DNA of 64,000 nucleotides from Sipunculus nudus (taxonomy: Eukaryota; Annelida; Sipuncula; Golfingiida; Sipunculidae). Every line of letters begins with the position of its first letter. Position 1 is the first letter of the stretch. The stretch is taken from assembly GCA_026874595.1 (NCBI GenBank), contig CM049307.1:45445678-45509677 (forward strand). The letters are read 5' to 3'. The position numbers and the translations under genes were made by a program. The notes under the pieces are model-generated. The model made no database searches. It saw nothing but the letters and a program-made list of their open reading frames with translations, and had not been told where the DNA came from. Below are positions 1 to 64,000 of this stretch, piece after piece.

Positions 1-2734
1 AGAATATAGGAGTGGAATTTCTAAAGCCTATAGAAATATTTGCACTTGTAAATACCAGTAGTTTAAATGCTACACGAATGAAACTGAAGTTGACTTCCTT
101 CTATCAATAATAAAATAATAAAATTCTTTAATTTAAACGGGAAATTTATAAGACATGTCAAAAATACAGTTGCAGATGACTTTTCAGTGCCAATTCTAAA
201 TCGATGACATTACGTAAGCCTTACTTATCCCGATAGTTTTTGTTTCGCTCAGGGATCATACACAGCAAAGGGTCCAAGACAATCAGTCGTTCATTTCCAA
301 ATGACTTGCAGCCGTGATCCTGATAGAAAAGCAGGAAATTACTGAAAAGTGGCTTTTCAGCACCTGCCCTCTCCTCAGTGAGATTACAATTTATCTTCCG
401 TCTGCTCCAGCTAACGAGCTTCTGATGTGCTTTTACCCATCAATAAGATCTATTTGTAGGCTGATTGAACAGTGCCACCAAGATTAAAAATCAGATGGCT
501 GCCTCAGTTTTCCAATACTAAGTAAATCACAACGTTTTGTCTCTCGCCTTGTTTGGTGAGGAGTCCGTTATCTTCTCAAAGATTTTGTTAGGACTGCGCT
601 TGCGAGAGTAGGTATAATGAACCAATAATCCTTGAGAGCTCAGCAGTAAAAATATGATCAATGTTAGTGATTAAGTATCTATCTTGATTTATAGAGGGAT
701 TAGGCCGGTTTTTACGAACGTTACATGAAAAGAGTCCTCTTCATTATTCATGAAACCGTCGTGTATAAATTGGCCAAGCTTAGTAATACAAACGTCTAAT
801 ATAAACGGCGCCAGCAATATATTACTGATTATGACAGTTATTCATTCATTACACTGATGATCGTACAGATGACAATGTTAATATGATGAAAAACCTTACG
901 AACCATAATTATCGATGGACATTAAAGTCACTTACAATACTAGTGGTCATTCCTCCTCAATACATCATTCTACTTGCCAGTTCAACAGTTACCATAACAC
1001 TTGTGTCCTTCAAAAACACGGTCACATCTGTCTGTAGCACTCAAGTTAATTTTTTTATCCTTCATATTTAACTTTTGTGAATAGATTTCCTGTCCAAACA
1101 TCTGACTTTTTTTCATATTCAACTCTGGACAAGATTTTCGGTAATAAGCTCTCTGAAATTTCATTGCCACGAGCTCACGATCTCTGAGCAAGTCGACGGC
1201 CGACCTTAGCGCTCCATATGAATGATTTTAGTATAACTTTCTTCCAGTTTTCATCTTTGAAAAAGAACTACTGTAAATTTTCAGATCCAGAAAAGGCAGC
1301 CATTCCGTTATCTGACACGTTTTCGATAATCTCCTGAGAATTTTATAAAAAAAAATAACCCAAAAGAGCACCGATCTCAAGTTAAGCAGATTCTCCGCTT
1401 TGTTTATATCCACGTGTTGATTACATGCGAGGGGCATAAAAAACGTTGCCGATCGTAAACCAAAGACGTCTGACGAAATCTGTCGCCAAATTATACGAAC
1501 CATAGATATGCAAATGACAAAAGATGGTGTTGCCTCATATGCTCTCACCAACAATCTCCATGCACGCGTTATTGGCCACCTCTGTAAGCATGTGAAATTT
1601 ATAATGAGGTTGGTCAAGGCTATAAAAGTAACTTTGAGCATGTTTTCTGAGTGTCCATAGTAGACACTGTATCTACATGAAGATAAACAAAGTATTTAAC
1701 ATTAAACCTTGTTTTCTTTTTGTCTTACAGGGATTATCACCGAGGGCAATGCTTAAGGTTCACTGAAATCTGCGAATAGAAGACTTATTTGCTGTAATTG
1801 ACGTTTTTGGGCGTGTTCTCAAAACAGCGTTATCCGTTCTAAAACCACCAAATACACCTCATATAGCCATAATTTCTCTCTGCAGATACATTCCCACCTT
1901 AAAACGTACTCTCTAAACTATTCAATGGACTTCTATTTTGTGTACAGTGTTAAAACCTGGATATCACAGGCTGTAAGTTATTATTATGGGTAAAACTCTA
2001 GTCCACATAATTTATGACCTTCCCTGATGACACTGATGTGCTCAAACTGTAGATCGACATTTGGAAGTATTTTCCCTATGTAAGGAATCCATGTTGGTGT
2101 ACTTTTTTAAAGGGCTGTGCCCTTTTAGAGGGATCTTTGAAAATCCCTAGCATGATCGAACATTAGGACTGAGAATCCTTGGAGGGTACAACTATCCTTA
2201 GCATCCCGATATGTTTAAGCCTGTCACATGTTAATATACATATTGCGTGAAAGATGATTTTTGGTCTGTGTTAATTAATTTTACTCCCTCTCCTGTTGGG
2301 CTAGAATAAAGTGTCAGGAATGAAATCAAATATCAGGACATAAAAACGGCGATAAGCCGAGACTTAACTGAAGGAGACTGTTATTTAACGAGAAGTCCGC
2401 GGCCGGCTTACCTTGGCTGAAATCTCCATATCGAAAAAAATTATTATCAGGAATGGAACTTTTGTTAACAAGTAAATATCACGGTTATTATTCTTTTAAT
2501 GGCAGTGAAACATAATTATAAAGTAAAGTCAGGTCCTTATACCCAACATGAGAAGAGGACAAATGTGTACAGTTTGTCCAGTGATATATCGTCCAGTGTT
2601 TTGAAGTTAACATCATGGTTGTTAATGAAATATTTCAAGAAACATTTTTATATAATAAAGCACTCCTTAAAACACAAAAAAAAAACAACATGGCGACACC
2701 TTTATAAACTAAAGTTATTCCCTTGAAGCTTTCA
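1..2734. other. AT-rich non-coding stretch
   Basis: No credible coding region was found. The short open frames here have no recognisable domain and no convincing splice borders. Around 1395-1450 there is weak similarity to the start of repeat family C (a TTTATATCCACGTGTTGAT-like string), so part of this stretch may be an old, eroded copy. No structured RNA or array was seen. Confidence 0.5.
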
Positions 2735-3100
2735 TTTAAATAAGCCAAGACACGTGGATGTCACTGCACACAGGCTGCTTGTTTTGTTTATATCAACGTG
2801 TTGATCATATATTGGGGCCCGCCAAAATAAACAAAACAAATTCAACAAGGGCATCTGGCAGCAAGTCAGATAAGCCAGAGCTTTGCAAATGGCACTTCGC
2901 AACAAGTAACCTTTCTACCTCCGTATATATGCAACCTACCACACCTTACATGTGTTTTTCCCGTTTATCAACATTGCAAACGTAAAGTTGATAAACAAGT
3001 TCACACATCTTTTACGAAGCCCTTTTAAGAACTTTTCACGACCAAAATTATCCTTAGATCATTAATAATACACAGAAGAAGCCAGAAATCACATATATTT
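2735..3100 (+). repeat. Interspersed repeat family C, copy 1
   Basis: This stretch aligns by eye with 59960-60335 in the same orientation. Shared blocks include a TTTATATC(A/C)ACGT string, GGGGCCCGCCAAAATA versus GGAGCCCGCTAAAATA, a TTCAACAA..CATCTGGC block, TTTCTACCTCC-like text and a final AGAAGCCAGAAATCACATA block. Identity is moderate, with indels, as expected for an old dispersed repeat. No terminal repeats or coding capacity were found, so the class is unknown. The 75-residue open frame inside is incidental. Confidence 0.55.
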
Positions 3101-4002
3101 TTTCAAAAGGTAGGTGATTGGGCACTATATTAAGGTTTGGAAAGGAGACAAATTTGTCCAAATATATACCGTCCCAGACACCAGTAAAACGATGGAGAGA
3201 GTCGTTTGTTGTCTATACATGTACAGAACAAACAACGTTTCTCAATCAAAAGCCGGCAGACAGCTAGAGCGTTAAAATATGACCACAAGTGAGGACACGC
3301 TGTTGGTCAATAAGCCAAAACATAGCCGTCAAGTTTCGCCTCCGCCTCTGTCATTAAAAACTAGTTCGTGCAAGGAAAGCTGTCATATAGTCAGCACGCA
3401 TGATAAAAAGTTAGCGGAAAACCAGTCTATAAGTGTTTGACATTGCAAATATCGGTCATAAAAGAATAGAGAATATTTTTATCCAACAAGCTGAATCGTG
3501 TTTTTAAATAATCATTCGTGGGTGATTATAAAGCCATGTCTCAAGTGGGGTGATAAACCGAGAGAAGGTAATGGTTGAACCTGCTAATAATCCGCATCTT
3601 GCCTCCAAGAAATGGACATGTCTTTCATGATTTGTTTACAGCTCCCATGGCAACGACATAAACAGTCTCATAAAGCGATTCCTCCATGTCCCCGGCAGAT
3701 GAAAGAAATATTGATGAATAGGCTGAAAATTGTTTCTCTCTGCGTCACGTGACTTTATCGCTCAGGTAGGGAGCTTTGCCTTTTCTTCATGACCTACGTC
3801 ATTGTGTCTTTATCATTTACAGGCCAACCTCACTGCAGAATTAAATGATATTGATCATCCCATGTATGTCAAGTCATCCAAGGTTTATGAATTAAAATCT
3901 GAATTTCTAAAAATAGACTTTATTCAATTACATGAATTCCACCTCTAATGTATCATATCATATTAAAGTTTATATATCATATGACGAATCATATAATATA
4001 TA

Positions 4003-4005
<3 letters not shown>
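3101..4005. other. Non-coding stretch, nothing recognised
   Basis: AT-rich sequence without open frames of interest. A short tract at 3141-3175 (GGAGACAAATTTGTCC with neighbours) resembles 2556-2590, which may reflect an old internal duplication. No gene or RNA was seen. Confidence 0.4.

Positions 4006-4049
<44 letters not shown>
4006..4049. repeat. (TA)n microsatellite
   Basis: Uninterrupted TA dinucleotide tract of about 44 bp. The IYIYIY peptide on the reverse strand comes only from this tract. Confidence 0.95.
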
Positions 4050-4052
<3 letters not shown>

Positions 4053-4566
4053 ATAAGACGCCTTTCAATCGCAAAACAAGATTTAAGGTCTTCCTAATAT
4101 AATTCTTAACCAAATTAGCCGTTTTAGATTGAATTATCCCACCATATACAGTATACCTGGATTTTGCCAAGTTTAACATTTATCGATTCTTATTCTAACA
4201 TACCGTTAAACCCAAACATTAAGAATTGGCCTGGCTTTTTATGGACCCGGTCCATCTACATGCCATGCAATTAATAATAATAAACGGAAACATGGCATTT
4301 TAAATTTTTTAGTATATTAGTTATGCATTTGTACTTTCACTCTTGTCGCAAGGGATATCCAAAAAGTGAAATTGAGAAGTCTGACTTGCTACAAAGATAG
4401 ATCAAGTGTCGCTTGTCGCTTGCACCTCCATTCAGTGCAGTCACATATATACACAAGCAAGACGAACGGTTCACCAATTCCATTCCTAAGTGAAACTATA
4501 TAAATACTCTGACACACACACAAGAGACTCATAGACATGATGCATAATCACGTGGAGGTAAGGCAA

Positions 4567-5190
4567 AAGAAACAAGTGGCCCATGGGCCATAACGCTCAC
4601 CTGAATTTATCATACAGGTGATGCATACAGGTGGTTAATGTTATGATTTGGTGAAAAATATTTGTTAAGAAACCTTGAACAATGGACAGAATGCTCAAAA
4701 TCAGGCATTTTGTCCATAGGCCTTATAAAATAGGATACAGTGACATTATTTAGGGTTTCCGAGGTTTTACCAAGAACTCCCTAAATGCTAAGTTCTATGT
4801 CTAACTGCTTCAATATATGACCATCCAACTTATCTGGTGCTAAATGCTCGCATAATATGAGTCACAGTGACCTTATTAAGGGTTTCTAAGACGATTTTAC
4901 AGGGCCCTCCCTGGATCTTCATTAAATTAGAAGTTTTTAGATCCAACTGTTACCATCTGTCTGAGTAATAGGGTGCTAAAATTATGTTCTGTCACATAGC
5001 TCACGATGACCTTGTTTAGGTTGTCCAAGGAGACATTACAATCATGTTTCTGGAACCAATATTTAAAATAATGACCACGTCTTGTGCCGTCTTGTACAAG
5101 TTGTGCCGTATTAACGGCCGGACAGACACCGGACAAAGGGTGAACGCTATAGCTTAGATGACTTACCGTCAGCTTAGCTATATAAATATG
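4567..5190 (+). repeat. Interspersed repeat family F, copy 1 (both ends visible)
   Basis: The copy opens with the palindrome-like GTGGCCCATGGGCC followed by ATAACGCTCACCTG. It contains diverged internal monomers (a block meaning roughly 'tracked CACAGTGACCTTATTTAGG', then a 'GGAGACATTACA' block, then 'TGTGCCGT'). It ends with a GGCCGGACAGACACCGGAC tract and GTGAACGCTATAGC. The two ends carry imperfect inverted repeats: ATAACGCTCACC at the start against ATAGCGTTCACC in reverse at the end. Relatives are at 30235-30835 (+), 43235-44450 (-) and 62515-63560 (+). There is no coding capacity. The class is uncertain: it may be a non-autonomous element with an internal tandem core. Confidence 0.6.
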
Positions 5191-6519
5191 TTCTCAACAA
5201 ATTCTAATAAAATCTGTGATTTAGTTTGTTAACCTTTCTATTATCAATTTTCGATACGAAATCCATATGATCAGAGGACAAGATGATAAAACAGAACAGT
5301 ATTGCTGAACAGGTATACGTACATTACAAATAAAACGAAATTTAATCAAAATTTTATTATTTTATTGAGAAAAAGTCCTATCGGCAAATATCTACTGAAA
5401 ACATAATCAAAACTTTAGACACTGGCAGTACCTGCAAAACCACCTTCTATATGGCCTAAACTTATCTGACAGGTATTAGGAGCGTGGGGAATTCGATGTC
5501 TTAATGTGCGCCAGTATCATTACCCTCCGGTACAATCACAAACATACACTGACACACGGAATCCGAAACATTTTAGTCGCCTGTCACTGCACGTGACATG
5601 ATGAACACCACATGCAGTAAATCCTCTCTGACAGGCGATACTAGCGTGGAGACTTAGGAGACTCAAAGTCCCAAGTTCTACCCCAGTGGGTTTTCCGTGG
5701 ACCCCTCAAACGGATTGGTCCTTCGTCACATATAGGATTACACTGGATGCGCTTAACCCATGATTTATTGATTCGAGTACAACCAATCTTACTATCCGGA
5801 ACGTTAGTCAGAAAATTATAATGGGTTGAATTCGGAATTCCTTAGATATTTATGCATCTGCTATGTTCAAATACTATGAATGATCCTGATATTAATAAAT
5901 ACAATCCAATCAACCGGCCGTTGAGGATGATTTCTGGATATCAAACATACAGTTCAGTCTAACTTAAAGTTAACTTGGACGTTATATACTATAAATTTAG
6001 GATTAGGGCGTGGTCAAAAAAGCGTTATTTCGTTTTTTACTTTGTTGATACACGTACCCTTGCAACAAAACTCTTCTTCTGTGCTGAATAATCCTTGATT
6101 CTATACCTAATGCATAATCACGCGCGCGCGCGTGTGAATTAATTTAAAACTGCTTGTACTCAGTTATTCAGCTAATATGAGTGGGTTTTTTTTATTTGCA
6201 AAATATTCAAACGTGTACTTTCAAATTCATTCAAGACGAATAAAAAAATATAAAAATACCCATGAATTTTGCAGTGGACGGCCAGAAAGAAAGTAGTGGG
6301 TGTTTGTATTAATGTTAATTTACCAGGTGTTTACAGAGCGGCGACAGATCAATCATGGACTAACAATTACCACGACATGGTCAATTCATCACTCGCCGAA
6401 ACCACAAGTTTTACCAGAATTCAGGGGGCCAGCTTTGGGTTATGTGGAAAGAAGTAGGTGAAATATAATAAGTATAATAAAAAGCTATATTAATAATTAT
6501 AATAATTAACATTAGCATT

Positions 6520-6521
<2 letters not shown>
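5191..6521. other. Non-coding stretch with a short alternating CG tract
   Basis: AT-rich DNA without supported genes. At 6119-6136 an alternating purine-pyrimidine tract, CACGCGCGCGCGCGTGTG, could adopt Z-DNA. The frame at 6269-6457 has no recognisable protein and no splice context. Confidence 0.4.

Positions 6522-6581
<60 letters not shown>
6522..6581. repeat. (AT)n microsatellite
   Basis: About 60 bp of pure AT dinucleotide repeat. Confidence 0.95.
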
Positions 6582-6582
<1 letters not shown>

Positions 6583-7273
6583 CAATTAGATTGAATAAAC
6601 CCAATTAATACAACAGATATATGTGAAAATGATTCGTAATTAGATTTATATAATTAAAGAGTCTCTATTAGCATTTTTTTATTTATCTTTATTAACTTTT
6701 ATTCTATTTTTATTTCACGTTATAAATGCATTGTGGATACCTACAGAATACTACATATACCATTTTCATGGTCATGTAACAAAGCAAGATAGTACGATAA
6801 AAGTACAATATGTAGAGTATAAGTACAATACAAGGAAACGACAAGGCCTAACATGTATATATAACGGTTTTTATCAGGATAGTGTTAACTAACATGACAC
6901 ATGAACAAATAAAAATTTTTTGAACTATACAGTGAAACCGGTGCAATAAGACCACTCTTGGGACTAGCCAAAAGTGGTTGTAATTCACAGGATGTCTTAT
7001 TAGACAGGTCAGTTATAACAATGTGAATGTGACCGGTTTAGTCAAGCGTGGTATTAAAAGAAAATCTCAATCAGAATATCTCAGTCGCATGATTGTAAAG
7101 CTGAGTGGTCACAGAAGACTATACGTAAATACAGGCTACAAGTTCCTCGTCTCCCCCCCCCCCCACCCCAGAACAATATTTAAGTTTGAGAAAATTTTCA
7201 ATTTGCATCTACTGGTTGAAGAAACAATGATTTCAAATCGCATAGGAAAAAATATGTTTGGATTACGTTAATT

Positions 7274-7276
<3 letters not shown>

Positions 7277-7310
<34 letters not shown>

Positions 7311-7313
7311 ATA

Positions 7314-7360
<47 letters not shown>
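7277..7360. repeat. (AT)n microsatellite with two GT interruptions
   Basis: About 84 bp of AT repeat broken by TGTGTA and TGTA near 7307-7320. A C12 run lies just upstream at 7153-7164. Confidence 0.9.
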
Positions 7361-7363
<3 letters not shown>

Positions 7364-9713
7364 CAAAGGGATCACTTGACTGTGTCTATAAAATGTGATG
7401 TAAATGAATACCCTGACATGTATCCAAAGGCATCCAATATCCACCAACATATATTGACTTGAGAAGCGTTTGCTGAAACCTGATTGGCTGATCGTTTGTG
7501 ACGACTTTTTTCTGGACGATATTACTGCAATCCCTCAAGAGGTCTGCAGGATCTTGTCACGGCTTCTCATCTTCAGAGAAAACTCAGTATACTTTGGTTG
7601 TTAATCTATAAACACAGGTTGTCCGCAGTCTCTGACAAGTGGACATCAAGTTTATTGCTAACATACCTTAGATACGGTAAACAGTTTGGGACCCTGTCAG
7701 GTAGTGTTTTGTTAGCACGATAGCCGTTAACAGTGTGCTCACATAAAATGACACAAGCTCGAAAAAGTTTAAAATTACTATCACCTGGCGAATACAGGAT
7801 GTCACTATGAACACCTTTGTATGTCCAGATCCAATTCCAAACAAGTTCTCCGGGTTAATTGCACTGAAGAAAATATGATTTCTTCCCTAAATGTTATTTT
7901 ATCTTGTGCTTGAAAAACAGATGCAGCTGCTCCCTTGTTGCAATCTCTACTTTATGCTGTAGAGAATATGCTTTTACGGTAAGACTGCATAATATTTTCA
8001 ATAAATTAATTAATTAATTGACTTGTGACGTTTTGATATGCCTGGTGCTTTGCATTTCAGTTTGGGTTTTGTTAATTTTTGCTTATAAAAAATTATTATT
8101 CTTTTTTATTTCATTCTTTATACAACTATGGATATAATATGTATGTAATGTATGATTATGGTCTAAAATAAAAAATGTATGTATATAAGTATGCACTATA
8201 TTTCTTCAGAAACGAACTATACTAATATCCGAAAGGAACCTTAATCTTTTGTTCAACTAATGTTTCTATTGCGCACAGATGCATTTCGGACCTTCACTGT
8301 TTGACCATATTGCTACTGTTATGCCCTGGATGGCACCGGTTGGGACCCTTATCTTTACATCTTTAATAGGGCTGGCGGTATTTTTAGAGACTGAATGGCA
8401 GTTTCAAGTCCAAGATTAAACTCAAGAAAGCAATCTGTTCTGAAACTATTACTTTGACGTCACGAAAGACTGCGTCTCTAGATTTACGATAATTTTCTGA
8501 ACTCATGTTTGATGATAAAAACATTATTTCTCTAGACCTTGTCTTAACTTTGTGATTAATTTTCTTTTTGTTTAATTCGAATCTTAATTGGTTTTCTTAA
8601 GTATGAATTGAATAGACTGATCTATATGCTGGATGAATAGTTCAATACATTCGTTCCGGTTTGATGAGGTAAAAAGTACGAAACTAATCATTCTGATCAG
8701 GCGAATGTACATACATCAGACCATAAAAACTCAAAAGTTATACCCTAATTAAAATTATCTTGATTTAATTTTACTTGCTTTGTGATATTGTGTTCCGACT
8801 TCGTTAGATATGATTACTTGAGAAGATTTAAGGCCTTACAGAAGAGCAAGTTATACTTGGGAAAATGACTTTGACAAAAGGAATCCTAATAACCCCGTAA
8901 AACGAGAATTTGCTAGTAATACTAATGTGAAAAGGGAAATGATCAGTATTTGCATTTTTTACTGAGTTGCCGGGTATCAGGAGTATTTTCGTATTTTCCA
9001 TTAACATTCATTGTTATATACACGATTTACGCCTGACTGGGTACATCCATGTCGTACGTGGCGTCAGTGTGTTTGAGTGTAAATTTTCAGGTTACCTACA
9101 GATGAATGCCAGACGATTTACGCAGACATGGTATAAAACATTACTACAGTAACAAGCAGTCACAAATCGTCTGGCTGTGGACGTTAGTGAGCCAGCACCG
9201 AACACACACTTTTCAGATTGCATTATCGTGCGTGCTCACCCATTTCACGTTCAATTAAATCCTTGTTTTTGCAGTTATACTCGTGACGCATTAGATCAAG
9301 GTTTCCAATAAGTAAGTTCAACCTACAAAGCACCCCCTTTATTATGGCTGATACAAAGTGACATATGGCAGGTTAAGTATCAAACACAATACTGTTTACA
9401 AAGGAAAAACATGTTATATGATATCATACAGGAAGTTTCTTTGTAAATTTAACATAAATGACACAGTATATTTATTAAGGAGGAAAAACATAATCTACAG
9501 TTATCAACAAAAGATTTACATTCTGAAAACCTTTCAATTTATGATTCACTAAAAAAAGGCGGGTTTTATTTCATTTTCTGTTAGTTGCAGTAAATGCCTG
9601 AAGAAATATCCTGTTTTTCAACAGGTTCGGCTTTTGACCCATTTACATCTTTAAATTAAAAAAGTCACATGCCCCATTGACCATTGGTAAAGTTTTGACT
9701 ACGCACGTTGTCA
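7361..9713. other. Non-coding stretch
   Basis: No supported gene. The stretch is AT-rich with short, unrelated open frames. The one structured element is the inverted repeat at 9108-9175, listed separately. Confidence 0.4.
9108..9175. repeat. 12-bp perfect inverted repeat (hairpin)
   Basis: GCCAGACGATTT at 9108-9119 is matched exactly by AAATCGTCTGGC at 9164-9175, leaving a 44-base loop. It could be a small cruciform or the remnant ends of a miniature element. No flanking target duplication was seen. Confidence 0.6.
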
Positions 9714-10181
9714 TTTAAAGGGACATAATCAAGAACATGCCTACACTTCACACTATCAGTTCAGTTTTCCTTTATACAAAAGTAGTCCAGCAAAACCATC
9801 ACACACAGTCTCAGTACCTCGCATACGGCTGTTTAACACCTTTTTGTTGCTCTACATGTTGATAAACACTATCCACGTGTGTCTGTTTACCATCACAAGG
9901 CCAGGTTACCGGAAGTTGATGTTTCAGCCGGCGGGAATATGTATTAATTTTTTTTTTGGCCAAGTCAGTCAAGGCATCTCCCGATTGTTGCGGCCCGTCG
10001 ATGAGCGCGCTGTGTTTATGTTAACACCTGTTATCGCGCCCGGTCCACTGCTTTTAACTCTCTTTACAGGAGTAAGCAAACGGTTTCAGGGCAATATTTT
10101 GGCAGGTGCAAATTTATTTGAAAGAAAAAAACTATTTGTCGTGTTAATTTAATATACTTTATAGATGATTGGGCCCCTTTA
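9714..10181 (+). mobile_element. MITE-like repeat family A, copy 1
   Basis: The copy opens with TTTAAAGGGACATAATCA and ends with ATGATTGGGCCCCTTTA, whose reverse complement begins TAAAGGGGCCCAATCAT, giving imperfect terminal inverted repeats. The interior shares long blocks with 38937-39541 (+) and 29530-30142 (-), such as CACTATCAGTTCAGTTTT, CGCGCTGTGTTTATGTT and TATCGCGCCCGGTCCACT. Compared with the other copies, a central section is missing. There is no transposase coding. The target duplication could not be resolved. Confidence 0.65.
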
Positions 10182-10260
10182 CAGTTAATTCTAGAATGTT
10201 AGACAGTTTGTTTCAACATTAAATGTAATATTCTCCTCCGCTTTTGTGGTATCACAGTTG

Positions 10261-10326
<66 letters not shown>

Positions 10327-10329
10327 ATA
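10261..10329. repeat. (AT)n microsatellite
   Basis: About 69 bp of TA repeat with one TTTA interruption, lying 80 bp beyond the end of the family A copy. Confidence 0.95.
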
Positions 10330-10599
10330 CACAGGGCTTCAGGAACGCGGGAGTAAGCTTCCTATAGGACGCGCGGATTTGTGACTTTAGGACCTTGTAC
10401 CTTTCCCACATCATTACCGGCTGCCTGAAATGAACCCGTCAGTGGTGTAAACACCGCGCTGATAACTTCGGCTTACATTTCGCTATAAACACATATTCAT
10501 ACAATGACACGATTTCTTATCATATAATGATATGATTAATTCATAAAATATGATAAAGATTCAAAAGATGTACATAATTGCAATATGTCTGTAAAATAG

Positions 10600-10910
10600 C
10601 ATTAGTCCAGGATTTCAACTTCTTGATTAATGGCAAGAATAAATGTGCATAGCGAAATTTGCTTAATACAGTGCTGAGTAATGCATGATGTCTTGCGGTC
10701 ATCATAGTACAGGACATTGGGTACTGGTATGATGGCCTTTTGCACCATGGTGACTAAGTACTTCCTATTCATGACAATAACAAAATATATAATTCTTTCC
10801 ATTTGAGTTCGATACCTTGCACTGTACAGAAGAATGGTTTTTAGCTCTGCTAATAAGGAACTGATCAAGTGTTGCTTCGTGGAAAAGGGACGGAGAGGGG
10901 CACGCATCAC
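10600..10910 (+). repeat. Interspersed repeat family D, copy 1
   Basis: The block beginning AGGATTTCAACTTCTTGATT, followed by GCAAGAATAAATGTGCATAG and TTGGGTACTGGTATGATGG, matches 34544-34772 in the same orientation and 11229-11510 in reverse. Identity is strong in the first 140 bp and weak afterwards. There are no long open frames and no terminal repeats. The class is unknown. Confidence 0.55.
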
Positions 10911-11228
10911 AAAAGAATTGTCAGGGTGAGGGGGTGGAATCTACGTTCTTTGAATAGGGTAATCACACTTTGAGAGAACTTTTTCAGTTGATCGGCAAGC
11001 TAGGAGTGGCAGGCCAAGGACTGCAAGAAGTAAAGCGAACAAGAATTAAACACTGAAGAGAACATTCGTTTTCAAGAGGACAATCCAGGTATACACAACA
11101 GTCCCAGAGGAAATTTCTCAGTAACTTAGGGATAAGTCAAACATAAGTACAAAGATTGACAAAAAAAAACTAAAATCTTTTGATGACAAACTATTATTGA
11201 CAAACTTAATAACAAACACTTGCTGATA

Positions 11229-11510
11229 AGGCCATCACACCTGTACCCAATGATCTGCATCACCCCGGGCGACACTTGACACCGACCGCAAGGTACAACA
11301 TGCATTACCCAGCACTGGATATAACAAATTACACTATGCAAATGTATTCTTGTCATAAATCAGGAAGTGGAATTTCTAGACCAATGAAAGTTTAGAAACA
11401 TGTTCAAATTATAAACATCTTTCCACACATAAATTACCAACAACTTACATCCAGTATTTCTAAAATTATAAACCCCTAAAGTTCGGGACGTTTTTATCTG
11501 AATCCCCCTA
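11229..11510 (-). repeat. Interspersed repeat family D, copy 2 (inverted)
   Basis: Read on the minus strand, this carries CGTCCCGAACTTTAGGGG, CATTGGTCTAG, ACTTCCTGATTTATGACAAG and TTGGGTACAGGTGTGATGG, the same order as the copies at 10600 and 34544. With copy 1 it forms a loose inverted pair about 0.5 kb apart. Confidence 0.6.
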
Positions 11511-12408
11511 TATATCTAATTCGTTTAACTTCTTTTCCTAATAGTAATAGAGTAGAGAGGGGCCTGTAAGATAGTGGTGCCCGCACTATTATATGTACTT
11601 TCACCAGATCTTTACATGTTTATCTAAACCATCGCCGGTAAATCAGGTCTATATCAGGGTATATCGAAATAGAGTCAGAGAAGTCTAATAATAAGCTGCA
11701 GTATTAACCGAGGATACAGAATGAGATGGGCTTTATAATCTATGTGTAATTTAACTGGGAAGGGGCGATGGTTAAGATATGTGTAAGCAATTCGCGGAAA
11801 AGCACATAGAAACCCGAATGGAAACTATTAATACTAATCAGTGATCGATGACGCTCACCGAGCGAGTCATAAATAATAGATACGCAATATTTCATGCCAA
11901 GTCAAATTAATCTGGACAGAGATTAAATTGACTGACGCAGGGTGGGTTTTTGCAACATGGCCTTAAGTAATGCCGGAAAAAATACAGGGGTCCCCTTTTA
12001 GACGTAACATATGTAGTTATGGCCAACGATGGCGGATTTCTTTTGTACACTGGGTGATACACTGTTTTGTCTGAAATAAATAGTTTTTACCTTATGTTTA
12101 ATCCGTTTTAGGAATGCTTGTGGTATACGCTGCATGAGAATTTTCTTTGCTCCAACTGATTATCTGCAGTCTGTTAATCCAATTTATCAGAATCGATGTG
12201 TGAGGTGTCATGTCGTTTCATCTAAAATACGCCTATCCCGTTTATCTCGGGCGGCCAGGTCTGTAATTGCAATCACTTAAACTGATTAATTCCACAGCAG
12301 AGGAAGGATAGGGAAAAATAAGGAAAGATAGCTGACTTATTAGCAGACACGTCGCTTATCATGTGCTGAATTCGCGGCTTGGTCATTCGCACGTAAAATT
12401 GTATTTGA

Positions 12409-12412
<4 letters not shown>
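11511..12412. other. Non-coding stretch
   Basis: No gene or repeat family was recognised. Open frames are short and unsupported. Confidence 0.4.

Positions 12413-12462
<50 letters not shown>
12413..12462. repeat. (CT)n microsatellite
   Basis: About 50 bp of pure CT repeat. The 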ERERERERERERERERERERERERERERERERERERERERERERERERERERERERERERERERERERERERERERERERERERERERERERERERERERERERERERERERERERERERERERERERERERERERERERERERERERERERERERERERERERERERERERERERERERERERERERERERERERERERERERERERERERERERERERERERERERERERERERERERERERERERERERERERERERERERERERERERERERERERERERERERERERERERERERERERERERERERERERERERERERERERERERERERERERERERERERERERERERERERERERERERERERERERERERERERERERERERERERERERERERERERERERERERERERERERERERERERERERERERERERERERERERERERERERERERERERERERERERERERERERERERERERERERERERERERERERERERERERERERERERERERERERERERERERERERERERERERERERERERERERERERERERERERERERERERERERERERERERERERERERERERERERERERERERERERERERERERERERERERERERERERERERERERERERERERERERERERERERERERERERERERERERERERERERERERERERERERERERERERERERERERERERERERERERERERERERERERERERERERERERERERERERERERERERERERERERERERERERERERERERERERERERERERERERERERERERERERERERERERERERERERERERERERERERERERERERERERERERERERERERERERERERERERERERERERERERERERERERERERERERERERERERERERERERERERERERERERERERERERERERERERERERERERERERERERERERERERERERERERERERERERERERERERERERERERERERERERERERERERERERERERERERERERERERERERERERERERERERERERERERERERERERERERERERERERERERERERERERERERERERERERERERERERERERERERERERERERERERERERERERERERERERERERERERERERERERERERERERERERERERERERERERERERERERERERERERERERERERERERERERERERERERERERERERERERERERERERERERERERERERERERERERERERERERERERERERERERERERERERERERERERERERERERERERERERERERERERERERERERERERERERERERERERERERERERERERERERERERERERERERERERERERERERERERERERERERERERERERERERERERERERERERERERERERERERERERERERERERERERERERERERERERERERERERERERERERERERERERERERERERERERERERERERERERERERERERERERERERERERERERERERERERERERERERERERERERERERERERERERERERERERERERERERERERERERERERERERERERERERERERERERERERERERERERERERERERERERERERERERERERERERERERERERERERERERERERERERERERERERERERERERERERERERERERERERERERERERERERERERERERERERERERERERERERERERERERERERERERERERERERERERERERERERERERERERERERERERERERERERERERERERERERERERERERERERERERERERERERERERERERERERERERERERERERERERERERERERERERERERERERERERERERERERERERERERERERERERERERERERERERERERERERERERERERERERERERERERERERERERERERERERERERERERERERERERERERERERERERERERERERERERERERERERERERERERERERERERERERERERERERERERERERERERERERERERERERERERERERERERERERERERERERERERERERERERERERERERERERERERERERERERERERERERERERERERERERERERERERERERERERERERERERERERERERERERERERERERERERERERERERERERERERERERERERERERERERERERERERERERERERERERERERERERERERERERERERERERERERERERERERERERERERERERERERERERERERERERERERERERERERERERERERERERERERERERERERERERERERERERERERERERERERERERERERERERERERERERERERERERERERERERERERERERERERERERERERERERERERERERERERERERERERERERERERERERERERERERERERERERERERERERERERERERERERERERERERERERERERERERERERERERERERERERERERERERERERERERERERERERERERERERERERERERERERERERERERERERERERERERERERERERERERERERERERERERERERERERERERERERERERERERERERERERERERERERERERERERERERERERERERERERERERERERERERERERERERERERERERERERERERERERERERERERERERERERERERERERERERERERERERERERERERERERERERERERERERERERERERERERERERERERERERERERERERERERERERERERERERERERERERERERERERERERERERERERERERERERERERERERERERERERERERERERERERERERERERERERERERERERERERERERERERERERERERERERERERERERERERERERERERERERERERERERERERERERERERERERERERERERERERERERERERERERERERERERERERERERERERERERERERERERERERERERERERERERERERERERERERERERERERERERERERERERERERERERERERERERERERERERERERERERERERERERERERERERERERERERERERERERERERERERERERERERERERERERERERERERERERERERERERERERERERERERERERERERERERERERERERERERERERERERERERERERERERERERERERERERERERERERERERERERERERERERERERERERERERERERERERERERERERERERERERERERERERERERERERERERERERERERERERERERERERERERERERERERERERERERERERERERERERERERERERERERERERERERERERERERERERERERERERERERERERERERERERERERERERERERERERERERERERERERERERERERERERERERERERERERERERERERERERERERERERERERERERERERERERERERERERERERERERERERERERERERERERERERERERERERERERERERERERERERERERERERERERERERERERERERERERERERERERERERERERERERERERERERERERERERERERERERERERERERERERERERERERERERERERERERERERERERERERERERERERERERERERERERERERERERERERERERERERERERERERERERERERERERERERERERERERERERERERERERERERERERERERERERERERERERERERERERERERERERERERERERERERERERERERERERERERERERERERERERERERERERERERERERERERERERERERERERERERERERERERERERERERERERERERERERERERERERERERERERERERERERERERERERERERERERERERERERERERERERERERERERERERERERERERERERERERERERERERERERERERERERERERERERERERERERERERERERERERERERERERERERERERERERERERERERERERERERERERERERERERERERERERERERERERERERERERERERERERERERERERERERERERERERERERERERERERERERERERERERERERERERERERERERERERERERERERERERERERERERERERERERERERERERERERERERERERERERERERERERERERERERERERERERERERERERERERERERERERERERERERERERERERERERERERERERERERERERERERERERERERERERERERERERERERERERERERERERERERERERERERERERERERERERERERERERERERERERERERERERERERERERERERERERERERERERERERERERERERERERERERERERERERERERERERERERERERERERERERERERERERERERERERERERERERERERERERERERERERERERERERERERERERERERERERERERERERERERERERERERERERERERERERERERERERERERERERERERERERERERERERERERERERERERERERERERERERERERERERERERERERERERERERERERERERERERERERERERERERERERERERERERERERERERERERERERERERERERERERERERERERERERERERERERERERERERERERERERERERERERERERERERERERERERERERERERERERERERERERERERERERERERERERERERERERERERERERERERERERERERERERERERERERERERERERERERERERERERERERERERERERERERERERERERERERERERERERERERERERERERERERERERERERERERERERERERERERERERERERERERERERERERERERERERERERERERERERERERERERERERERERERERERERERERERERERERERERERERERERERERERERERERERERERERERERERERERERERERERERERERERERERERERERERERERERERERERERERERERERERERERERERERERERERERERERERERERERERERERERERERERERERERERERERERERERERERERERERERERERERERERERERERERERERERERERERERERERERERERERERERERERERERERERERERERERERERERERERERERERERERERERERERERERERERERERERERERERERERERERERERERERERERERERERERERERERERERERERERERERERERERERERERERERERERERERERERERERERERERERERERERERERERERERERERERERERERERERERERERERERERERERERERERERERERERERERERERERERERERERERERERERERERERERERERERERERERERERERERERERERERERERERERERERERERERERERERERERERERERERERERERERERERERERERERERERERERERERERERERERERERERERERERERERERERERERERERERERERERERERERERERERERERERERERERERERERERERERERERERERERERERERERERERERERERERERERERERERERERERERERERERERERERERERERERERERERERERERERERERERERERERERERERERERERERERERERERERERERERERERERERERERERERERERERERERERERERERERERERERERERERERERERERERERERERERERERERERERERERERERERERERERERERERERERERERERERERERERERERERERERERERERERERERERERERERERERERERERERERERERERERERERERERERERERERERERERERERERERERERERERERERERERERERERERERERERERERERERERERERERERERERERERERERERERERERERERERERERERERERERERERERERERERERERERERERERERERERERERERERERERERERERERERERERERERERERERERERERERERERERERERERERERERERERERERERERERERERERERERERERERERERERERERERERERERERERERERERERERERERERERERERERERERERERERERERERERERERERERERERERERERERERERERERERERERERERERERERERERERERERERERERERERERERERERERERERERERERERERERERERERERERERERERERERERERERERERERERERERERERERERERERERERERERERERERERERERERERERERERERERERERERERERERERERERERERERERERERERERERERERERERERERERERERERERERERERERERERERERERERERERERERERERERERERERERERERERERERERERERERERERERERERERERERERERERERERERERERERERERERERERERERERERERERERERERERERERERERERERERERERERERERERERERERERERERERERERERERERERERERERERERERERERERERERERERERERERERERERERERERERERERERERERERERERERERERERERERERERERERERERERERERERERERERERERERERERERERERERERERERERERERERERERERERERERERERERERERERERERERERERERERERERERERERERERERERERERERERERERERERERERERERERERERERERERERERERERERERERERERERERERERERERERERERERERERERERERERERERERERERERERERERERERERERERERERERERERERERERERERERERERERERERERERERERERERERERERERERERERERERERERERERERERERERERERERERERERERERERERERERERERERERERERERERERERERERERERERERERERERERERERERERERERERERERERERERERERERERERERERERERERERERERERERERERERERERERERERERERERERERERERERERERERERERERERERERERERERERERERERERERERERERERERERERERERERERERERERERERERERERERERERERERERERERERERERERERERERERERERERERERERERERERERERERERERERERERERERERERERERERERERERERERERERERERERERERERERERERERERERERERERERERERERERERERERERERERERERERERERERERERERERERERERERERERERERERERERERERERERERERERERERERERERERERERERERERERERERERERERERERERERERERERERERERERERERERERERERERERERERERERERERERERERERERERERERERERERERERERERERERERERERERERERERERERERERERERERERERERERERERERERERERERERERERERERERERERERERERERERERERERERERERERERERERERERERERERERERERERERERERERERERERERERERERERERERERERERERERERERERERERERERERERERERERERERERERERERERERERERERERERERERERERERERERERERERERERERERERERERERERERERERERERERERERERERERERERERERERERERERERERERERERERERERERERERERERERERERERERERERERERERERERERERERERERERERERERERERERERERERERERERERERERERERERERERERERERERERERERERERERERERERERERERERERERERERERERERERERERERERERERERERERERERERERERERERERERERERERERERERERERERERERERERERERERERERERERERERERERERERERERERERERERERERERERERERERERERERERERERERERERERERERERERERERERERERERERERERERERERERERERERERERERERERERERERERERERERERERERERERERERERERERERERERERERERERERERERERERERERERERERERERERERERERERERERERERERERERERERERERERERERERERERERERERERERERERERERERERERERERERERERERERERERERERERERERERERERERERERERERERERERERERERERERERERERERERERERERERERERERERERERERERERERERERERERERERERERERERERERERERERERERERERERERERERERERERERERERERERERERERERERERERERERERERERERERERERERERERERERERERERERERERERERERERERERERERERERERERERERERERERERERERERERERERERERERERERERERERERERERERERERERERERERERERERERERERERERERERERERERERERERERERERERERERERERERERERERERERERERERERERERERERERERERERERERERERERERERERERERERERERERERERERERERERERERERERERERERERERERERERERERERERERERERERERERERERERERERERERERERERERERERERERERERERERERERERERERERERERERERERERERERERERERERERERERERERERERERERERERERERERERERERERERERERERERERERERERERERERERERERERERERERERERERERERERERERERERERERERERERERERERERERERERERERERERERERERERERERERERERERERERERERERERERERERERERERERERERERERERERERERERERERERERERERERERERERERERERERERERERERERERERERERERERERERERERERERERERERERERERERERERERERERERERERERERERERERERERERERERERERERERERERERERERERERERERERERERERERERERERERERERERERERERERERERERERERERERERERERERERERERERERERERERERERERERERERERERERERERERERERERERERERERERERERERERERERERERERERERERERERERERERERERERERERERERERERERERERERERERERERERERERERERERERERERERERERERERERERERERERERERERERERERERERERERERERERERERERERERERERERERERERERERERERERERERERERERERERERERERERERERERERERERERERERERERERERERERERERERERERERERERERERERERERERERERERERERERERERERERERERERERERERERERERERERERERERERERERERERERERERERERERERERERERERERERERERERERERERERERERERERERERERERERERERERERERERERERERERERERERERERERERERERERERERERERERERERERERERERERERERERERERERERERERERERERERERERERERERERERERERERERERERERERERERERERERERERERERERERERERERERERERERERERERERERERERERERERERERERERERERERERERERERERERERERERERERERERERERERERERERERERERERERERERERERERERERERERERERERERERERERERERERERERERERERERERERERERERERERERERERERERERERERERERERERERERERERERERERERERERERERERERERERERERERERERERERERERERERERERERERERERERERERERERERERERERERERERERERERERERERERERERERERERERERERERERERERERERERERERERERERERERERERERERERERERERERERERERERERERERERERERERERERERERERERERERERERERERERERERERERERERERERERERERERERERERERERERERERERERERERERERERERERERERERERERERERERERERERERERERERERERERERERERERERERERERERERERERERERERERERERERERERERERERERERERERERERERERERERERERERERERERERERERERERERERERERERERERERERERERERERERERERERERERERERERERERERERERERERERERERERERERERERERERERERERERERERERERERERERERERERERERERERERERERERERERERERERERERERERERERERERERERERERERERERERERERERERERERERERERERERERERERERERERERERERERERERERERERERERERERERERERERERERERERERERERERERERERERERERERERERERERERERERERERERERERERERERERERERERERERERERERERERERERERERERERERERERERERERERERERERERERERERERERERERERERERERERERERERERERERERERERERERERERERERERERERERERERERERERERERERERERERERERERERERERERERERERERERERERERERERERERERERERERERERERERERERERERERERERERERERERERERERERERERERERERERERERERERERERERERERERERERERERERERERERERERERERERERERERERERERERERERERERERERERERERERERERERERERERERERERERERERERERERERERERERERERERERERERERERERERERERERERERERERERERERERERERERERERERERERERERERERERERERERERERERERERERERERERERERERERERERERERERERERERERERERERERERERERERERERERERERERERERERERERERERERERERERERERERERERERERERERERERERERERERERERERERERERERERERERERERERERERERERERERERERERERERERERERERERERERERERERERERERERERERERERERERERERERERERERERERERERERERERERERERERERERERERERERERERERERERERERERERERERERERERERERERERERERERERERERERERERERERERERERERERERERERERERERERERERERERERERERERERERERERERERERERERERERERERERERERERERERERERERERERERERERERERERERERERERERERERERERERERERERERERERERERERERERERERERERERERERERERERERERERERERERERERERERERERERERERERERERERERERERERERERERERERERERERERERERERERERERERERERERERERERERERERERERERERERERERERERERERERERERERERERERERERERERERERERERERERERERERERERERERERERERERERERERERERERERERERERERERERERERERERERERERERERERERERERERERERERERERERERERERERERERERERERERERERERERERERERERERERERERERERERERERERERERERERERERERERERERERERERERERERERERERERERERERERERERERERERERERERERERERERERERERERERERERERERERERERERERERERERERERERERERERERERERERERERERERERERERERERERERERERERERERERERERERERERERERERERERERERERERERERERERERERERERERERERERERERERERERERERERERERERERERERERE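 peptide on the reverse strand is an artefact of it. Confidence 0.9.
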
Positions 12463-12464
<2 letters not shown>

Positions 12465-12780
12465 CACTTGTTGTTGCAGATGTAACTTTCGTCCTGTCTT
12501 TTTTTCTGAGTTTCTGTAGCCCTGTTCCCATCCTCTTTTCGTCCCTTCATGTATTCCCTTTTTCGTTATTATTATCAATTCATTATTTCATCATTCCCTT
12601 CAATTCATAGTGCGTCCTTTTTTCTCGTTTTTTCTTTCTCCTTTAGCCTTTCTTTCATGCTTGCGGGCTTTTGTTTTTCCCTGTGTCCTTTCCCCTGCTG
12701 CATCACACGTTTTGCTCTTCTTTTGTCTTTTCCAGGCCAGTTTTACTTATTTGATTCTCTCCTCTCGTTCTCTATTATCA
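12463..12780. other. Pyrimidine-rich tract next to the CT repeat
   Basis: The plus strand is strongly T/C-biased for about 300 bp, apparently degenerate sequence continuous with the CT microsatellite. Two overlapping plus-strand open frames here translate to Phe/Ser/Leu-rich peptides, which is what such a tract gives by chance. Confidence 0.5.
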
Positions 12781-14789
12781 ACGATGACTCAACAGACAAA
12801 GTAAGAGATGTATAACAACTACAGTATCAGCGATCCGCCAAAGCAGAGGGACCTGGATAAAGTGAGGCATGGTATGTTTCCTGACAGGACAGCCCTCCAA
12901 ATCTATGGCATCAGAGATGCCAAAGTAAACCTTAAGAAACTCAAACTAAATTATTGTAGGTGGCACCAACAGTCGTGAAAACGGCAGTAAGTTACCCAGG
13001 ATATATGGACATGCACAATTTAAGCCCAAGACTATTGAACCGCTCCTTAGATAGTGCTATTTTTAAATTTTAAACCGCATTGATGGACACCAAGCAGAAA
13101 GGATTGAATGTAGCGCCACCACTCCTTATTTTCTTATGTGACCATATCAAGGGCGGATCCAGAATTAAGGAAACGGATCCGCTTTTGCATATAAGGATGC
13201 CGGGTTTAAGAAAAATCCATCCATGTATATCAGAAGAGTTCTCCACTACATTTATCATCAGTGCTTCATTGATGAATTCCGAATAACTCTAACAGCAGGC
13301 CTTCAAAAACAGCTTTTTGTATCTTTAACACTAGACTTTCATTTCATAAATTGTCTTCGCTATTTTTATTATTCTCGCAGTGTACACAATATGTTTCTGA
13401 TCATTTAACTCTGTGTTCTGGTTCAATACAAGGGTTTCACTTATATTGTCCTTTTATTGAAATATATATAAATATATTGCTGGCACGCAGATAAGCTATG
13501 CTTTAAATATGAACATCTTATAAACATTCAAATACCTGACCATTATACATAATATATCGCTTATACATGTCACGATTTGTTATATAAAATATGCACTTAT
13601 GTCTGATCATGCATCTTTACACTTGTACATTGAAAAAGACTTACAAATAAAATCGGTTAAGGGCCAAGATGGCTCCCATGAGGTACGTGTCATGATGGTT
13701 TTAAATATAATGTAAGGCCACACCCAATAATAATTATTCTATTAGGACTCTAGGACAAATATATAAGATTATTTTTAATGGTCTGTGTGTGTTCAGATAT
13801 TCATGTTAGGGTAACGTTCCTATGGAACTCCCTAAAAACAACCGTTAAAATATCGAAAATATATGGCATTTATTATGTTCAAATTATAATTTTGAAAAAA
13901 ATTACGAAACGTTCTCCGGAAATTCTATAGGGATTCACCGGCCTTTAGTTTGTCATAGAAACATGAGGCATGTACGAAGTTTGATAGGATGATGATGGCT
14001 GGAGTTCCTGGGCGTGATACTGATATCGGGATATCACAAAATATCGCGATCACTTTTATAAACTTATCATGGATAAAAAAAAGACTAAAATCTTCCCATC
14101 CCCAAGGAGCGACATACATGAGCGGTTGTTCGGGAGAACGATGTATTTATTCATGTGGATTTATACTGACCTTTGGTCCATATCTGTCTTTATTTCCATA
14201 TATTGTGTTCGGTCATACTTTATTATATTTTAAATCAGAAAAAAATGTAATATTAAAATGAAATGTGGCCTTGAACAGACTATTCAATGGCTACTACACC
14301 ACTACTTTTAGATACCTGCAATGAGTTTCCAACAACATTAATATGCCCATGCAGTCTATAAACGCATTTAGAAATCGTTTCATGTTTATCTCATTTTAGT
14401 ATTAAATATCAATATGTATAAATATATAAATGTAGCCTATCCACGGAATTTTGTCTTTCTGTCTTAGAAAAGTTCTTAACAAAAATGTCTGCGATGATCT
14501 AAGTTTGGCCTCAGTACACAGGATTGTCACAATATCCAGATAAAAAAATAAACTGACAGGCGAGAAATCATTTGTGTCAAGAAATAGCACATTTATCGCA
14601 TAATACGCCATGTTTAACTATGGGTCTTAAAGTACGCGTGCGCGTGCGCCCACGTGCGTAAAATAAATATATTTTCCATGCACTTCCATATCATATATGT
14701 GTTAAGAAATTATACGAATTAGGGTTGATCACGGTTTACTTATAATACTGTGAAAGTGAGCAGAACTCGTTTTTAAACTACAAGAATTT
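12781..14789. other. Non-coding stretch
   Basis: No supported gene. An 8-bp stem, GCGGATCC at 13153-13160 and GGATCCGC at 13175-13182, forms a small hairpin. The short open frames at 13070-13410 and 13925-14261 overlap on both strands and show no domain. Confidence 0.4.
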
Positions 14790-15345
14790 TGCGTAAAACG
14801 GACATTCAGAAAGAAACCCCCTGGAGCAACAGGTAAGCCCAGACTGGCTACTAAGAGGGCAGTGTGGACCGCGGGTCGATACTGCACTGAGCAGACGACA
14901 GAATCAGTGAGCAGACGACAACAAGGTTTGCGCGCTGGAGACGCGGGTTGCTGAAGAAGCAAACAGTAGAGGGCCTACCTTAGCGTATACCTGCTGCCGC
15001 GGCCGCCTGTCGTCGTCGTCCATATTGGCTGGATGAACGGTCATAGTGGTCAGATATGGTACATGCTAGTCCGGCCAGAACACAATTCTGTCCCTGGCGC
15101 ACACCGCTTGTTCTTCAGAAGCGTAGTCTGACTACACCTCGGCCCGGTATGACAGTACATTGACCGGCGTACATCGCACCTTCACTCGCAGACTTCTGCC
15201 AATCGATTCATGAATAATTCATGAAACAGGAAATAACAGCGCTGGCCTGCGTGCGGCGATCCTATTCGATCAACGGCTCTGCTGTCATACAAAGCTCCCG
15301 CTGTGAGGCCCAAAAGCAGCCAGGATTTTATTCATGTGACAACGA
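14790..15345 (-). promoter_or_regulatory. CpG-rich patch, candidate promoter and 5' UTR
   Basis: By eye this stretch is richer in G+C and CpG than its surroundings, with GCCGCGGCCGCC and (GTC)4 near 14995-15020 and many scattered CG steps up to 15340. It surrounds a possible minus-strand start codon with a downstream splice donor, so it could be a promoter with the 5' UTR on the minus strand. No TATA box was identified. A GC-rich unique sequence without promoter function is the main alternative. Confidence 0.35.
14979..15023 (-). CDS. Candidate first coding exon, unidentified gene (minus strand)
   Basis: On the minus strand an ATG at 15023-15021 sits in a reasonable initiation context (A at -3, G at +4). 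It encodes MDDDDRRPRQQVYAK and is followed at once by AAG/GTAGGC, a plausible splice donor in phase 0. A second possible donor, CAG/GTATAC, lies 12 bases earlier. Without splicing the frame runs only 39 codons to a stop. The exon lies inside a CpG-rich patch, as expected for a promoter-proximal exon. The acidic-then-basic N-terminus is not diagnostic of any family I recognise. Remaining exons would lie to the left, but I found no convincing ones. The call depends on context and splice signals, not on homology. Confidence 0.35.
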
Positions 15346-16160
15346 TTAGGAAAATTTACCTATGATTGTCTGACTACAGGCTGCGCAAAAGCATGTCGAA
15401 AGCCTGGAATCGTGGAGGCACAAACGCAAATTGTGGCACAAAAGAGCCTTATGTACAACAGTTATGTCGATAAACTTACTTAATTTACCTGTTTGAGCTC
15501 CTAACTAAAAATACCCGTTTCTGAACTCATCCTCCCTCTACAAAGTCACAAGAATAAACAGAAACATTTATAGTTTGTAATGCTATATATAAGGCATCTC
15601 TATATTTATATAAACATGTAAGAGATTATTAAACTTATTATTCAGGAGGTCATTGTAAAAAAATGAAAAAAATGTGATAATAAAGTAAACCTCTGTCTTA
15701 TGGTCATCATTGGGAGTGAAGTGGTCATATTAGAGGAGTGGCCTTAATATAAGACTTAGACGTCGGACCAGGGTATCAACTGGGACCAGGAATTCGAACC
15801 CCAATGGAGAGTCTCAATGCTGCTGAGGTGTGGCCATTTTCATAAGTTAAAAATTTGATAATAATATTTTTATATTTAAAAAGGCGTTACTTCAACAAAA
15901 TCCTTATTAAATGCGATTTGCAAACTGAATACAGAATTTTGTTAATTCATAACTGTGTAAAATTTAAGGATAAAGAAAAATTTAACTACGTCACAAGAAA
16001 TATCGTTTTCTAGAACTACCAAAAGCTGATCTAAAAAGATAAGTTTTAATAGTTCTTTTAAAAGAGGCTAGTGATCGTCAAAATCCTGTTAATATGCGAA
16101 AGTTTATTCCTCGGCCTTGGTGCCATATAGTGTAGAGGACCGCATTCAGACGAAGTATTA
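15346..16160. other. Non-coding stretch
   Basis: AT-rich sequence with no gene recognised. Around 15690-15760, GTGGTCATATTAGAGGAGTGGCCTTAATA-type text resembles invertebrate repeats seen also near 6925-7015, but the match is short and unresolved. A GAATTCGAACCCC string near 15790 loosely resembles a Pol III B box without an upstream A box. Confidence 0.35.
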
Positions 16161-16448
16161 GGCCAAAAAAATAAAAGGGTATGGTTCTCAGGCACTTTTT
16201 TTAAGAAATCAATGCGGGCGGGCGGAATTTTATTTTTGACCTTTTTTTGTATGTTTCGATAAAATTTCATATGATCAGGGAAAAACATGTAAATGACAGG
16301 TCAAAGCACTACATAACAAAGGAAATGGTATCGAAATTGTATTATTTTATCATTTTGAATGATGAAATCAAAATAAAAATGTTTGATGCGGGGGGTTAAA
16401 ATTGACGCGGGCGGTGCCTGAGAACCATACCTTTAATTTTTTTTGGCC
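16161..16448. mobile_element. MITE with 35-bp terminal inverted repeats and TTA target duplication
   Basis: The left end (16161-16195) starts GGCCAAAAAAATAAAAGG and runs into TATGGTTCTCAGGCAC. The right end (16414-16448), read in reverse, starts GGCCAAAAAAAATTAAAGG and runs into the same TATGGTTCTCAGGCAC. The element is 288 bp, flanked by TTA at 16158-16160 and TTA at 16449-16451. Just inside both ends are GCGGGCGG-type motifs. It has no coding capacity. A 3-bp TTA duplication is the habit of PIF/Harbinger transposons, so it may be mobilised by a relative; a TA-target Tc1/mariner-type element is the alternative. Near-identical ends suggest recent activity. Confidence 0.8.
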
Positions 16449-17359
16449 TTAGCTGTGTACAATTAATTTCCTTTCCCTACGAAAAGGCAATCGGGTGATT
16501 TTGTCAGGTTTGCCTGTTTTTATAAATGTGTCTGTGTATGAATGAATGTATGTATGTCTTTATGTTAATATATGATATATGTACGTCCTGACTAGTAATT
16601 AAAAATATCAGCCCATATTCCCTTACCAGTTTTACTCTATATATAGCATCTCGGTCATCTTCAAAGATGGCCCAGATAGGAATCCAGATTATAGAATTTT
16701 CTACTTGCTGTAAGAGTAACTTTTCCAGATGATTGATCTTATTTGTAGAATGGCCCGTCCGACTTGTGTAAAGAATTCATTAAACCGTCAAATTATTTTC
16801 GGTATCCTTTGTCACTTATTACAAATCGTCTCTCTAAAACTGATTATATTACATTATGCATAAGTGCTAGGCCTATAATTATACAGAGAACATGTTAAAA
16901 CGATGGGTCTTGTTGCAACAATAACATTAGTCATACAAAGTCATCTCTTAAACAAAATAAAGTTTCTCGAATGACAAAATGTCTGTCAACTGCCGACTAG
17001 GAATTCTTCAACTATTTGCTTATTTCTATATGAAAACTGAGACATTTTGCTGCTCCGCTCTGCAGAAATATTTATCAATATAATATCTCGCCTTGGTTCC
17101 ATTTCTAGTCAAATCCATGCATATCGAATGAGGTCAAAGGTCACCAGACTTTGGTGGCGCCGTGATGACTTATAAAAAAATTGATGAATTTTCATGAAAA
17201 TCTTTATGAATATTAACTAATACATTTTCTCACCGGAAAAGATTCTCAGCAAATTAAAGCATATTTCATGAGGTCAGAGGTCACAAGATATGCGACGGGC
17301 GTATTATGCACCATTTGTTTTCAGTATTGAACTCGCGGATTTACATCAAAGCGTCCCAA
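16449..17359. other. Non-coding stretch
   Basis: No gene recognised. Two related strings, ATGAGGTCAAAGGTCACCAGA near 17128 and ATGAGGTCAGAGGTCACAAGA near 17268, each about 140 bp apart and preceded by similar text (ATCCATGCATATCGA and TTAAAGCATATTTC), mark an old tandem duplication. Each contains an AGGTCA-type direct repeat that resembles a nuclear-receptor half-site pair, most likely fortuitous. Confidence 0.4.
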
Positions 17360-17379
17360 CCCCCCCCCCCCCCCCCCCC
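17360..17379. repeat. C20 homopolymer
   Basis: Twenty consecutive C residues about 280 bp before the CCAC minisatellite. The polyproline in overlapping open frames comes from it. Confidence 0.95.
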
Positions 17380-17639
17380 GGAAACCTTCATTTTCCTTAC
17401 AAATCAAAATGTGTGTTTATTATTCAAAGCCTCAGCCTTTGTGTTTTGGATTATTTTTTTTCAAAGAAGGGTATCCCTGCTACAATTGCTTGCAATCCGT
17501 TGTTAGTGCTGCTCTACCTCGCAACAACGCTCTATCACAACCACACTCGACCACAGCCACACTTCATCAAAACCACGCTACACCACAATGACAGTAAACA
17601 ACTCCCACACACTCCATCAAATCAACACCACACTACTCC

Positions 17640-19200
17640 CACGCAGCTCCACCGTATCGCACTCAATTATTACCCAAGGCTTCACTACAACCACACGCCA
17701 CCACATCAACGCTACATTCCCACGCGGCACCACAACCCCACTCCATCAAAACCACCATTGCACTCAATTATTACCCAAGGCTTCACTACAACCACACGCC
17801 ACCACATCAACGCTACATCCCCACGCGGCACCACAACCACACCCAATCAAAACCACCATTGCACTCAATTATTACCCAAGGCTTCACTACAACCACACGC
17901 CACCACATCAACGCTACATCCCCACGCGGCACCACAACCACACCCCATCAAAACCACCATTGCACTCAATTATTACCCGAGGCTTCACTACAACCACACG
18001 CCACCACATCAACGCTACATCCCCACGCGGCACCACAACCACACCCCATCAAAACCACCATTGCACTCAACTATTACCCAATGCTACACTACAACCACAC
18101 GCCACCATATCAACGCTACATTCCCACGCGGCACCACAACCACACTCCATCAAAACCACCATTGCACTCAATTATTACCCAAGGCTTCACTACAACCACA
18201 CGCCACCACATCAACGCTACATCCCCACACGGCACCACAACCACACTCCATCAAACCACCATTGCACTCAACTATTACCCAATGCTACACTACAACCACA
18301 CGCCACCACATCAACGCTACATCCCCGTGCGGCACCACAACCACACTCCATCAAAACCACCATTGCACTCCACTATTACCCAATGCTACACTACAACCAC
18401 ACGCCACCACATCAACGCTACATCCCCACGCGGCACCACAACCACACCCCATCAAAACCACCATTGCACTCAACTATAACCCAATGCTACACTACAACCA
18501 CACGCCACCACATCAACGCTACATCCCCACGCGGCACCACAACCACACCCCATCAAAACCACCATTGCACTCAATTATTACCCAATGCTACACTACAACC
18601 ACACGCCACCACATCAACGCTACATCCCCACGCGGCACCACAACCACACCCCATCAAAACCACCATTGCACTCAACTATTACCCAATGCTACACTACAAC
18701 CACATGCCACCACATCAACGCTACATCCCCACGCGGCACCACAACCACACTCCATCAAACCACCATTGCACTCAACTATTACCCAATGCTACACTACAAC
18801 CACACGCCACCACATCAACGCTACATCCCCACGCGGCACCACAACCACACTCCATCAAAACCACCATTGCACTCAACTATTACCCAATGCTAAACTACAA
18901 CCACACGCCACCACATCAACGCTACATCCCCACGCGGCACCACAACCACACTCCATCAAACCACCATTGCACTCAACTATTACCCAATGCTACACTACAA
19001 CCACACGCCACCACATCAACGCTACAATCCCACGCGGCACCACAACCACACTCCATCAAAACCACCATTGCACTCAACTATTACCCAATGCTACACTACA
19101 ACCACACGCCACCACATCAACGCTACATCCCCACGCGGCACCACAATCACACTCCATCAAAACCACGCTACACCACCATCGTACTCGACTATTACCCAAT
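17640..19200 (+). repeat. 101-bp CCAC-rich minisatellite, about 15 copies
   Basis: The unit runs from CACTCAATTATTACCCAAGG through CTACAACCACACGCCACCAC, CATCAACGCTACATCCCCAC, GCGGCACCACAACCACA and CATCAAAACCACCATTG. Anchors at 17671, 17772 and 17873 give a 101-bp period; a few copies are 100 bp. The first copies carry CCAAGGCTTCA or CCGAGGCTTCA, later ones CCAATGCTACA. The consensus has no stop codon in any plus-strand frame, so overlapping frames of 640, 571 and 206 codons exist. Because 101 is not a multiple of 3, each protein cycles through three unrelated peptides every 303 bp (ALNYYPRLHYNHT, HSIITQGFTTTTR and TQLLPKASLQPHA types). That pattern argues for satellite DNA rather than a gene. 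The plus strand is nearly free of G, so the minus strand is G/T-rich. Confidence 0.9.
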
Positions 19201-19221
19201 GCTACAGTTTAATCACACTCC

Positions 19222-19850
19222 ACCACACAAGCGGTCCGATGCTAGTCCGTTCCAGCTATGGGCGGTCCAATCCATTCGCTCCGGTCCAGTTGTTCATATA
19301 TGACTGAAAATAAATTAAAATTGTAGTTTTTATTTTGCTTTTATTTGGCAATTTTTTTCATTTCATATATCAGTTCAAATGTTTAACAAAACTGAATTTT
19401 TTTTTAATCTAATGTTAATGATTTATTGTATATATATAACCCCTATGTATTTAATGTATAGAAATTGTTGACACAGTGATACAGATTATAACCATCAGCA
19501 TTGTGCAACACAGCAGGAGACAAGTATTCTAATTCTCAACTTTTCACTTAAATCACAAGTTATTATAAAAAAATATCATTTACTGTTTTTCCGAGAACAA
19601 AAATATAAAATAAGACACATTATACTTTTGCAGCTGCTATTGATTTAAATATACCTTGAGAGCTTAATTGAACCTTGTTCATAACAAGATCTGTAGGTTG
19701 AAACTAAATCAATATAGTCATCTGTTTAGCTTAAACCTTTAAAAAAGAGGCAGAGTAGCCCGGACCGGTCAGAGGATAAACGGTCCAGTATTACGGATAA
19801 CCGGTCCGGTCCGGTCCAGCCCAAAATTGTAGACCGCACCTCTAACTAGC
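19222..19850. mobile_element. Possible insertion with GGTCC-rich ends splitting the CCAC region
   Basis: Both borders are rich in CGGTCC motifs: GCGGTCCGATGC and CTCCGGTCCAG on the left, CCGGTCCGGTCCGGTCCAG and GTAGACCGC on the right. Read inward, both ends share GCGGTC. CCAC-type repeat sequence lies on either side. The AT-rich middle has no coding capacity. I read this as a non-autonomous DNA element inserted into the array, but no target duplication could be fixed, so borders are approximate. Confidence 0.3.
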
Positions 19851-19854
19851 ACCA

Positions 19855-20345
19855 TACTTCGCTTTACCGTTACCAAGCTCTTCCACAGAAAGATTTACAC
19901 CACTACCACAGTCCTCCACCAACATGCCTCAACTTAACCACGCTCAACCACAACCGCCAATCAACATTCGCGCTACACTTCAACCGCATTCCTCCAAAAC
20001 CACGCTACACAGCAGCCACACTGCTCCACGACAACGCTAAACCGCAGCCACACTCCTTCATAACCACGCTACACCGCATCCACACTACTCCACAACCACG
20101 CTACACCGCAGCCACACTCCTCCACAACCACGCTCCACCGCAGCCACACTCCTTCATAACCACGCTACACCGCATCCACACTCCTCCAAAACCACGCTAC
20201 ACCGCAGCCACACTCCTCCACAACAACGCTACACCGCAGCCACACTCCAAAACACCCATGATACACCAAAACCACACTCCACTACAACCATGCTTCACTG
20301 CAGCCACACTCCTCCACAACCACGCTTTTCCACCATCGCACTACA
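19855..20345 (+). repeat. 32-bp CCAC-type minisatellite, relative of the 101-bp array
   Basis: The central part (about 20025-20240) repeats CCACGCTACACCGCAGCCAC followed by ACTCCTCCACAA with a period near 32 bp. The flanks are degenerate versions. Shared vocabulary with the 101-bp unit (CAACCACGCTACA, CACACTCCATCA-like) suggests common origin. It is not open over a long distance. Confidence 0.75.
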
Positions 20346-20865
20346 AAACTGAACTATACTTCCACCAAGCTGTGTCCACTTGTTTTTAGAGATAAATTTC
20401 TTAAAATGTTTTATTTTTCAATAACTTCCTACAGAGCTGCCTCTGGAGGTTACATCCTAATATGGGAGTCAAGAATTCTTTTAAAAAATCTCCAATTTAT
20501 GTTTTACAACTTGTTTACTCTTTCCAGTGATCTGACGGATCAGATGTGTCCCTGCATAAGTAGCCATCATTGTTTTGGCTGGTCATATTTTGGAGTATTT
20601 ATATGATCCAATCAGCAGCTGTCTAATGAGGCCGTTGACTAATGGCCTTGTCTGCCATAAGTGGGGCTGAAAGGTTATAAAATGTAGACTTTTTTCTCAT
20701 AATTAAAATAATTATGTTTCTCACGTATTGTGTAAGGCAGATGTTTATTTCCCTAGTTGAAAATTAGGTCCATAAATCTGCTACCCTATATTTCCTTTTT
20801 TCTCTAAAAGGTAAATTAATAAACATTTTCATAGCAAAAAATATTTGGACATGAGGGGATAAAAC
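20346..20865. other. Non-coding stretch between CCAC tracts
   Basis: AT-rich DNA with no gene recognised. The 66-codon frame at 20406-20606 lacks any domain or splice context. Confidence 0.4.
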
Positions 20866-21395
20866 CATACCACACTCCACCGGGGCAGAGCTAAACCTCC
20901 ACCAAGCTAAACCACATTCCATTACAGCAGTGTTACACCATTACCTCGCTCCTAGCCCGAATATTCACTATCCATAATAGAAATGGAGTCCGAATGCCTG
21001 TGGGGGGGGGGGGGGGGGGAGGGGGTTCTACTCTGATTTGACACAACCAGTATGCAAATTAACAGGGTGACCTATGCAAATTACGTGAAAACACCGGATA
21101 GATGGTGATTGCGGGTTCCCTTCTTAATCCTCATGACGTAGCCCAAGGACAGACCCTCCTAGGCCTTCCTATGGCTCCCACTTTGCCTTGCCAGGTTGTA
21201 AACACTGAACCACTTTGTCAGATCTGATCTTCTTTTTACAGGGTAACTCTCCATTTTAGAGACTGTAATGCAAACAATTAGAAATAATTTTTTTTTTTTT
21301 GCCTTACATGCTTGGTGCTAACTCGCTCCACCACTCACAGTGTCCACCTCCACCACGCTCCACAACAAAACCACCTCCACATGTTCGCTGACGTC
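20866..21395 (+). repeat. Eroded CCAC remnants and a G18 homopolymer
   Basis: CCAC-type strings reappear at 20868-20945 (ACCACACTCCACCGG, AACCTCCACCAAGC) and 21320-21390 (GCTCCACCACTCACAG, CCTCCACCACGCTCCAC). Between them lies a run of 18 G at 21002-21019. These look like eroded outliers of the main arrays, extending the CCAC domain to almost 4 kb. Confidence 0.5.
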
Positions 21396-23673
21396 ACTGC
21401 CCTGGCTCTGTTATATTATAATCCAAAACTGTTTCAATTCAATTGCTTAATAAAAGCGTTTAGAGCATCGATTTCTTTTAGATAACTAAGCTTCATTTCA
21501 AACTGTTAATATCCATCAAAAGTGCCGAAATGAGATCTGAATCTTTTATTGCTCTCATTGATATTTAAAACTTTCATCAGAGATTCAGCTAAGAAGCTTA
21601 TATAACTCACATTTATTACAGCTCTGACGTCAGCACTTGCCCGTATTTAGTCATACTTAATTTCCTTACTTTGTTAATGGCTTCACTAAAATTAGAATTA
21701 TAACAGGAAGTGATGATATTCCGTCAATAAAAGATAAAAATGCCGGTTTAAATATTGAAACGGATCAGTTTCAGTTATATCTGTATCTGTCCTTAACGTA
21801 AAAATAAAAACAGTTATTATTTTATGGGATATTTATTATTCTGCTGTCCTAACCATCATTTGAATCCATTTATATTTTAAAGAGCTTAATAAATACTGGA
21901 ATGTAAAACATATTTATTAGAAAGATAACATGAGGAAATGGTGTGTTGATATAGGTTTTTGATACTGAGCTTGCGATTTGACGTCTTTGGAGAATATAAA
22001 ACATTAAAACAGGAATATAAACTTTAAAACAGATAATTAAATTAAGTCGTAAACTTACTCTTTAGAATCTAAAATGGTCTAATCGTAAACATTTGTACAA
22101 ATATATTGCCAAAGCACGAATGAAATAAGTGAAATTAAAAGTTAAACATTCTCACTTTCCATTAAAAGGCGAAATAATAAAAAAAAATCGCCTTACTATC
22201 CTGACATGTTTAAATGATTAAATCTCATATTGTCAAACCTTTGTCGCTTCCAGTTTGTTACTTTTCTCCTGGAATTTCCACCTGATTTGAATAAATGAAT
22301 AATTGAACATTCTTAGTTGGTAACAGGTTTACTAGAATAAATACTCAGTCAGGTACAATGATATCTTGAATAACAAAATGATTAATTTTGCTTTTTTCAC
22401 ATGTGAAAAGGTTTTCAACATTTCAATATTTTTCCTGGTTCTTAAAATATTGTTTAAGATCCCAACAGGAGTCTCTGTACGTTTCGTGATTATTGAACTA
22501 ATCACAAGGTATGATTAATTGATAAACCTTCACTATGTTGAAAATTGAAATGTAAAAAAATTAATTTTCATCACTGAGAGGCATACATGTAAGGTAAAAT
22601 AAAAAACAAGTTAAAAGCATTATTTTTAAAGGTCCATCTGTTTTGAAATGCATCTTTTTAACACTTAATGGCGGAGAAATATCGATCTAAGCGTAGACCC
22701 TTGAAAGTAGATAAATTCACTAAACATTGAATAATTCTTAACATCATCTGTCTTTGTATATATAGCAATTCTGATAATATAAAAACAAATGAATCAGATC
22801 ATGAACCATGACAGCTAAAAAACCATATATTTCCATTTTTCATTCGGATGAAAAGAGCATTTTGAGGGCAAGCGTTTTAATTATTTCCTAATTAACAGAT
22901 GAGTTAAGTGATTTTTGTTGTTATCAGTGCAAGTGTTAGCAAGCTTTAATTGCAAATATTAAAAGTATTAACATTGAATGTGCTTTGCGACTGTGCATAT
23001 ATATATCCTCTCAGAGTATGCCTATATAGAAGGGGGGTTCATATATAATTAAATAAAAATTCACAAATATAAATAACTTTATATAAGTTAACACATTAAC
23101 TATCATTGGTTTGCAGCCTGCTCGGCAGTAATATCTTGGTACCTTATTAGGAGTCATGCAGAGGCACTTTGAAACTTTTTACAGAAGGCTGATAATTTAA
23201 AAAGGAGTGAAAATATAGGACTGTCATTACAGCACCTGTACCAGGCTTGATCATACTCCATGTGGTGTAGCATAAAGATATCAGTATCAGAATATGAGGC
23301 AATTAACTAATGATTCTCTGATAAAGCATGTTTAGGGTCAATTAAGAAAAATGAGGCTTTACTTAGTGCGTGTCTGCAAGTGGATCTATATGGGGCCCTT
23401 TGTATATATAGACCAAGCAGGCAGCCTAAATAAGCTAAGACAAAGTCCCTTTTGCTGCGGATTGGAAAATCCAACAGCTGTACACCTCATTGGTGTATTA
23501 TCTTGCAATTAATTTTATCAGACTGACATATTAAATGTAGAATGCAAACAATATAGAACACAGAACAAGCCCACTGAGGAAGGAGTGCAACTGATACAGT
23601 CCACTCCCTAAGTATTTTGCCTACAAGCACTTCACGTGCTGCTAAATCACGCTTCTGTGATGTCAGGATGCAG

Positions 23674-23675
<2 letters not shown>
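21396..23675. other. AT-rich non-coding stretch
   Basis: No open frame of 60 codons, no recognised repeat family and no RNA gene over 2.3 kb. This is among the least structured parts of the window and may be unique intergenic or intronic DNA. Confidence 0.5.

Positions 23676-23735
<60 letters not shown>
23676..23735. repeat. (TA)n microsatellite
   Basis: About 60 bp of pure TA repeat, 200 bp before the 103-bp satellite. Confidence 0.95.
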
Positions 23736-23739
<4 letters not shown>

Positions 23740-23936
23740 TGCTAATCAATCCTTGGAAAAAAAAAATATATAGACTTCTCAACCACACTTTTGACATTTT
23801 GACATCTGTTGGCGGCTTCGGATTTGTGTCCTCAGAATAAAACATTTATAATATCTCAGATTATCTAATCAAAGATATTTCTTATGTTTAACGGTGGGAT
23901 TGTTGTTGGAGTCTTTGGGAGTTTCTGGTTGATGAA

Positions 23937-25955
23937 ATCAAATCCAGCCATGCTGACCCGAACACAACAGACGACGTGACGTTCGATAGGAATGCTAATG
24001 GTAAAGGTCTTTCAGCAATTACTATCGTTTAGCAATGGTACCAAATCCAGAAAGGCTGACCCGAACACAACATATGACGTGACGTTCGGTGTGAATACTC
24101 GTGGTTAAGGTCTTTCACCAAACACCATCGTCCGGCAATGGTACCAAATCCAAAAAAGGCTGACACGAAGACAACATACGACATGACGTTCGGTGCGCAT
24201 GCTCGTGGTAAAGGTCTTTCACCAAACACTATCATTCGGCACCAATACCAGATCCAGAAAGGCTGACCCGGACACAACATACGACATGACGTTAGGTGCG
24301 CATGCTCGTGGTAATGGTCTTTCACCAAACACTATCATTCGGCACCAAAACAGATCCAGAAAGGCTGACCCGGACACAACATACGACATGACGTTAGGTG
24401 CGCATGCTCGTGGTAATGGTCTTTCACTAAACACTCTCATTCGGCACGAATACCAGATCCAAAAAAGGCTGACCCGAACACAACATACGACATGACGATA
24501 GGTGCGCGTGCTCGTGGTAATGGTCTTTAACCAAACATTATCATTCGGCTCGAATACCAGATCCAGAAAGGCTGACACGAACACAAGATACGACTTGACG
24601 TTCGGTCCGCATGCTTGTGGTAAAGGTCTTTCACCAAACACTATCATTCGGAACGAATACCAGATCCAGAAAGGCTGACCCGAACACAACATACGACATG
24701 ACGTTCGGTGCGCATGCTCGTGGTTATGGTCTTTCGCCAAACTCTCTCGTTCGGCAGGGGTGACAAATCCAGAAAGGCTGACCCGTTCACATCAAGCGAC
24801 GTGAGGTTCGGTACACATACTCGTGGTAAAGGTCTTTCACCTAACACTCTCATTCGGCAGGGGTACCAAATCCCGAAAGGCTGACACGATCACAACAAGC
24901 GACGTGAGGTTCGGTACACATACTCGTGGTAAAGGTCTTTCACCTAACACTCTCATTCGGCAGGGGTACCAAATCCAGAAAGGCTGACCCAAACACAACA
25001 AGCGACGTGAGGTTCGGTGCGCGTACTCGTGGTAAGATTCTTTCACCAAACACTATCATTTGGCAGGGGTACCAAATCCCGAAAGGCTGACCCGATCACA
25101 ACAAGCGACGTGAGGTTTGGTGCGCGTACTCGTGGTAAGATTCTTTCACCAAACACTATCATTCGGCAGGGGTACCAAATCCAGAAAGGCTGACCCGATC
25201 ACAACATATGACGTGACGTTCGGTGCGCATACTCGTGGTAAAGGTCTTTCACCTAACACTCTCATTCGGCAGGGGTACCAAATCCCGAAAGGCTGACCCG
25301 ATCACAACAAGCGACGTGAGGTTCGGTGAGCGTACTCGTGGTAAGATTCTTTCACCAAACACTATCATTCGGCAGGGGTACCAAATCCAGAAAGGCTGAC
25401 CCGATCACAACATATGACGTGACGTTCTGTGCGCATACTCGTGGTAAAGGTCTTTCACCTAACACTCTCATTCGGCAGGGGTACCAAATCCCGAAAGGCT
25501 GACCCGATCACAACAAGCGACGTGAGGTTCGGTGCGCGTACTTGTGGTAAGATTCTTTCACCAAACACTATCATTCGGCAGGGGTACCAAATCCCGAAAG
25601 GCTGACCCGATCACAACAAGCGACGTGAGGTTCGGTGCGCGTACTCGTGGTAAGATTCTTTCACCAAACACTATCATTCGGCAGGGGTACCAAATCCCGA
25701 AAGGCTGACCCGATCACAACAAGCGACGTGAGGTTCGGTGCGCGTACTCGTGGTAAGATTCTTTCACCAAACATTATCATTCGGCAGGGGTACCAAATCC
25801 AGAAAGGCTGACCCGAACACAACAGGCGACGTGAGTTTCGGTAACGTTATGTTCAGTGCGCATGATCGTGATAAAGATCTTTCACCTAACACCATCACTC
25901 GTGGACAAGTTCACGAAACATTATTATTCGGCAATGTACCAAATCCAGTAACAAC
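23937..25955 (+). repeat. 103-bp satellite array, about 19-20 copies
   Basis: Successive AAAGGCTGAC anchors at 24051, 24155, 24258 and 24360 give periods of 102-104 bp. A unit contains ACTCGTGGTAAAGGTCTTTC, ACC(A/T)AACACTATCATTCGGC, AGGGGTACCAAATCC, GAAAGGCTGACCCGA and ACGTGACGTTCGGTGCGC. GGTAAAG..CTTTCACC inside each unit is an imperfect hairpin. Two unit types differ in linked sites (CCAG with TATGACGTGACG and AAAGGTC, versus CCCG with AAGCGACGTGAGG and AAGATTC). From about 25070 to 25480 they alternate as a 206-bp higher-order repeat, followed by repeated copies of the second type. The outermost units are the most diverged, as expected for unequal exchange. Open frames on both strands through the array are by-products. 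Confidence 0.92.
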
Positions 25956-26243
25956 AACATGAACATGTACTTCATGATGAATCATATACTTTCAGAAAAT
26001 CCCCTGTTTGTTGGCCTATTGTAGGAACAGCGTGCGTAGTTTCTCCCAATATTTTAAAGAAAACTTGAGAGGTTTCTAATCCATGTGCCAGTGTTTATAA
26101 AAAGGCCCGTGCACGTAGCAATCGTCGATTCCCTCATTTAAATTCCCTTAATTGACTCCTCTTTGCGGGTAATGGCAGATTGACTAATGGTCACCTGGAC
26201 TTGATTTAATCCAGTCTGGAACTACATGCTTTTTATTGATATA

Positions 26244-26246
<3 letters not shown>
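25956..26246. other. Non-coding spacer
   Basis: Nothing recognised between the satellite and the next TA tract. Confidence 0.4.

Positions 26247-26335
<89 letters not shown>
26247..26335. repeat. (AT)n microsatellite
   Basis: About 89 bp of TA repeat with one phase slip near 26300. Confidence 0.95.
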
Positions 26336-26337
<2 letters not shown>

Positions 26338-26878
26338 CAAAACATAAAACTGCCGCATATGTATGTCACTTTTTATTTGTAGATTTTCCAGCCCTTTCGA
26401 AACCAGTAAGTATTTATATGATATCCATTGTTATTGCGAGAGGATATTTCATAATATATGTAATAACACAATGGGACTGATTTGTGCAAGTAACATCATA
26501 TAAACCTTTAATATAAAATCGTGCACATATTGTGTCGTCCACACATGTGAGTACAACAAGACCAAAATCAACCTGTGCAGCCGATGTTACTAAAATAAAC
26601 CAAACCCAATTTAATCAAACGCGCCAGCCCTCAGAAGCTGTGTCGGGTTTAACATGTGATTCGTTAAGTGTTATCGATTACTCCTGGCAAGTTTGTCTGT
26701 TACCTGGAAGACCATTAAATTTGTTTAACCCACCACGTTTTATATTCTTTCGCTGCCTGCAGACAGGGACTTTTTCATTCAGTTAATTGAGAGACCTTGT
26801 GTTCGCTCAAAAGCTCCGATGAGCAAACATTGGTCCCGCCGTTTGGCATCACTGTTCTTGGTTACAGTTCAACAATCT
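26336..26878. other. Non-coding stretch
   Basis: An 84-codon frame at 26532-26786 has no recognisable domain; no other support for a gene was found. Confidence 0.35.
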
Positions 26879-27265
26879 CTTTAGAGGGACCTATTCACTT
26901 ACCAGGAAAGTTAAAAATACATGCAATATAGTGTGTTCATCTTGAAATGTTATGGTATTTGCCATTATTTCGTTCTAAAACCGTATGGTAACTCCTATTC
27001 ACTGGTGTAAGTCAGCTTGCAACGGGCGCGACCAGTGCCGCTAAACAGAAACACCACGCGCACAACATCTGGTGCCCATAACCGGCAACTTCACATATCA
27101 AGATTTTGTTAAGGTAGTATCATCTGTGTTGTTTCTTCATTGGTTTTCTCCTTGTTTGGGAGGTGTCACATGCTCAAGAACGGACCTCTGGTCACGTAGT
27201 CTTGTTATGGTCAACGGACACACGTAGGATGTGTTAACTCACAAACAGAACCATTACAAAGCATA
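26879..27265 (+). mobile_element. MITE-like repeat family B, copy 1 (relative of family A)
   Basis: It opens with CTTTAGAGGGACCTATTCAC and shares blocks with 45108-45535 in the same order: TTATGGTATTTGCCA, TTTCGTTCTAAAACC, CGCACAACATCTGGTGC, TGGTCACGTAGTCTTGTT. The last 70 bp (GGACACACGTAGGATGTG) resembles the GACACACGTGGACTGCG block of family A, linking the two families. There is no coding capacity and the right border is uncertain. Confidence 0.5.
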
Positions 27266-28090
27266 AATAGGTGAATCGGAGATAGTTTGTCCGTATGCAC
27301 TTCGGGCAGCAGTGGAAGAGGTTAACGCTCGTCGAGCAGCTACAGGTTACTGTGGTCAAGACCTCAGCCCTACGCTGTTCTCTGAGCCAACAGACGTGAG
27401 CCACACCAAGCAAAGCAGAGAGCCGCGAGAGGCCGCCACCGTACATCCCGAACCGGTGACCTTTTTGGAAAGCTAACAGCATCCACAGCCGCAAAGGCAG
27501 AAGCAACCCACATTCCCTCTACCAATCCCAGCAGCGGAGACCCAGCCATGCAATTCGAGAGCCGAACCGATCTTGTGAACAACAGTGTTTCGAGACGCAT
27601 CGCCTTTATAATTGCAGTTTCGGCCATTTGGACCGTATTAACCAGTTTACCCAGTTATGCAAGTTTTAGCAAGTTTTTTCGTCATCAGAAATGCAATTCG
27701 GGTAAGCCAAGAATTTTTGTATTCAGCCATAATGAACTAATAGCGTGGAAATATTGCGAATGCTTATGTACCATAAAGAAACTCCGAAAGTCAAGGAAAG
27801 GTTTGGTTCATGGTCTGATAGCAAAGACTTTGCAATATAATCAGACTTTAGACTTTGCCTTCCCGGTTTTCGGGCCTATTCATTCCTGTACATTTTTTGG
27901 CTCCCCGAGGAGCGTATGCTCATATCAGGTCGGAATATACCCCATAAGCCTTAACTTTTTATATATTTTTTTAATGCTTGCTTAACTAAGTATATCTTCA
28001 TCTGCAGAATTCCATTCCGGTTTCGGACTATTTGACAATGCATTAACATATACTTCCTCCCATATTATATCCTGGTTAATAAGGCCCGGT
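27266..28090. other. Unassigned stretch with a GC-richer segment (27290-27640)
   Basis: The GC-richer segment is open in several frames on both strands, including a plus-strand run without ATG of about 70 codons ending near 27475, and frames of 85 and 90 codons on the minus strand. None shows a recognisable domain, and no good splice acceptor or donor flanks the runs, so I do not call a gene. It is still one of the better places to look for transcript evidence. Confidence 0.3.
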
Positions 28091-28094
28091 AACT

Positions 28095-28200
28095 ACTACA
28101 CCTTGGTGTGTAATCTTCATCTTTGCGGGATCATACCACCGAGGATCGAACTTGTTTGTGAGTGAAGCACGCCCGTTGGCTACGGCCTTTCCAATAAACC
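28095..28200 (-). mobile_element. Possible tRNA-derived SINE head (degenerate)
   Basis: On the minus strand, TAGCCAACGGG (28182-28172) resembles a Pol III A box, and AGTTCGATCCT (28152-28142) is a good B box. The spacing is 19 bp, shorter than in an intact tRNA, so this would be a deleted head. Downstream text is unique in the window. No poly-A end or target duplication was found. A chance B box is the main alternative. Confidence 0.3.
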
Positions 28201-29052
28201 TGCAGAGCGCTCACCTTGGCTGGGGGCAGACGTGAAAAATTTAACATTTAATTATTTAGGCAAACTTTTTATTAACTGGAGGCTTATCTACTGTGATAAA
28301 TATGTACCAATTTAAATGACAATTATCGGAAATTATCTTACAGGTGTTTAATGTAAAATGTTATATTTTACGATTTTACCCTTTTTCGATTTCAAGTAAA
28401 GCGCCTCAGAAATTTTTTTAAGTTTATAGGAAAATATATTACACGAGGCTGAACTTCAAGGGGCTAAAGCAACAAGTGAACCCACATTTTCGTTTAAAAA
28501 ATGTCGGACCTGTTCTTTTTAGGCTTTTACTATTCATTACTCTAAATAATACATTCATATTTTATCATTCGTGTAAGTAATACAGGAAAAATAATCGTCA
28601 TTTCTTTAATTATATTTCTTGACATGATATGTGTACGCGACGTCATTGACAAATATAGCAAATGTTAGTTCCTCTTAAACATACAAAGATCAGTTAGAAC
28701 ATGAAGGGAACAACGCATAATAGGCTTCTGCTTTATACTTATAAAAATAATATATAGTAGTATATTATAAGTTAGAAATATGCAGTATAATAGAAGCCTT
28801 TATTCTTGACTTATTTTACTGGACATGTAACGCGACCTTATTTACAAAATACTAAAAGTGGGTTCAATTTGTATAAAGTAAAAGTTCACAGGCAGAATTC
28901 AGTAAAAATAAAATAAAATATGAGTTTACTAGTTGAGTTTTTTAAGTGCTGAACCCACAATTTTTGCATCAAATTGCCGGTTTAGTTGTTGTTTTAGCCC
29001 AAAAATGTATGCCCAGTCTTATGCACTTATACCTTTTGATGGATTTGGCGCT
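28201..29052. other. Non-coding stretch
   Basis: AT-rich, no open frames of note, no recognised repeat. Confidence 0.4.
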
Positions 29053-29322
29053 GTATGAATTTTAATAATAATAATGATAATACTAATGATAATAATAATA
29101 TTGTGAAGGTTCATGTTTATATTACGCATTAATGGTATTAACAGTTTCGCAGTTGTATTTTCGCTCATTCTACCATAAGTTCAATAATGTAGCCAAATAT
29201 ATGTGAGCTATAAGTACTAAACTATAAATAGTATCATCAGTGGAGATCGAGGGATCCAAAAAGAGTCATGTAATCAATGTACCTGGTGTTTTCTTATAAT
29301 GACAACCGGTGAATTGTACGGA
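29053..29322 (+). repeat. Interspersed repeat family E, copy 1
   Basis: Starts TATGAATTTTAATAATAATAA, then shares TTTCGCAGTTGTATTTTCG, ATCATTC-type, AACTATAAATAGTAT, CAGTGGAGATC and TACCTGGTG-like blocks with 31771-32024. The AATAAT tract at the 5' end may be a simple repeat belonging to the family. Class unknown. Confidence 0.55.
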
Positions 29323-29529
29323 CTTTCAGGTTCAGGTTCCTCTATGTCAGCCTAGTTAAGTATACCGCTCGTCTATCAGAAAGAGGTGAATGTTTTATTA
29401 ATTAAACATAATTTGATGTGAACATTATAAGCCTGCATTAGAAAAAAAAATCACATTTATTATTTTGATTTTAATGCTAATAAATTGTTACCTCCACCAA
29501 AGAGATTCCCTTTTCTCTTTGAAAAAAAA

Positions 29530-30142
29530 ATGCTACCTGCAAACATATTGCCTGAAATCGTCCTGTGCACGAGTGTTAAAAAAGGGCGCGATCACAGGCG
29601 TCAACACAAACAAAGGGCATGGACTCCGAGCATCGCCGGAGCCACAACACCTGTCAGTCAGAAGATGCCCTGTCTGACTTGGCCCAAAATTGCAATACAT
29701 GTTCCCACTGGCTGAAACATCCCGCGTTAGGGACCTAATGCACGGGATCATACCGTGCGTTTCATTTCAGCTGTGGCCACTGAACCTATCGTACAGTTCT
29801 GTTGCGACAGGTTCTAAAATGAATTTACTTTCGGTTAATGGACCACAATGTTCATCCAGCAGAGATATAACAGAGGGCATGAAGGACCATGAATGGACTC
29901 GTTTGGACTAGTTCTTGTTTGGGACCTGTCGCGGTCCTCCGGTCTCGCGGCATTGTAATGGTAAACAGACACACGTGGACTGCGTTTACAAACATTCAAA
30001 ACCATAACAAGGTGTTGAACAGCCGAGGTACTGAGAATTTGTACTGGGATGGTTTTGCTTGGAAACTTTAAAGCAAAACTGAACTGATAGAGTAAATCAT
30101 ATGCATAAAATTGCTCCTGATTATGTCCCTTTAAAGTAAGCC
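29530..30142 (-). mobile_element. MITE-like repeat family A, copy 2 (inverted, right end eroded)
   Basis: On the minus strand it opens TTTAAAGGGACATAATCAGG at about 30138, followed by TATCAGTTCAGTTTTGCTTT and blocks matching 38937-39541: CATCTCTGCTGGATG-like, AGAACCTGTCGCAACAGA, TCCCTAACGCGGGATGTTTC, CTGTGATCGCGCCC. Compared with copy 3 it carries an extra GGACCGCGACAGGTCCC-containing block near 29925, and its right terminal repeat is unrecognisable. Small open frames on both strands are incidental. Confidence 0.7.
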
Positions 30143-30234
30143 CTTCAATTATCATTTTCTGGAAAATTTAATTGATTTCCGGTTTACTATGGATACATAT
30201 AAATGAACCATAGGTATTCATGTATTTTTCCGAT

Positions 30235-30835
30235 AGTCCTTAGAAAATATGTATCAGCAAGAAGATCTTACAAAGAACTCCCTAGATGATATGTTAGAAG
30301 TTTCCACGTCAAACAGCCATGACTTGTGTCCATCTTACTTATGGTCGACTCAAATCATGTTGTTTTACACAGCTCACAGTGACCTTATTTTGGATGTCAA
30401 AGGAGACATTACAGTGTCCTCCCTTTATATCAAGAAAGACATTTCTAGAGCCAACGGTTAAGATATGTGACCTGTCTGACTTTCTGGGTGTCTCAAGAAT
30501 TGATGAAACACTATTTGTTCAATATGCAGGGAAAAAATCAAGGCAATCAATGCATTAGTTATTCAGATAATAGAGCTTTTGCATAAAATTTATTATTTTT
30601 TCTTGTGGGGTATATTTGAGCCCCATACCTCGGAGGATATAGGTCACAGTTACCTAATTTCATGTTCTAAGGAGATTTTTATGGACCTCCATGGTTATTC
30701 AATTTAATATTTCTAGGTCCAGCGGTTACGATTTGTGCCCTGTTAACGGACAGTCAGACGGCCGGACAGATGGAGGCCGGAAAGAGTGATCGCTATAGCT
30801 CAGATGACTTTTAGGCAGCTGAGCTTAAAAACATG
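30235..30835 (+). repeat. Interspersed repeat family F, copy 2 (left end missing)
   Basis: Internal monomers carry GATGTTAGAAGTTTC-like, CACAGTGACCTTATTTTGG, GGAGACATTACAGTG and TTAAGATATGTGACCTGTC blocks. It ends with AGACGGCCGGACAGATGGAGG and GATCGCTATAGCTCAGATGAC, the same 3' end as copy 1 at about 5110-5165. The GTGGCCCATGGGCC left end is absent. Confidence 0.6.
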
Positions 30836-31672
30836 TAACCTGAGGTGGTACGTTGCATAATGCGGAAGTTGAAAGGTCACTAGTTGCAAAACGCCCTTTG
30901 CAAAGTTCTAGTTGGACAGACTTGCCAACACACTTGGCCTTGTTGAAAATGTTTATATTATTTTGGCGGCTGTTATTCATCACAATAAATGATGCACCAT
31001 CGGTTGTCTGTATATCTGATGTTGTTCAGATGGATATTTATATATCTTTACTGGAAAATGAGGACCCGTTTGGTAACGTTGCAGAGGAAGGTAATATTGC
31101 CGCGTAGTGTGTCGCAGATCCGTAAGGTAGCGAACTCCTCAGAACTGTAAGGAAGCAACGTCAGATGGTCAATAAGGAACCAATTATTTATGTCTGTGTG
31201 GCAATGGGCCAAGGTGAAGGTCAGCAATGGCGTGCGGAGAGCTGCCGGGAATGCAATTGTGTGCGAGTTGAAGGGCCAAATATGTGTGCATTCTGTTAGT
31301 TAGGGCATCTGACCTACGGTGATAGCCAAACTCGCCCACTGTCATGGCCCGTCTCTGAGGGCTAAGTGGGACAAACAGACAGGACAATTTTAGTAATATA
31401 TCATAGATTCAGTGACCGAGTTCTGGGACAACTTCATCTTGGTCTGTACCCAGAATCGAATTTATGATAAACAGTACCGAGGGACTAAAACCTGTGAAAG
31501 TCCATTATGTTGATTTAATATCCCGATGTTATATTTACACGTTTCTCCGTGGTCCTGCTATTTGAATGTCATAACATACCAGTAAATGTCCCCATCTGTC
31601 TTGGAAAATTATTCATAAAGGCACATCAGCGCCGGCTTCTAGTGCCCCCCATGCAATCACCATGCGGTTACG
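30836..31672. other. Non-coding stretch
   Basis: An 84-codon frame at 30853-31107 and a 67-codon frame on the other strand lack any recognised domain or splice context. No repeat family was recognised. Confidence 0.35.
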
Positions 31673-31770
31673 TCGATATTCGTGACAATTTCCTGTAGTG
31701 TCCGCAGCAGTTCACATCAATGGATACAGCCTCGCCATCAGCTCAGATAATGAACGTCGTAACAGTGGAA
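31673..31770 (+). repeat. Local direct repeat, first copy
   Basis: Shares GTCCG..GCAGTTCACATCAATG, CAGCCTCGCCATCAGCTC and AATGAACGTCGTAA with 32226-32315, about 550 bp downstream. The copy is directly followed by family E copy 2, so duplication and insertion are adjacent. Confidence 0.6.
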
Positions 31771-32024
31771 GTATGAATTTTAATAATAATAATAATAATA
31801 ATAATAACAGTTTGAAGGTTCTTTAAAATGTATTTTTGTTTATAAACACTTTCGCAGTTGTATTTTCGATCATTCAACCATAAATACAAATAAATAACTA
31901 AATATATGAATCTATAAATATTATACTATAAAATAGTTTCTTCAGCGGCGATCCAAGGTTTAAAAAAAAACATCATTTGATCAATTTACCTGATGAATTT
32001 TTATAACAAAAGGTAAATTATACA
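31771..32024 (+). repeat. Interspersed repeat family E, copy 2
   Basis: Starts TATGAATTTTAATAATAATAA with a pure (AAT)n tract, then TTTCGCAGTTGTATTTTCG and the other family E blocks described for 29053. Same orientation as copy 1, moderate identity. Confidence 0.55.
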
Positions 32025-32225
32025 GCCTTGCAAAAAGACGGTTTAGGACCAAAGTGAAGCTGTCAATCGTATGGGCCCAGAACACTGTCACTTAAGGAAA
32101 AGATATAATAATGTCCATCTAAACTTCATTAAATATACAGAAGATCCTAAGTACATCAATTATGGATGCAATAACAAATCTACTTGTTCATTTTTACTAT
32201 GCATATTAGCAAACGTACCATGTAT

Positions 32226-32315
32226 TCGTTACGATTTCCAATAGTGTCCGAGGAAGTTTACATCAATGCACCCAGCCTTGCCATCAGCTCGGAGAATGAA
32301 CGTCGTAAAAGTGGG
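32226..32315 (+). repeat. Local direct repeat, second copy
   Basis: Diverged copy of 31673-31770 (AGTTTACATCAATGCACCCA, GCCTTGCCATCAGCTCGG, AATGAACGTCGTAAAAGTGG) without an adjacent family E element. Confidence 0.6.
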
Positions 32316-34454
32316 CAAATATGTATTTCATGGAAAATATACTGAATAGGATTTTAGATATAATAGTCTATATATATTCAGGTGGCAGGATCACGGCCTA
32401 TAATGGATACATCCTTGAAAAGAAGCAGATATACGATAAATATAATAAAATAAACATTATATATTATTAGGGTATTCGTAGGTTAAGGTTGTCTACTTAG
32501 ATTAATAGTAATAAAGTAGTCAATCGTAAATAGTAAAAACAGTAAAGCTTTCAATTATTTTGATTGTTTTAGATGAAAATATCTATTTGGGTACTGTCAT
32601 CGTAGGACGGAGAAGATCACAATGTGGGCAAAAATGAAGATTTATCATTGAGCCCAACAGAGGTAACGGTTTTTATTTATTCTAATAGGCTTGAAGTATA
32701 AAAGTGAATTTCCTGCAGGCTTTATAATCAACTTTCTTTCATGTCACACTGATTGAAGCAATATATATTCCTAACTCTTTACTGTCAATAAAATGCGAAG
32801 AACACCCTGTTATTTCAATAAGAGCATACTTTGTTAAAAGGGTTTATTATATTAAAAACAGGAGGGAATAACCTTATGGTAACTTCCATTTAAGAAGACA
32901 GGGCCATAGGTTATAATTCTCTCTGACATCACAGTTACCATTTTATAATCCACATTATTTACCTTGAAAGTAACTTAAAATCTTTATATAAATGAAAAAG
33001 ACAAATAAAAAAAAGTCTATTGAGTAGGGATAGAATTGGCCAAATGACAAGGACGCGATGTCAATTGGTTTTTCTCCCAGTCGGATTTCATTTTTTATGA
33101 AAAATTTGAAATACTCTAATTAAGTTAAACTTCATTAAGACGTAATTATTTTATCATAAAAGGTTCATATAAAATCACATATAGGAAATTGTTTGTAATA
33201 ACGTTGATTTGGCTTTAGGTTTTTAATTTAAGACTGAACTTGCTAAAAGGTAGCTGCAGTTGGTCCAATAATAATAAATAAATAATTCCAAGTTATAAAG
33301 GGCCAAAAAAATTCATTTATATATGTAAGAGTTCTGGTATACATATTGTACGCATATTAGGCATTATGCAGCCGTCGGTGGGTAAAGGTTCGTTATTTAA
33401 CTATGGAATTAGTTTTTTACGTCAAAGTATATTAGTATATATAGTTGTGTATTAATTATTCGATTAATTAGTATGCGTATGTGTGTGTGCATGTGAAGGA
33501 AGGAATCGGGCAAGAGAAACGCTTTCTATACTCAAGTGGTTCACGTTAACCAATGTAGCAGTATGTTTTGAGGCTTCTATAAAGAACACGAAATCCAGTA
33601 ACAAAAGATAAAAATCTAATATTGGTAATGCAATTTCCTCTACACAGGCTGATTTTGAAAATGTCAGAATCTTTTTTTTTAATAGATAAATAACAGGTTA
33701 GGCCAGGTTCTTACAAAAAATATTATTTTTGCGCATCATTACTTTTCATATCAATGTAATGAAATTATACTGAAAAAATAAGGAGAACTCCATAGTAATC
33801 ACTGAAGCAGAAAATCAGGTATGTTAATCACATACGGAAATGAAAGATGATAGAGATTTGATCATCTGATTGCATTTTATACAAAATTTCCTGTATAAAT
33901 AAAATAAAAAAGATGCCCCGGTGAAGTCGAAAACAAAAGCTAGACAACACAAGAATACAAGAAGAAAACTTTAGCTTTTTTTATTAAAAACAAACATACC
34001 CTGAAACTACATCAATGAGAAAAACAAACCAGTAAAATAATGGATCGCTCTCTGGTTACCACAAACATATCGACGACAGATATCTTGGAATCGGCCAACA
34101 TCATGTGTTTTTAGAAGAATGATCAAAGAAGTTCTAGAATAACTGATAACCGAGACCGTCAAAGACATAGCTTTCGCAATAATATTCTAAAATATCCGAG
34201 ATATAGTCGGATATACCAATCTACTGACGCTCATCTTTTGTGGCAATAATGAAGAAATGCTAATTTTTCTGTCTAATCTGCTAGAACGGCAGAAATATCT
34301 GAACAGTCAGGCAACAGAGACTAGAATGTTCCATTCAAACTTATTGGATGTATATGCAGTGGCGTCAGGCTACCTTCAAGGGTGAGGGGATGGCTCGAGG
34401 TCGGAGGGTGATGATAGCTGGGACAACTTTTTATAATCATATATAAATAAGTAT
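32316..34454. other. AT-rich non-coding stretch
   Basis: No open frame of 60 codons and no recognised repeat for about 2.1 kb. Confidence 0.5.
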
Positions 34455-34482
34455 ATAAGTTGCATATATATTTATATATATT

Positions 34483-34543
<61 letters not shown>
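34455..34543. repeat. Compound (TA)n-(GA)n microsatellite
   Basis: A TA tract interrupted by TTTA is followed at 34501-34538 by 19 GA units. It abuts family D copy 3. Confidence 0.95.
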
Positions 34544-34546
<3 letters not shown>

Positions 34547-34772
34547 TTCAGAAAATGTCCCGAACTTTAGGGGTTAATAGTTTTATAAGTACTTTATGTT
34601 AGCTGATGGTAGTTAGGATGTAGAAAAATATATATTATTTGAAAATATCTCTGAAATTTCATTGGTCTAGGATTTCAACTTCCTGATTTATGACAAGAAT
34701 AAATTTGCATAGTGAAAATTGTTATATCCAATGCTATGCACTGCATGATGCACACGGCGGTGTCTTTGAACA
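34544..34772 (+). repeat. Interspersed repeat family D, copy 3
   Basis: Begins GATTCAGAAAATGTCCCGAA immediately after the GA repeat, then TTTAGGGGTTAATAGTTTTA, CATTGGTCTAGGATTTCAAC, TTCCTGATTTATGACAAG and GCATGATGCACACGGCGGTG. It matches the reverse complement of 11229-11510 over its length and 10600 onward in its second half. Confidence 0.65.
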
Positions 34773-35673
34773 GCGGTGATGAAATTTTGCTTCGGGATGA
34801 TAGGAGATCCTTTTAATTCCAAAAACAAATCAATATTCTGTTCAGTTTAGTTCTATACCTTTCAAAATTGTTAACATATTGAGTAAGGGCGATATACCAG
34901 TTATAAAAGAACAAAGTAATGAACTTCACCGCTACCCTGGCAAGACAAATATTTTTGCAAAAATCCGAATTTCGCAGAATAATCCGCTTCACAAGCATGA
35001 TCGCGCGACTTTCAGTTGAATCTTGTTTATTTACAAGATTAAACTGACAATAAAAATAAAATTCTACACACTAACCGCGAATTCCAGCTTATTCCAGTTT
35101 ATTCCAGCTGCGCCACGGTCATTTGTCATTTATTATCTTATATTTATGTTACCCAGTCCAAGATATCATCTGATCATCGTCTGTCAGAATGTGTCCTTGA
35201 CCTTGTCAGTCCAGTCAGAATATCCTGATAAAAAAGACTCATATTCTCATGTATCAAATTAATTAAATTAATTGGTTTACTCAAAATGTTTGCAAGGTAT
35301 GCTGCTGACTTTCTAAGAAACAACTACCGGAGTACCTGGCGTAACTAGCTAGATCATTGACCATTGTTTTTTTTAATAAACGGATTAAAAAATTAATATT
35401 GAATATATCGGTCAAAAACGGATGGACGGTTGGACAGACTATAAAAAACACCATATGTCAAAATATATCGCACATGATTCTCACGGTAATGAAAAGCTTG
35501 TATCACTCTTCACTACCCATTGTTATTGCAGTATCGTATGTTCGAACCATCTTGGAAGATTCATTAAGTTATAAATGTGATAAGTTAAAATTCAAAGTGA
35601 TTAGCACGGGGTTCTTTTCTCTCTGGCTTACGTCCGAGTGGCCAGTTCTCCTCTGAACAACAAGAATCAATGC
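34773..35673. other. Non-coding stretch
   Basis: Open frames at 35023-35262 and 35357-35656 (79 and 99 codons) have no recognisable domains and no splice support. Confidence 0.35.
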
Positions 35674-35739
35674 CGTCACGTCACCTACTCAATGATGTCA
35701 CGTCACCTACTCAATGACGTCACGTCACCTACTCAATGA
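35674..35739. repeat. Three 22-bp repeats with CRE-like cores
   Basis: The unit CGTCACGTCACCTACTCAAT + GA is repeated three times (35674, 35696, 35718), with one C/T difference in the second. The junction of units 2 and 3 creates the full palindromic CRE TGACGTCA at 35715-35722, and each unit has CACGTCA half-sites. It could bind CREB/ATF-type bZIP factors, but no promoter is evident nearby. Confidence 0.8.
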
Positions 35740-36644
35740 CTGACTTCATTGGCTAATACCGGTAAAGACATAAAAAATTGTGAGGTCACTGTAATTATTG
35801 ACCTCGCTAATATTACAATAAACTCGTAATAAACAAAACTCTTTATGGTATGATGCTGTCTGTCACATCATATCGTTATAAATACATATACAAGCACACA
35901 TTCAACTGTCACTTGAATGAATATCATCCCAGATAAAAAAACAAAGCGCTCTTTTCGTTCGCTTGTATCACTGCAAGAGAAAATAGATAAATTACCTCTA
36001 TACATTATCATTTAAAGAATACATATACCGATACCAGGAAAGTATTTTCATAATGGTGTTTTGCATTATGCATTGCATCAAACACAAGCGCAACTACTGA
36101 TTATTATTTTTTTTTTTTTTTTTTTTTGTTTGTTTAAGGAAATTAAGTGGTTGCACTTCCTTTTTTTCACATGAAATGGCAGTTTCTAAAATTGGTCACA
36201 GATGTCGCCACCTATCAAGCATTTTATTTACGAAAACATTTAACATTCAGTCCCAATCAATATGAATATATGAAACAAAGAAAGGCGGGTCAAGGAAAAA
36301 CAAAATGAGAAAAAATAATGTTAAAAGAACATTTAGTAAATAAAAGACAGACACAGAGTTAAGAATCTGCGACACTTATGTACTACCTGTATTGTTATAT
36401 TGCCCAGTGACTGGCAGAATGACTGTGGTAATCAAGAATAAACTGAATGCTTTTCAAAGAAAATGTTTAAGACGGATAAGAAGATTACAAATGTGCAACT
36501 GTACATGAGGACCAAAATAAATATAAGTAACCGAGAACATCAAAATTTGACGATTTAGGTGGCCAGGCCACGTCGTCAATAAAAAACAACAGTGACATTA
36601 AATTAGCTCCAGTTTGGACTTTGGAAGGAAAGTTACATTGGGGT
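35740..36644. other. Non-coding stretch with a T-rich homopolymer
   Basis: No gene recognised. A T run of about 24 bp lies at 36104-36127. Confidence 0.4.
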
Positions 36645-37185
36645 AGTCCGAAGACTAGTCTCCACCAATGATATAGGACTTAAGTCCCGGATTGGTCTCG
36701 AGTCCTCTTTTTTAAGGACTCGGTCTCCAACTTGGACTCGAGGGTCCTGGACTCGGACTTGTACTCGAACTCGGAGGTAAGACTAAAGCAATCAGCCACA
36801 GCCCATCTCGAGTCCAATAGAAAAGAAAACTCTGTCACAAATTACATAAAGACTGTGCACATGGGTGAACTACCAACAGAATAAAACAAAAATTAATACT
36901 ATGCATAACAAGTTTTGGCTCTGGATGAGGTGGTAAACGTAACCTTACATAAAATTTACATGATTATATGCTTTTAAAGTTTCTTTTAATAAGAAGATTT
37001 GTATTTGACACGGACTTGGACTCGGGTTCCGAATGACGAAGAATCGAAGAAGGTGGACTTGGACTCGAACCACAGGGACCCGGACCTGCACTCGGACTCG
37101 AGTGGCCTGAACTCGGGCCCGGATGGTGTGGACTCGACTACATCATTAGTCTCGACCAAGACTCTAGTGATCATTCGTATGTTAC
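36645..37185. mobile_element. Element with GGACTYG heptamer clusters at both ends
   Basis: Both terminal regions (36650-36780 and 37005-37160) are built from degenerate heptamers of GGACTCG/GGACTTG type, separated by an AT-rich core. The ends are imperfect inverted repeats: CCAATGATATAGGACTTAAG near 36664 against, in reverse, ACTAATGATGTAGTCGAGTCC-like text near 37150. The frames of about 75 codons on both strands arise from the heptamers. This resembles a non-autonomous DNA transposon with subterminal repeats. Exact borders and target duplication are unresolved. Confidence 0.5.
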
Positions 37186-38085
37186 GTGACAAGCCCAAGA
37201 TCATCTGCATGACCTCTGCTGCATGACCTCTTATGTCAACAAAGGAGTAAAGACGATAGAGATAGGTAGGTAAAGATGAACAAACAATGCCTTTTTTTTA
37301 TTATTAAATTTCATCAATCACCATTCTGCATTAACCGATATGGCAACATATGTACCTTCAAATATTTTATGCCTGAAATTTTCTGCTGACCCAGACTGTT
37401 CCCTGACCCCATTTTACTCACGCGAGATCTCGTCTATGAGGTCTCAATAGACACTGATCCTTAACGGAGGTTGCCCTGCCCCATCCCCAAAATGCACTCG
37501 CCAGTCACGCTAACCTTAAAGAGAACAACCATCATAATGTGCAGACTGTGCTTGCGTTTCAAGGGCGCCATCTATTGGGCATAGAATGTACCTTCCTGAC
37601 GTTGCTGCACACGTCTCCCTAATCGTGAATACTGTCATCCACTTGACCTAACAATGGCCGTTTTATCTCGCCAAAAGTTACCTATAAAACATGTGATCTT
37701 CCCTGTAATTTCAATTCAACATTCAAAGGATTATTCTTTCCTTTAAAATGAACCTGTAATTACTTTTGTATTTTTTATAAGGTGAACACCACAGAAATCA
37801 TTAGACACTACATTATCAAATATTACCGTATATAACGTTTTTGCCATAAAAAGCTTAAACTTTTGCAAACGCTTACTTTTATAATGTAAGCTGCAGAATT
37901 CTAATTATTGATCTTATAGGTTTCATTTATTTAAAGTCTCAACAACATATTTTGATAAATTTATAAATAACCTAATATCATGTAATGTAAATTAATGTAA
38001 ATTCATGGGATCTTTCTTGTTTGTTTTTATATTTTTAAAGAGACACGTCACTGAGATTAGACGAGAAAGGAGATCGACAGGTTTC

Positions 38086-38089
<4 letters not shown>
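37186..38089. other. Non-coding stretch
   Basis: No supported gene, repeat family or RNA recognised. Confidence 0.4.

Positions 38090-38154
<65 letters not shown>
38090..38154. repeat. (AT)n microsatellite
   Basis: About 65 bp of TA repeat. Confidence 0.95.
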
Positions 38155-38157
<3 letters not shown>

Positions 38158-38936
38158 GCTTCGTATTTGAGGGGATACAGTTTTGCTAATTACACTTTTT
38201 GAGTATTTCATTTTTACAATCTCTCCCTAAAGTAACCTTCAGAGAGTGTAAACATCAGTATCAGTATATCAGTACATATATTATGAGACTTATCTAATAC
38301 GCGCAAATACATCTTAACAATCTTAAATAATGAGGGCCCATGGAACATTGAACAAGTGGTAGAAAATACATATATGTTGTTGTAGATGACAATAATCCTT
38401 TGTCTTTGGAGTTTGGACACTACAGATTTGGATAGCCAACATGATATACCAGTTAAGACACATATTAAATGTGTTGATCGTGACGTATTGTTCGTGATCT
38501 GAAGGTGTTAATTTTAGCGATAATTTGCCTTTTGCGACTTTCACGAAAAGAAACCCTCGCGAATATAAAGCTACCGCGGTAACTTATTTAGGTTATGTTT
38601 GGAATAGATGGCGTGATACATGCGCTGTGTATCTACATTATTTGATTGGACAGTTTCAGTTTCAATTCGGCTTTAATGGTTTATGCCTGACAATTCAACA
38701 AACAATCAGGAGAGCGTTATCCCAGGCGGAATTTTGTGTTTGTAGGATGCTGCCATCTGCAGGGGTATAACGGTACCATTATTAGGTTTTCACTGCCAAA
38801 TTAAAGGATGCCGAAAAAAACAGTGATATGAATATCATGTCATTGTATCAATTGGGTATTTTTTCTGAATAGCAAACATAGAGTGCGGTAATCTTAACGT
38901 ATATACAGAGCCAGTTATGGCTGTGCTTTAAAGGGA
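38155..38936. other. Non-coding stretch
   Basis: An 81-codon frame at 38525-38770 and two minus-strand frames before it have no recognised domain. No splice support. Confidence 0.35.
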
Positions 38937-39541
38937 TATAATCAGGAGCTATATTATGTCTATTCTTTCACACTATCAGTTCAGTTTTGCTTAAACCATC
39001 CCAGCGAAACCATCCCAGCACACAGCCTCAGTAAGTCCCACACGGCTGTTTAGCACCTTGTTATGGTTCTGTGTTGAGAGTAAACACAGTTCACGTTTGT
39101 AATTTCCACACATGTACTTCCATGTCCTCTGATGTATCTCTGCTGGATGGACATTACGGTCCATGGGCCGAATGTAAATTCATTGTAGAACCTGTCGCAA
39201 CAGATCAGCACGATACGTCCGGGGCCTCAGCTGAAATGGCATGCACGGTATGAGCCCGTGTTCTGGGTCCCTAACGCGGGACGTTTCAGCCAGGGGGAAC
39301 GTATTACAATTTTGGGCCAAGTCTGTCAGGGACTGACAGGTGATGTGGCCCCGGCGATGCACGGAGTCCGCGCGCTGTGTTTATGTTGACGTCTGTGATC
39401 GCGCCCGGTCCACTTTATTCTAACACTCAAGCACAGGACGGTTTCAGGCAATATTTTTGCGGGTACAAATTTTTTTTTAAAGAGATTACCATATTTTTCG
39501 TGTTAATTCATCATGCTTTATAGATGATTAGGCCCCTTTAA
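38937..39541 (+). mobile_element. MITE-like repeat family A, copy 3 (most complete)
   Basis: Left end TTTAAAGGGATATAATCAGG, right end TGATTAGGCCCCTTTAA; the reverse of the right end (TTAAAGGGGCCTAATCA) matches the left in outline. The interior holds all blocks seen in copies at 9714 and 29530, including GGTCCCTAACGCGGGACGTT and CTGTGATCGCGCCCGGTCC. At about 605 bp with no transposase it is non-autonomous. Both ends lie in TTTAA text, so a TTAA target (piggyBac-like) is conceivable but not shown. Confidence 0.75.
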
Positions 39542-42500
39542 GCAAGAAACTATTCTTCTGAACCATACTATATTACAAATATGTAATTTTTAACTCAAAT
39601 GTCCCTGTGAATATGTCAGTTTTAAACTGATTTGTAAATATTCAAGATTAGGGCAGAGCAGTATGTAGAATGCTTCCCTGTTTACAAATAAACGAAGGCA
39701 ACATATATATATATCATTTAGATTACGCTGAATGTCTTATTTCTAATTTGGTCCTTGGTATCATATTACTGTTTATCTAACGTCTTGTTCATAAATTAAA
39801 CAATATGTTGTCGAGCATCGGACAACAATTAACTCACATATAATTATCACCACCGAGAACTTCACCAAGAAGAATCATCTTGAGTAGTTGCCTGGAAATA
39901 CCGGCTCTGTGGAATTAATGAGGTTATTTAGCAATAAACCGAGAAAGCAGAGGCAAGAAGCAGTTATTTGCGCCCACTTGTGTAGTTTACTTAAAAGGCG
40001 TCAGAGGGCACTAGCGGCGCTTTCCTTAGACCTCGATTGAAGTCCTGCATGTCTGAATTATGTATTTAAACATATTTTATTTCATTTCACTTATTTTTTT
40101 ATTATGTATACGTATATTGAACAAACTCTCTTAAATGTGTTAATTAATGTATATTATAGTAGTTATATTTAATATATCTATTTTGCAAACAGTGAAATAA
40201 AATAGTTAGATTTCAACATTTTAACAAATTGTTAACACACAGGCAAAGGATTAGTTTTTAGATAATATCAGTAATTACAAACAATATATATCTGGATGCC
40301 TGTAATATGATGGTTTATGCTAAATATTGATGCCGATGATCTTTATTTAAATATCGACGGCTCTCACTTAAATTACCCGCCTGCGTCACCTGCATGCAGC
40401 ACGAGAAATGATTTACACTATCTTGAAAAGCACACGACAACAAAGCAAAATAAAACAACCAGATGGCGTTTACAACGAATGGGTAGGTGGTGTAAAAATA
40501 AATTAATAAACACGAATTTAGAGGACCAGATTGGAAACATGAATTCTAACGGATATTATGTAGCCATAGAAACCGAAGTCAGAGTCCTTAATTATTTACA
40601 ATTACATTCAACTTAGACTTAGCAGGCTGAAATGGTATTCTCGCAATTGGGATGATGCAATGGTTACCAAAGTGACCCACAAATGCCTTTCGACTTAAGT
40701 CCAAACTATGACCTAGGCGACCGTTTTGCAACAGATCCATGTAAGGTGAATTAAACTGGAATTAAAATAAGTTATATTGCAGGTAAAACATCGGTAGCTT
40801 GAACAATGTTTGTAGAAAAGGATACATTTTCGTAGATTCCAACTCGGCTGCTTTCCGGAGAAATCGGGGAAAGGAAAGGGGCGCAAAGCTAAGAAGAGAA
40901 ATCCACAAGGAATTGATTCTCTGCTTGGATGACAAAACCCCAAACCCAGGATGCTACAACCAACATGTTACATAGGTAATATTCTCTAAAACGTTGCATA
41001 TACACACAATGTTAATTCATGTTTCATAAAGGTAAAAAACTTATATTTATTCATGTATTAGGACCCTTTTCATATGTATATATTCAATTAGCACTACATG
41101 TCTCTTTGACTGATTTGTAGTTATTGCTTTGTTATCGTTTCTTAAATATGTTTGATAAATGTACCGTTGTAACGGGACATATTCAAATCAAAGAATATCC
41201 AAGTATATTTCCTATATGCATAAGTATTTAAATATAAACATTCGTTTTACAGATAAGCATTTTTAACACAATATTTTTTTAAGAAATAATATGTTAACCA
41301 AACACATGGCGATCACTCATTGACATAATCAGATAATGCACATCTATTGCGTTTTCATACAGAGATCAACATTTTTATTATAAAAATATTCTTTTTAAAA
41401 TTCTCCTTTTTGATTAAAAATATCACGATGCTGGGTCATTTGCCAAAGCCAATGTTCTGTCATGGCCTGATTAGGCTGGGACAAGAGAGGAACAAAGATC
41501 GATATGTTGAAAGTGATTGAACTGTGTCGCTGCCTAGCGCGGGAACAAAACTGTTGGGTTTGCCGTCTCCGGTCACGTGCGCTGAACTCTGTGGCGGGAT
41601 CAGCTGATTGCTTCGCAACGCACGTCCCTGGTGCCAGGCAGTGCAAAAGTTCAATTTTCTGCCCATGCCAGGAATACCGTCTTCAGTAAGATTTTATATA
41701 ATCGCATACAAAATAACACCAGAAATCTGCATTTAAAGGAATGCAAACCTCCGCCATGTATGTGTTTGTGTGGTGGGGGTGTGTAAAAATTGTGGGATGC
41801 TCCAAAAACCGTGTTTACATTCATTTATTCGCCAAATATCCCCAGGTTCATTCGTGCACAAGTGTTTGTGCATTTGTAAATATTCCTTGATGACGTTCCT
41901 AAATCCGGATCACGTGCCAGATCCTCATCTAAATATATCCGATTCTTCCTTGGCCCATTCCCAAAATGCCCTGTAAATTTCATGAGAGTCTGTTGATGAT
42001 CGCGTGACATATGTTGAGAGCAAACACACGCACAAACAAACACACATACAAACAACCACACGAGCTTGGATGGACGCTACCCTCCTAATAGAGACAACAA
42101 TAAGACTGTGTTTTTGCTTAAGGATTTATTATGTTTAATGTTTTGTTATTTAGTTTTGTTATTTTGTGTGGAATAAAACGCTAAATGTAAAACATGTTCT
42201 TAGATGATTTTCATTAACTTTACTGGAGTTTTAGAATACAATCCATTAAATTTTGGATGTCATCTGAAGCACCATATTATGTTTCCGATTCTAGGATTCT
42301 ATCCCATTATTCCATACGCCTATTCCTTTACAATAGAGCTTGCAATTCATCGGGATTAGGGGTTCGGCTTTTTCCCAGTGACCTTGTTGTTGGACCGTGA
42401 CAAATATTTACCATGCTCCTGTATAGTGTTATTAAGACCGTGGCGGAGGTTCCTGTCTCTTACTACTTCCTTTTTCATTAAATAATTGTAAACCAATATA

Positions 42501-42771
42501 TACCAAATAGTAGGTGTGGGAAAGTGTCGCAGGATATAGATTTTTTTAAATATATGAGAATGAATAGAGATAAACTGAGGCACATTGAGGACTAAGTGGT
42601 AAATGATGTACAAAATGTTGCAGGAAATCATATTGGTCTCTTAGATAAATACTTTCACTGTAGAAAAGGTCTGTGCACGATCTAAATACCAGTGACAGAA
42701 CCACATTATTGCAAGACTACAAACAGTTTTTGCATCATGGTTCATCAGCCTATGTTCTGTGCACACACACG

Positions 42772-42774
<3 letters not shown>
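39542..42774. other. Non-coding stretch
   Basis: Mostly AT-rich. A 99-codon frame at 40317-40616 has a soluble-looking composition but no recognised domain. A GC-richer patch at 41450-41690 is open on both strands; on the plus strand its frame ends at TTCA/GTAAGA (about 41682), which resembles a splice donor, but there is no other support. I do not call genes here. Confidence 0.35.

Positions 42775-42808
<34 letters not shown>
42775..42808. repeat. (AT)n microsatellite
   Basis: About 34 bp of TA repeat. Confidence 0.95.
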
Positions 42809-42810
<2 letters not shown>

Positions 42811-42998
42811 TTATATAAGTATTTTTTACATTAAATGTAGACTATATATCATATATAGCCAATTTATGGCGAATACAACGTATTTCACTGATCAGTTGTT
42901 TTCCTCGACTGAGATTTTAGAAAAATCGTATAACCTCCAAACAATTGTTTCTGGGAATGGTTTTACAGTGTTAATAAATAAAATCCGAGCATCAACCC

Positions 42999-43111
<113 letters not shown>

Positions 43112-43234
43112 GTAGCTCAAAACCATTTAAAAGACAAACTATCACAAAGGGTGTTTTGTCGCGGAAATTCGCTCGTGTGGTAGACACAACAAGCAGATAA
43201 AATAACCATATCCTATTGACGGATTTACCTACCG

Positions 43235-44450
43235 GCTGAGTAGGCGTGACAGTTTATGAGATGTGGCCTCAGCCTCCTGCTAAAAAGAATACAAAAGCTC
43301 CAGTATCTCAACAAATAGTTCATTGATTGCCATAATTCTTTGCATGCATATTCATCATGGAGCGTTTCATCAATTCCTGCTGACTGGTGGCACCACCTGT
43401 ATTTTTTCGATTTTTTAATGTTTCTTTTCTCTATTTTTGAGACCATAAAAGGTGCAGTCATCTGTTAACAGGGCACAAATGGTAACCATTTGACCTAGAA
43501 TCTTCTATCTTGACATGCTGGGAGGTCAACAAAAAAAGATCCGTGGAAACCTGAAATTAGGTCTCTGTTACTCATATCCTCTGATCTATGGGACTCAGTA
43601 GACCCCCTTAAATGGGACTCAGTAAGAAAAACTTAAATTTGATACAAAAGCTCTAGTATCTCAACAAATTGTGCATTGATTGCCATGATTCTTTGCATGC
43701 ATATTTATCGTGGAGTGTTTCATCAGTTCTTGCAGACTGGTGGCGCCACCTAGATTTTTTTTTCCAATTTTTATTGATTTTCTCTCTATTTTTGAGACCT
43801 TCAAAGATGAGGTCGTCTGTTAACAGGGCAGGAAGGTGAATGAATAATATCCTTAGAAACCTGAAATTAAGTCTCTGTTACCAATATTCTCTGAGCTATG
43901 GGGCTTATAAGCACCCCTAGCATAATTGAAAATTTGATACCAAAGCAAGGAACAAATTATAACCATTGGACCTAGAATCTTCTAACTTAAATCCAGCGAG
44001 GTCCATGAAAAGTCTTCTTGGAAACATGAAATTACATCTCTCTTACCCATATTCTATGAGCAATTGGGCTTATAAGCACACCCCAGAATATTTGAAAATT
44101 TGATACCAAAGTAGGGCACAAATCATAACCATTGGACCCAGAATCTTCTCACTTGGCATCCTGAGATTTCCTCGAAAGTTCTCCCCTCAAAACCTGAAAT
44201 TGGATCACTGTGACCTATATTCTCAGCGTTTTTGGATATGTTTGAGCATCCCAGAAGTAATAAAAAATACACACAAATTGTCAGGTTCCTTAGGAAAGGC
44301 GGGTTGGATTGTCATCAAATTTGGTGTGCTAATGAGTCTTGATGAACTTAAGCTAATGATGATGCCACCTATATTATCTTAATTAGTTTCCTGTGCAAGG
44401 ACATATTGTCAACATGTCAGTTGGCTGAGCGTCATGACCTATGGGTCATT
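43235..44450 (-). repeat. Interspersed repeat family F, copy 3 (inverted, expanded)
   Basis: On the minus strand it starts near 44445 with AAATGACCCATAGGTCATG and ACGCTCAG, the counterpart of the GTGGCCCATGGGCC start at 4580. It continues as repeated monomers with AGAAGATTCTAGGTCCAA, TTTGTGCCCTG and GGTAACAGAGACCTAATTTC-like blocks about 170 bp apart. Two larger internal units (43285-43640 and 43640-43930) share TTGATTGCCATAATTCTTTG and TCTGTTAACAGGGCA. It is longer than copies 1 and 2, consistent with expansion of the tandem core. Confidence 0.6.
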
Positions 44451-44458
44451 TGCTTTTA

Positions 44459-45006
44459 TTATTCACACGACGAACGTTTTGAGTCGAGCGCATACGCTTT
44501 TATGGACGTTTGCTAGTGTCTGGTACCGTTTTCTAGCGTTGTATTATTTTTCATTAGCGTAGGTGAACTTCCCCGAACTTAACGTGTTTGCAGAGGTCGC
44601 AGACTTACGAGAACTCAGGCAAACGAATACTCAGCGTAGGTCAGCGTCTGGCGACCACCCCGTTCGCTTCTTGGACGAAAACTTTGTCCGTTTTTCGTTT
44701 GTTGTTAGTTTGTTTGTTGCCAAATAATAATGAAAACGTTCGCCAACAGAGCTCAACTTGAGTAAGCTCTGCACAACTTGACCCAGCGCTCAGGAACGTT
44801 TACACACCGAGAGCAACTTCCACCAATGTTTATTTCCAAACGTCGTCAACTTTTCAGCATGTTTAAAATTGTCAAAGACCACGACGATGGCCACCGTTCG
44901 CAACGAACATCAGCGAACATCAGCTTTCATAAACTTTTACCAGCGGAGCCAGACTATTTGCCTAAACGTCGGTAAACGTCGGTAAAAACGTTGTAGTGTG
45001 AATAGA
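44459..45006. mobile_element. MITE with TATTCACAC ends and 7-bp target duplication
   Basis: Left end TTATTCACACGACGAACGTT; right end in reverse TCTATTCACACTACAACGTT, continuing as TTTT on both. Flanking GCTTTTA occurs at 44452-44458 and 45007-45013; with one mismatch the duplication could be 8 bp, as in hAT-type transposition. The 548-bp interior is rich in AACG and ACGTT motifs. A 65-codon frame inside is incidental. It lies directly at the outer end of family F copy 3. Confidence 0.75.
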
Positions 45007-45107
45007 GCTTTTAAAGGGACAACAGTTGTCGTCAACCGGACCCCGGTCAGACCTCGCGGGTACAAAGTTTATACATAACCACCAGTGCTCACGCGTTACT
45101 GTTCTTC

Positions 45108-45535
45108 TTTAAAGGGCACTATTCACATACTAGGTATGATCAATATAAACAAAGTGTTTAAAATATTATGGTATCTGCCAATATTTCGATCTAGAACCAT
45201 TTGCTCACTCCTGTAGACAATAGGCGCTTGCTCCAGTCGCGGTCAGTGGCGTAAATATCAACATCAACCGCACACGACCTGGTGCAAGTTCAGAAATCAA
45301 GATTATCACGCTTCTAACCGGTATTTCTTCTGTATATCATGTTTCATGTTTTCCCCTTTTCTTGGGTTTCTAGTTGTCGCATATTCGTAATGTTGAAAAT
45401 GTGGTCACGCAGTCTTGTTTTTGTAATCCGACACGTGGACTGTGTAAACCGCAATAAAAAACATAATAATTTGCCGAGATGGTTATGCTAGGAAACTTTT
45501 TCATTCAGTTAAGTTTAACTTACAGCGTGACATAA
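45108..45535 (+). mobile_element. MITE-like repeat family B, copy 2
   Basis: Opens TTTAAAGGGCACTATTCACA and ends near GCGTGACATAATACCC. Interior blocks TTATGGTATCTGCCA, TTTCGATCTAGAACC, CGCACACGACCTGGTGC, TGGTCACGCAGTCTTGTT match copy 1 at 26879. The final GACACGTGGACTGTGTAAAC and GGTTATGCTAGGAAACTTT blocks match the outer part of family A copy 2 (29960-30070), so A and B appear to be subfamilies sharing ends. Confidence 0.6.
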
Positions 45536-46652
45536 TACCCTTATTATTGCAATTTATGTAAATTAAAGCAACCTGTATGTTTATGGAAACCGTTATCACA
45601 GTTATCAATGTAGCAAGACACGTTTGTAAATGTCAAGTGCGAAACCTTTTTTAATATTCTTATCTTACGATGAACGTCGTTGCAATATACAGTGATAAAT
45701 TATATACAAGTAGGTACAAAAAACAATCGAGAGAACGGCGTACATAATTCAGAGAGAAACTGAACAGAAACAGGCTCTTGTAGTAAAATATAATCCTCTT
45801 TTGTTCACAATGGTTCTTTGACCTTTCGTAAATGTTACTTGGTGACAATTGAAATTCATTTCAATAGTAAAGCTTGAACTTACATCGTTACTGCTTCCCT
45901 CTCAACAGCCATCTGTTGTTTTCAAATTGCAAATGTTCTGTTTTACATTCTGAAGGTCCCATTGAATATCCATTCAAGATATTGGGTTGTTTCCTTCGCG
46001 GACATTCCGTCATTGTCAAATATTACCTATGTGTTCTTGAAGGACAATTGCTGCTTTAGAGGGAAGAAAATTTCTAATTATTGTAATGTTCCTTGCAAGC
46101 CCCAAACGTGAGCCTAACCTAACGCCAATAGCCAATTTCTAGCCAATATATGTTGGATGTCGGGTGATGGAATTTCCATGGAAACCTTTTAACGTTGATT
46201 CAACATAGTAATAAAACATATTTCTGTGCGTATATTTATAAAGTCAAGCAAATATGATTCACTGACCATTCAGGGTACAACACCTGTATTCATTATTTTC
46301 CATGTTTTACCGTCTTCGTTCAAGATTATATAGACTTTTCTTTGTTTTTTTTACCTGTGAGTCTATTTTCTCAAATAAATATTTAATGTCAAACAATTTA
46401 GACTGGATGGCTGCCCAAATTATTCATTCATAGATTTTCTTTGCTACTGCATTCTAAACTTTCAACTTCAGCCTTAGAGAGGGTCACAATTATTTAAAGT
46501 GGAAATATTCCCTTTCATATTCCGCAAGGCTCAATGAACATCCATTCAAGATATTAGGCCATTTCCTTAAAGAACTTTTTGCCGTGACCTTGTCACGTTA
46601 GCTAAAGGACAAACGAACAATCAGAGAGTAATTGAATATTGTTGTTTAATGC
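45536..46652. other. Non-coding stretch with an old local duplication
   Basis: CATTCAAGATATTGGGTTGT near 45970 and CATTCAAGATATTAGGCCAT near 46543, each with similar neighbours, indicate a diverged direct duplication about 575 bp apart. No gene recognised. Confidence 0.4.
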
Positions 46653-46661
46653 TGGCGTCAC

Positions 46662-46666
<5 letters not shown>
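46653..46666. repeat. Target-site duplication of the LINE, left copy
   Basis: TGGCGTCACAACTT, identical to 54705-54718, directly followed by the T run that is the LINE A tail on the other strand. Confidence 0.9.

Positions 46667-46706
<40 letters not shown>
46667..46706 (-). other. LINE poly(A) tail
   Basis: A T run on the plus strand (A tail of the element) directly against the target duplication; 46707-46729 holds TTA-type units, and the AATAAA signal is at 46735-46730 on the minus strand. Confidence 0.9.
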
Positions 46707-46707
<1 letters not shown>

Positions 46708-46891
46708 TTATTATTATTATTATTTTTTTTTTATTGCACTCCACAAAATATACATCAAATGTACATATAACACATTATACCAAAACAGAAACAATACATT
46801 ATAAGAATATTTTAGACACAACTGCTTTATGGACGATTCTAAGTTCATCAAATGACTGGGATACTAAAACATGTAAAACACTAAACCACCC

Positions 46892-47185
46892 CTAGCTTAT
46901 CATTTCATGATTTTTCAAATACATTGACCATCGTTTTCTAAAAGTTTCTAATTTCTTATTCTTTTCCGCTACTTTGTATTCAATTCTTACATATTCATAT
47001 AAAAAATTTCTAAATCCTTGTATGTTAGGCTTCTGATTTTTAATTCTACACTGGTCAATATATCTTTTAGCCTGGATTATAATTACATTATACATATCAC
47101 TTTCATCAATAGAGCCATAAAAAACAACTAACTTCTCTAATCTTAATTCTATTAGCTGGTCAGTACACCAAGTCTTCAAATCCAT
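46892..47185 (-). CDS. LINE ORF2 C-terminal segment, displaced by a frameshift
   Basis: This 97-codon frame (MDLKTWCTDQL... to TAG at 46892) overlaps the end of the main ORF2 frame and supplies a plausible continuation of it: the Trp/Lys-rich text after the CCHC-like motif is typical of the extreme C-terminus of L1/Tx1 ORF2. The ATG at its start is just an internal Met. The shift lies at or near an A7 run (plus-strand T7 at 47192-47198), where one base more or less changes the frame. It is followed by about 160 bp of 3' UTR. Whether the shift is a mutation, an assembly error or a site of slippage cannot be told from sequence. Confidence 0.75.
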   Translation of the reverse strand: MDLKTWCTDQLIELRLEKLVVFYGSIDESDMYNVIIIQAKRYIDQCRIKNQKPNIQGFRNFLYEYVRIEYKVAEKNKKLETFRKRWSMYLKNHEMIS

Positions 47186-50100
47186 CCAAAATTTTTTTAG
47201 TTAGTCTACATTCCCAAAATAAATGGTTAATTGTTTCTACCTCACCCTTACAAAACGTACAATAATCAAAATCCTGAATTTTCCATTTCATAAGCCAATA
47301 ATTGTTCACTAATATATTATTGAGAAATTTATATTGAAATATCTTCGATCTTGTATCATACAGTACTCTGTGAGGAAGTGAATAGATACTAGTGTAATCA
47401 TCTGGTGTGTTTATTATATATTTTGATATCTTTGGCTTGGTGGGTTGTACAGAACATATCTTATTTCTTAATACCTGGTAAATTTTATGTGATTTCAATT
47501 TATTCAATGGTACAACAGTTTCTTGAATTTTAACATGTAAATTATGTGCTATATAATCTTCAGATTCCTTATCTTCTTCAAACTCAATCATATTAATTTG
47601 ATCTATAACTGCCTTGCATTGTTTCATTACTAATGTTATTAAAACATACCAGTCAATAAAATAAATGCTACTTAACCCTTTGGATTTCCAGTATTCAAAA
47701 GACAGAACATGGTTCTGTACATCAAATAAATCTTGAACCTTTTGCATTCCCACTTTATAGAAATGTTCCCAATAGAATGTTTTCTTATTAAATACAAAGT
47801 GCTTATTATGCCATAGATATTGTTCTTTTAAATTTACCTCTGCATAATAGTCTAGCTTTAAAAAGTACCAGCTCTGCATCACCTCTCTGTAAAATTCATT
47901 TAATTTTTCTAAGGCTAATAACTTGGGTTTGTAGTTGCAGTTAAATAGTAAGTGAATATCACTACATATTTTCTTTAAGTTGTAAATCCATAATGCTTTC
48001 CAGGGGCCATATTCACTCTGAAAAAATCTTTTGATCCAACCTATTCTGGAAGCCAAAAAAAGTGACTGCAAATGTGGAACATTCAGACCACCATTTTCTA
48101 TTTCTTGCACTAGAACAGACCTTTTTATTTTCTCTTTTCCACCATTCCACAGAAAAGAAAATATAATCTTATTTAGTCTATTTGCATATTTCTCTGATAT
48201 ATTATTATTACTGAAATAATAATTAAATTTAGATATTATATATGTTTTTATAATTTGAATTTTCCCTTGCAATGTCAGATTTCTTTGTTTCCAAAGCTGT
48301 AGAGTATTTTTTGTTTGTTTTAATTTATCTTCCAAATTCAGCTCTTCACACTGTTGTTTATCATATGATATATACACTCCAAGAAGTTTGATTGGTTTAT
48401 CAGGCCAGTGAATTCCAAATGGTTTTAATTTACTATTTTTAGATTTACCTATCCATAAACCTTCTGATTTTTCTAGGTTTAATTTAAGCCCACTGAATTC
48501 TCCAAATGAGTTAACCTGTTTTAAAAAATTGCTGCCTGATGTCTTATCTGAAAGAATTGCAATTGTATCATCAGCATATTGTAAAAGTTTAACTTGTTCC
48601 TGCCCTATTCTAATTCCTTTAATGGCTTGATCATTCCTTATTCTGATAGCTAAAATTTCGATGGCTAATATAAAAAGATAGGGGGACATAGGGTCCCCTT
48701 GTCGGACTCCTCTTTCCACTTTAAAATAACCAGAGGTTGTGCCATAATTAATTATGCAGCTGCTTATATCATTATATAAAAGCTTTATCCAACGTATAAA
48801 GGTCTCTGAAATTTTAAATTTTTTTAGTGTGGCTAACATGAAAGTCCATTCTAAAGAATCAAAAGCTTTTTCCATGTCTAATGCAATAATCATACCGGGT
48901 ATTCTTTTATCTTTCGTATATTCAAGCAAATCTTGAACAAACCTAATATTTTCACCGATAAATCGATTTTTCACATAACCAGTCTGATTAGAGTGTATTA
49001 TTTTAGGTAGGAGCTTTGAAAGTCTAATAGAAAGTGTTTTAGCCAAAATTTTATAGTCTGTATTTAAAAGTGATATAGGTCGCCAGTTTTTTAATAAAGT
49101 ACGGTCTTTATTTTTATCTAATAGAGTGATTACTGCTTGCCTCTGGGATGTGGAGAGTTTACCCTCCTCAAACGATTTATTAAAAGATCTGACTAATAAG
49201 GGACCAACTTGTGGCCAAAATTTCAAATAGAATTCGATAGGCAGACCATCATTCCCTGGGCTCTTATTATTTTTAAATGATTTTACTGTATTATACAATT
49301 CCTCTGTTGTTAATGGTTCACTCAAAAAGTTATTATCTTCTTGTGATAGAAATGGGGTATTTATATCTGATAAATATTTTTCGATCTGTTCAAGTGACTT
49401 ACTGTGATTTGATGAATACAATTTGCAATAAAAATCTTTTTCCAAACAAAGTATTTCATTTGGAATTATAGTATATTCTCCATTATCCTTTCTTAGTTTT
49501 CTCACCCATTTTCTGACTGCATTATATTTTTCTAAATTATAAAAATATTTACTACTTTTTTCTCCTTTTTCAAACCAAGTGACTTTTGATCTCAAAATAA
49601 GTCCTTCTGTTTTATAATTATCTATCTCTTCCAGTTCTTCTTTTATTTTTTGTATTTTTTCAATAATACTTATTTCTGTCTCTGCATCTGAATTTACCAA
49701 TTTAGTTCGGAGAATTTTCAATTCATCAAGTAAATCATCTTCTCGTGCTTTTGTAAATTTCTTTGCTTCTTTACCCTTTTTGACATATAAATCTCTGAGC
49801 TTATACTTAACATACTCCCATATCTTAATATTATTTGTGTTTTCACAAGATTCATTTGACCATGTATGTATAGATTCAACTATATGCTTAGTTATTTGGT
49901 CCTCATTAAGTAGAAACTTGTTTAGCTTCCAATAACCTTTACCCCTCTTTGTAGTATATAGAGGGTCTGTACATATAACTAATCTAATAAAAGAATGGTC
50001 AGACTTTATATATGGAAATAAATCAGCTTTTACGACATAATCTTGAAACTGTTTTGTAATTAGCCAATAGTCTAATCTAGATGATATATTTTCATTTTTA

Positions 50101-50702
50101 GTTCTCCAAGTATATTCCTTTTTATATGGATTTCTTGTTCGCCAAATATCCAATAAATTATGCTGATCCATCATATCATTTATAGCTTTCCTTACAGAGT
50201 CTTTTAGGCATAGAGCACCACCTCTCCTGTCCAACTTTACATTAAGAGCTACATTGAAATCGCCTCCAATGAGAACTACATCATTAAGTGTGACATATTC
50301 TTGCAAAATTTTGTTAAGATTCTTTAAAAAAGAAATTTGATTTGTGGTATAATTAGGAGCATAAACATTAATGATAATATATTGAAGGTTTTCAATTGCC
50401 AATTTTATGACTAAAATTCTACCATCTATGGAACTGTGTAATAAGCTAACACTATCTACATGTAACTGCTGTCTTAAAATTACTGCTGTTCCTCGACTAT
50501 TTGTTGTCCCATGTGAATAGAATACCTGTCCACGCCACTCATTCCTCCAAATATTTTCTATATTTTGACAACTATGAGTTTCTTGTAAAAGTAAAACATC
50601 ACAGTGTTCTTTTTTTGCCCACCTGAATACCGACCTTCTTTTTAATCTGTTTTTAAGTCCTCGGACATTTAAACTTAGCAACTTCAAAGTTGTGTCTGAC
50701 AT
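47160..50702 (-). CDS. LINE ORF2: APE endonuclease and reverse transcriptase
   Basis: The 1,180-codon protein nicks target DNA and reverse-transcribes the element RNA at the nick. Residues 1-240 form an exonuclease-endonuclease-phosphatase domain: N12 (LSLNVRG), E41 (LLQETH), Y114 (NVYAPN), D148 and N150 (GGDFNV), D211 (SRLDYW) and S234-D235-H236. The reverse transcriptase spans about 470-760, with D609 in ALDMEKAFDSLEW, GVRQGDPMSPYLF and Y709-A-D-D (48578-48567); D609, D711 and D712 are the metal-binding residues. Near the end lies C1148-x2-C1151-x8-H1160-x4-C1165, the zinc-knuckle-like motif common in LINE ORF2. All catalytic residues seen are present, with no internal stop. The frame ends early at 47160 because of a shift at an A7 run, losing roughly 90 residues. 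The start ATG at 50702 precedes the first endonuclease strand by the usual few residues. It could be functional if the tail is dispensable or restored by slippage. Confidence 0.95.
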   Translation of the reverse strand: MSDTTLKLLSLNVRGLKNRLKRRSVFRWAKKEHCDVLLLQETHSCQNIENIWRNEWRGQVFYSHGTTNSRGTAVILRQQLHVDSVSLLHSSIDGRILVIKLAIENLQYIIINVYAPNYTTNQISFLKNLNKILQEYVTLNDVVLIGGDFNVALNVKLDRRGGALCLKDSVRKAINDMMDQHNLLDIWRTRNPYKKEYTWRTKNENISSRLDYWLITKQFQDYVVKADLFPYIKSDHSFIRLVICTDPLYTTKRGKGYWKLNKFLLNEDQITKHIVESIHTWSNESCENTNNIKIWEYVKYKLRDLYVKKGKEAKKFTKAREDDLLDELKILRTKLVNSDAETEISIIEKIQKIKEELEEIDNYKTEGLILRSKVTWFEKGEKSSKYFYNLEKYNAVRKWVRKLRKDNGEYTIIPNEILCLEKDFYCKLYSSNHSKSLEQIEKYLSDINTPFLSQEDNNFLSEPLTTEELYNTVKSFKNNKSPGNDGLPIEFYLKFWPQVGPLLVRSFNKSFEEGKLSTSQRQAVITLLDKNKDRTLLKNWRPISLLNTDYKILAKTLSIRLSKLLPKIIHSNQTGYVKNRFIGENIRFVQDLLEYTKDKRIPGMIIALDMEKAFDSLEWTFMLATLKKFKISETFIRWIKLLYNDISSCIINYGTTSGYFKVERGVRQGDPMSPYLFILAIEILAIRIRNDQAIKGIRIGQEQVKLLQYADDTIAILSDKTSGSNFLKQVNSFGEFSGLKLNLEKSEGLWIGKSKNSKLKPFGIHWPDKPIKLLGVYISYDKQQCEELNLEDKLKQTKNTLQLWKQRNLTLQGKIQIIKTYIISKFNYYFSNNNISEKYANRLNKIIFSFLWNGGKEKIKRSVLVQEIENGGLNVPHLQSLFLASRIGWIKRFFQSEYGPWKALWIYNLKKICSDIHLLFNCNYKPKLLALEKLNEFYREVMQSWYFLKLDYYAEVNLKEQYLWHNKHFVFNKKTFYWEHFYKVGMQKVQDLFDVQNHVLSFEYWKSKGLSSIYFIDWYVLITLVMKQCKAVIDQINMIEFEEDKESEDYIAHNLHVKIQETVVPLNKLKSHKIYQVLRNKICSVQPTKPKISKYIINTPDDYTSIYSLPHRVLYDTRSKIFQYKFLNNILVNNYWLMKWKIQDFDYCTFCKGEVETINHLFWECRLTKKILDGFEDLVY

Positions 50703-53700
50703 TCAAGGTGTCTGTGTAACATGGTAAATACTATGTGGAGTGAAATTATGAAAAAGAATAAATAACACAAATCATAACCTAAACCTAAACTATCCAACCC
50801 CTCAGTGAGTGTTAACCTCACTAAACACAACATCATAATTACATTGGAGATCTGCTGCTCCCACATGGTTTTGCAAGTATGGGACCAGACAGCAGCTCCT
50901 TGGAGAACACAACCACACAGAAGCTTGTGTCCTCCAGAACAAGATAGTATCTTATGTCCTATCTGAAATATATATAGACTTGAAGTTAACCAATTACTAA
51001 TTATAAGATACTCACTTGTTAACTGTCAATCACAATATCTAGCAGTGTAACAAAAATGAAAGAACCTTTACACTACGACGATGGATTAGTTGTGACAGTT
51101 TGTGTGGTTTGACGACTATAAGATCACAGCGCTCTTTAATCCATTATTGTAACAAGCTGATAAAATATTTCACTCTTTCTTTAAATTTAAAATACTGGTA
51201 CATGTATAGGATTGTTCAAATAGTTAAACTTAAATGTTAATAGTTAAATGACAAAGCCTTGTTACACATATCTTTGACGATCTAGTAGAGCTTTATGAAA
51301 ATTGGCATATGTCTCCTATTTTAATATTTTACTGTCTTATGTAAAACTATCCGTGAGGTAGATTTTGAAATATTCCACTCTTTCTTTTAATTTAAAATCC
51401 TCTTACAGGATTGTTCAAATAATTAAACTTAAGTGACAAAGTCATGGTACACATATCTTTGACAACCTAGCAGAACTTTATATACCTCATATTTTAATGT
51501 TTTACTGTGTTATGTAAAAATATCCTTGAGGTATCAATTGTATACTAAATGGTATCACCTTATACCAGGACTATGACTATGACAACATGACAGAAATACA
51601 AAGTATATTAAATAGTAAATGCATAATCTATCTCACTTCTCAGTGATTTCCAAATGACATTGTAGAACAGCGATGTATGCCACTGATATCACAGTACACC
51701 AGTTCACAGTACACCAAATAATCAAACTTAAGTGACAAAACCTTGTCACACATATCTTTGACATCCTAGCAGAAATTAATCTACCTCATATTTTAATGTT
51801 TTACTGTGTTATGTAAAAAATATCCTTGAGGTATCAACTGTATACTAAATGGTATCACCTTATACCAGGACTGTTACTATGACAACATGAGAGAAATACA
51901 AAGTATATTAAATAGTAAAATGCATAATCTATCTCACTTCTCAGTGATTTCCAAACAACATTGTAGAACAGTGATGTATGCCATTGATATCACAGTATAC
52001 CAGTTCACAGTACCCAAATAATTAAACTTAAGTGACAAAGCCTTGTCACACATATCTTTGACAACCTGGCAGAACTTTATATACCTTATATTTTAATGTT
52101 TTACTGTGTTATGTAAAAATATCCTTGAGGTATCCTTGTATATTAAATGGTAACAGATTATACCAGGACTATTACTATGACAACATGACAGAAATACAAA
52201 GTATATTAAATAGTAAATGCATAATCTATCTCACTTCTCAGTGATTTCCAAACAACATTGTAGAACAGCGATGTATGCCATTGATATCAAAGTACACCAG
52301 TTCATGACTGTGACAACCTGATTGAAATACAAAGTTTTTAAATATGAATTCATAGTCAATCTCAGTGATTAACTGTGATTTACTGATAACAATCCCACTT
52401 TAAAGTAAGCAATTAATATGGACAGAAATACAGAGTATATTAAATAATGGATGCATAATCTATCTCACTTCTCAGTGTACAACATTGTACAACAGCGATC
52501 GATGTATGCTAATGATATCACAGTACACTAGTGCCATGACTGTTACAACATGATTGACATACAAAGTGTATTAAATATGACTTCATTGTCAATCTCAATG
52601 ATTTACTGACAACTATGACACTTAAAAGTGAGAAGAGAATACCTACTCTTGAAAACAATACTAGAATAGACCAATCAAAGCTTAATAGAGTACCGAAATA
52701 TAGTCTCTTTAAGTAACACTAAATCTATACTTAAAATTTAAACATCATATAGATTGATATATCCAAAAGTGTCTATGAGACTAGACATTATGAACAGATA
52801 AAGACACTATGACTACTGTGTACTAATATTATAATTCAGCATTTGGATTATTGTAATACTGTCAAAGTCTTTAAAATATTATACAAAAAAAAGATTCAAG
52901 GACCAAGGATTGCACGGACAGAGAAGATGTGAACAACATCATATCTGTTATATATGAAGACTGGTGTATTCAGGGATGTAGACATTTCCATACAGCTTTC
53001 TTAATATTTTTTATCTAAAGTCGTAAAGATAAGGAACAATGAGCAAATGGCAAATTATGTGTTCATTGTTTTATGTTGACAGTGGAATACATGATATAAA
53101 TACCAAATGTTCCAGTGATGGTGGTTTTTATATTAATATCCTCAAAAGGAATAAATATTTATAACATTCAGTTATAGAGGAGCTACAAGATGGAAACATC
53201 CCCGCCGAGATGAAGTAGTTTGTTTACAGAAAAAAAATATTTTTAAAAACCAGATAAAGATTACTTTTTTTTGCCATGTGCACAAAGAGTGTCAGTGTTT
53301 ATTGCAGTCTAAAGACATCTTTAAATATACTTCGCAGATCTAGTCTACTCTGTCCGAGTTGTAACTTATCCATTTAAACTGAATAAACTGCAAACTATCT
53401 TTTGACTGATAATTAAAGTGAACCATGGACATAAACTAAAAACCTTTATAGTAATATTAGGCTTCCAAATAATAATTTCTTCAAAGATAAAATGCAGATG
53501 TTTAATAAGGTTCACCACTCAGTGATTTCATGTCCCAAGTTCTCTCCCGCTACAACCTCAAGTACAACCCGGTTAACCAGTTGTTAACCCCAAGATCGCT
53601 TTCATAGAATAAAACAATATTTGATCAAAGTTCCTCATGGGGTCGCTTAATATATATTATTTATTTTTGCACTGCAGTTAAATCATTTCGACTGTCCTCA

Positions 53701-54051
53701 CATACCTTTGAATTCCAGTTCGTAGTTTTTTTTTTTTTTTTTAAACATAGACATGCATCGAACACGCATTCCATGATGAGCGATAAAACAATCAATCAAT
53801 GCCAAGTCCGCTCTCTCATACCCATGGGTCTTAACTGAGTCTCTAATACCGTAAATTACTGAGCTGTTAAATCTCTACTTCGTCAATAGAGGCCGCTCTA
53901 GCAGACTTTCGCGGGGTTTACTTGAAGTCTCCCTGGTCGTGTTGCCGAAAATAAATCCTTGGTTACCACAGAGGACAAGAGAATATAAGCCTGCAGAAAT
54001 AATCCTGGGTGAAGACATGAAACGTCACTGGCCTTATTGAGTAGCCCCTTG
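50703..54051 (-). other. Unusually long ORF1-ORF2 spacer inside the LINE
   Basis: This 3.35-kb stretch lies between the stop of ORF1 and the start of ORF2, within the target duplications. It has no open frame of note. Its middle is a tandem array (listed separately), and a T17 run at 53726-53742 (A17 in element sense) lies near its ORF1 side. In most L1/Tx1 elements this gap is very short. It may be an element-specific regulatory region, or a secondary insertion whose borders have been lost. Confidence 0.75.
51175..52620 (-). repeat. ~300-bp tandem units inside the LINE spacer
   Basis: Anchors of CAAATAAT(T/C)AAACTTAAGTG occur at about 51417, 51716 and 52016, giving a period of 299-300 bp. 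Each unit also carries CACACATATCTTTGAC, TTTTAATGTTTTACTGTGTT, ATATCCTTGAGGTAT, ATACAAAGTATATTAAATAG and ATGCATAATCTATCTCACTT. A shorter unit (about 200 bp) precedes at 51218, and partial, more diverged units follow to 52620. Units share roughly nine-tenths identity by eye in the central three. Confidence 0.85.
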
Positions 54052-54723
54052 TTAAACTGAAATTACCTGGCCTTCAACAATGAGTTGACCCCTGGTAAAG
54101 CGTGAACGCTTTCCCTCATTGTGCGCTTTCCTCATATGCGGCAAGGCTTTTAATCTCTGGTCATAGTCCTCTTTTGTGAAGTCTTCAAACACCAAGTTTC
54201 GTCCGTCCTCCCCCCTCCGTTTTCCTCTGGATATTATATCATTTCTCGTTTCTCTACTATGGAATCTTGCAATGATTTGTCTCACTTTGCCCGGTATTCT
54301 TTTTCCTGTTCTGTGTGTATATTCTATAGCTCTGCAAATTTCATTTTTATCAGCTCCCGGCATTAAATTATGATTGTGTAAAAAGTCCACCAATTTTTCT
54401 CTAACTTTCTCATTCTTTTCCTCACGAATGCCATTTACTCTAATGTTGAATTCTCTTGTGTGCCTTTTTAAGTTCAGAACATCTTGTTTCACCTCAGTAA
54501 GTTCTTTTTCCACCTCCTCTCTAGCAGAGCGTTCTGCACGTAATTGTTCCGTCAGGCTTTCATTTTCATTTTTCAGTCCCTCTATACTTTCATGAGCATT
54601 ATCCAAACTGGTTTCTATGGCCCTCAGTTTAGTTTCAAACTCTTTAGTTATATGTTCTATGATGGAACTACGGGTATCACTGACCTGGGTCTGCAGACTT
54701 TTAATGGCGTCACAACTTAACAA
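54052..54723 (-). pseudogene. LINE ORF1 (L1 ORF1p-like), 5'-truncated
   Basis: L1 ORF1p is an RNA-binding trimer that packages the element RNA. The open frame codes for a heptad-rich Glu/Lys/Leu coiled coil (residues ~18-90 of the frame), an RRM-like domain starting NIRVNGIREE and holding IEYTHRTG and GKVRQIIARFHS, and a C-terminal domain ending GQLIVEGQVISV. The first six codons lie in the target duplication and flank (the frame opens with TTG, not ATG), so the element sequence itself begins at 54704, inside ORF1. The N-terminus and 5' UTR are missing, and the next Met is far inside the RRM region. The copy is therefore unlikely to make a functional ORF1 protein, although its remaining frame is uninterrupted. 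Confidence 0.88.
54705..54718. repeat. Target-site duplication of the LINE, right copy
   Basis: TGGCGTCACAACTT, identical to 46653-46666, marking the truncated 5' end of the element. Confidence 0.9.
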
Positions 54724-55721
54724 ATGTATAGCGATAAGATCTTGCTAGCTTGAGTCACGTGCACAATCTCCTGATTACCCGACTTCTGCGCATGCGCTTT
54801 TGCCTGGAGCTGCCACGTTACCATCACACCATGTATCCCTGCCCACAAAATGAATTTTACCTTAAGCACGTCAAGTTGTGCCAACGGTTGAGACGCGACG
54901 ACTACACATTTAAAATCAAAATTAACATGTTTAAAGCGCCGGATGATGAAGCTAATCAGGTTTAATTAATCTGCAGTTGTCACTCTTCAACATCTTAATC
55001 AGATTAATCTCTTTTTTTTCTGCCCTGTGCGTGTTCTTGTGAAGGCTATCGATTGGAATGTGAGTAAATAACATGAAACAGAGGCCCCAGGCCCCTGCAT
55101 TATAGGAGCCCACATGAAAATGGAACCCTTTCATTTTTTATTTATATATAAAAAGTCTTTCGAAGGACAAATTTTGCTCGAATAGAGGTATAGATTTCAA
55201 TTCAACAGTACATCTTAATTAAAAATTTATACATTAAATATTCAGTAAAAAAGACGCATATTGAAATAAACACATACGGAAATAAATAAATAGAAAGACA
55301 TAATTTTTGGAAGGGTGAACTTGTTTGCTTTGTGCCTAATGTTTTAGCAGGCATTGTGCAGATTTCAAATGGACCAGCAAATATTTCTAACGGGATTTTT
55401 TTACTTTTTATATTCAGGTTAAAAAAGAAGCTAAGTATATATGTAAAATCAATGCGTTACTTTATTTATTGTTATCATCAATTTACATAAGTTTTTTACA
55501 TAATACAGATATTATACATCATGCCAAGAGTCGTTCTCTTGGCTGCGTGGCCTAAAGGACTTTCGTCTGTGGCGTAAATTATTTCTGTCTTTATTCCAAA
55601 CATGTTTCAGACGAGAGTGTCAGCAGGGAAAAACAAGGATAAGAATGATGCTCCATGTTAAGGTCCGCTGACATATTACCTGTGATTGATAGTACCGCAG
55701 TCTCTCTGTGTTACCTTGCAG
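54724..55721. other. Non-coding stretch
   Basis: No supported gene or repeat. Short frames on both strands at 54750-55134 are unremarkable. Confidence 0.4.
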
Positions 55722-55882
55722 GTTTTGTCCCTCGACGCAGATTTGTTCCCGCAAAAAGCGTCGCCAAGCAATCTTGTTGTTGCTGAATGGAAAGGAACCG
55801 TGCTTTGGAAGACCCCGGGGGCAAAGTGGCAGGTGCCCTCTCCCAAAGAGATTCAGGAAAAGAATCAAGATATAAGATGCTG
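55722..55882 (+). other. Candidate internal exon, unidentified
   Basis: A pyrimidine-rich tract (TCTCTCTGTGTTACCTTGCAG) ends in AG at 55720-55721, and GT at 55883-55884 follows CTG, so splice-like signals bound 161 bp. The interval is GC-richer than its surroundings. One plus frame is open throughout (VLSLDADLFPQKASPSNL...). A second is open for 50 codons with four Cys and a basic end (...GRCPLPKRFRKRIKI, stop at 55873-55875). The minus strand is also open, and has its own weak splice-like borders. Because several frames are open, coding strand and frame cannot be chosen. No domain recognised. Confidence 0.25.
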
Positions 55883-55916
55883 GTAATAAATTATGTTTTC
55901 TTTGCACCTTTGACAA

Positions 55917-58599
55917 TATAAACTATAAAAGTCTAGATTGAAAAACTTGACATTGTGTCGACACGACTGTGGTATAAATAAATAGGCTATAAAAAACCTG
56001 TCCCATTTTCTGTGGACTTGGCTATCTATAGTATTTGTACATGTTCAATATGTAATGGTTTCCCTCTCTGGTTGACTTCCCGCACTTACATCGTGACAGG
56101 GGCTGTGGTTTGCTGTGAATTATTAATCACACCCGAGAGAGGAGTTCGCTGACACACAAAAATGTTTTAAAACCGGATTTCTTCCTCTTCGTTTTTTCCT
56201 CATTTTCTTACATTTTGTATCATTCCTATTTTTCACTTTTTCCTCCGATTTTAAATCCTTGTGTCACAGTTACTGAATATTTAATAACTGTCCCATTGTA
56301 CTCTCGTGTCTCGAGAATTTGTAATTCCGCTCTAACTGTTCCATATTTAATACGTTTCCTTACTGGGCGACTGCTCGCCCTGACATCATGATAAACAAAG
56401 CATCTCTGAATTATCAATACGACCTATACAGGAGAGATCATGACACAACAAAAACGTCATTCATTTTCTTCTATTTTATCTTTTGTCTTTGAGATTTTAA
56501 GAAAAACAAATAGAACCGATGTCTCATGATGTTGCAATTGTATTTTTTCATAGAGAAGAAATATTTTTTCGGAAGACAAGAATATTCAAGTAACTGATGT
56601 TGCATGATGTTACAAATGTCTTTTCATAAAGAAGAGCTATTTTTTGCAGTGGAATAAGACAAGAATATACTTTTCATAATTCAACTTACTAGTTGTCTAT
56701 TTTATGGATGATACAACAATTATTACCAAGAAGCAACAAAAATTGATTTGCATGGTGAACAAAAAAACAATTGACAGTTTGGAAACCAGCAATTCAGTTT
56801 CATTAAATAAATATGGCTCCATCTGAAAATGTCATGGTACATCATATTTGCCGTTCATGCAACATAAAATCAGTCCTTAAAAAGCCTTCAGTCTTGTTCT
56901 GGAACCAATTGTAACAGTGTCCATAATATGGTCGAATAGAGACATGTATTGAAAACTCAGCCCTTGTGTTTGTAACAGAAAACGCAAAACTCTGTGAAAG
57001 CCTCGTTTAGCCTCAAAGTCTCTGGGTGAATTCAAAACAAGGACCTTCTTCTTCCCAGTCCGAAGACTATGAAAGTACGTTTTGCCCAATGTTGCTGATT
57101 GTCTTGATTCTTTTATCAAAACTATTAATCATGTTCCGCATTATTCCAAATTAATGTCTGATATGGGGACTCTGTCGTTGAATTTTCTTGTTCCTTCTGA
57201 TTGTCTTTCTAATCCATGCTTAACAATGCTGGGATTTTTTGTTTTTCTTTCCCATAAAGTTGAATGTAAGGGGGCATTTCCATCACATTTTATTTCTTAA
57301 ACGAAAAATCTATTGCAGGGGGGTATTCTTTAAGTGTAATTCCCTTTTAAATTTTTGCCTAACGAGAGTGTGCATGATGGGATATTTTCGTCTGTATTTC
57401 GTACAGAGTTTACATTGCTGATTTCCTTCTGATTCCATTTCGTCCAAGCATCATTTATTCAGAATTTATTAATAAAGTGTTTTTTTCTGCCTTTCATACT
57501 GTGTATGTTGTAATGTTTTGGTACAGAGCTATCTTTACTGATGGGTTTACTTTTTAATTACCTTTTATTTAATATTCCCTCTTCAAAGAATATATATGTG
57601 GAAGACTTTTCTCATAATTGCTATTTAATAGGACTATGGATGCTTCGGGATATTTATTTCAATGTCTCCAGGGGGAGTCCAAGCCCGTAGTTTGATTCTA
57701 ATAAAGTTTCTTTTTCTTTGCCTTTCTTGCAATGGTGTACATGTTAGAGACATTCCATCTGATTGTCTTTCTTACATGGGTGTCCTTGTCGCGCAATCCC
57801 ATCCTGCTGGTAAACTAGTTAAACCTCGCTTACAACTGTTAACTAGCGTGAAAAGCAGCTGCAATTAGTGGTTACATCGCAGGGGATCCTCCACGGCATA
57901 GGCTGGTGTGGTTGTTCTGGCTTCGTGCACGATCGATTGGATAAACAATCTTTTATTATCCCACGCAAAGAAAGTGATATATCCCTCAGGGCAGCGTTTG
58001 AGGGTCTCGGTTGGTAACGGTTATAGCACTGCGGCAGCTAATGCTTATATACGAGCGTGTCCCTCGGATCTCTGTTCAGGTCAATATAGTCGGAAACCGT
58101 CCCAAACTCGCCCTGTTGCCTACATTACAGTTTTACGAAGTGGCGTCCGTCCGCGGCTGTGGTAGCAAGCAGCTTGAATGAAAGTGGACTGGAATGTCGA
58201 GTCCTATTATCATTTTATCGATCGGTGTTCAACTCCGTAGGCTGTGCCAGCTTCAGTTCTGGCTCGGAATGAGTCCTGCTGATCTGTTTTGGTGCAGTGG
58301 TGGTGCGTTCTTTAACAACACTGGATTATAAACACAGTCAGTATTTCTAAATCGAAGTTAACGCCATCCTCCAGCAAAGACCCTTCCGGTTTATTACAGT
58401 GCTTTCGGTTCAAGCTGTAGCGCTTGCTGCCAGACGCCGTGCACAGCATCGGGAAGGAGGCAGCTTGGCTTTGTGTTGTGAAATGGACGTGTCTCCTCCT
58501 GTGAGATAAAATCTCCGTTGGTTAATCAAGGGTGGATAAGATCCCCCCAAAGAGAAATGGTCACAAGCATTGTTTGAGCTTCCAAAGTCTTTCGCAAAG
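55917..58599. other. Non-coding stretch upstream of the 58.7-kb gene start
   Basis: No gene recognised. Composition becomes less AT-rich from about 57860 onward. Frames of 85 codons (57908-58165) and 71 codons (58410-58625, minus) show no domains. Confidence 0.4.
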
Positions 58600-58731
58600 G
58601 CCCGGTAGAGGTAGCTGTGTTCCACGCCACCGGGCTGTCACGGGTATGGACCAGGCTGGCAGCGGCTACAGGCCTCTGTATTCTCTATAGATCTCGTGCC
58701 GCGGTGTTTTAGGGCGCTATTGTAAGCAAAT
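58600..58731 (+). promoter_or_regulatory. Probable promoter-proximal region and 5' UTR
   Basis: The stretch just before the start codon is GC-richer, with GTGCCGCGGTG and GGGCGCT. AATATGGCGG at 58729-58738 overlaps the start codon and fits the YY1 consensus AAnATGGCGG, often found at translation starts of housekeeping-type genes with short 5' UTRs. No TATA box is evident. The transcription start is not determinable from sequence. Confidence 0.4.
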
Positions 58732-58857
58732 ATGGCGGACTCAACAGGTCTTAAAGTGATTCAGAACGGGAGGGATGGATATAAACTGTACGAAGACGGA
58801 TACAACCAGCATGAGCCTTTAGATAACCTGCAATATGACGATACTGTGGTTCACAAG
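58732..58857 (+). CDS. First coding exon of an unidentified gene
   Basis: An ATG in good context (A at -3, G at +4) opens 42 codons, starting MADSTGLKVIQNGRDGYK and ending DDTVVHK, followed by AAG/GTAAGA, a near-consensus splice donor in phase 0. Read through, the frame stops after 52 codons. Balanced codon use, GC-richer sequence and the YY1-like motif over the start codon support a true 5' exon. The peptide is hydrophilic, without signal peptide or membrane segment. A 'GRDGYKLYEDGY' stretch vaguely recalls the start of FLYWCH zinc fingers, but the required Trp and Cys/His are absent from this exon, so I assign no family. No acceptor-flanked second exon was recognised before the window end, so the first intron probably exceeds 5 kb. 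Confidence 0.65.
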
Positions 58858-59959
58858 GTAAGACAACACAACGCTATTGATTTCTAATGTCTGCATGCAG
58901 AAAACCACCGGCAGAAGGCCCAACACCACCCCTCCACTGCATCAAATATTCATCCATTTCGGCTCATAAGCCTCGTGCAGTCTGAGAGTGCTTGATCGTT
59001 CAGCCCTGTCAGCAACTGTTACAGATACACACCTATTAAAATCGGATTAAACACCTGCTTGTTAACCCGATTTAATCAATTAAAAATGTTTCGTTCCCGC
59101 CAATGTGCGGACGGCAGGGCCACCATTGTGTCCCACCGCTTTGTGTAAATCAAGCGTTGCCGACAAAAACTGATCCTATAAACCTATTTGTGTCCTGCAA
59201 TGGTCCTGGATGAACCAGACAATGCTTACAAAAGTGAAATGCCTTCAGTGCGATGGATATCATACCAGGACCCTAAACGTATATACACTATATTTCTTTT
59301 TGATTTATATCCCGTCCGCTAGCAATTATTCAACAATGCTAATTTGAGTCAATATATCGTCTGCCAACCATACGTAAAGTACAGTGCATGGTACGATTTT
59401 CTGAATCCACAGCGCAGCATACTCATTCACCGAGCCAATACATTCCTTGCTTATATTCAGTAGATTGCTCGGGATCCATTCCAGTTACAATTTGCCAATC
59501 TACATCATAATAATTGTAAAACATGTACAATCGTATCAATTCGATTTATAACTATTCTATGCACAGCCTGAATATGTTCATTCTTGTTACATTAATATTG
59601 AGACCCTTAGCTTGCGGCGCTGCCATATGGTTTAAATAAGAATTTCCTTGGTGGATTATGTAATCAAGCTGGTGCACGTACCGCCAACTCTCCGCAACCT
59701 GTTGACTTGCTCCATCTGGTCGAAGTTATAATCATCATTTTTATCCTATCTTAACAATTATATATTAAACAACATCCTGCTTATTGTACCATAGTGTAGC
59801 ATAATTTTTAACATCCATGCTATTTTTGTCAAGAATTTTATGCTGTGACACTACGTGTACCAACCTTGGTAACCACGGTAATTTTTAAAGGGGCCTATAC
59901 CAATATCAAAGGTTTTTTTAACTTAACATAATCCCTTTAACCTTTTTTTAATAGGCCCA
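58858..59959. other. Start of a putative first intron
   Basis: Begins with the GTAAGA donor. No open frames of interest. The first few hundred bases stay somewhat GC-richer, as is common next to a promoter. Confidence 0.4.
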
Positions 59960-60335
59960 AAAAATACAGACCCCGCACAGGATGTTCGTTTTATTTATAT
60001 CCACGTATTTATAATATGTGGGAGCCCGCTAAAATAGTCCAAACATATTCAACAAAGAAATCTGGCGGTACATCAGACGAGCCAAGAGTCTTACAAAGGG
60101 CATTTTTTTACGTGTGACCTTTAAACTTTTGCACAAATGCAACCAGCCACCTTCGGTTTCATGGTTTTTTTTTCTGTTTATCAAGACTGGCGCATGAATA
60201 CCGTGTTTACTAACGGCTTACAGATAAAGCAACTAAAAGACCCCTCAAAGAGGCATTATACAAACTTTTCTTGACATTCATTATATCGACAGCTCATACA
60301 TATGTACGGAGATAAAGCCAGGTATCACATAAATT
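59960..60335 (+). repeat. Interspersed repeat family C, copy 2
   Basis: Shares ordered blocks with 2735-3100: GTTTTATTTATATCCACGT, GGAGCCCGCTAAAATAG, ATTCAACAAAGAAATCTGGC, ATGCAACCAGCCACCTTC, CTGTTTATCAA and a final AAAGCCAGGTATCACATAAA. No terminal repeats recognised. Confidence 0.55.
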
Positions 60336-61735
60336 CTACAGATACGGTAGATGAATAGCTGGTTTAATATATCATGACATCTTTATATATAACGACCTTC
60401 ACTTAATTATCATGACACGGTTACAAAACCATCATAATGTTCGATGTCACAATGATTCCTCTACGTTAAATATGTACAATTATGGCCTCGTTTTCATCTG
60501 AAGACTTGTTTTATTGGCAGTTTCATTTTGTGATAAATTTAAAAAGAATCACAAGTAAAAACTATCTATTGGTACTAATAAGCCTCATTCCCAGTTTTCT
60601 TCCTATTTAAAAATACATGCAGATGCATATATTTTCTTATCAGAACTATTAATGTTATGTAAATAATATTTTATTTAATAAAGGGGACTTAATAGACAGG
60701 TCAATTTTAACCAGTGTTACGGCTTTCCGTTCACCCGAGGGTGATGTCAATAGACGGGTGTTCTTATCAGACACGTAGTCCTTCAGACAGATTCCATATC
60801 AAATCATATTATATCAAATAGCGCACAGGTTCAGCATTTCCGACATTTTGATGGAAATATCCACTTCTGTCAGCAATGAAGCAGCGGGTGAGCGATAATA
60901 GAAAATATATTGCATTATCCTATCAAATTAGATAAGTCTGTTACAAGCATGTGGCAAAGAAAGAACAGTAAGGTCAAAGGTCATTTTGAGAAGTCATCAT
61001 GAAATCTGACGTAATCATATTTGGATCATAAGCTATGACAAAACTTGCTTTTAATGCATGACAGTCTTTCTTGGCAAGTATTTATAACAATATGAACTTC
61101 AAAGAACACACAATTTCTTCTATGGTGTTGCATCAAAGCAAGATTATCGTAATGGCTTTAAAATACTTCCCATCACCGGTGTGACGTCATGTCTCCACCT
61201 GCCTGAACGAAGTAACGGCCAAAATAATACCCATGATCCATAGCTCCTTATTAACATAATTACTCGTGTACGCATTGCCTCTCATTATTAGATTTTGTAA
61301 TATTATTTTGTTATCGTATATGGTTTTATTGTGATACGTGCTTCTAATGTATGGTGGTAGTCAGATACCTGATGAGGTTTAAGATATTCATGCACGTGAT
61401 TGGTAGAGAACTTAAATGCCTCTAATGCTTCTTTGCTATATATACTAATTATGTAAGCATCTACATCTACATCTACATTTTATGTTAAATTATATACGAT
61501 TTTCGATCCCATTGTTACTGACTGTATCCTATATATTAAATCTTCTCCTTCAATGATCATCTCTGAACATGACTGAAGGTAATATAGGCAGCTTTAGACA
61601 ATGAGAAATGAAGTGCTATTATGACAGTTTCCAAATATTGTTAACCAGTATTATCCTCATTAAACAACATCTTAACAAATATGTAAGAATCCACATGAAA
61701 TATTTTGCGACACTAGAGTGCTCGCGGAGACCTCA
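60336..61735. other. Non-coding stretch
   Basis: No supported gene or repeat family. A short CATCTACATCTACATCTACA-type repeat lies near 61460. Confidence 0.4.
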
Positions 61736-61755
61736 CCCCCCCCCCCCCCCCCCCC
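61736..61755. repeat. C20 homopolymer
   Basis: Twenty C residues, second such run in the window. Polyproline and polyglycine in the overlapping frames are artefacts. Confidence 0.95.
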
Positions 61756-61884
61756 TTCCCCTGAAACTCGCCGTTTGTTATAAATTACAGAAACGTAAGA
61801 ACATATACAGTGTATCCTTTTTGTTCGAGAACGATTCAAGTCTAAAACTAAATCTTCATTGATAAGAGGTCCAACTGTCGCAGG

Positions 61885-62007
61885 CACGTCGTATTGCATT
61901 CATTGTATTCAATTCAGAATTTAAGAAAAAGTAGACAAACAATGATATGGATAAAATTAAGTGCATATGATCATGGATTTATGGAAAGATCGATAATAGG
62001 AAAGTCG

Positions 62008-62067
<60 letters not shown>

Positions 62068-62270
62068 TGAATACCCCATTTACGTACAAAGCTCTTTTTT
62101 CATGCCTCCAGTTAATACTTCCCATCAGCCACCGCGGCTCCAGCAGATTGGTGTTATTTGGCGAGTCGACATTTCTAGTTAGGCCTTCTGTGTGACAAAA
62201 TGGAGTAAATATTCTGCCTGTCGGAGCTTGGCCTGATCAGAATCTCGGGGGAGGGGTCACCTGGGCCCTC
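61885..62270 (+). repeat. Near-identical direct duplication, copy 1
   Basis: Starting at CACGTCGTATTGCATTCATT, this copy matches 63625-64000 almost base for base, including the central (TA)n tract (62010-62065) and AGCCACCGCGGCTCCAGCAG. Differences: an extra 16 bp (ATCGATAATAGGAAAG-like) before the TA tract, a few substitutions, and a short replaced piece near 62215. The match continues to the window end, so the true right border is unknown. Confidence 0.92.
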
Positions 62271-62514
62271 CGCCGATACCGTGACGAAATTCTTTGAAAA
62301 TCTGAGTCAATATTTTGCGGACATATTGGACAAGTATATGAAACGCAACTGATCAAGGGAATGACAACAAGATATTCTTTTATACAAGCTCCTCACTATT
62401 ACACACCAAGGCTCTACAGGGGCGGTACACAGAGAATGGTTGACGCCAGGATAATCAAGTGTTTTCCCTTGTCACAAAGTCCGGATTGTATAAAATACCT
62501 AGTTTAGCCAGCCT

Positions 62515-63560
62515 GAAACAAATTAAGTGGCCCTTAGGCTATTGCGCTCAGTTGTAATTGACATACAGGCGATGCATGCATTTATTACTGATATTATGAT
62601 CTAGTGCAAAATATTTGTTAAGATACCTTGAACAGTGGGTGGAACGACTTCCAGAGTGATCAAAATCATGCTGTCTGTCCATAGTCCGAGGAAAACAGTT
62701 AACAGTGACCTTATTTAGCATTTCTAAAAACATTTTAAGGGGTTCTCCAACTGTTACCATTTGTGCTTGTGACTTTTAGGTTGTTCAAACCATGTTCTTT
62801 CACATATCTTGCAGAATATACGTCACACTGACCTTATTTCGGATGTTCAAAGAGACTTTATATTGACCTCCCTTTAATTTAGAAGTTTTTTAGGTCTAAT
62901 ATTTAAGATCTGTGCCCTGTCTGACTCTGGATGCTAAAAATCAGGATTTTTGCCCCACATCTCTCAGAATGTAGGTCATCATGGCCTAAGCTCAGGTATC
63001 GCGGGAGATTTGCCAAGGACCTCCCTGGATGTTATGTAAGAACGTTTTGGGTATAACCGGTAAGATCTATTCCCGTCTAAATTTTACAGTGTCCAGATAA
63101 TTTTTATATATATATATCTCACACAATATAGGACACAGTGACCATCCAAAGTTTTAAGATTTTCCCGGAGCCTGTCTGAATATTACGTTAGAAGATTCTA
63201 GGTCGAATAGATACAAGTTGTGCCAATCTGACGTTGAAGGTGCTCAAATCTGTTTTTGCCTTATCTCGCAGAATATAGGTCACCGTGACTTTATACAAGG
63301 TCGCCAGGGAGACTTGTCCAAGACTTTCTTGGATGTTATGTTAGAAGATTCTAGGGCTAATGGATACAACTTGCGCCTATCTAACCTTCAAAATGTCCAA
63401 ATCATGTATTTTTTGCCCTAGATCACATAATGTAGGTCACCGTGACCTAATTTAAAGTTTCCTAGGACACTCCACAATACATTCTGAAAAGATAAGTAAG
63501 TAAGAAGTTTCCAGATCCATTACCTATGATTTGTGCCCCGTTGTCTGTTTTATATTTCTT
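62515..63560 (+). repeat. Interspersed repeat family F, copy 4 (right end missing)
   Basis: Begins AAGTGGCCCTTAGGC followed by TTGCGCTCAG and ACATACAGGCGATGCATGC, like copy 1 at 4576-4630. Then monomers with AGAATATAGGTCACCGTGAC, GATGTTATGTTAGAAGATTC and TTGTGCC(C/A) blocks about 165-190 bp apart. The GGCCGGACAGAC end is absent. It lies between the two direct duplications. Confidence 0.6.
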
Positions 63561-63624
63561 ATATATTTATTTTAAATAAATATAATCTCGTTTGTTTAAT
63601 GTACTTCTATTAACCTTTGGATTA

Positions 63625-63731
63625 CACGTCGTATTGCATTCATTGTATTCAATTCAGAATTTAAGAAAAAGTAGACAAACAATGATATGGATAAAATTAA
63701 GTGCATATGATCATGGATTTATGGAAAGTCG

Positions 63732-63789
<58 letters not shown>

Positions 63790-64000
63790 TGAATACCCCA
63801 TTTACGTACAAAGCTCTTTTTTCATGCCTCCAGTTAATATTTCCCATCAGCCACCGCGGCTCCAGCAGATTGGTGTTATTTGGTGAGTCAACACTTCCAG
63901 TTAGGCCTTCTGTGTGACAAAATGGAGTAAATATTCTGCCTGTCGTCTGCGCGGAGCATGCCCTGATCAGAATCTCGGGGGAGGGGTCACCTGGGCCCTC
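63625..64000 (+). repeat. Near-identical direct duplication, copy 2 (cut by the window end)
   Basis: Second copy of 61885-62270, offset 1,740 bp. Contains a (TA)n tract at 63733-63787 and ends, at the window edge, in GGGGTCACCTGGGCCCTC, the text found at 62253-62270. Confidence 0.92.

What the first reader, a model, noticed from the sequence alone, without database searches (positions are those of the whole stretch)
50703..54051. A 3.35-kb spacer with ~300-bp tandem units between LINE ORF1 and ORF2
The target duplications enclose both ORFs, so ORF1, spacer and ORF2 were copied as one RNA. In known L1/Tx1 elements the ORFs almost touch. Here the gap holds at least three nearly full ~300-bp units plus partial ones. 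Some mammalian L1s carry tandem monomers that act as promoters, but in the 5' UTR. A monomer array between the ORFs could be an internal promoter for ORF2 or a translation-related element. An old insertion into a source copy is the simpler alternative.
Basis: partly seen in the sequence, partly recalled or inferred. Interest (0 to 1): 0.7.

Follow-up and report, generated by a model that had tools for sequence, protein, structure and literature searches.

The report
LINE-1 relative with structured inter-gene RNA
A young jumping gene related to human LINE-1 carries a 3.35-kb stretch between its two genes as a regular part of itself, and the end of that stretch just before the second gene looks like an evolutionarily maintained folded RNA that may help the cell make the second protein.

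Summary
In the host genome (G000), 16 of 16 in-family ORF1 matches run straight into spacer base 1, and 20 of 20 in-family ORF2 starts abut spacer base 3349 (40 of 83 candidates scored). Full-length copies share one 5' end and a 96-nt 5' UTR without monomers.

The tandem array is the young part: one recognisable unit in a related locus, three in the window copy, two in at least one family member.

The conserved parts are the two ends: a 165-nt block after ORF1 and ~450 nt before ORF2. The latter looks like a multi-hairpin RNA. It folds better than shuffles in three divergent lineages (z -5.0, -5.9, -5.1), and compensatory changes exceed controls by cell count but only weakly by pair count.

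The spacer holds 66 AUGs, and no spliced copy was seen. Best reading: a structured RNA promoting internal initiation at ORF2. That function is inferred, not shown. The promoter reading of the array found no support here.

The parts
46653..46666 (.). Target-site duplication, 3'-side copy (TGGCGTCACAACTT)
   Evidence: Exact 14-bp match to 54705-54718
46667..46732 (-). Poly(A) tail of the LINE (poly-T-rich on + strand)
   Evidence: Sequence read directly
47160..50702 (-). ORF2: endonuclease, reverse transcriptase, zinc-binding end; 1180 aa here, 1269 aa in 4 of 8 other copies tested
   Evidence: human LINE-1 ORF2p match E 3.8e-115
50703..54051 (-). Inter-ORF spacer, 3349 nt
   Evidence: Whole-length matches of 97-100% at 8 loci including this one
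50836..51106 (-). Structured RNA domain upstream of ORF2 (helices S1-S5)
   Evidence: z -4.97; 59 hand-drawn pairs, 92.9% of cells paired over 13 sequences
51021..51100 (-). Helices S1 (51093-51100 with 51021-51028) and S2 (51068-51076 with 51042-51050)
50939..51019 (-). Helix S3 (51005-51019 with 50939-50953), the helix with most two-sided changes
50902..50935 (-). Helix S4 (50925-50935 with 50902-50912)
50846..50899 (-). Helix S5 with inner stem (50878-50899 with 50846-50865)
51416..52304 (-). Tandem array, three ~300-bp units (52008-52304, 51707-52007, 51416-51706)
53845..54009 (-). Conserved block just after ORF1 (spacer 43-207)
   Evidence: Matched at 66-77% in four relatives; the first 300 nt of spacer are GC- and CpG-richer than most of the rest
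54052..54704 (-). ORF1, 5'-truncated in this copy (275 aa in full-length copies)
54705..54718 (.). Target-site duplication, 5'-side copy

Best explanation
This is a young L1-type LINE whose RNA carries two ORFs with a 3.35-kb region between them. Shown: the region is part of the element. It has two ends that are conserved in relatives and a middle that changes fast. The ~450 nt before ORF2 are conserved, fold better than shuffled sequence and show compensatory changes. The 300-bp array lies in the middle and differs in unit number. Inferred: a full-length capped RNA starts at ACTTCCGGTTAATGGCG and makes ORF1 protein by ordinary scanning. Ribosomes cannot plausibly scan 3.35 kb with 66 AUGs, so ORF2 is started from within the RNA, with the structured domain as an internal-ribosome-entry-like or ribosome-landing element. 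That would relax the need to keep the two ORFs close and let the middle grow and turn over.
For: Element feature: 16 of 16 in-family ORF1 rows (at least 93% identity; 31 rows, 30 of 30 candidates scored) abut spacer base 1, and 20 of 20 in-family ORF2-start rows (at least 97%; 41 rows, 40 of 83 candidates scored) abut spacer base 3349. Eight of 10 fetched copies run ORF1-spacer-ORF2-3' end in order (one with a ~200-nt internal duplication, one with ORF1 truncated); two are truncated inside the spacer. Shared 5' end: of 11 in-family copies reaching the 5' region, 8 start at base 1-2, two at 11, one at 21; the last is a copy split by a nested insertion. Conserved end: the part before ORF2 (spacer 2903-3347, in L031 from 2704) is 72-77% identical in three relatives, against fourfold-degenerate identities of 55% (23 of 42, ORF2) and 27% (8 of 30, ORF1) for the L029 relative and 60% (33 of 55, ORF1) for the C17 relative. 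Structure: lowest forward z of 81 windows along one copy (-3.35); domain z -4.97, and -5.94 and -5.11 in two divergent relatives folded on their own. A model built without those two finds both (E 6e-6 and 6e-4, rough). On six sequences, 14 cells have two-sided compensatory change against 6.1 +/- 1.8 in shuffles and 0-3 in slid controls. 66 AUGs in the spacer.
Against: No ribosome entry was measured. Five AUGs lie between the domain and the ORF2 AUG, and the ORF2 AUG context looks weak (T at -3, sequence reading). Rfam has no match. RNAalifold on 13 sequences gave no covariation bonus (term +0.92) and a partly different structure; 4 of 80 predicted pairs had two-sided changes. On six sequences the number of pairs with two-sided change is only 8 against 5.3 (25 of 500 shuffles as high), and further pair types 22 against 20.4 (129 of 500); on 13 sequences 3 pairs against 1.4 (40 of 500) and 21 types against 18.9 (20 of 500). 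One search's alignment was fitted to the model, and most of the 13 sequences are one lineage. In single-sequence folds S1 is favoured in 8 of 13, S3 in 8 of 13, S2 and S5 in 10 of 13, S4 in 12 of 13; L031 lacks S1-S3 and the window's own S1 is not favoured in the 455-nt fold. The C15 match (6e-4) is no stronger than that of a copy with only the 3' part of the domain (L042, 4e-4). In mammals the inter-ORF sequence is reported dispensable (passage in PMC2881922).
Confidence: 0.5

Rival explanations
1. The conserved domain is a structured cis-acting RNA signal with another job: ORF1p or ORF2p binding and RNP assembly, nuclear export, localisation, or template choice. ORF2 is made by rare reinitiation or another route.
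For: The conservation and structure data fit any RNA function equally well. A cis-acting localisation signal is reported for another LINE, the I factor (title in the reference list of PMC2881922).
Against: Its position, ending 140-152 nt before the ORF2 AUG in four lineages (about 205 nt in the C4 relative, where the ORF2 start is extrapolated), points to ORF2 (positions).
Confidence: 0.28
2. The spacer, or its 5' CpG-richer block or the array, is an internal promoter that makes a monocistronic ORF2 RNA, as the first reader proposed for the array.
For: The first 300 nt of spacer are GC- and CpG-richer and part of this is conserved in relatives. Tandem repeats occur in 5' UTRs of some mammalian L1s (PMC5872511 passage); their promoter role is recalled.
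Against: The shared 5' end of full-length copies, relatives included, points to transcription from the element start. One recognisable unit is present in a related locus and number varies. An ORF2 RNA starting in the 5' block would still carry most of the AUGs. Three 5' ends of simple truncations within the spacer (bases 26, 408, 1678) do not cluster, but they are few.
Confidence: 0.12
3. The spacer is a retained intron: genomic RNA keeps it and a spliced RNA expresses ORF2.
For: Donor-like CAG|GT strings exist at the ORF1 end and near its start (sequence reading). At the ORF1 end the L029 relative keeps a GT at that place. Conserved ends with a variable middle are intron-like.
Against: The ORF1-end donor is absent in the C17 and C15 relatives and the one near the ORF1 start is not compatible with the L029 translation. 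No spliced insertion is seen among 11 in-family copies reaching the 5' end or 16 in-family ORF1 matches. Two internal deletions of the spacer (252|2180 and 575|2308) lack GT-AG edges. No splice-site predictor was run.
Confidence: 0.07
4. The long spacer is passive ballast: insertions and duplications accumulated in a tolerant region, and the conserved ends are remnants without current function.
For: The middle is variable, the array is a repeat of one unit, and probable nested transposons sit in the spacers of two relatives.
Against: The ORF2-side end is 74-77% identical where fourfold-degenerate sites are 27-60% identical, with compensatory base changes.
Confidence: 0.03

Closest known systems
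Mammalian L1 (LINE-1)
   Same: ORF2p endonuclease-RT-zinc layout and sequence, coiled-coil ORF1p, poly(A) tail, target duplications, 5' truncation and inversion, and an AATGGCG motif at the RNA 5' end that resembles a YY1 site (motif recalled; YY1 at the human L1 5' end is in the abstract of PMC11602158, seen in the listing)
   Different: Inter-ORF spacer 3349 nt against 63 nt in human L1 (PMC5972666 passage); 5' UTR only 96 nt without monomers; conserved RNA structure before ORF2
Tandem repeats in L1 5' UTRs (mouse, rat, perissodactyls)
   Same: Tandem units whose number changes (perissodactyl type 1: three repeats, one later lost; PMC5872511 passage)
   Different: Array lies between the ORFs, is AT-rich, and is about 2.7 kb from the RNA start
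Mouse L1 IRES upstream of each ORF (Li et al. 2006; title seen only in the reference list of PMC2951350)
   Same: The same idea, internal entry for ORF2 on a dicistronic LINE RNA
   Different: Here comparative evidence for a fold in a kilobase-scale spacer, and no assay; how the mouse element is built was not read
SART1 stop-start coupling (PMC5972666 passage)
   Same: Unconventional ORF2 initiation involving RNA structure
   Different: In SART1 stop and start overlap and the structure is downstream; here the ORFs are 3.35 kb apart and the structure is upstream
Caliciviral termination-reinitiation (PMC5972666 passage)
   Same: RNA element upstream of a second ORF
   Different: [quoted passage not shown] here the stop is kilobases away

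Membership tests
L1-clade non-LTR retrotransposon | APE-type endonuclease, reverse transcriptase and zinc-binding C-terminus in ORF2 | tested here: met
   Pfam Exo_endo_phos, RVT_1, zf-RVT; human LINE-1 ORF2p best of 54 solved sequences, E 3.8e-115, ahead of R2. No tree was built, so L1 against Tx1 subclade is not settled
L1-clade non-LTR retrotransposon | ORF1p with coiled coil, RRM and C-terminal domain | tested here: inconclusive
   Helix at residues 2-110 (10-residue pLDDT means 80-98); residues 131-216 average only 40-64; single sequence, no alignment. No Pfam L1 ORF1 family among the 25 of 52 rows shown at E up to 10; no relevant solved structure
L1-clade non-LTR retrotransposon | Target-primed insertion: target duplication, poly(A) tail, variable 5' truncation or inversion | tested here: met
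   truncated and inverted copies
L1-clade non-LTR retrotransposon | ORFs close together (63 nt in human) | tested here: not met
   3349 nt here; about 0.95 kb in the L029 relative. Treated as variation, not as defining
Monomer-promoter L1 (mouse type) | Tandem monomers at the 5' end of the RNA | tested here: not met
   96-nt 5' UTR; array about 2.7 kb downstream of the RNA start
Internal ribosome entry site | Drives cap- and ORF1-independent translation | not testable with these tools
   Needs reporter or translation assays
Internal ribosome entry site | Match to a described IRES family in Rfam | tested here: not met
   Three matches at E up to 1 over 46600-54800, none an IRES family
Conserved structured RNA | Stable fold with compensatory base changes across related lineages | tested here: met
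   RNAalifold gave no covariation bonus; other limits in the Against line
Intron or spliced ORF2 message | Conserved splice sites or spliced insertions | tested here: not met

The most novel reading that the evidence does not exclude
The domain is a true retrotransposon IRES, maintained by selection across several L1-related lineages, that uncouples ORF2 translation from ORF1. This freed the inter-ORF region to become a kilobase-long, array-bearing regulatory space: a third solution for ORF2 expression besides mammalian reinitiation and SART1-type stop-start coupling.
Probability: 0.35. Interest if true: 0.82.

Novelty: new variant of a known kind. Interest (0 to 1): 0.62.

Why it matters
How LINE ORF2, the enzyme that moves the element, gets translated from a two-gene RNA is unsettled, and the human case has a very short spacer. 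Here nature supplies related lineages with spacers from about 1 to 3.35 kb (more with nested insertions) around one conserved block, so the question becomes directly testable with small reporters. It also suggests that the inter-ORF region of an L1-type element can hold selected RNA structure and repeat turnover of the kind known from 5' UTRs.

Tried and rejected
Rejected: a one-locus insertion; a protein hidden in the spacer (longest sense stop-to-stop stretch 107 codons); splicing. A captured satellite is unlikely, as one recognisable unit sits in a related locus, but a genome search with the unit alone did not complete, nor one with the spacer middle. The ~340-bp arrays in the 9.4-kb gap of the C17 relative looked like convergent array evolution, but they match abundant unrelated repeats and lie in a 5.3-kb stretch bounded by 211-bp inverted repeats; a further ~2.9 kb of that gap is unplaced. 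The C4 relative's gap holds 168-bp, 99% direct repeats 7.3 kb apart. Rfam gave no match near its cut-offs. The ORF1 model was too weak to fold-search. Alignment A3 gave stronger covariation but included false members (two partial copies, a reverse-strand hit, a short spurious hit, a copy split by an insertion), so I rely.

Rows dropped before counts: ORF1 rows under 93% identity (15 of 31); ORF2 rows under 97% (21 of 41); alignment A1 used 13 of the 16 sequences, and A2 10 of those 13; one search was given 6 of the 9 sources; one distant copy (C2:15559117) with 7.3 kb from 5' end to ORF2 was left out of the distances.
Full report
What was checked. The window holds a LINE on the minus strand, bounded by a 14-bp target duplication (46653-46666 and 54705-54718) and ending in poly(A). 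ORF2 (47160-50702) carries endonuclease, reverse transcriptase and zinc-binding domains, and its best solved relative is human LINE-1 ORF2p, E 3.8e-115. The gap between the ORF2 start and the ORF1 stop is exactly 50703-54051, and the 300-bp array lies at 51416-52304. The window copy is truncated in ORF1.

The spacer belongs to the element. The spacer has 52 match rows, 8 of them whole at 97-100% identity (40 of 44 candidates scored, so counts are lower bounds). In 16 of 16 in-family ORF1 rows the match ends directly at spacer base 1. In 20 of 20 in-family ORF2-start rows the spacer's last base abuts ORF2 (40 of 83 candidates scored). Ten copies were fetched: eight run through ORF1, spacer, ORF2 and 3' end in order, and two are truncated inside the spacer. 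Among the other copies, two have large deletions inside the spacer (253-2179 and 576-2307, coordinates) and several are inverted in part. Over ten copies including the window, regions differ from the family majority by 0.3-0.7% on average, so the family looks young. Four of eight copies tested keep ORF2 open for 1269 aa.

Where the RNA starts. Copies that are not truncated begin at the same base, ACTTCCGGTTAATGGCG, in some preceded by extra G or GA next to the target duplication (by eye). Of 11 in-family copies reaching this region, 8 start at base 1-2, two at base 11 and one at base 21. The last is split by a nested insertion and reaches the 5' end beyond it. The C17 relative and six of seven more distant copies also match from base 1. 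The 5' UTR is 96 nt (ORF1 at L013:3222, element start L013:3126). ACTTCCGG and AATGGCG resemble ETS and YY1 sites (recalled, not tested). The transcription start is therefore inferred to be at the element's 5' end, not in the array.

What varies. The L029 relative (66% DNA identity over the 5' UTR and ORF1, 80% in the ORF2 start) has about 0.95 kb between its ORFs. Four further copies of that kind have 5'-end-to-ORF2 distances of 1867-2033 nt (L029 itself 1866) against 4271 and 4277 nt in two window-family copies; a further one, C2:15559117, has 7.3 kb, presumably a nested insertion. The L031 relative carries one recognisable 300-bp unit where the window copy has three, and the C17 relative an 85-nt remnant. 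Within the window family, one copy read in full has two units (L050), and two more lack about one unit by coordinates (C16 and C3:95767). Units inside one element are 93-94% alike, which suggests that they are older than the spread of the copies. The array thus looks like a local duplication in a fast-changing middle. The gaps of two relatives are about 9.4 and 9.8 kb: one holds a 5.3-kb stretch between inverted repeats plus ~2.9 kb of unplaced sequence, the other direct repeats 7.3 kb apart, probably nested transposons.

What is conserved. Spacer 43-207, just after ORF1, matches at 66-77% in four relatives over most or part of its length and can be aligned by eye in a fifth. The part just before ORF2 is 72-77% identical in three relatives. 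In L029 and the C17 relative most of the rest of the spacer does not align; in L031 more does. Fourfold-degenerate identities are 55% (23 of 42, ORF2) and 27% (8 of 30, ORF1) for L029 and 60% (33 of 55, ORF1) for the C17 relative. BLAST alignments favour their better parts, so this comparison is indicative.

The RNA fold. Along one full-length copy, the window most stable relative to shuffles, of 81 tested on the sense strand, lies at spacer 3077-3276 (z -3.35). The domain at 50836-51106 has z -4.97. Two divergent relatives folded on their own have z -5.94 and -5.11 and by eye show the same succession of hairpins. A hand-drawn structure of 59 pairs is formed in 92.9% of cells over 13 sequences; 0 of 500 shuffles reach this or the covariation score, and sliding the 3' arms drops pairing to 32-53%. 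The structure was drawn from these sequences and most of them are one lineage, so both controls favour it. Weaker measures in the same call: 3 pairs with two-sided change against 1.4 (40 of 500 shuffles as high) and 21 further pair types against 18.9 (20 of 500). RNAalifold on the same alignment gave no covariation bonus (term +0.92), 4 of 80 pairs with two-sided changes and a partly different structure.

An independent test. A covariance model from ten sequences without the two divergent relatives then found both of them (E 6e-6 and 6e-4, rough calibration). The second value is no better than that of L042, which holds only the 3' part of the domain (4e-4). On the six-sequence alignment, 14 cells show two-sided compensatory changes against 6.1 +/- 1.8 shuffled and 0-3 slid, and the covariation score is reached by 0 of 500 shuffles; the count of pairs with such a change is 8 against 5.3 (25 of 500) and further pair types 22 against 20.4 (129 of 500). 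This alignment was fitted to the model. In single-sequence folds of 13 sequences S4 is favoured in 12, S2 and S5 in 10, S1 and S3 in 8; L031 lacks S1-S3, and the window's own S1 is not favoured in the 455-nt fold.

How it may work. ORF1 is reachable by scanning. ORF2 is not: the spacer has 66 AUGs. Splicing found no support: no spliced insertion among the copies listed, donor strings not shared by all relatives, and two spacer deletions without GT-AG edges. Reinitiation across 3.35 kb would be far beyond the 63 nt of human L1 (passage in PMC5972666). I therefore favour internal or assisted initiation through the domain, at about 0.5. The domain ends 140-152 nt before the ORF2 AUG in four lineages (positions). 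Against a simple version, five further AUGs lie in between. Other RNA functions remain open at about 0.28.

What is known. In print I saw, as passages only: mammalian inter-ORF sequence dispensable, and ORF2 translation dependent on ORF1 in human L1 and SART1 (PMC2881922); the 63-nt human spacer and SART1 stop-start coupling (PMC5972666); 5'-UTR repeats that change number in perissodactyl L1, and length variation of the intergenic region to a lesser extent (PMC5872511). Passages of PMC11203168 on gastropod LINEs gave nothing on spacers. A mouse L1 IRES report and the Alisch and Kojima papers were seen only as citations. A comparative paper on vertebrate L1 that I recalled is not held. In the listings of searches I saw no title or abstract start that reports a kilobase inter-ORF spacer or a conserved RNA fold before ORF2. 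The library is open-licence only and I did not open most of the papers, so novelty is provisional.

Noticed in passing
L042:1-227 and L043:357-600: Two loci on different contigs (C13:63310001 and C17:13914801) join what by eye is an inverted ORF2 stretch to the same spacer base (about 3165): either a duplicated locus or a rearranged copy that went on amplifying.
   Followed up: partly
L015:1000-3340 (G000:C17 around 34469521-34471817): A probable DNA transposon with ends CAATAAATAAAACTCGGAAGTC is inserted 32 nt into one LINE copy with a 12-bp duplication; that copy's 5' end also carries a 19-nt duplication of its first bases.
   Followed up: partly
L045:1717-1992: In a relative on C15 the domain match is followed after about 76 nt by ORF2 residue 182, so the start of the endonuclease is missing; four further ORF1 matches of 72-74% identity lie on C15 between 35.6 and 44.9 Mb.
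   Followed up: partly
G000:C3:95765978-95775449: A window-family copy is a mosaic of 91-98% identical spacer pieces with two gaps of over 2 kb, presumably nested insertions.
   Followed up: no
17659-19166: A 15-copy, 101-bp tandem array (96% matches) that is open in overlapping reading frames, up to 640 codons.
   Followed up: no
23939-25842: An 18.5-copy, 103-bp tandem array, 89% matches.
   Followed up: no
53845-54009: The conserved block right after ORF1 shows no consistent fold by eye across five lineages and may be a DNA or protein-binding element.
   Followed up: partly
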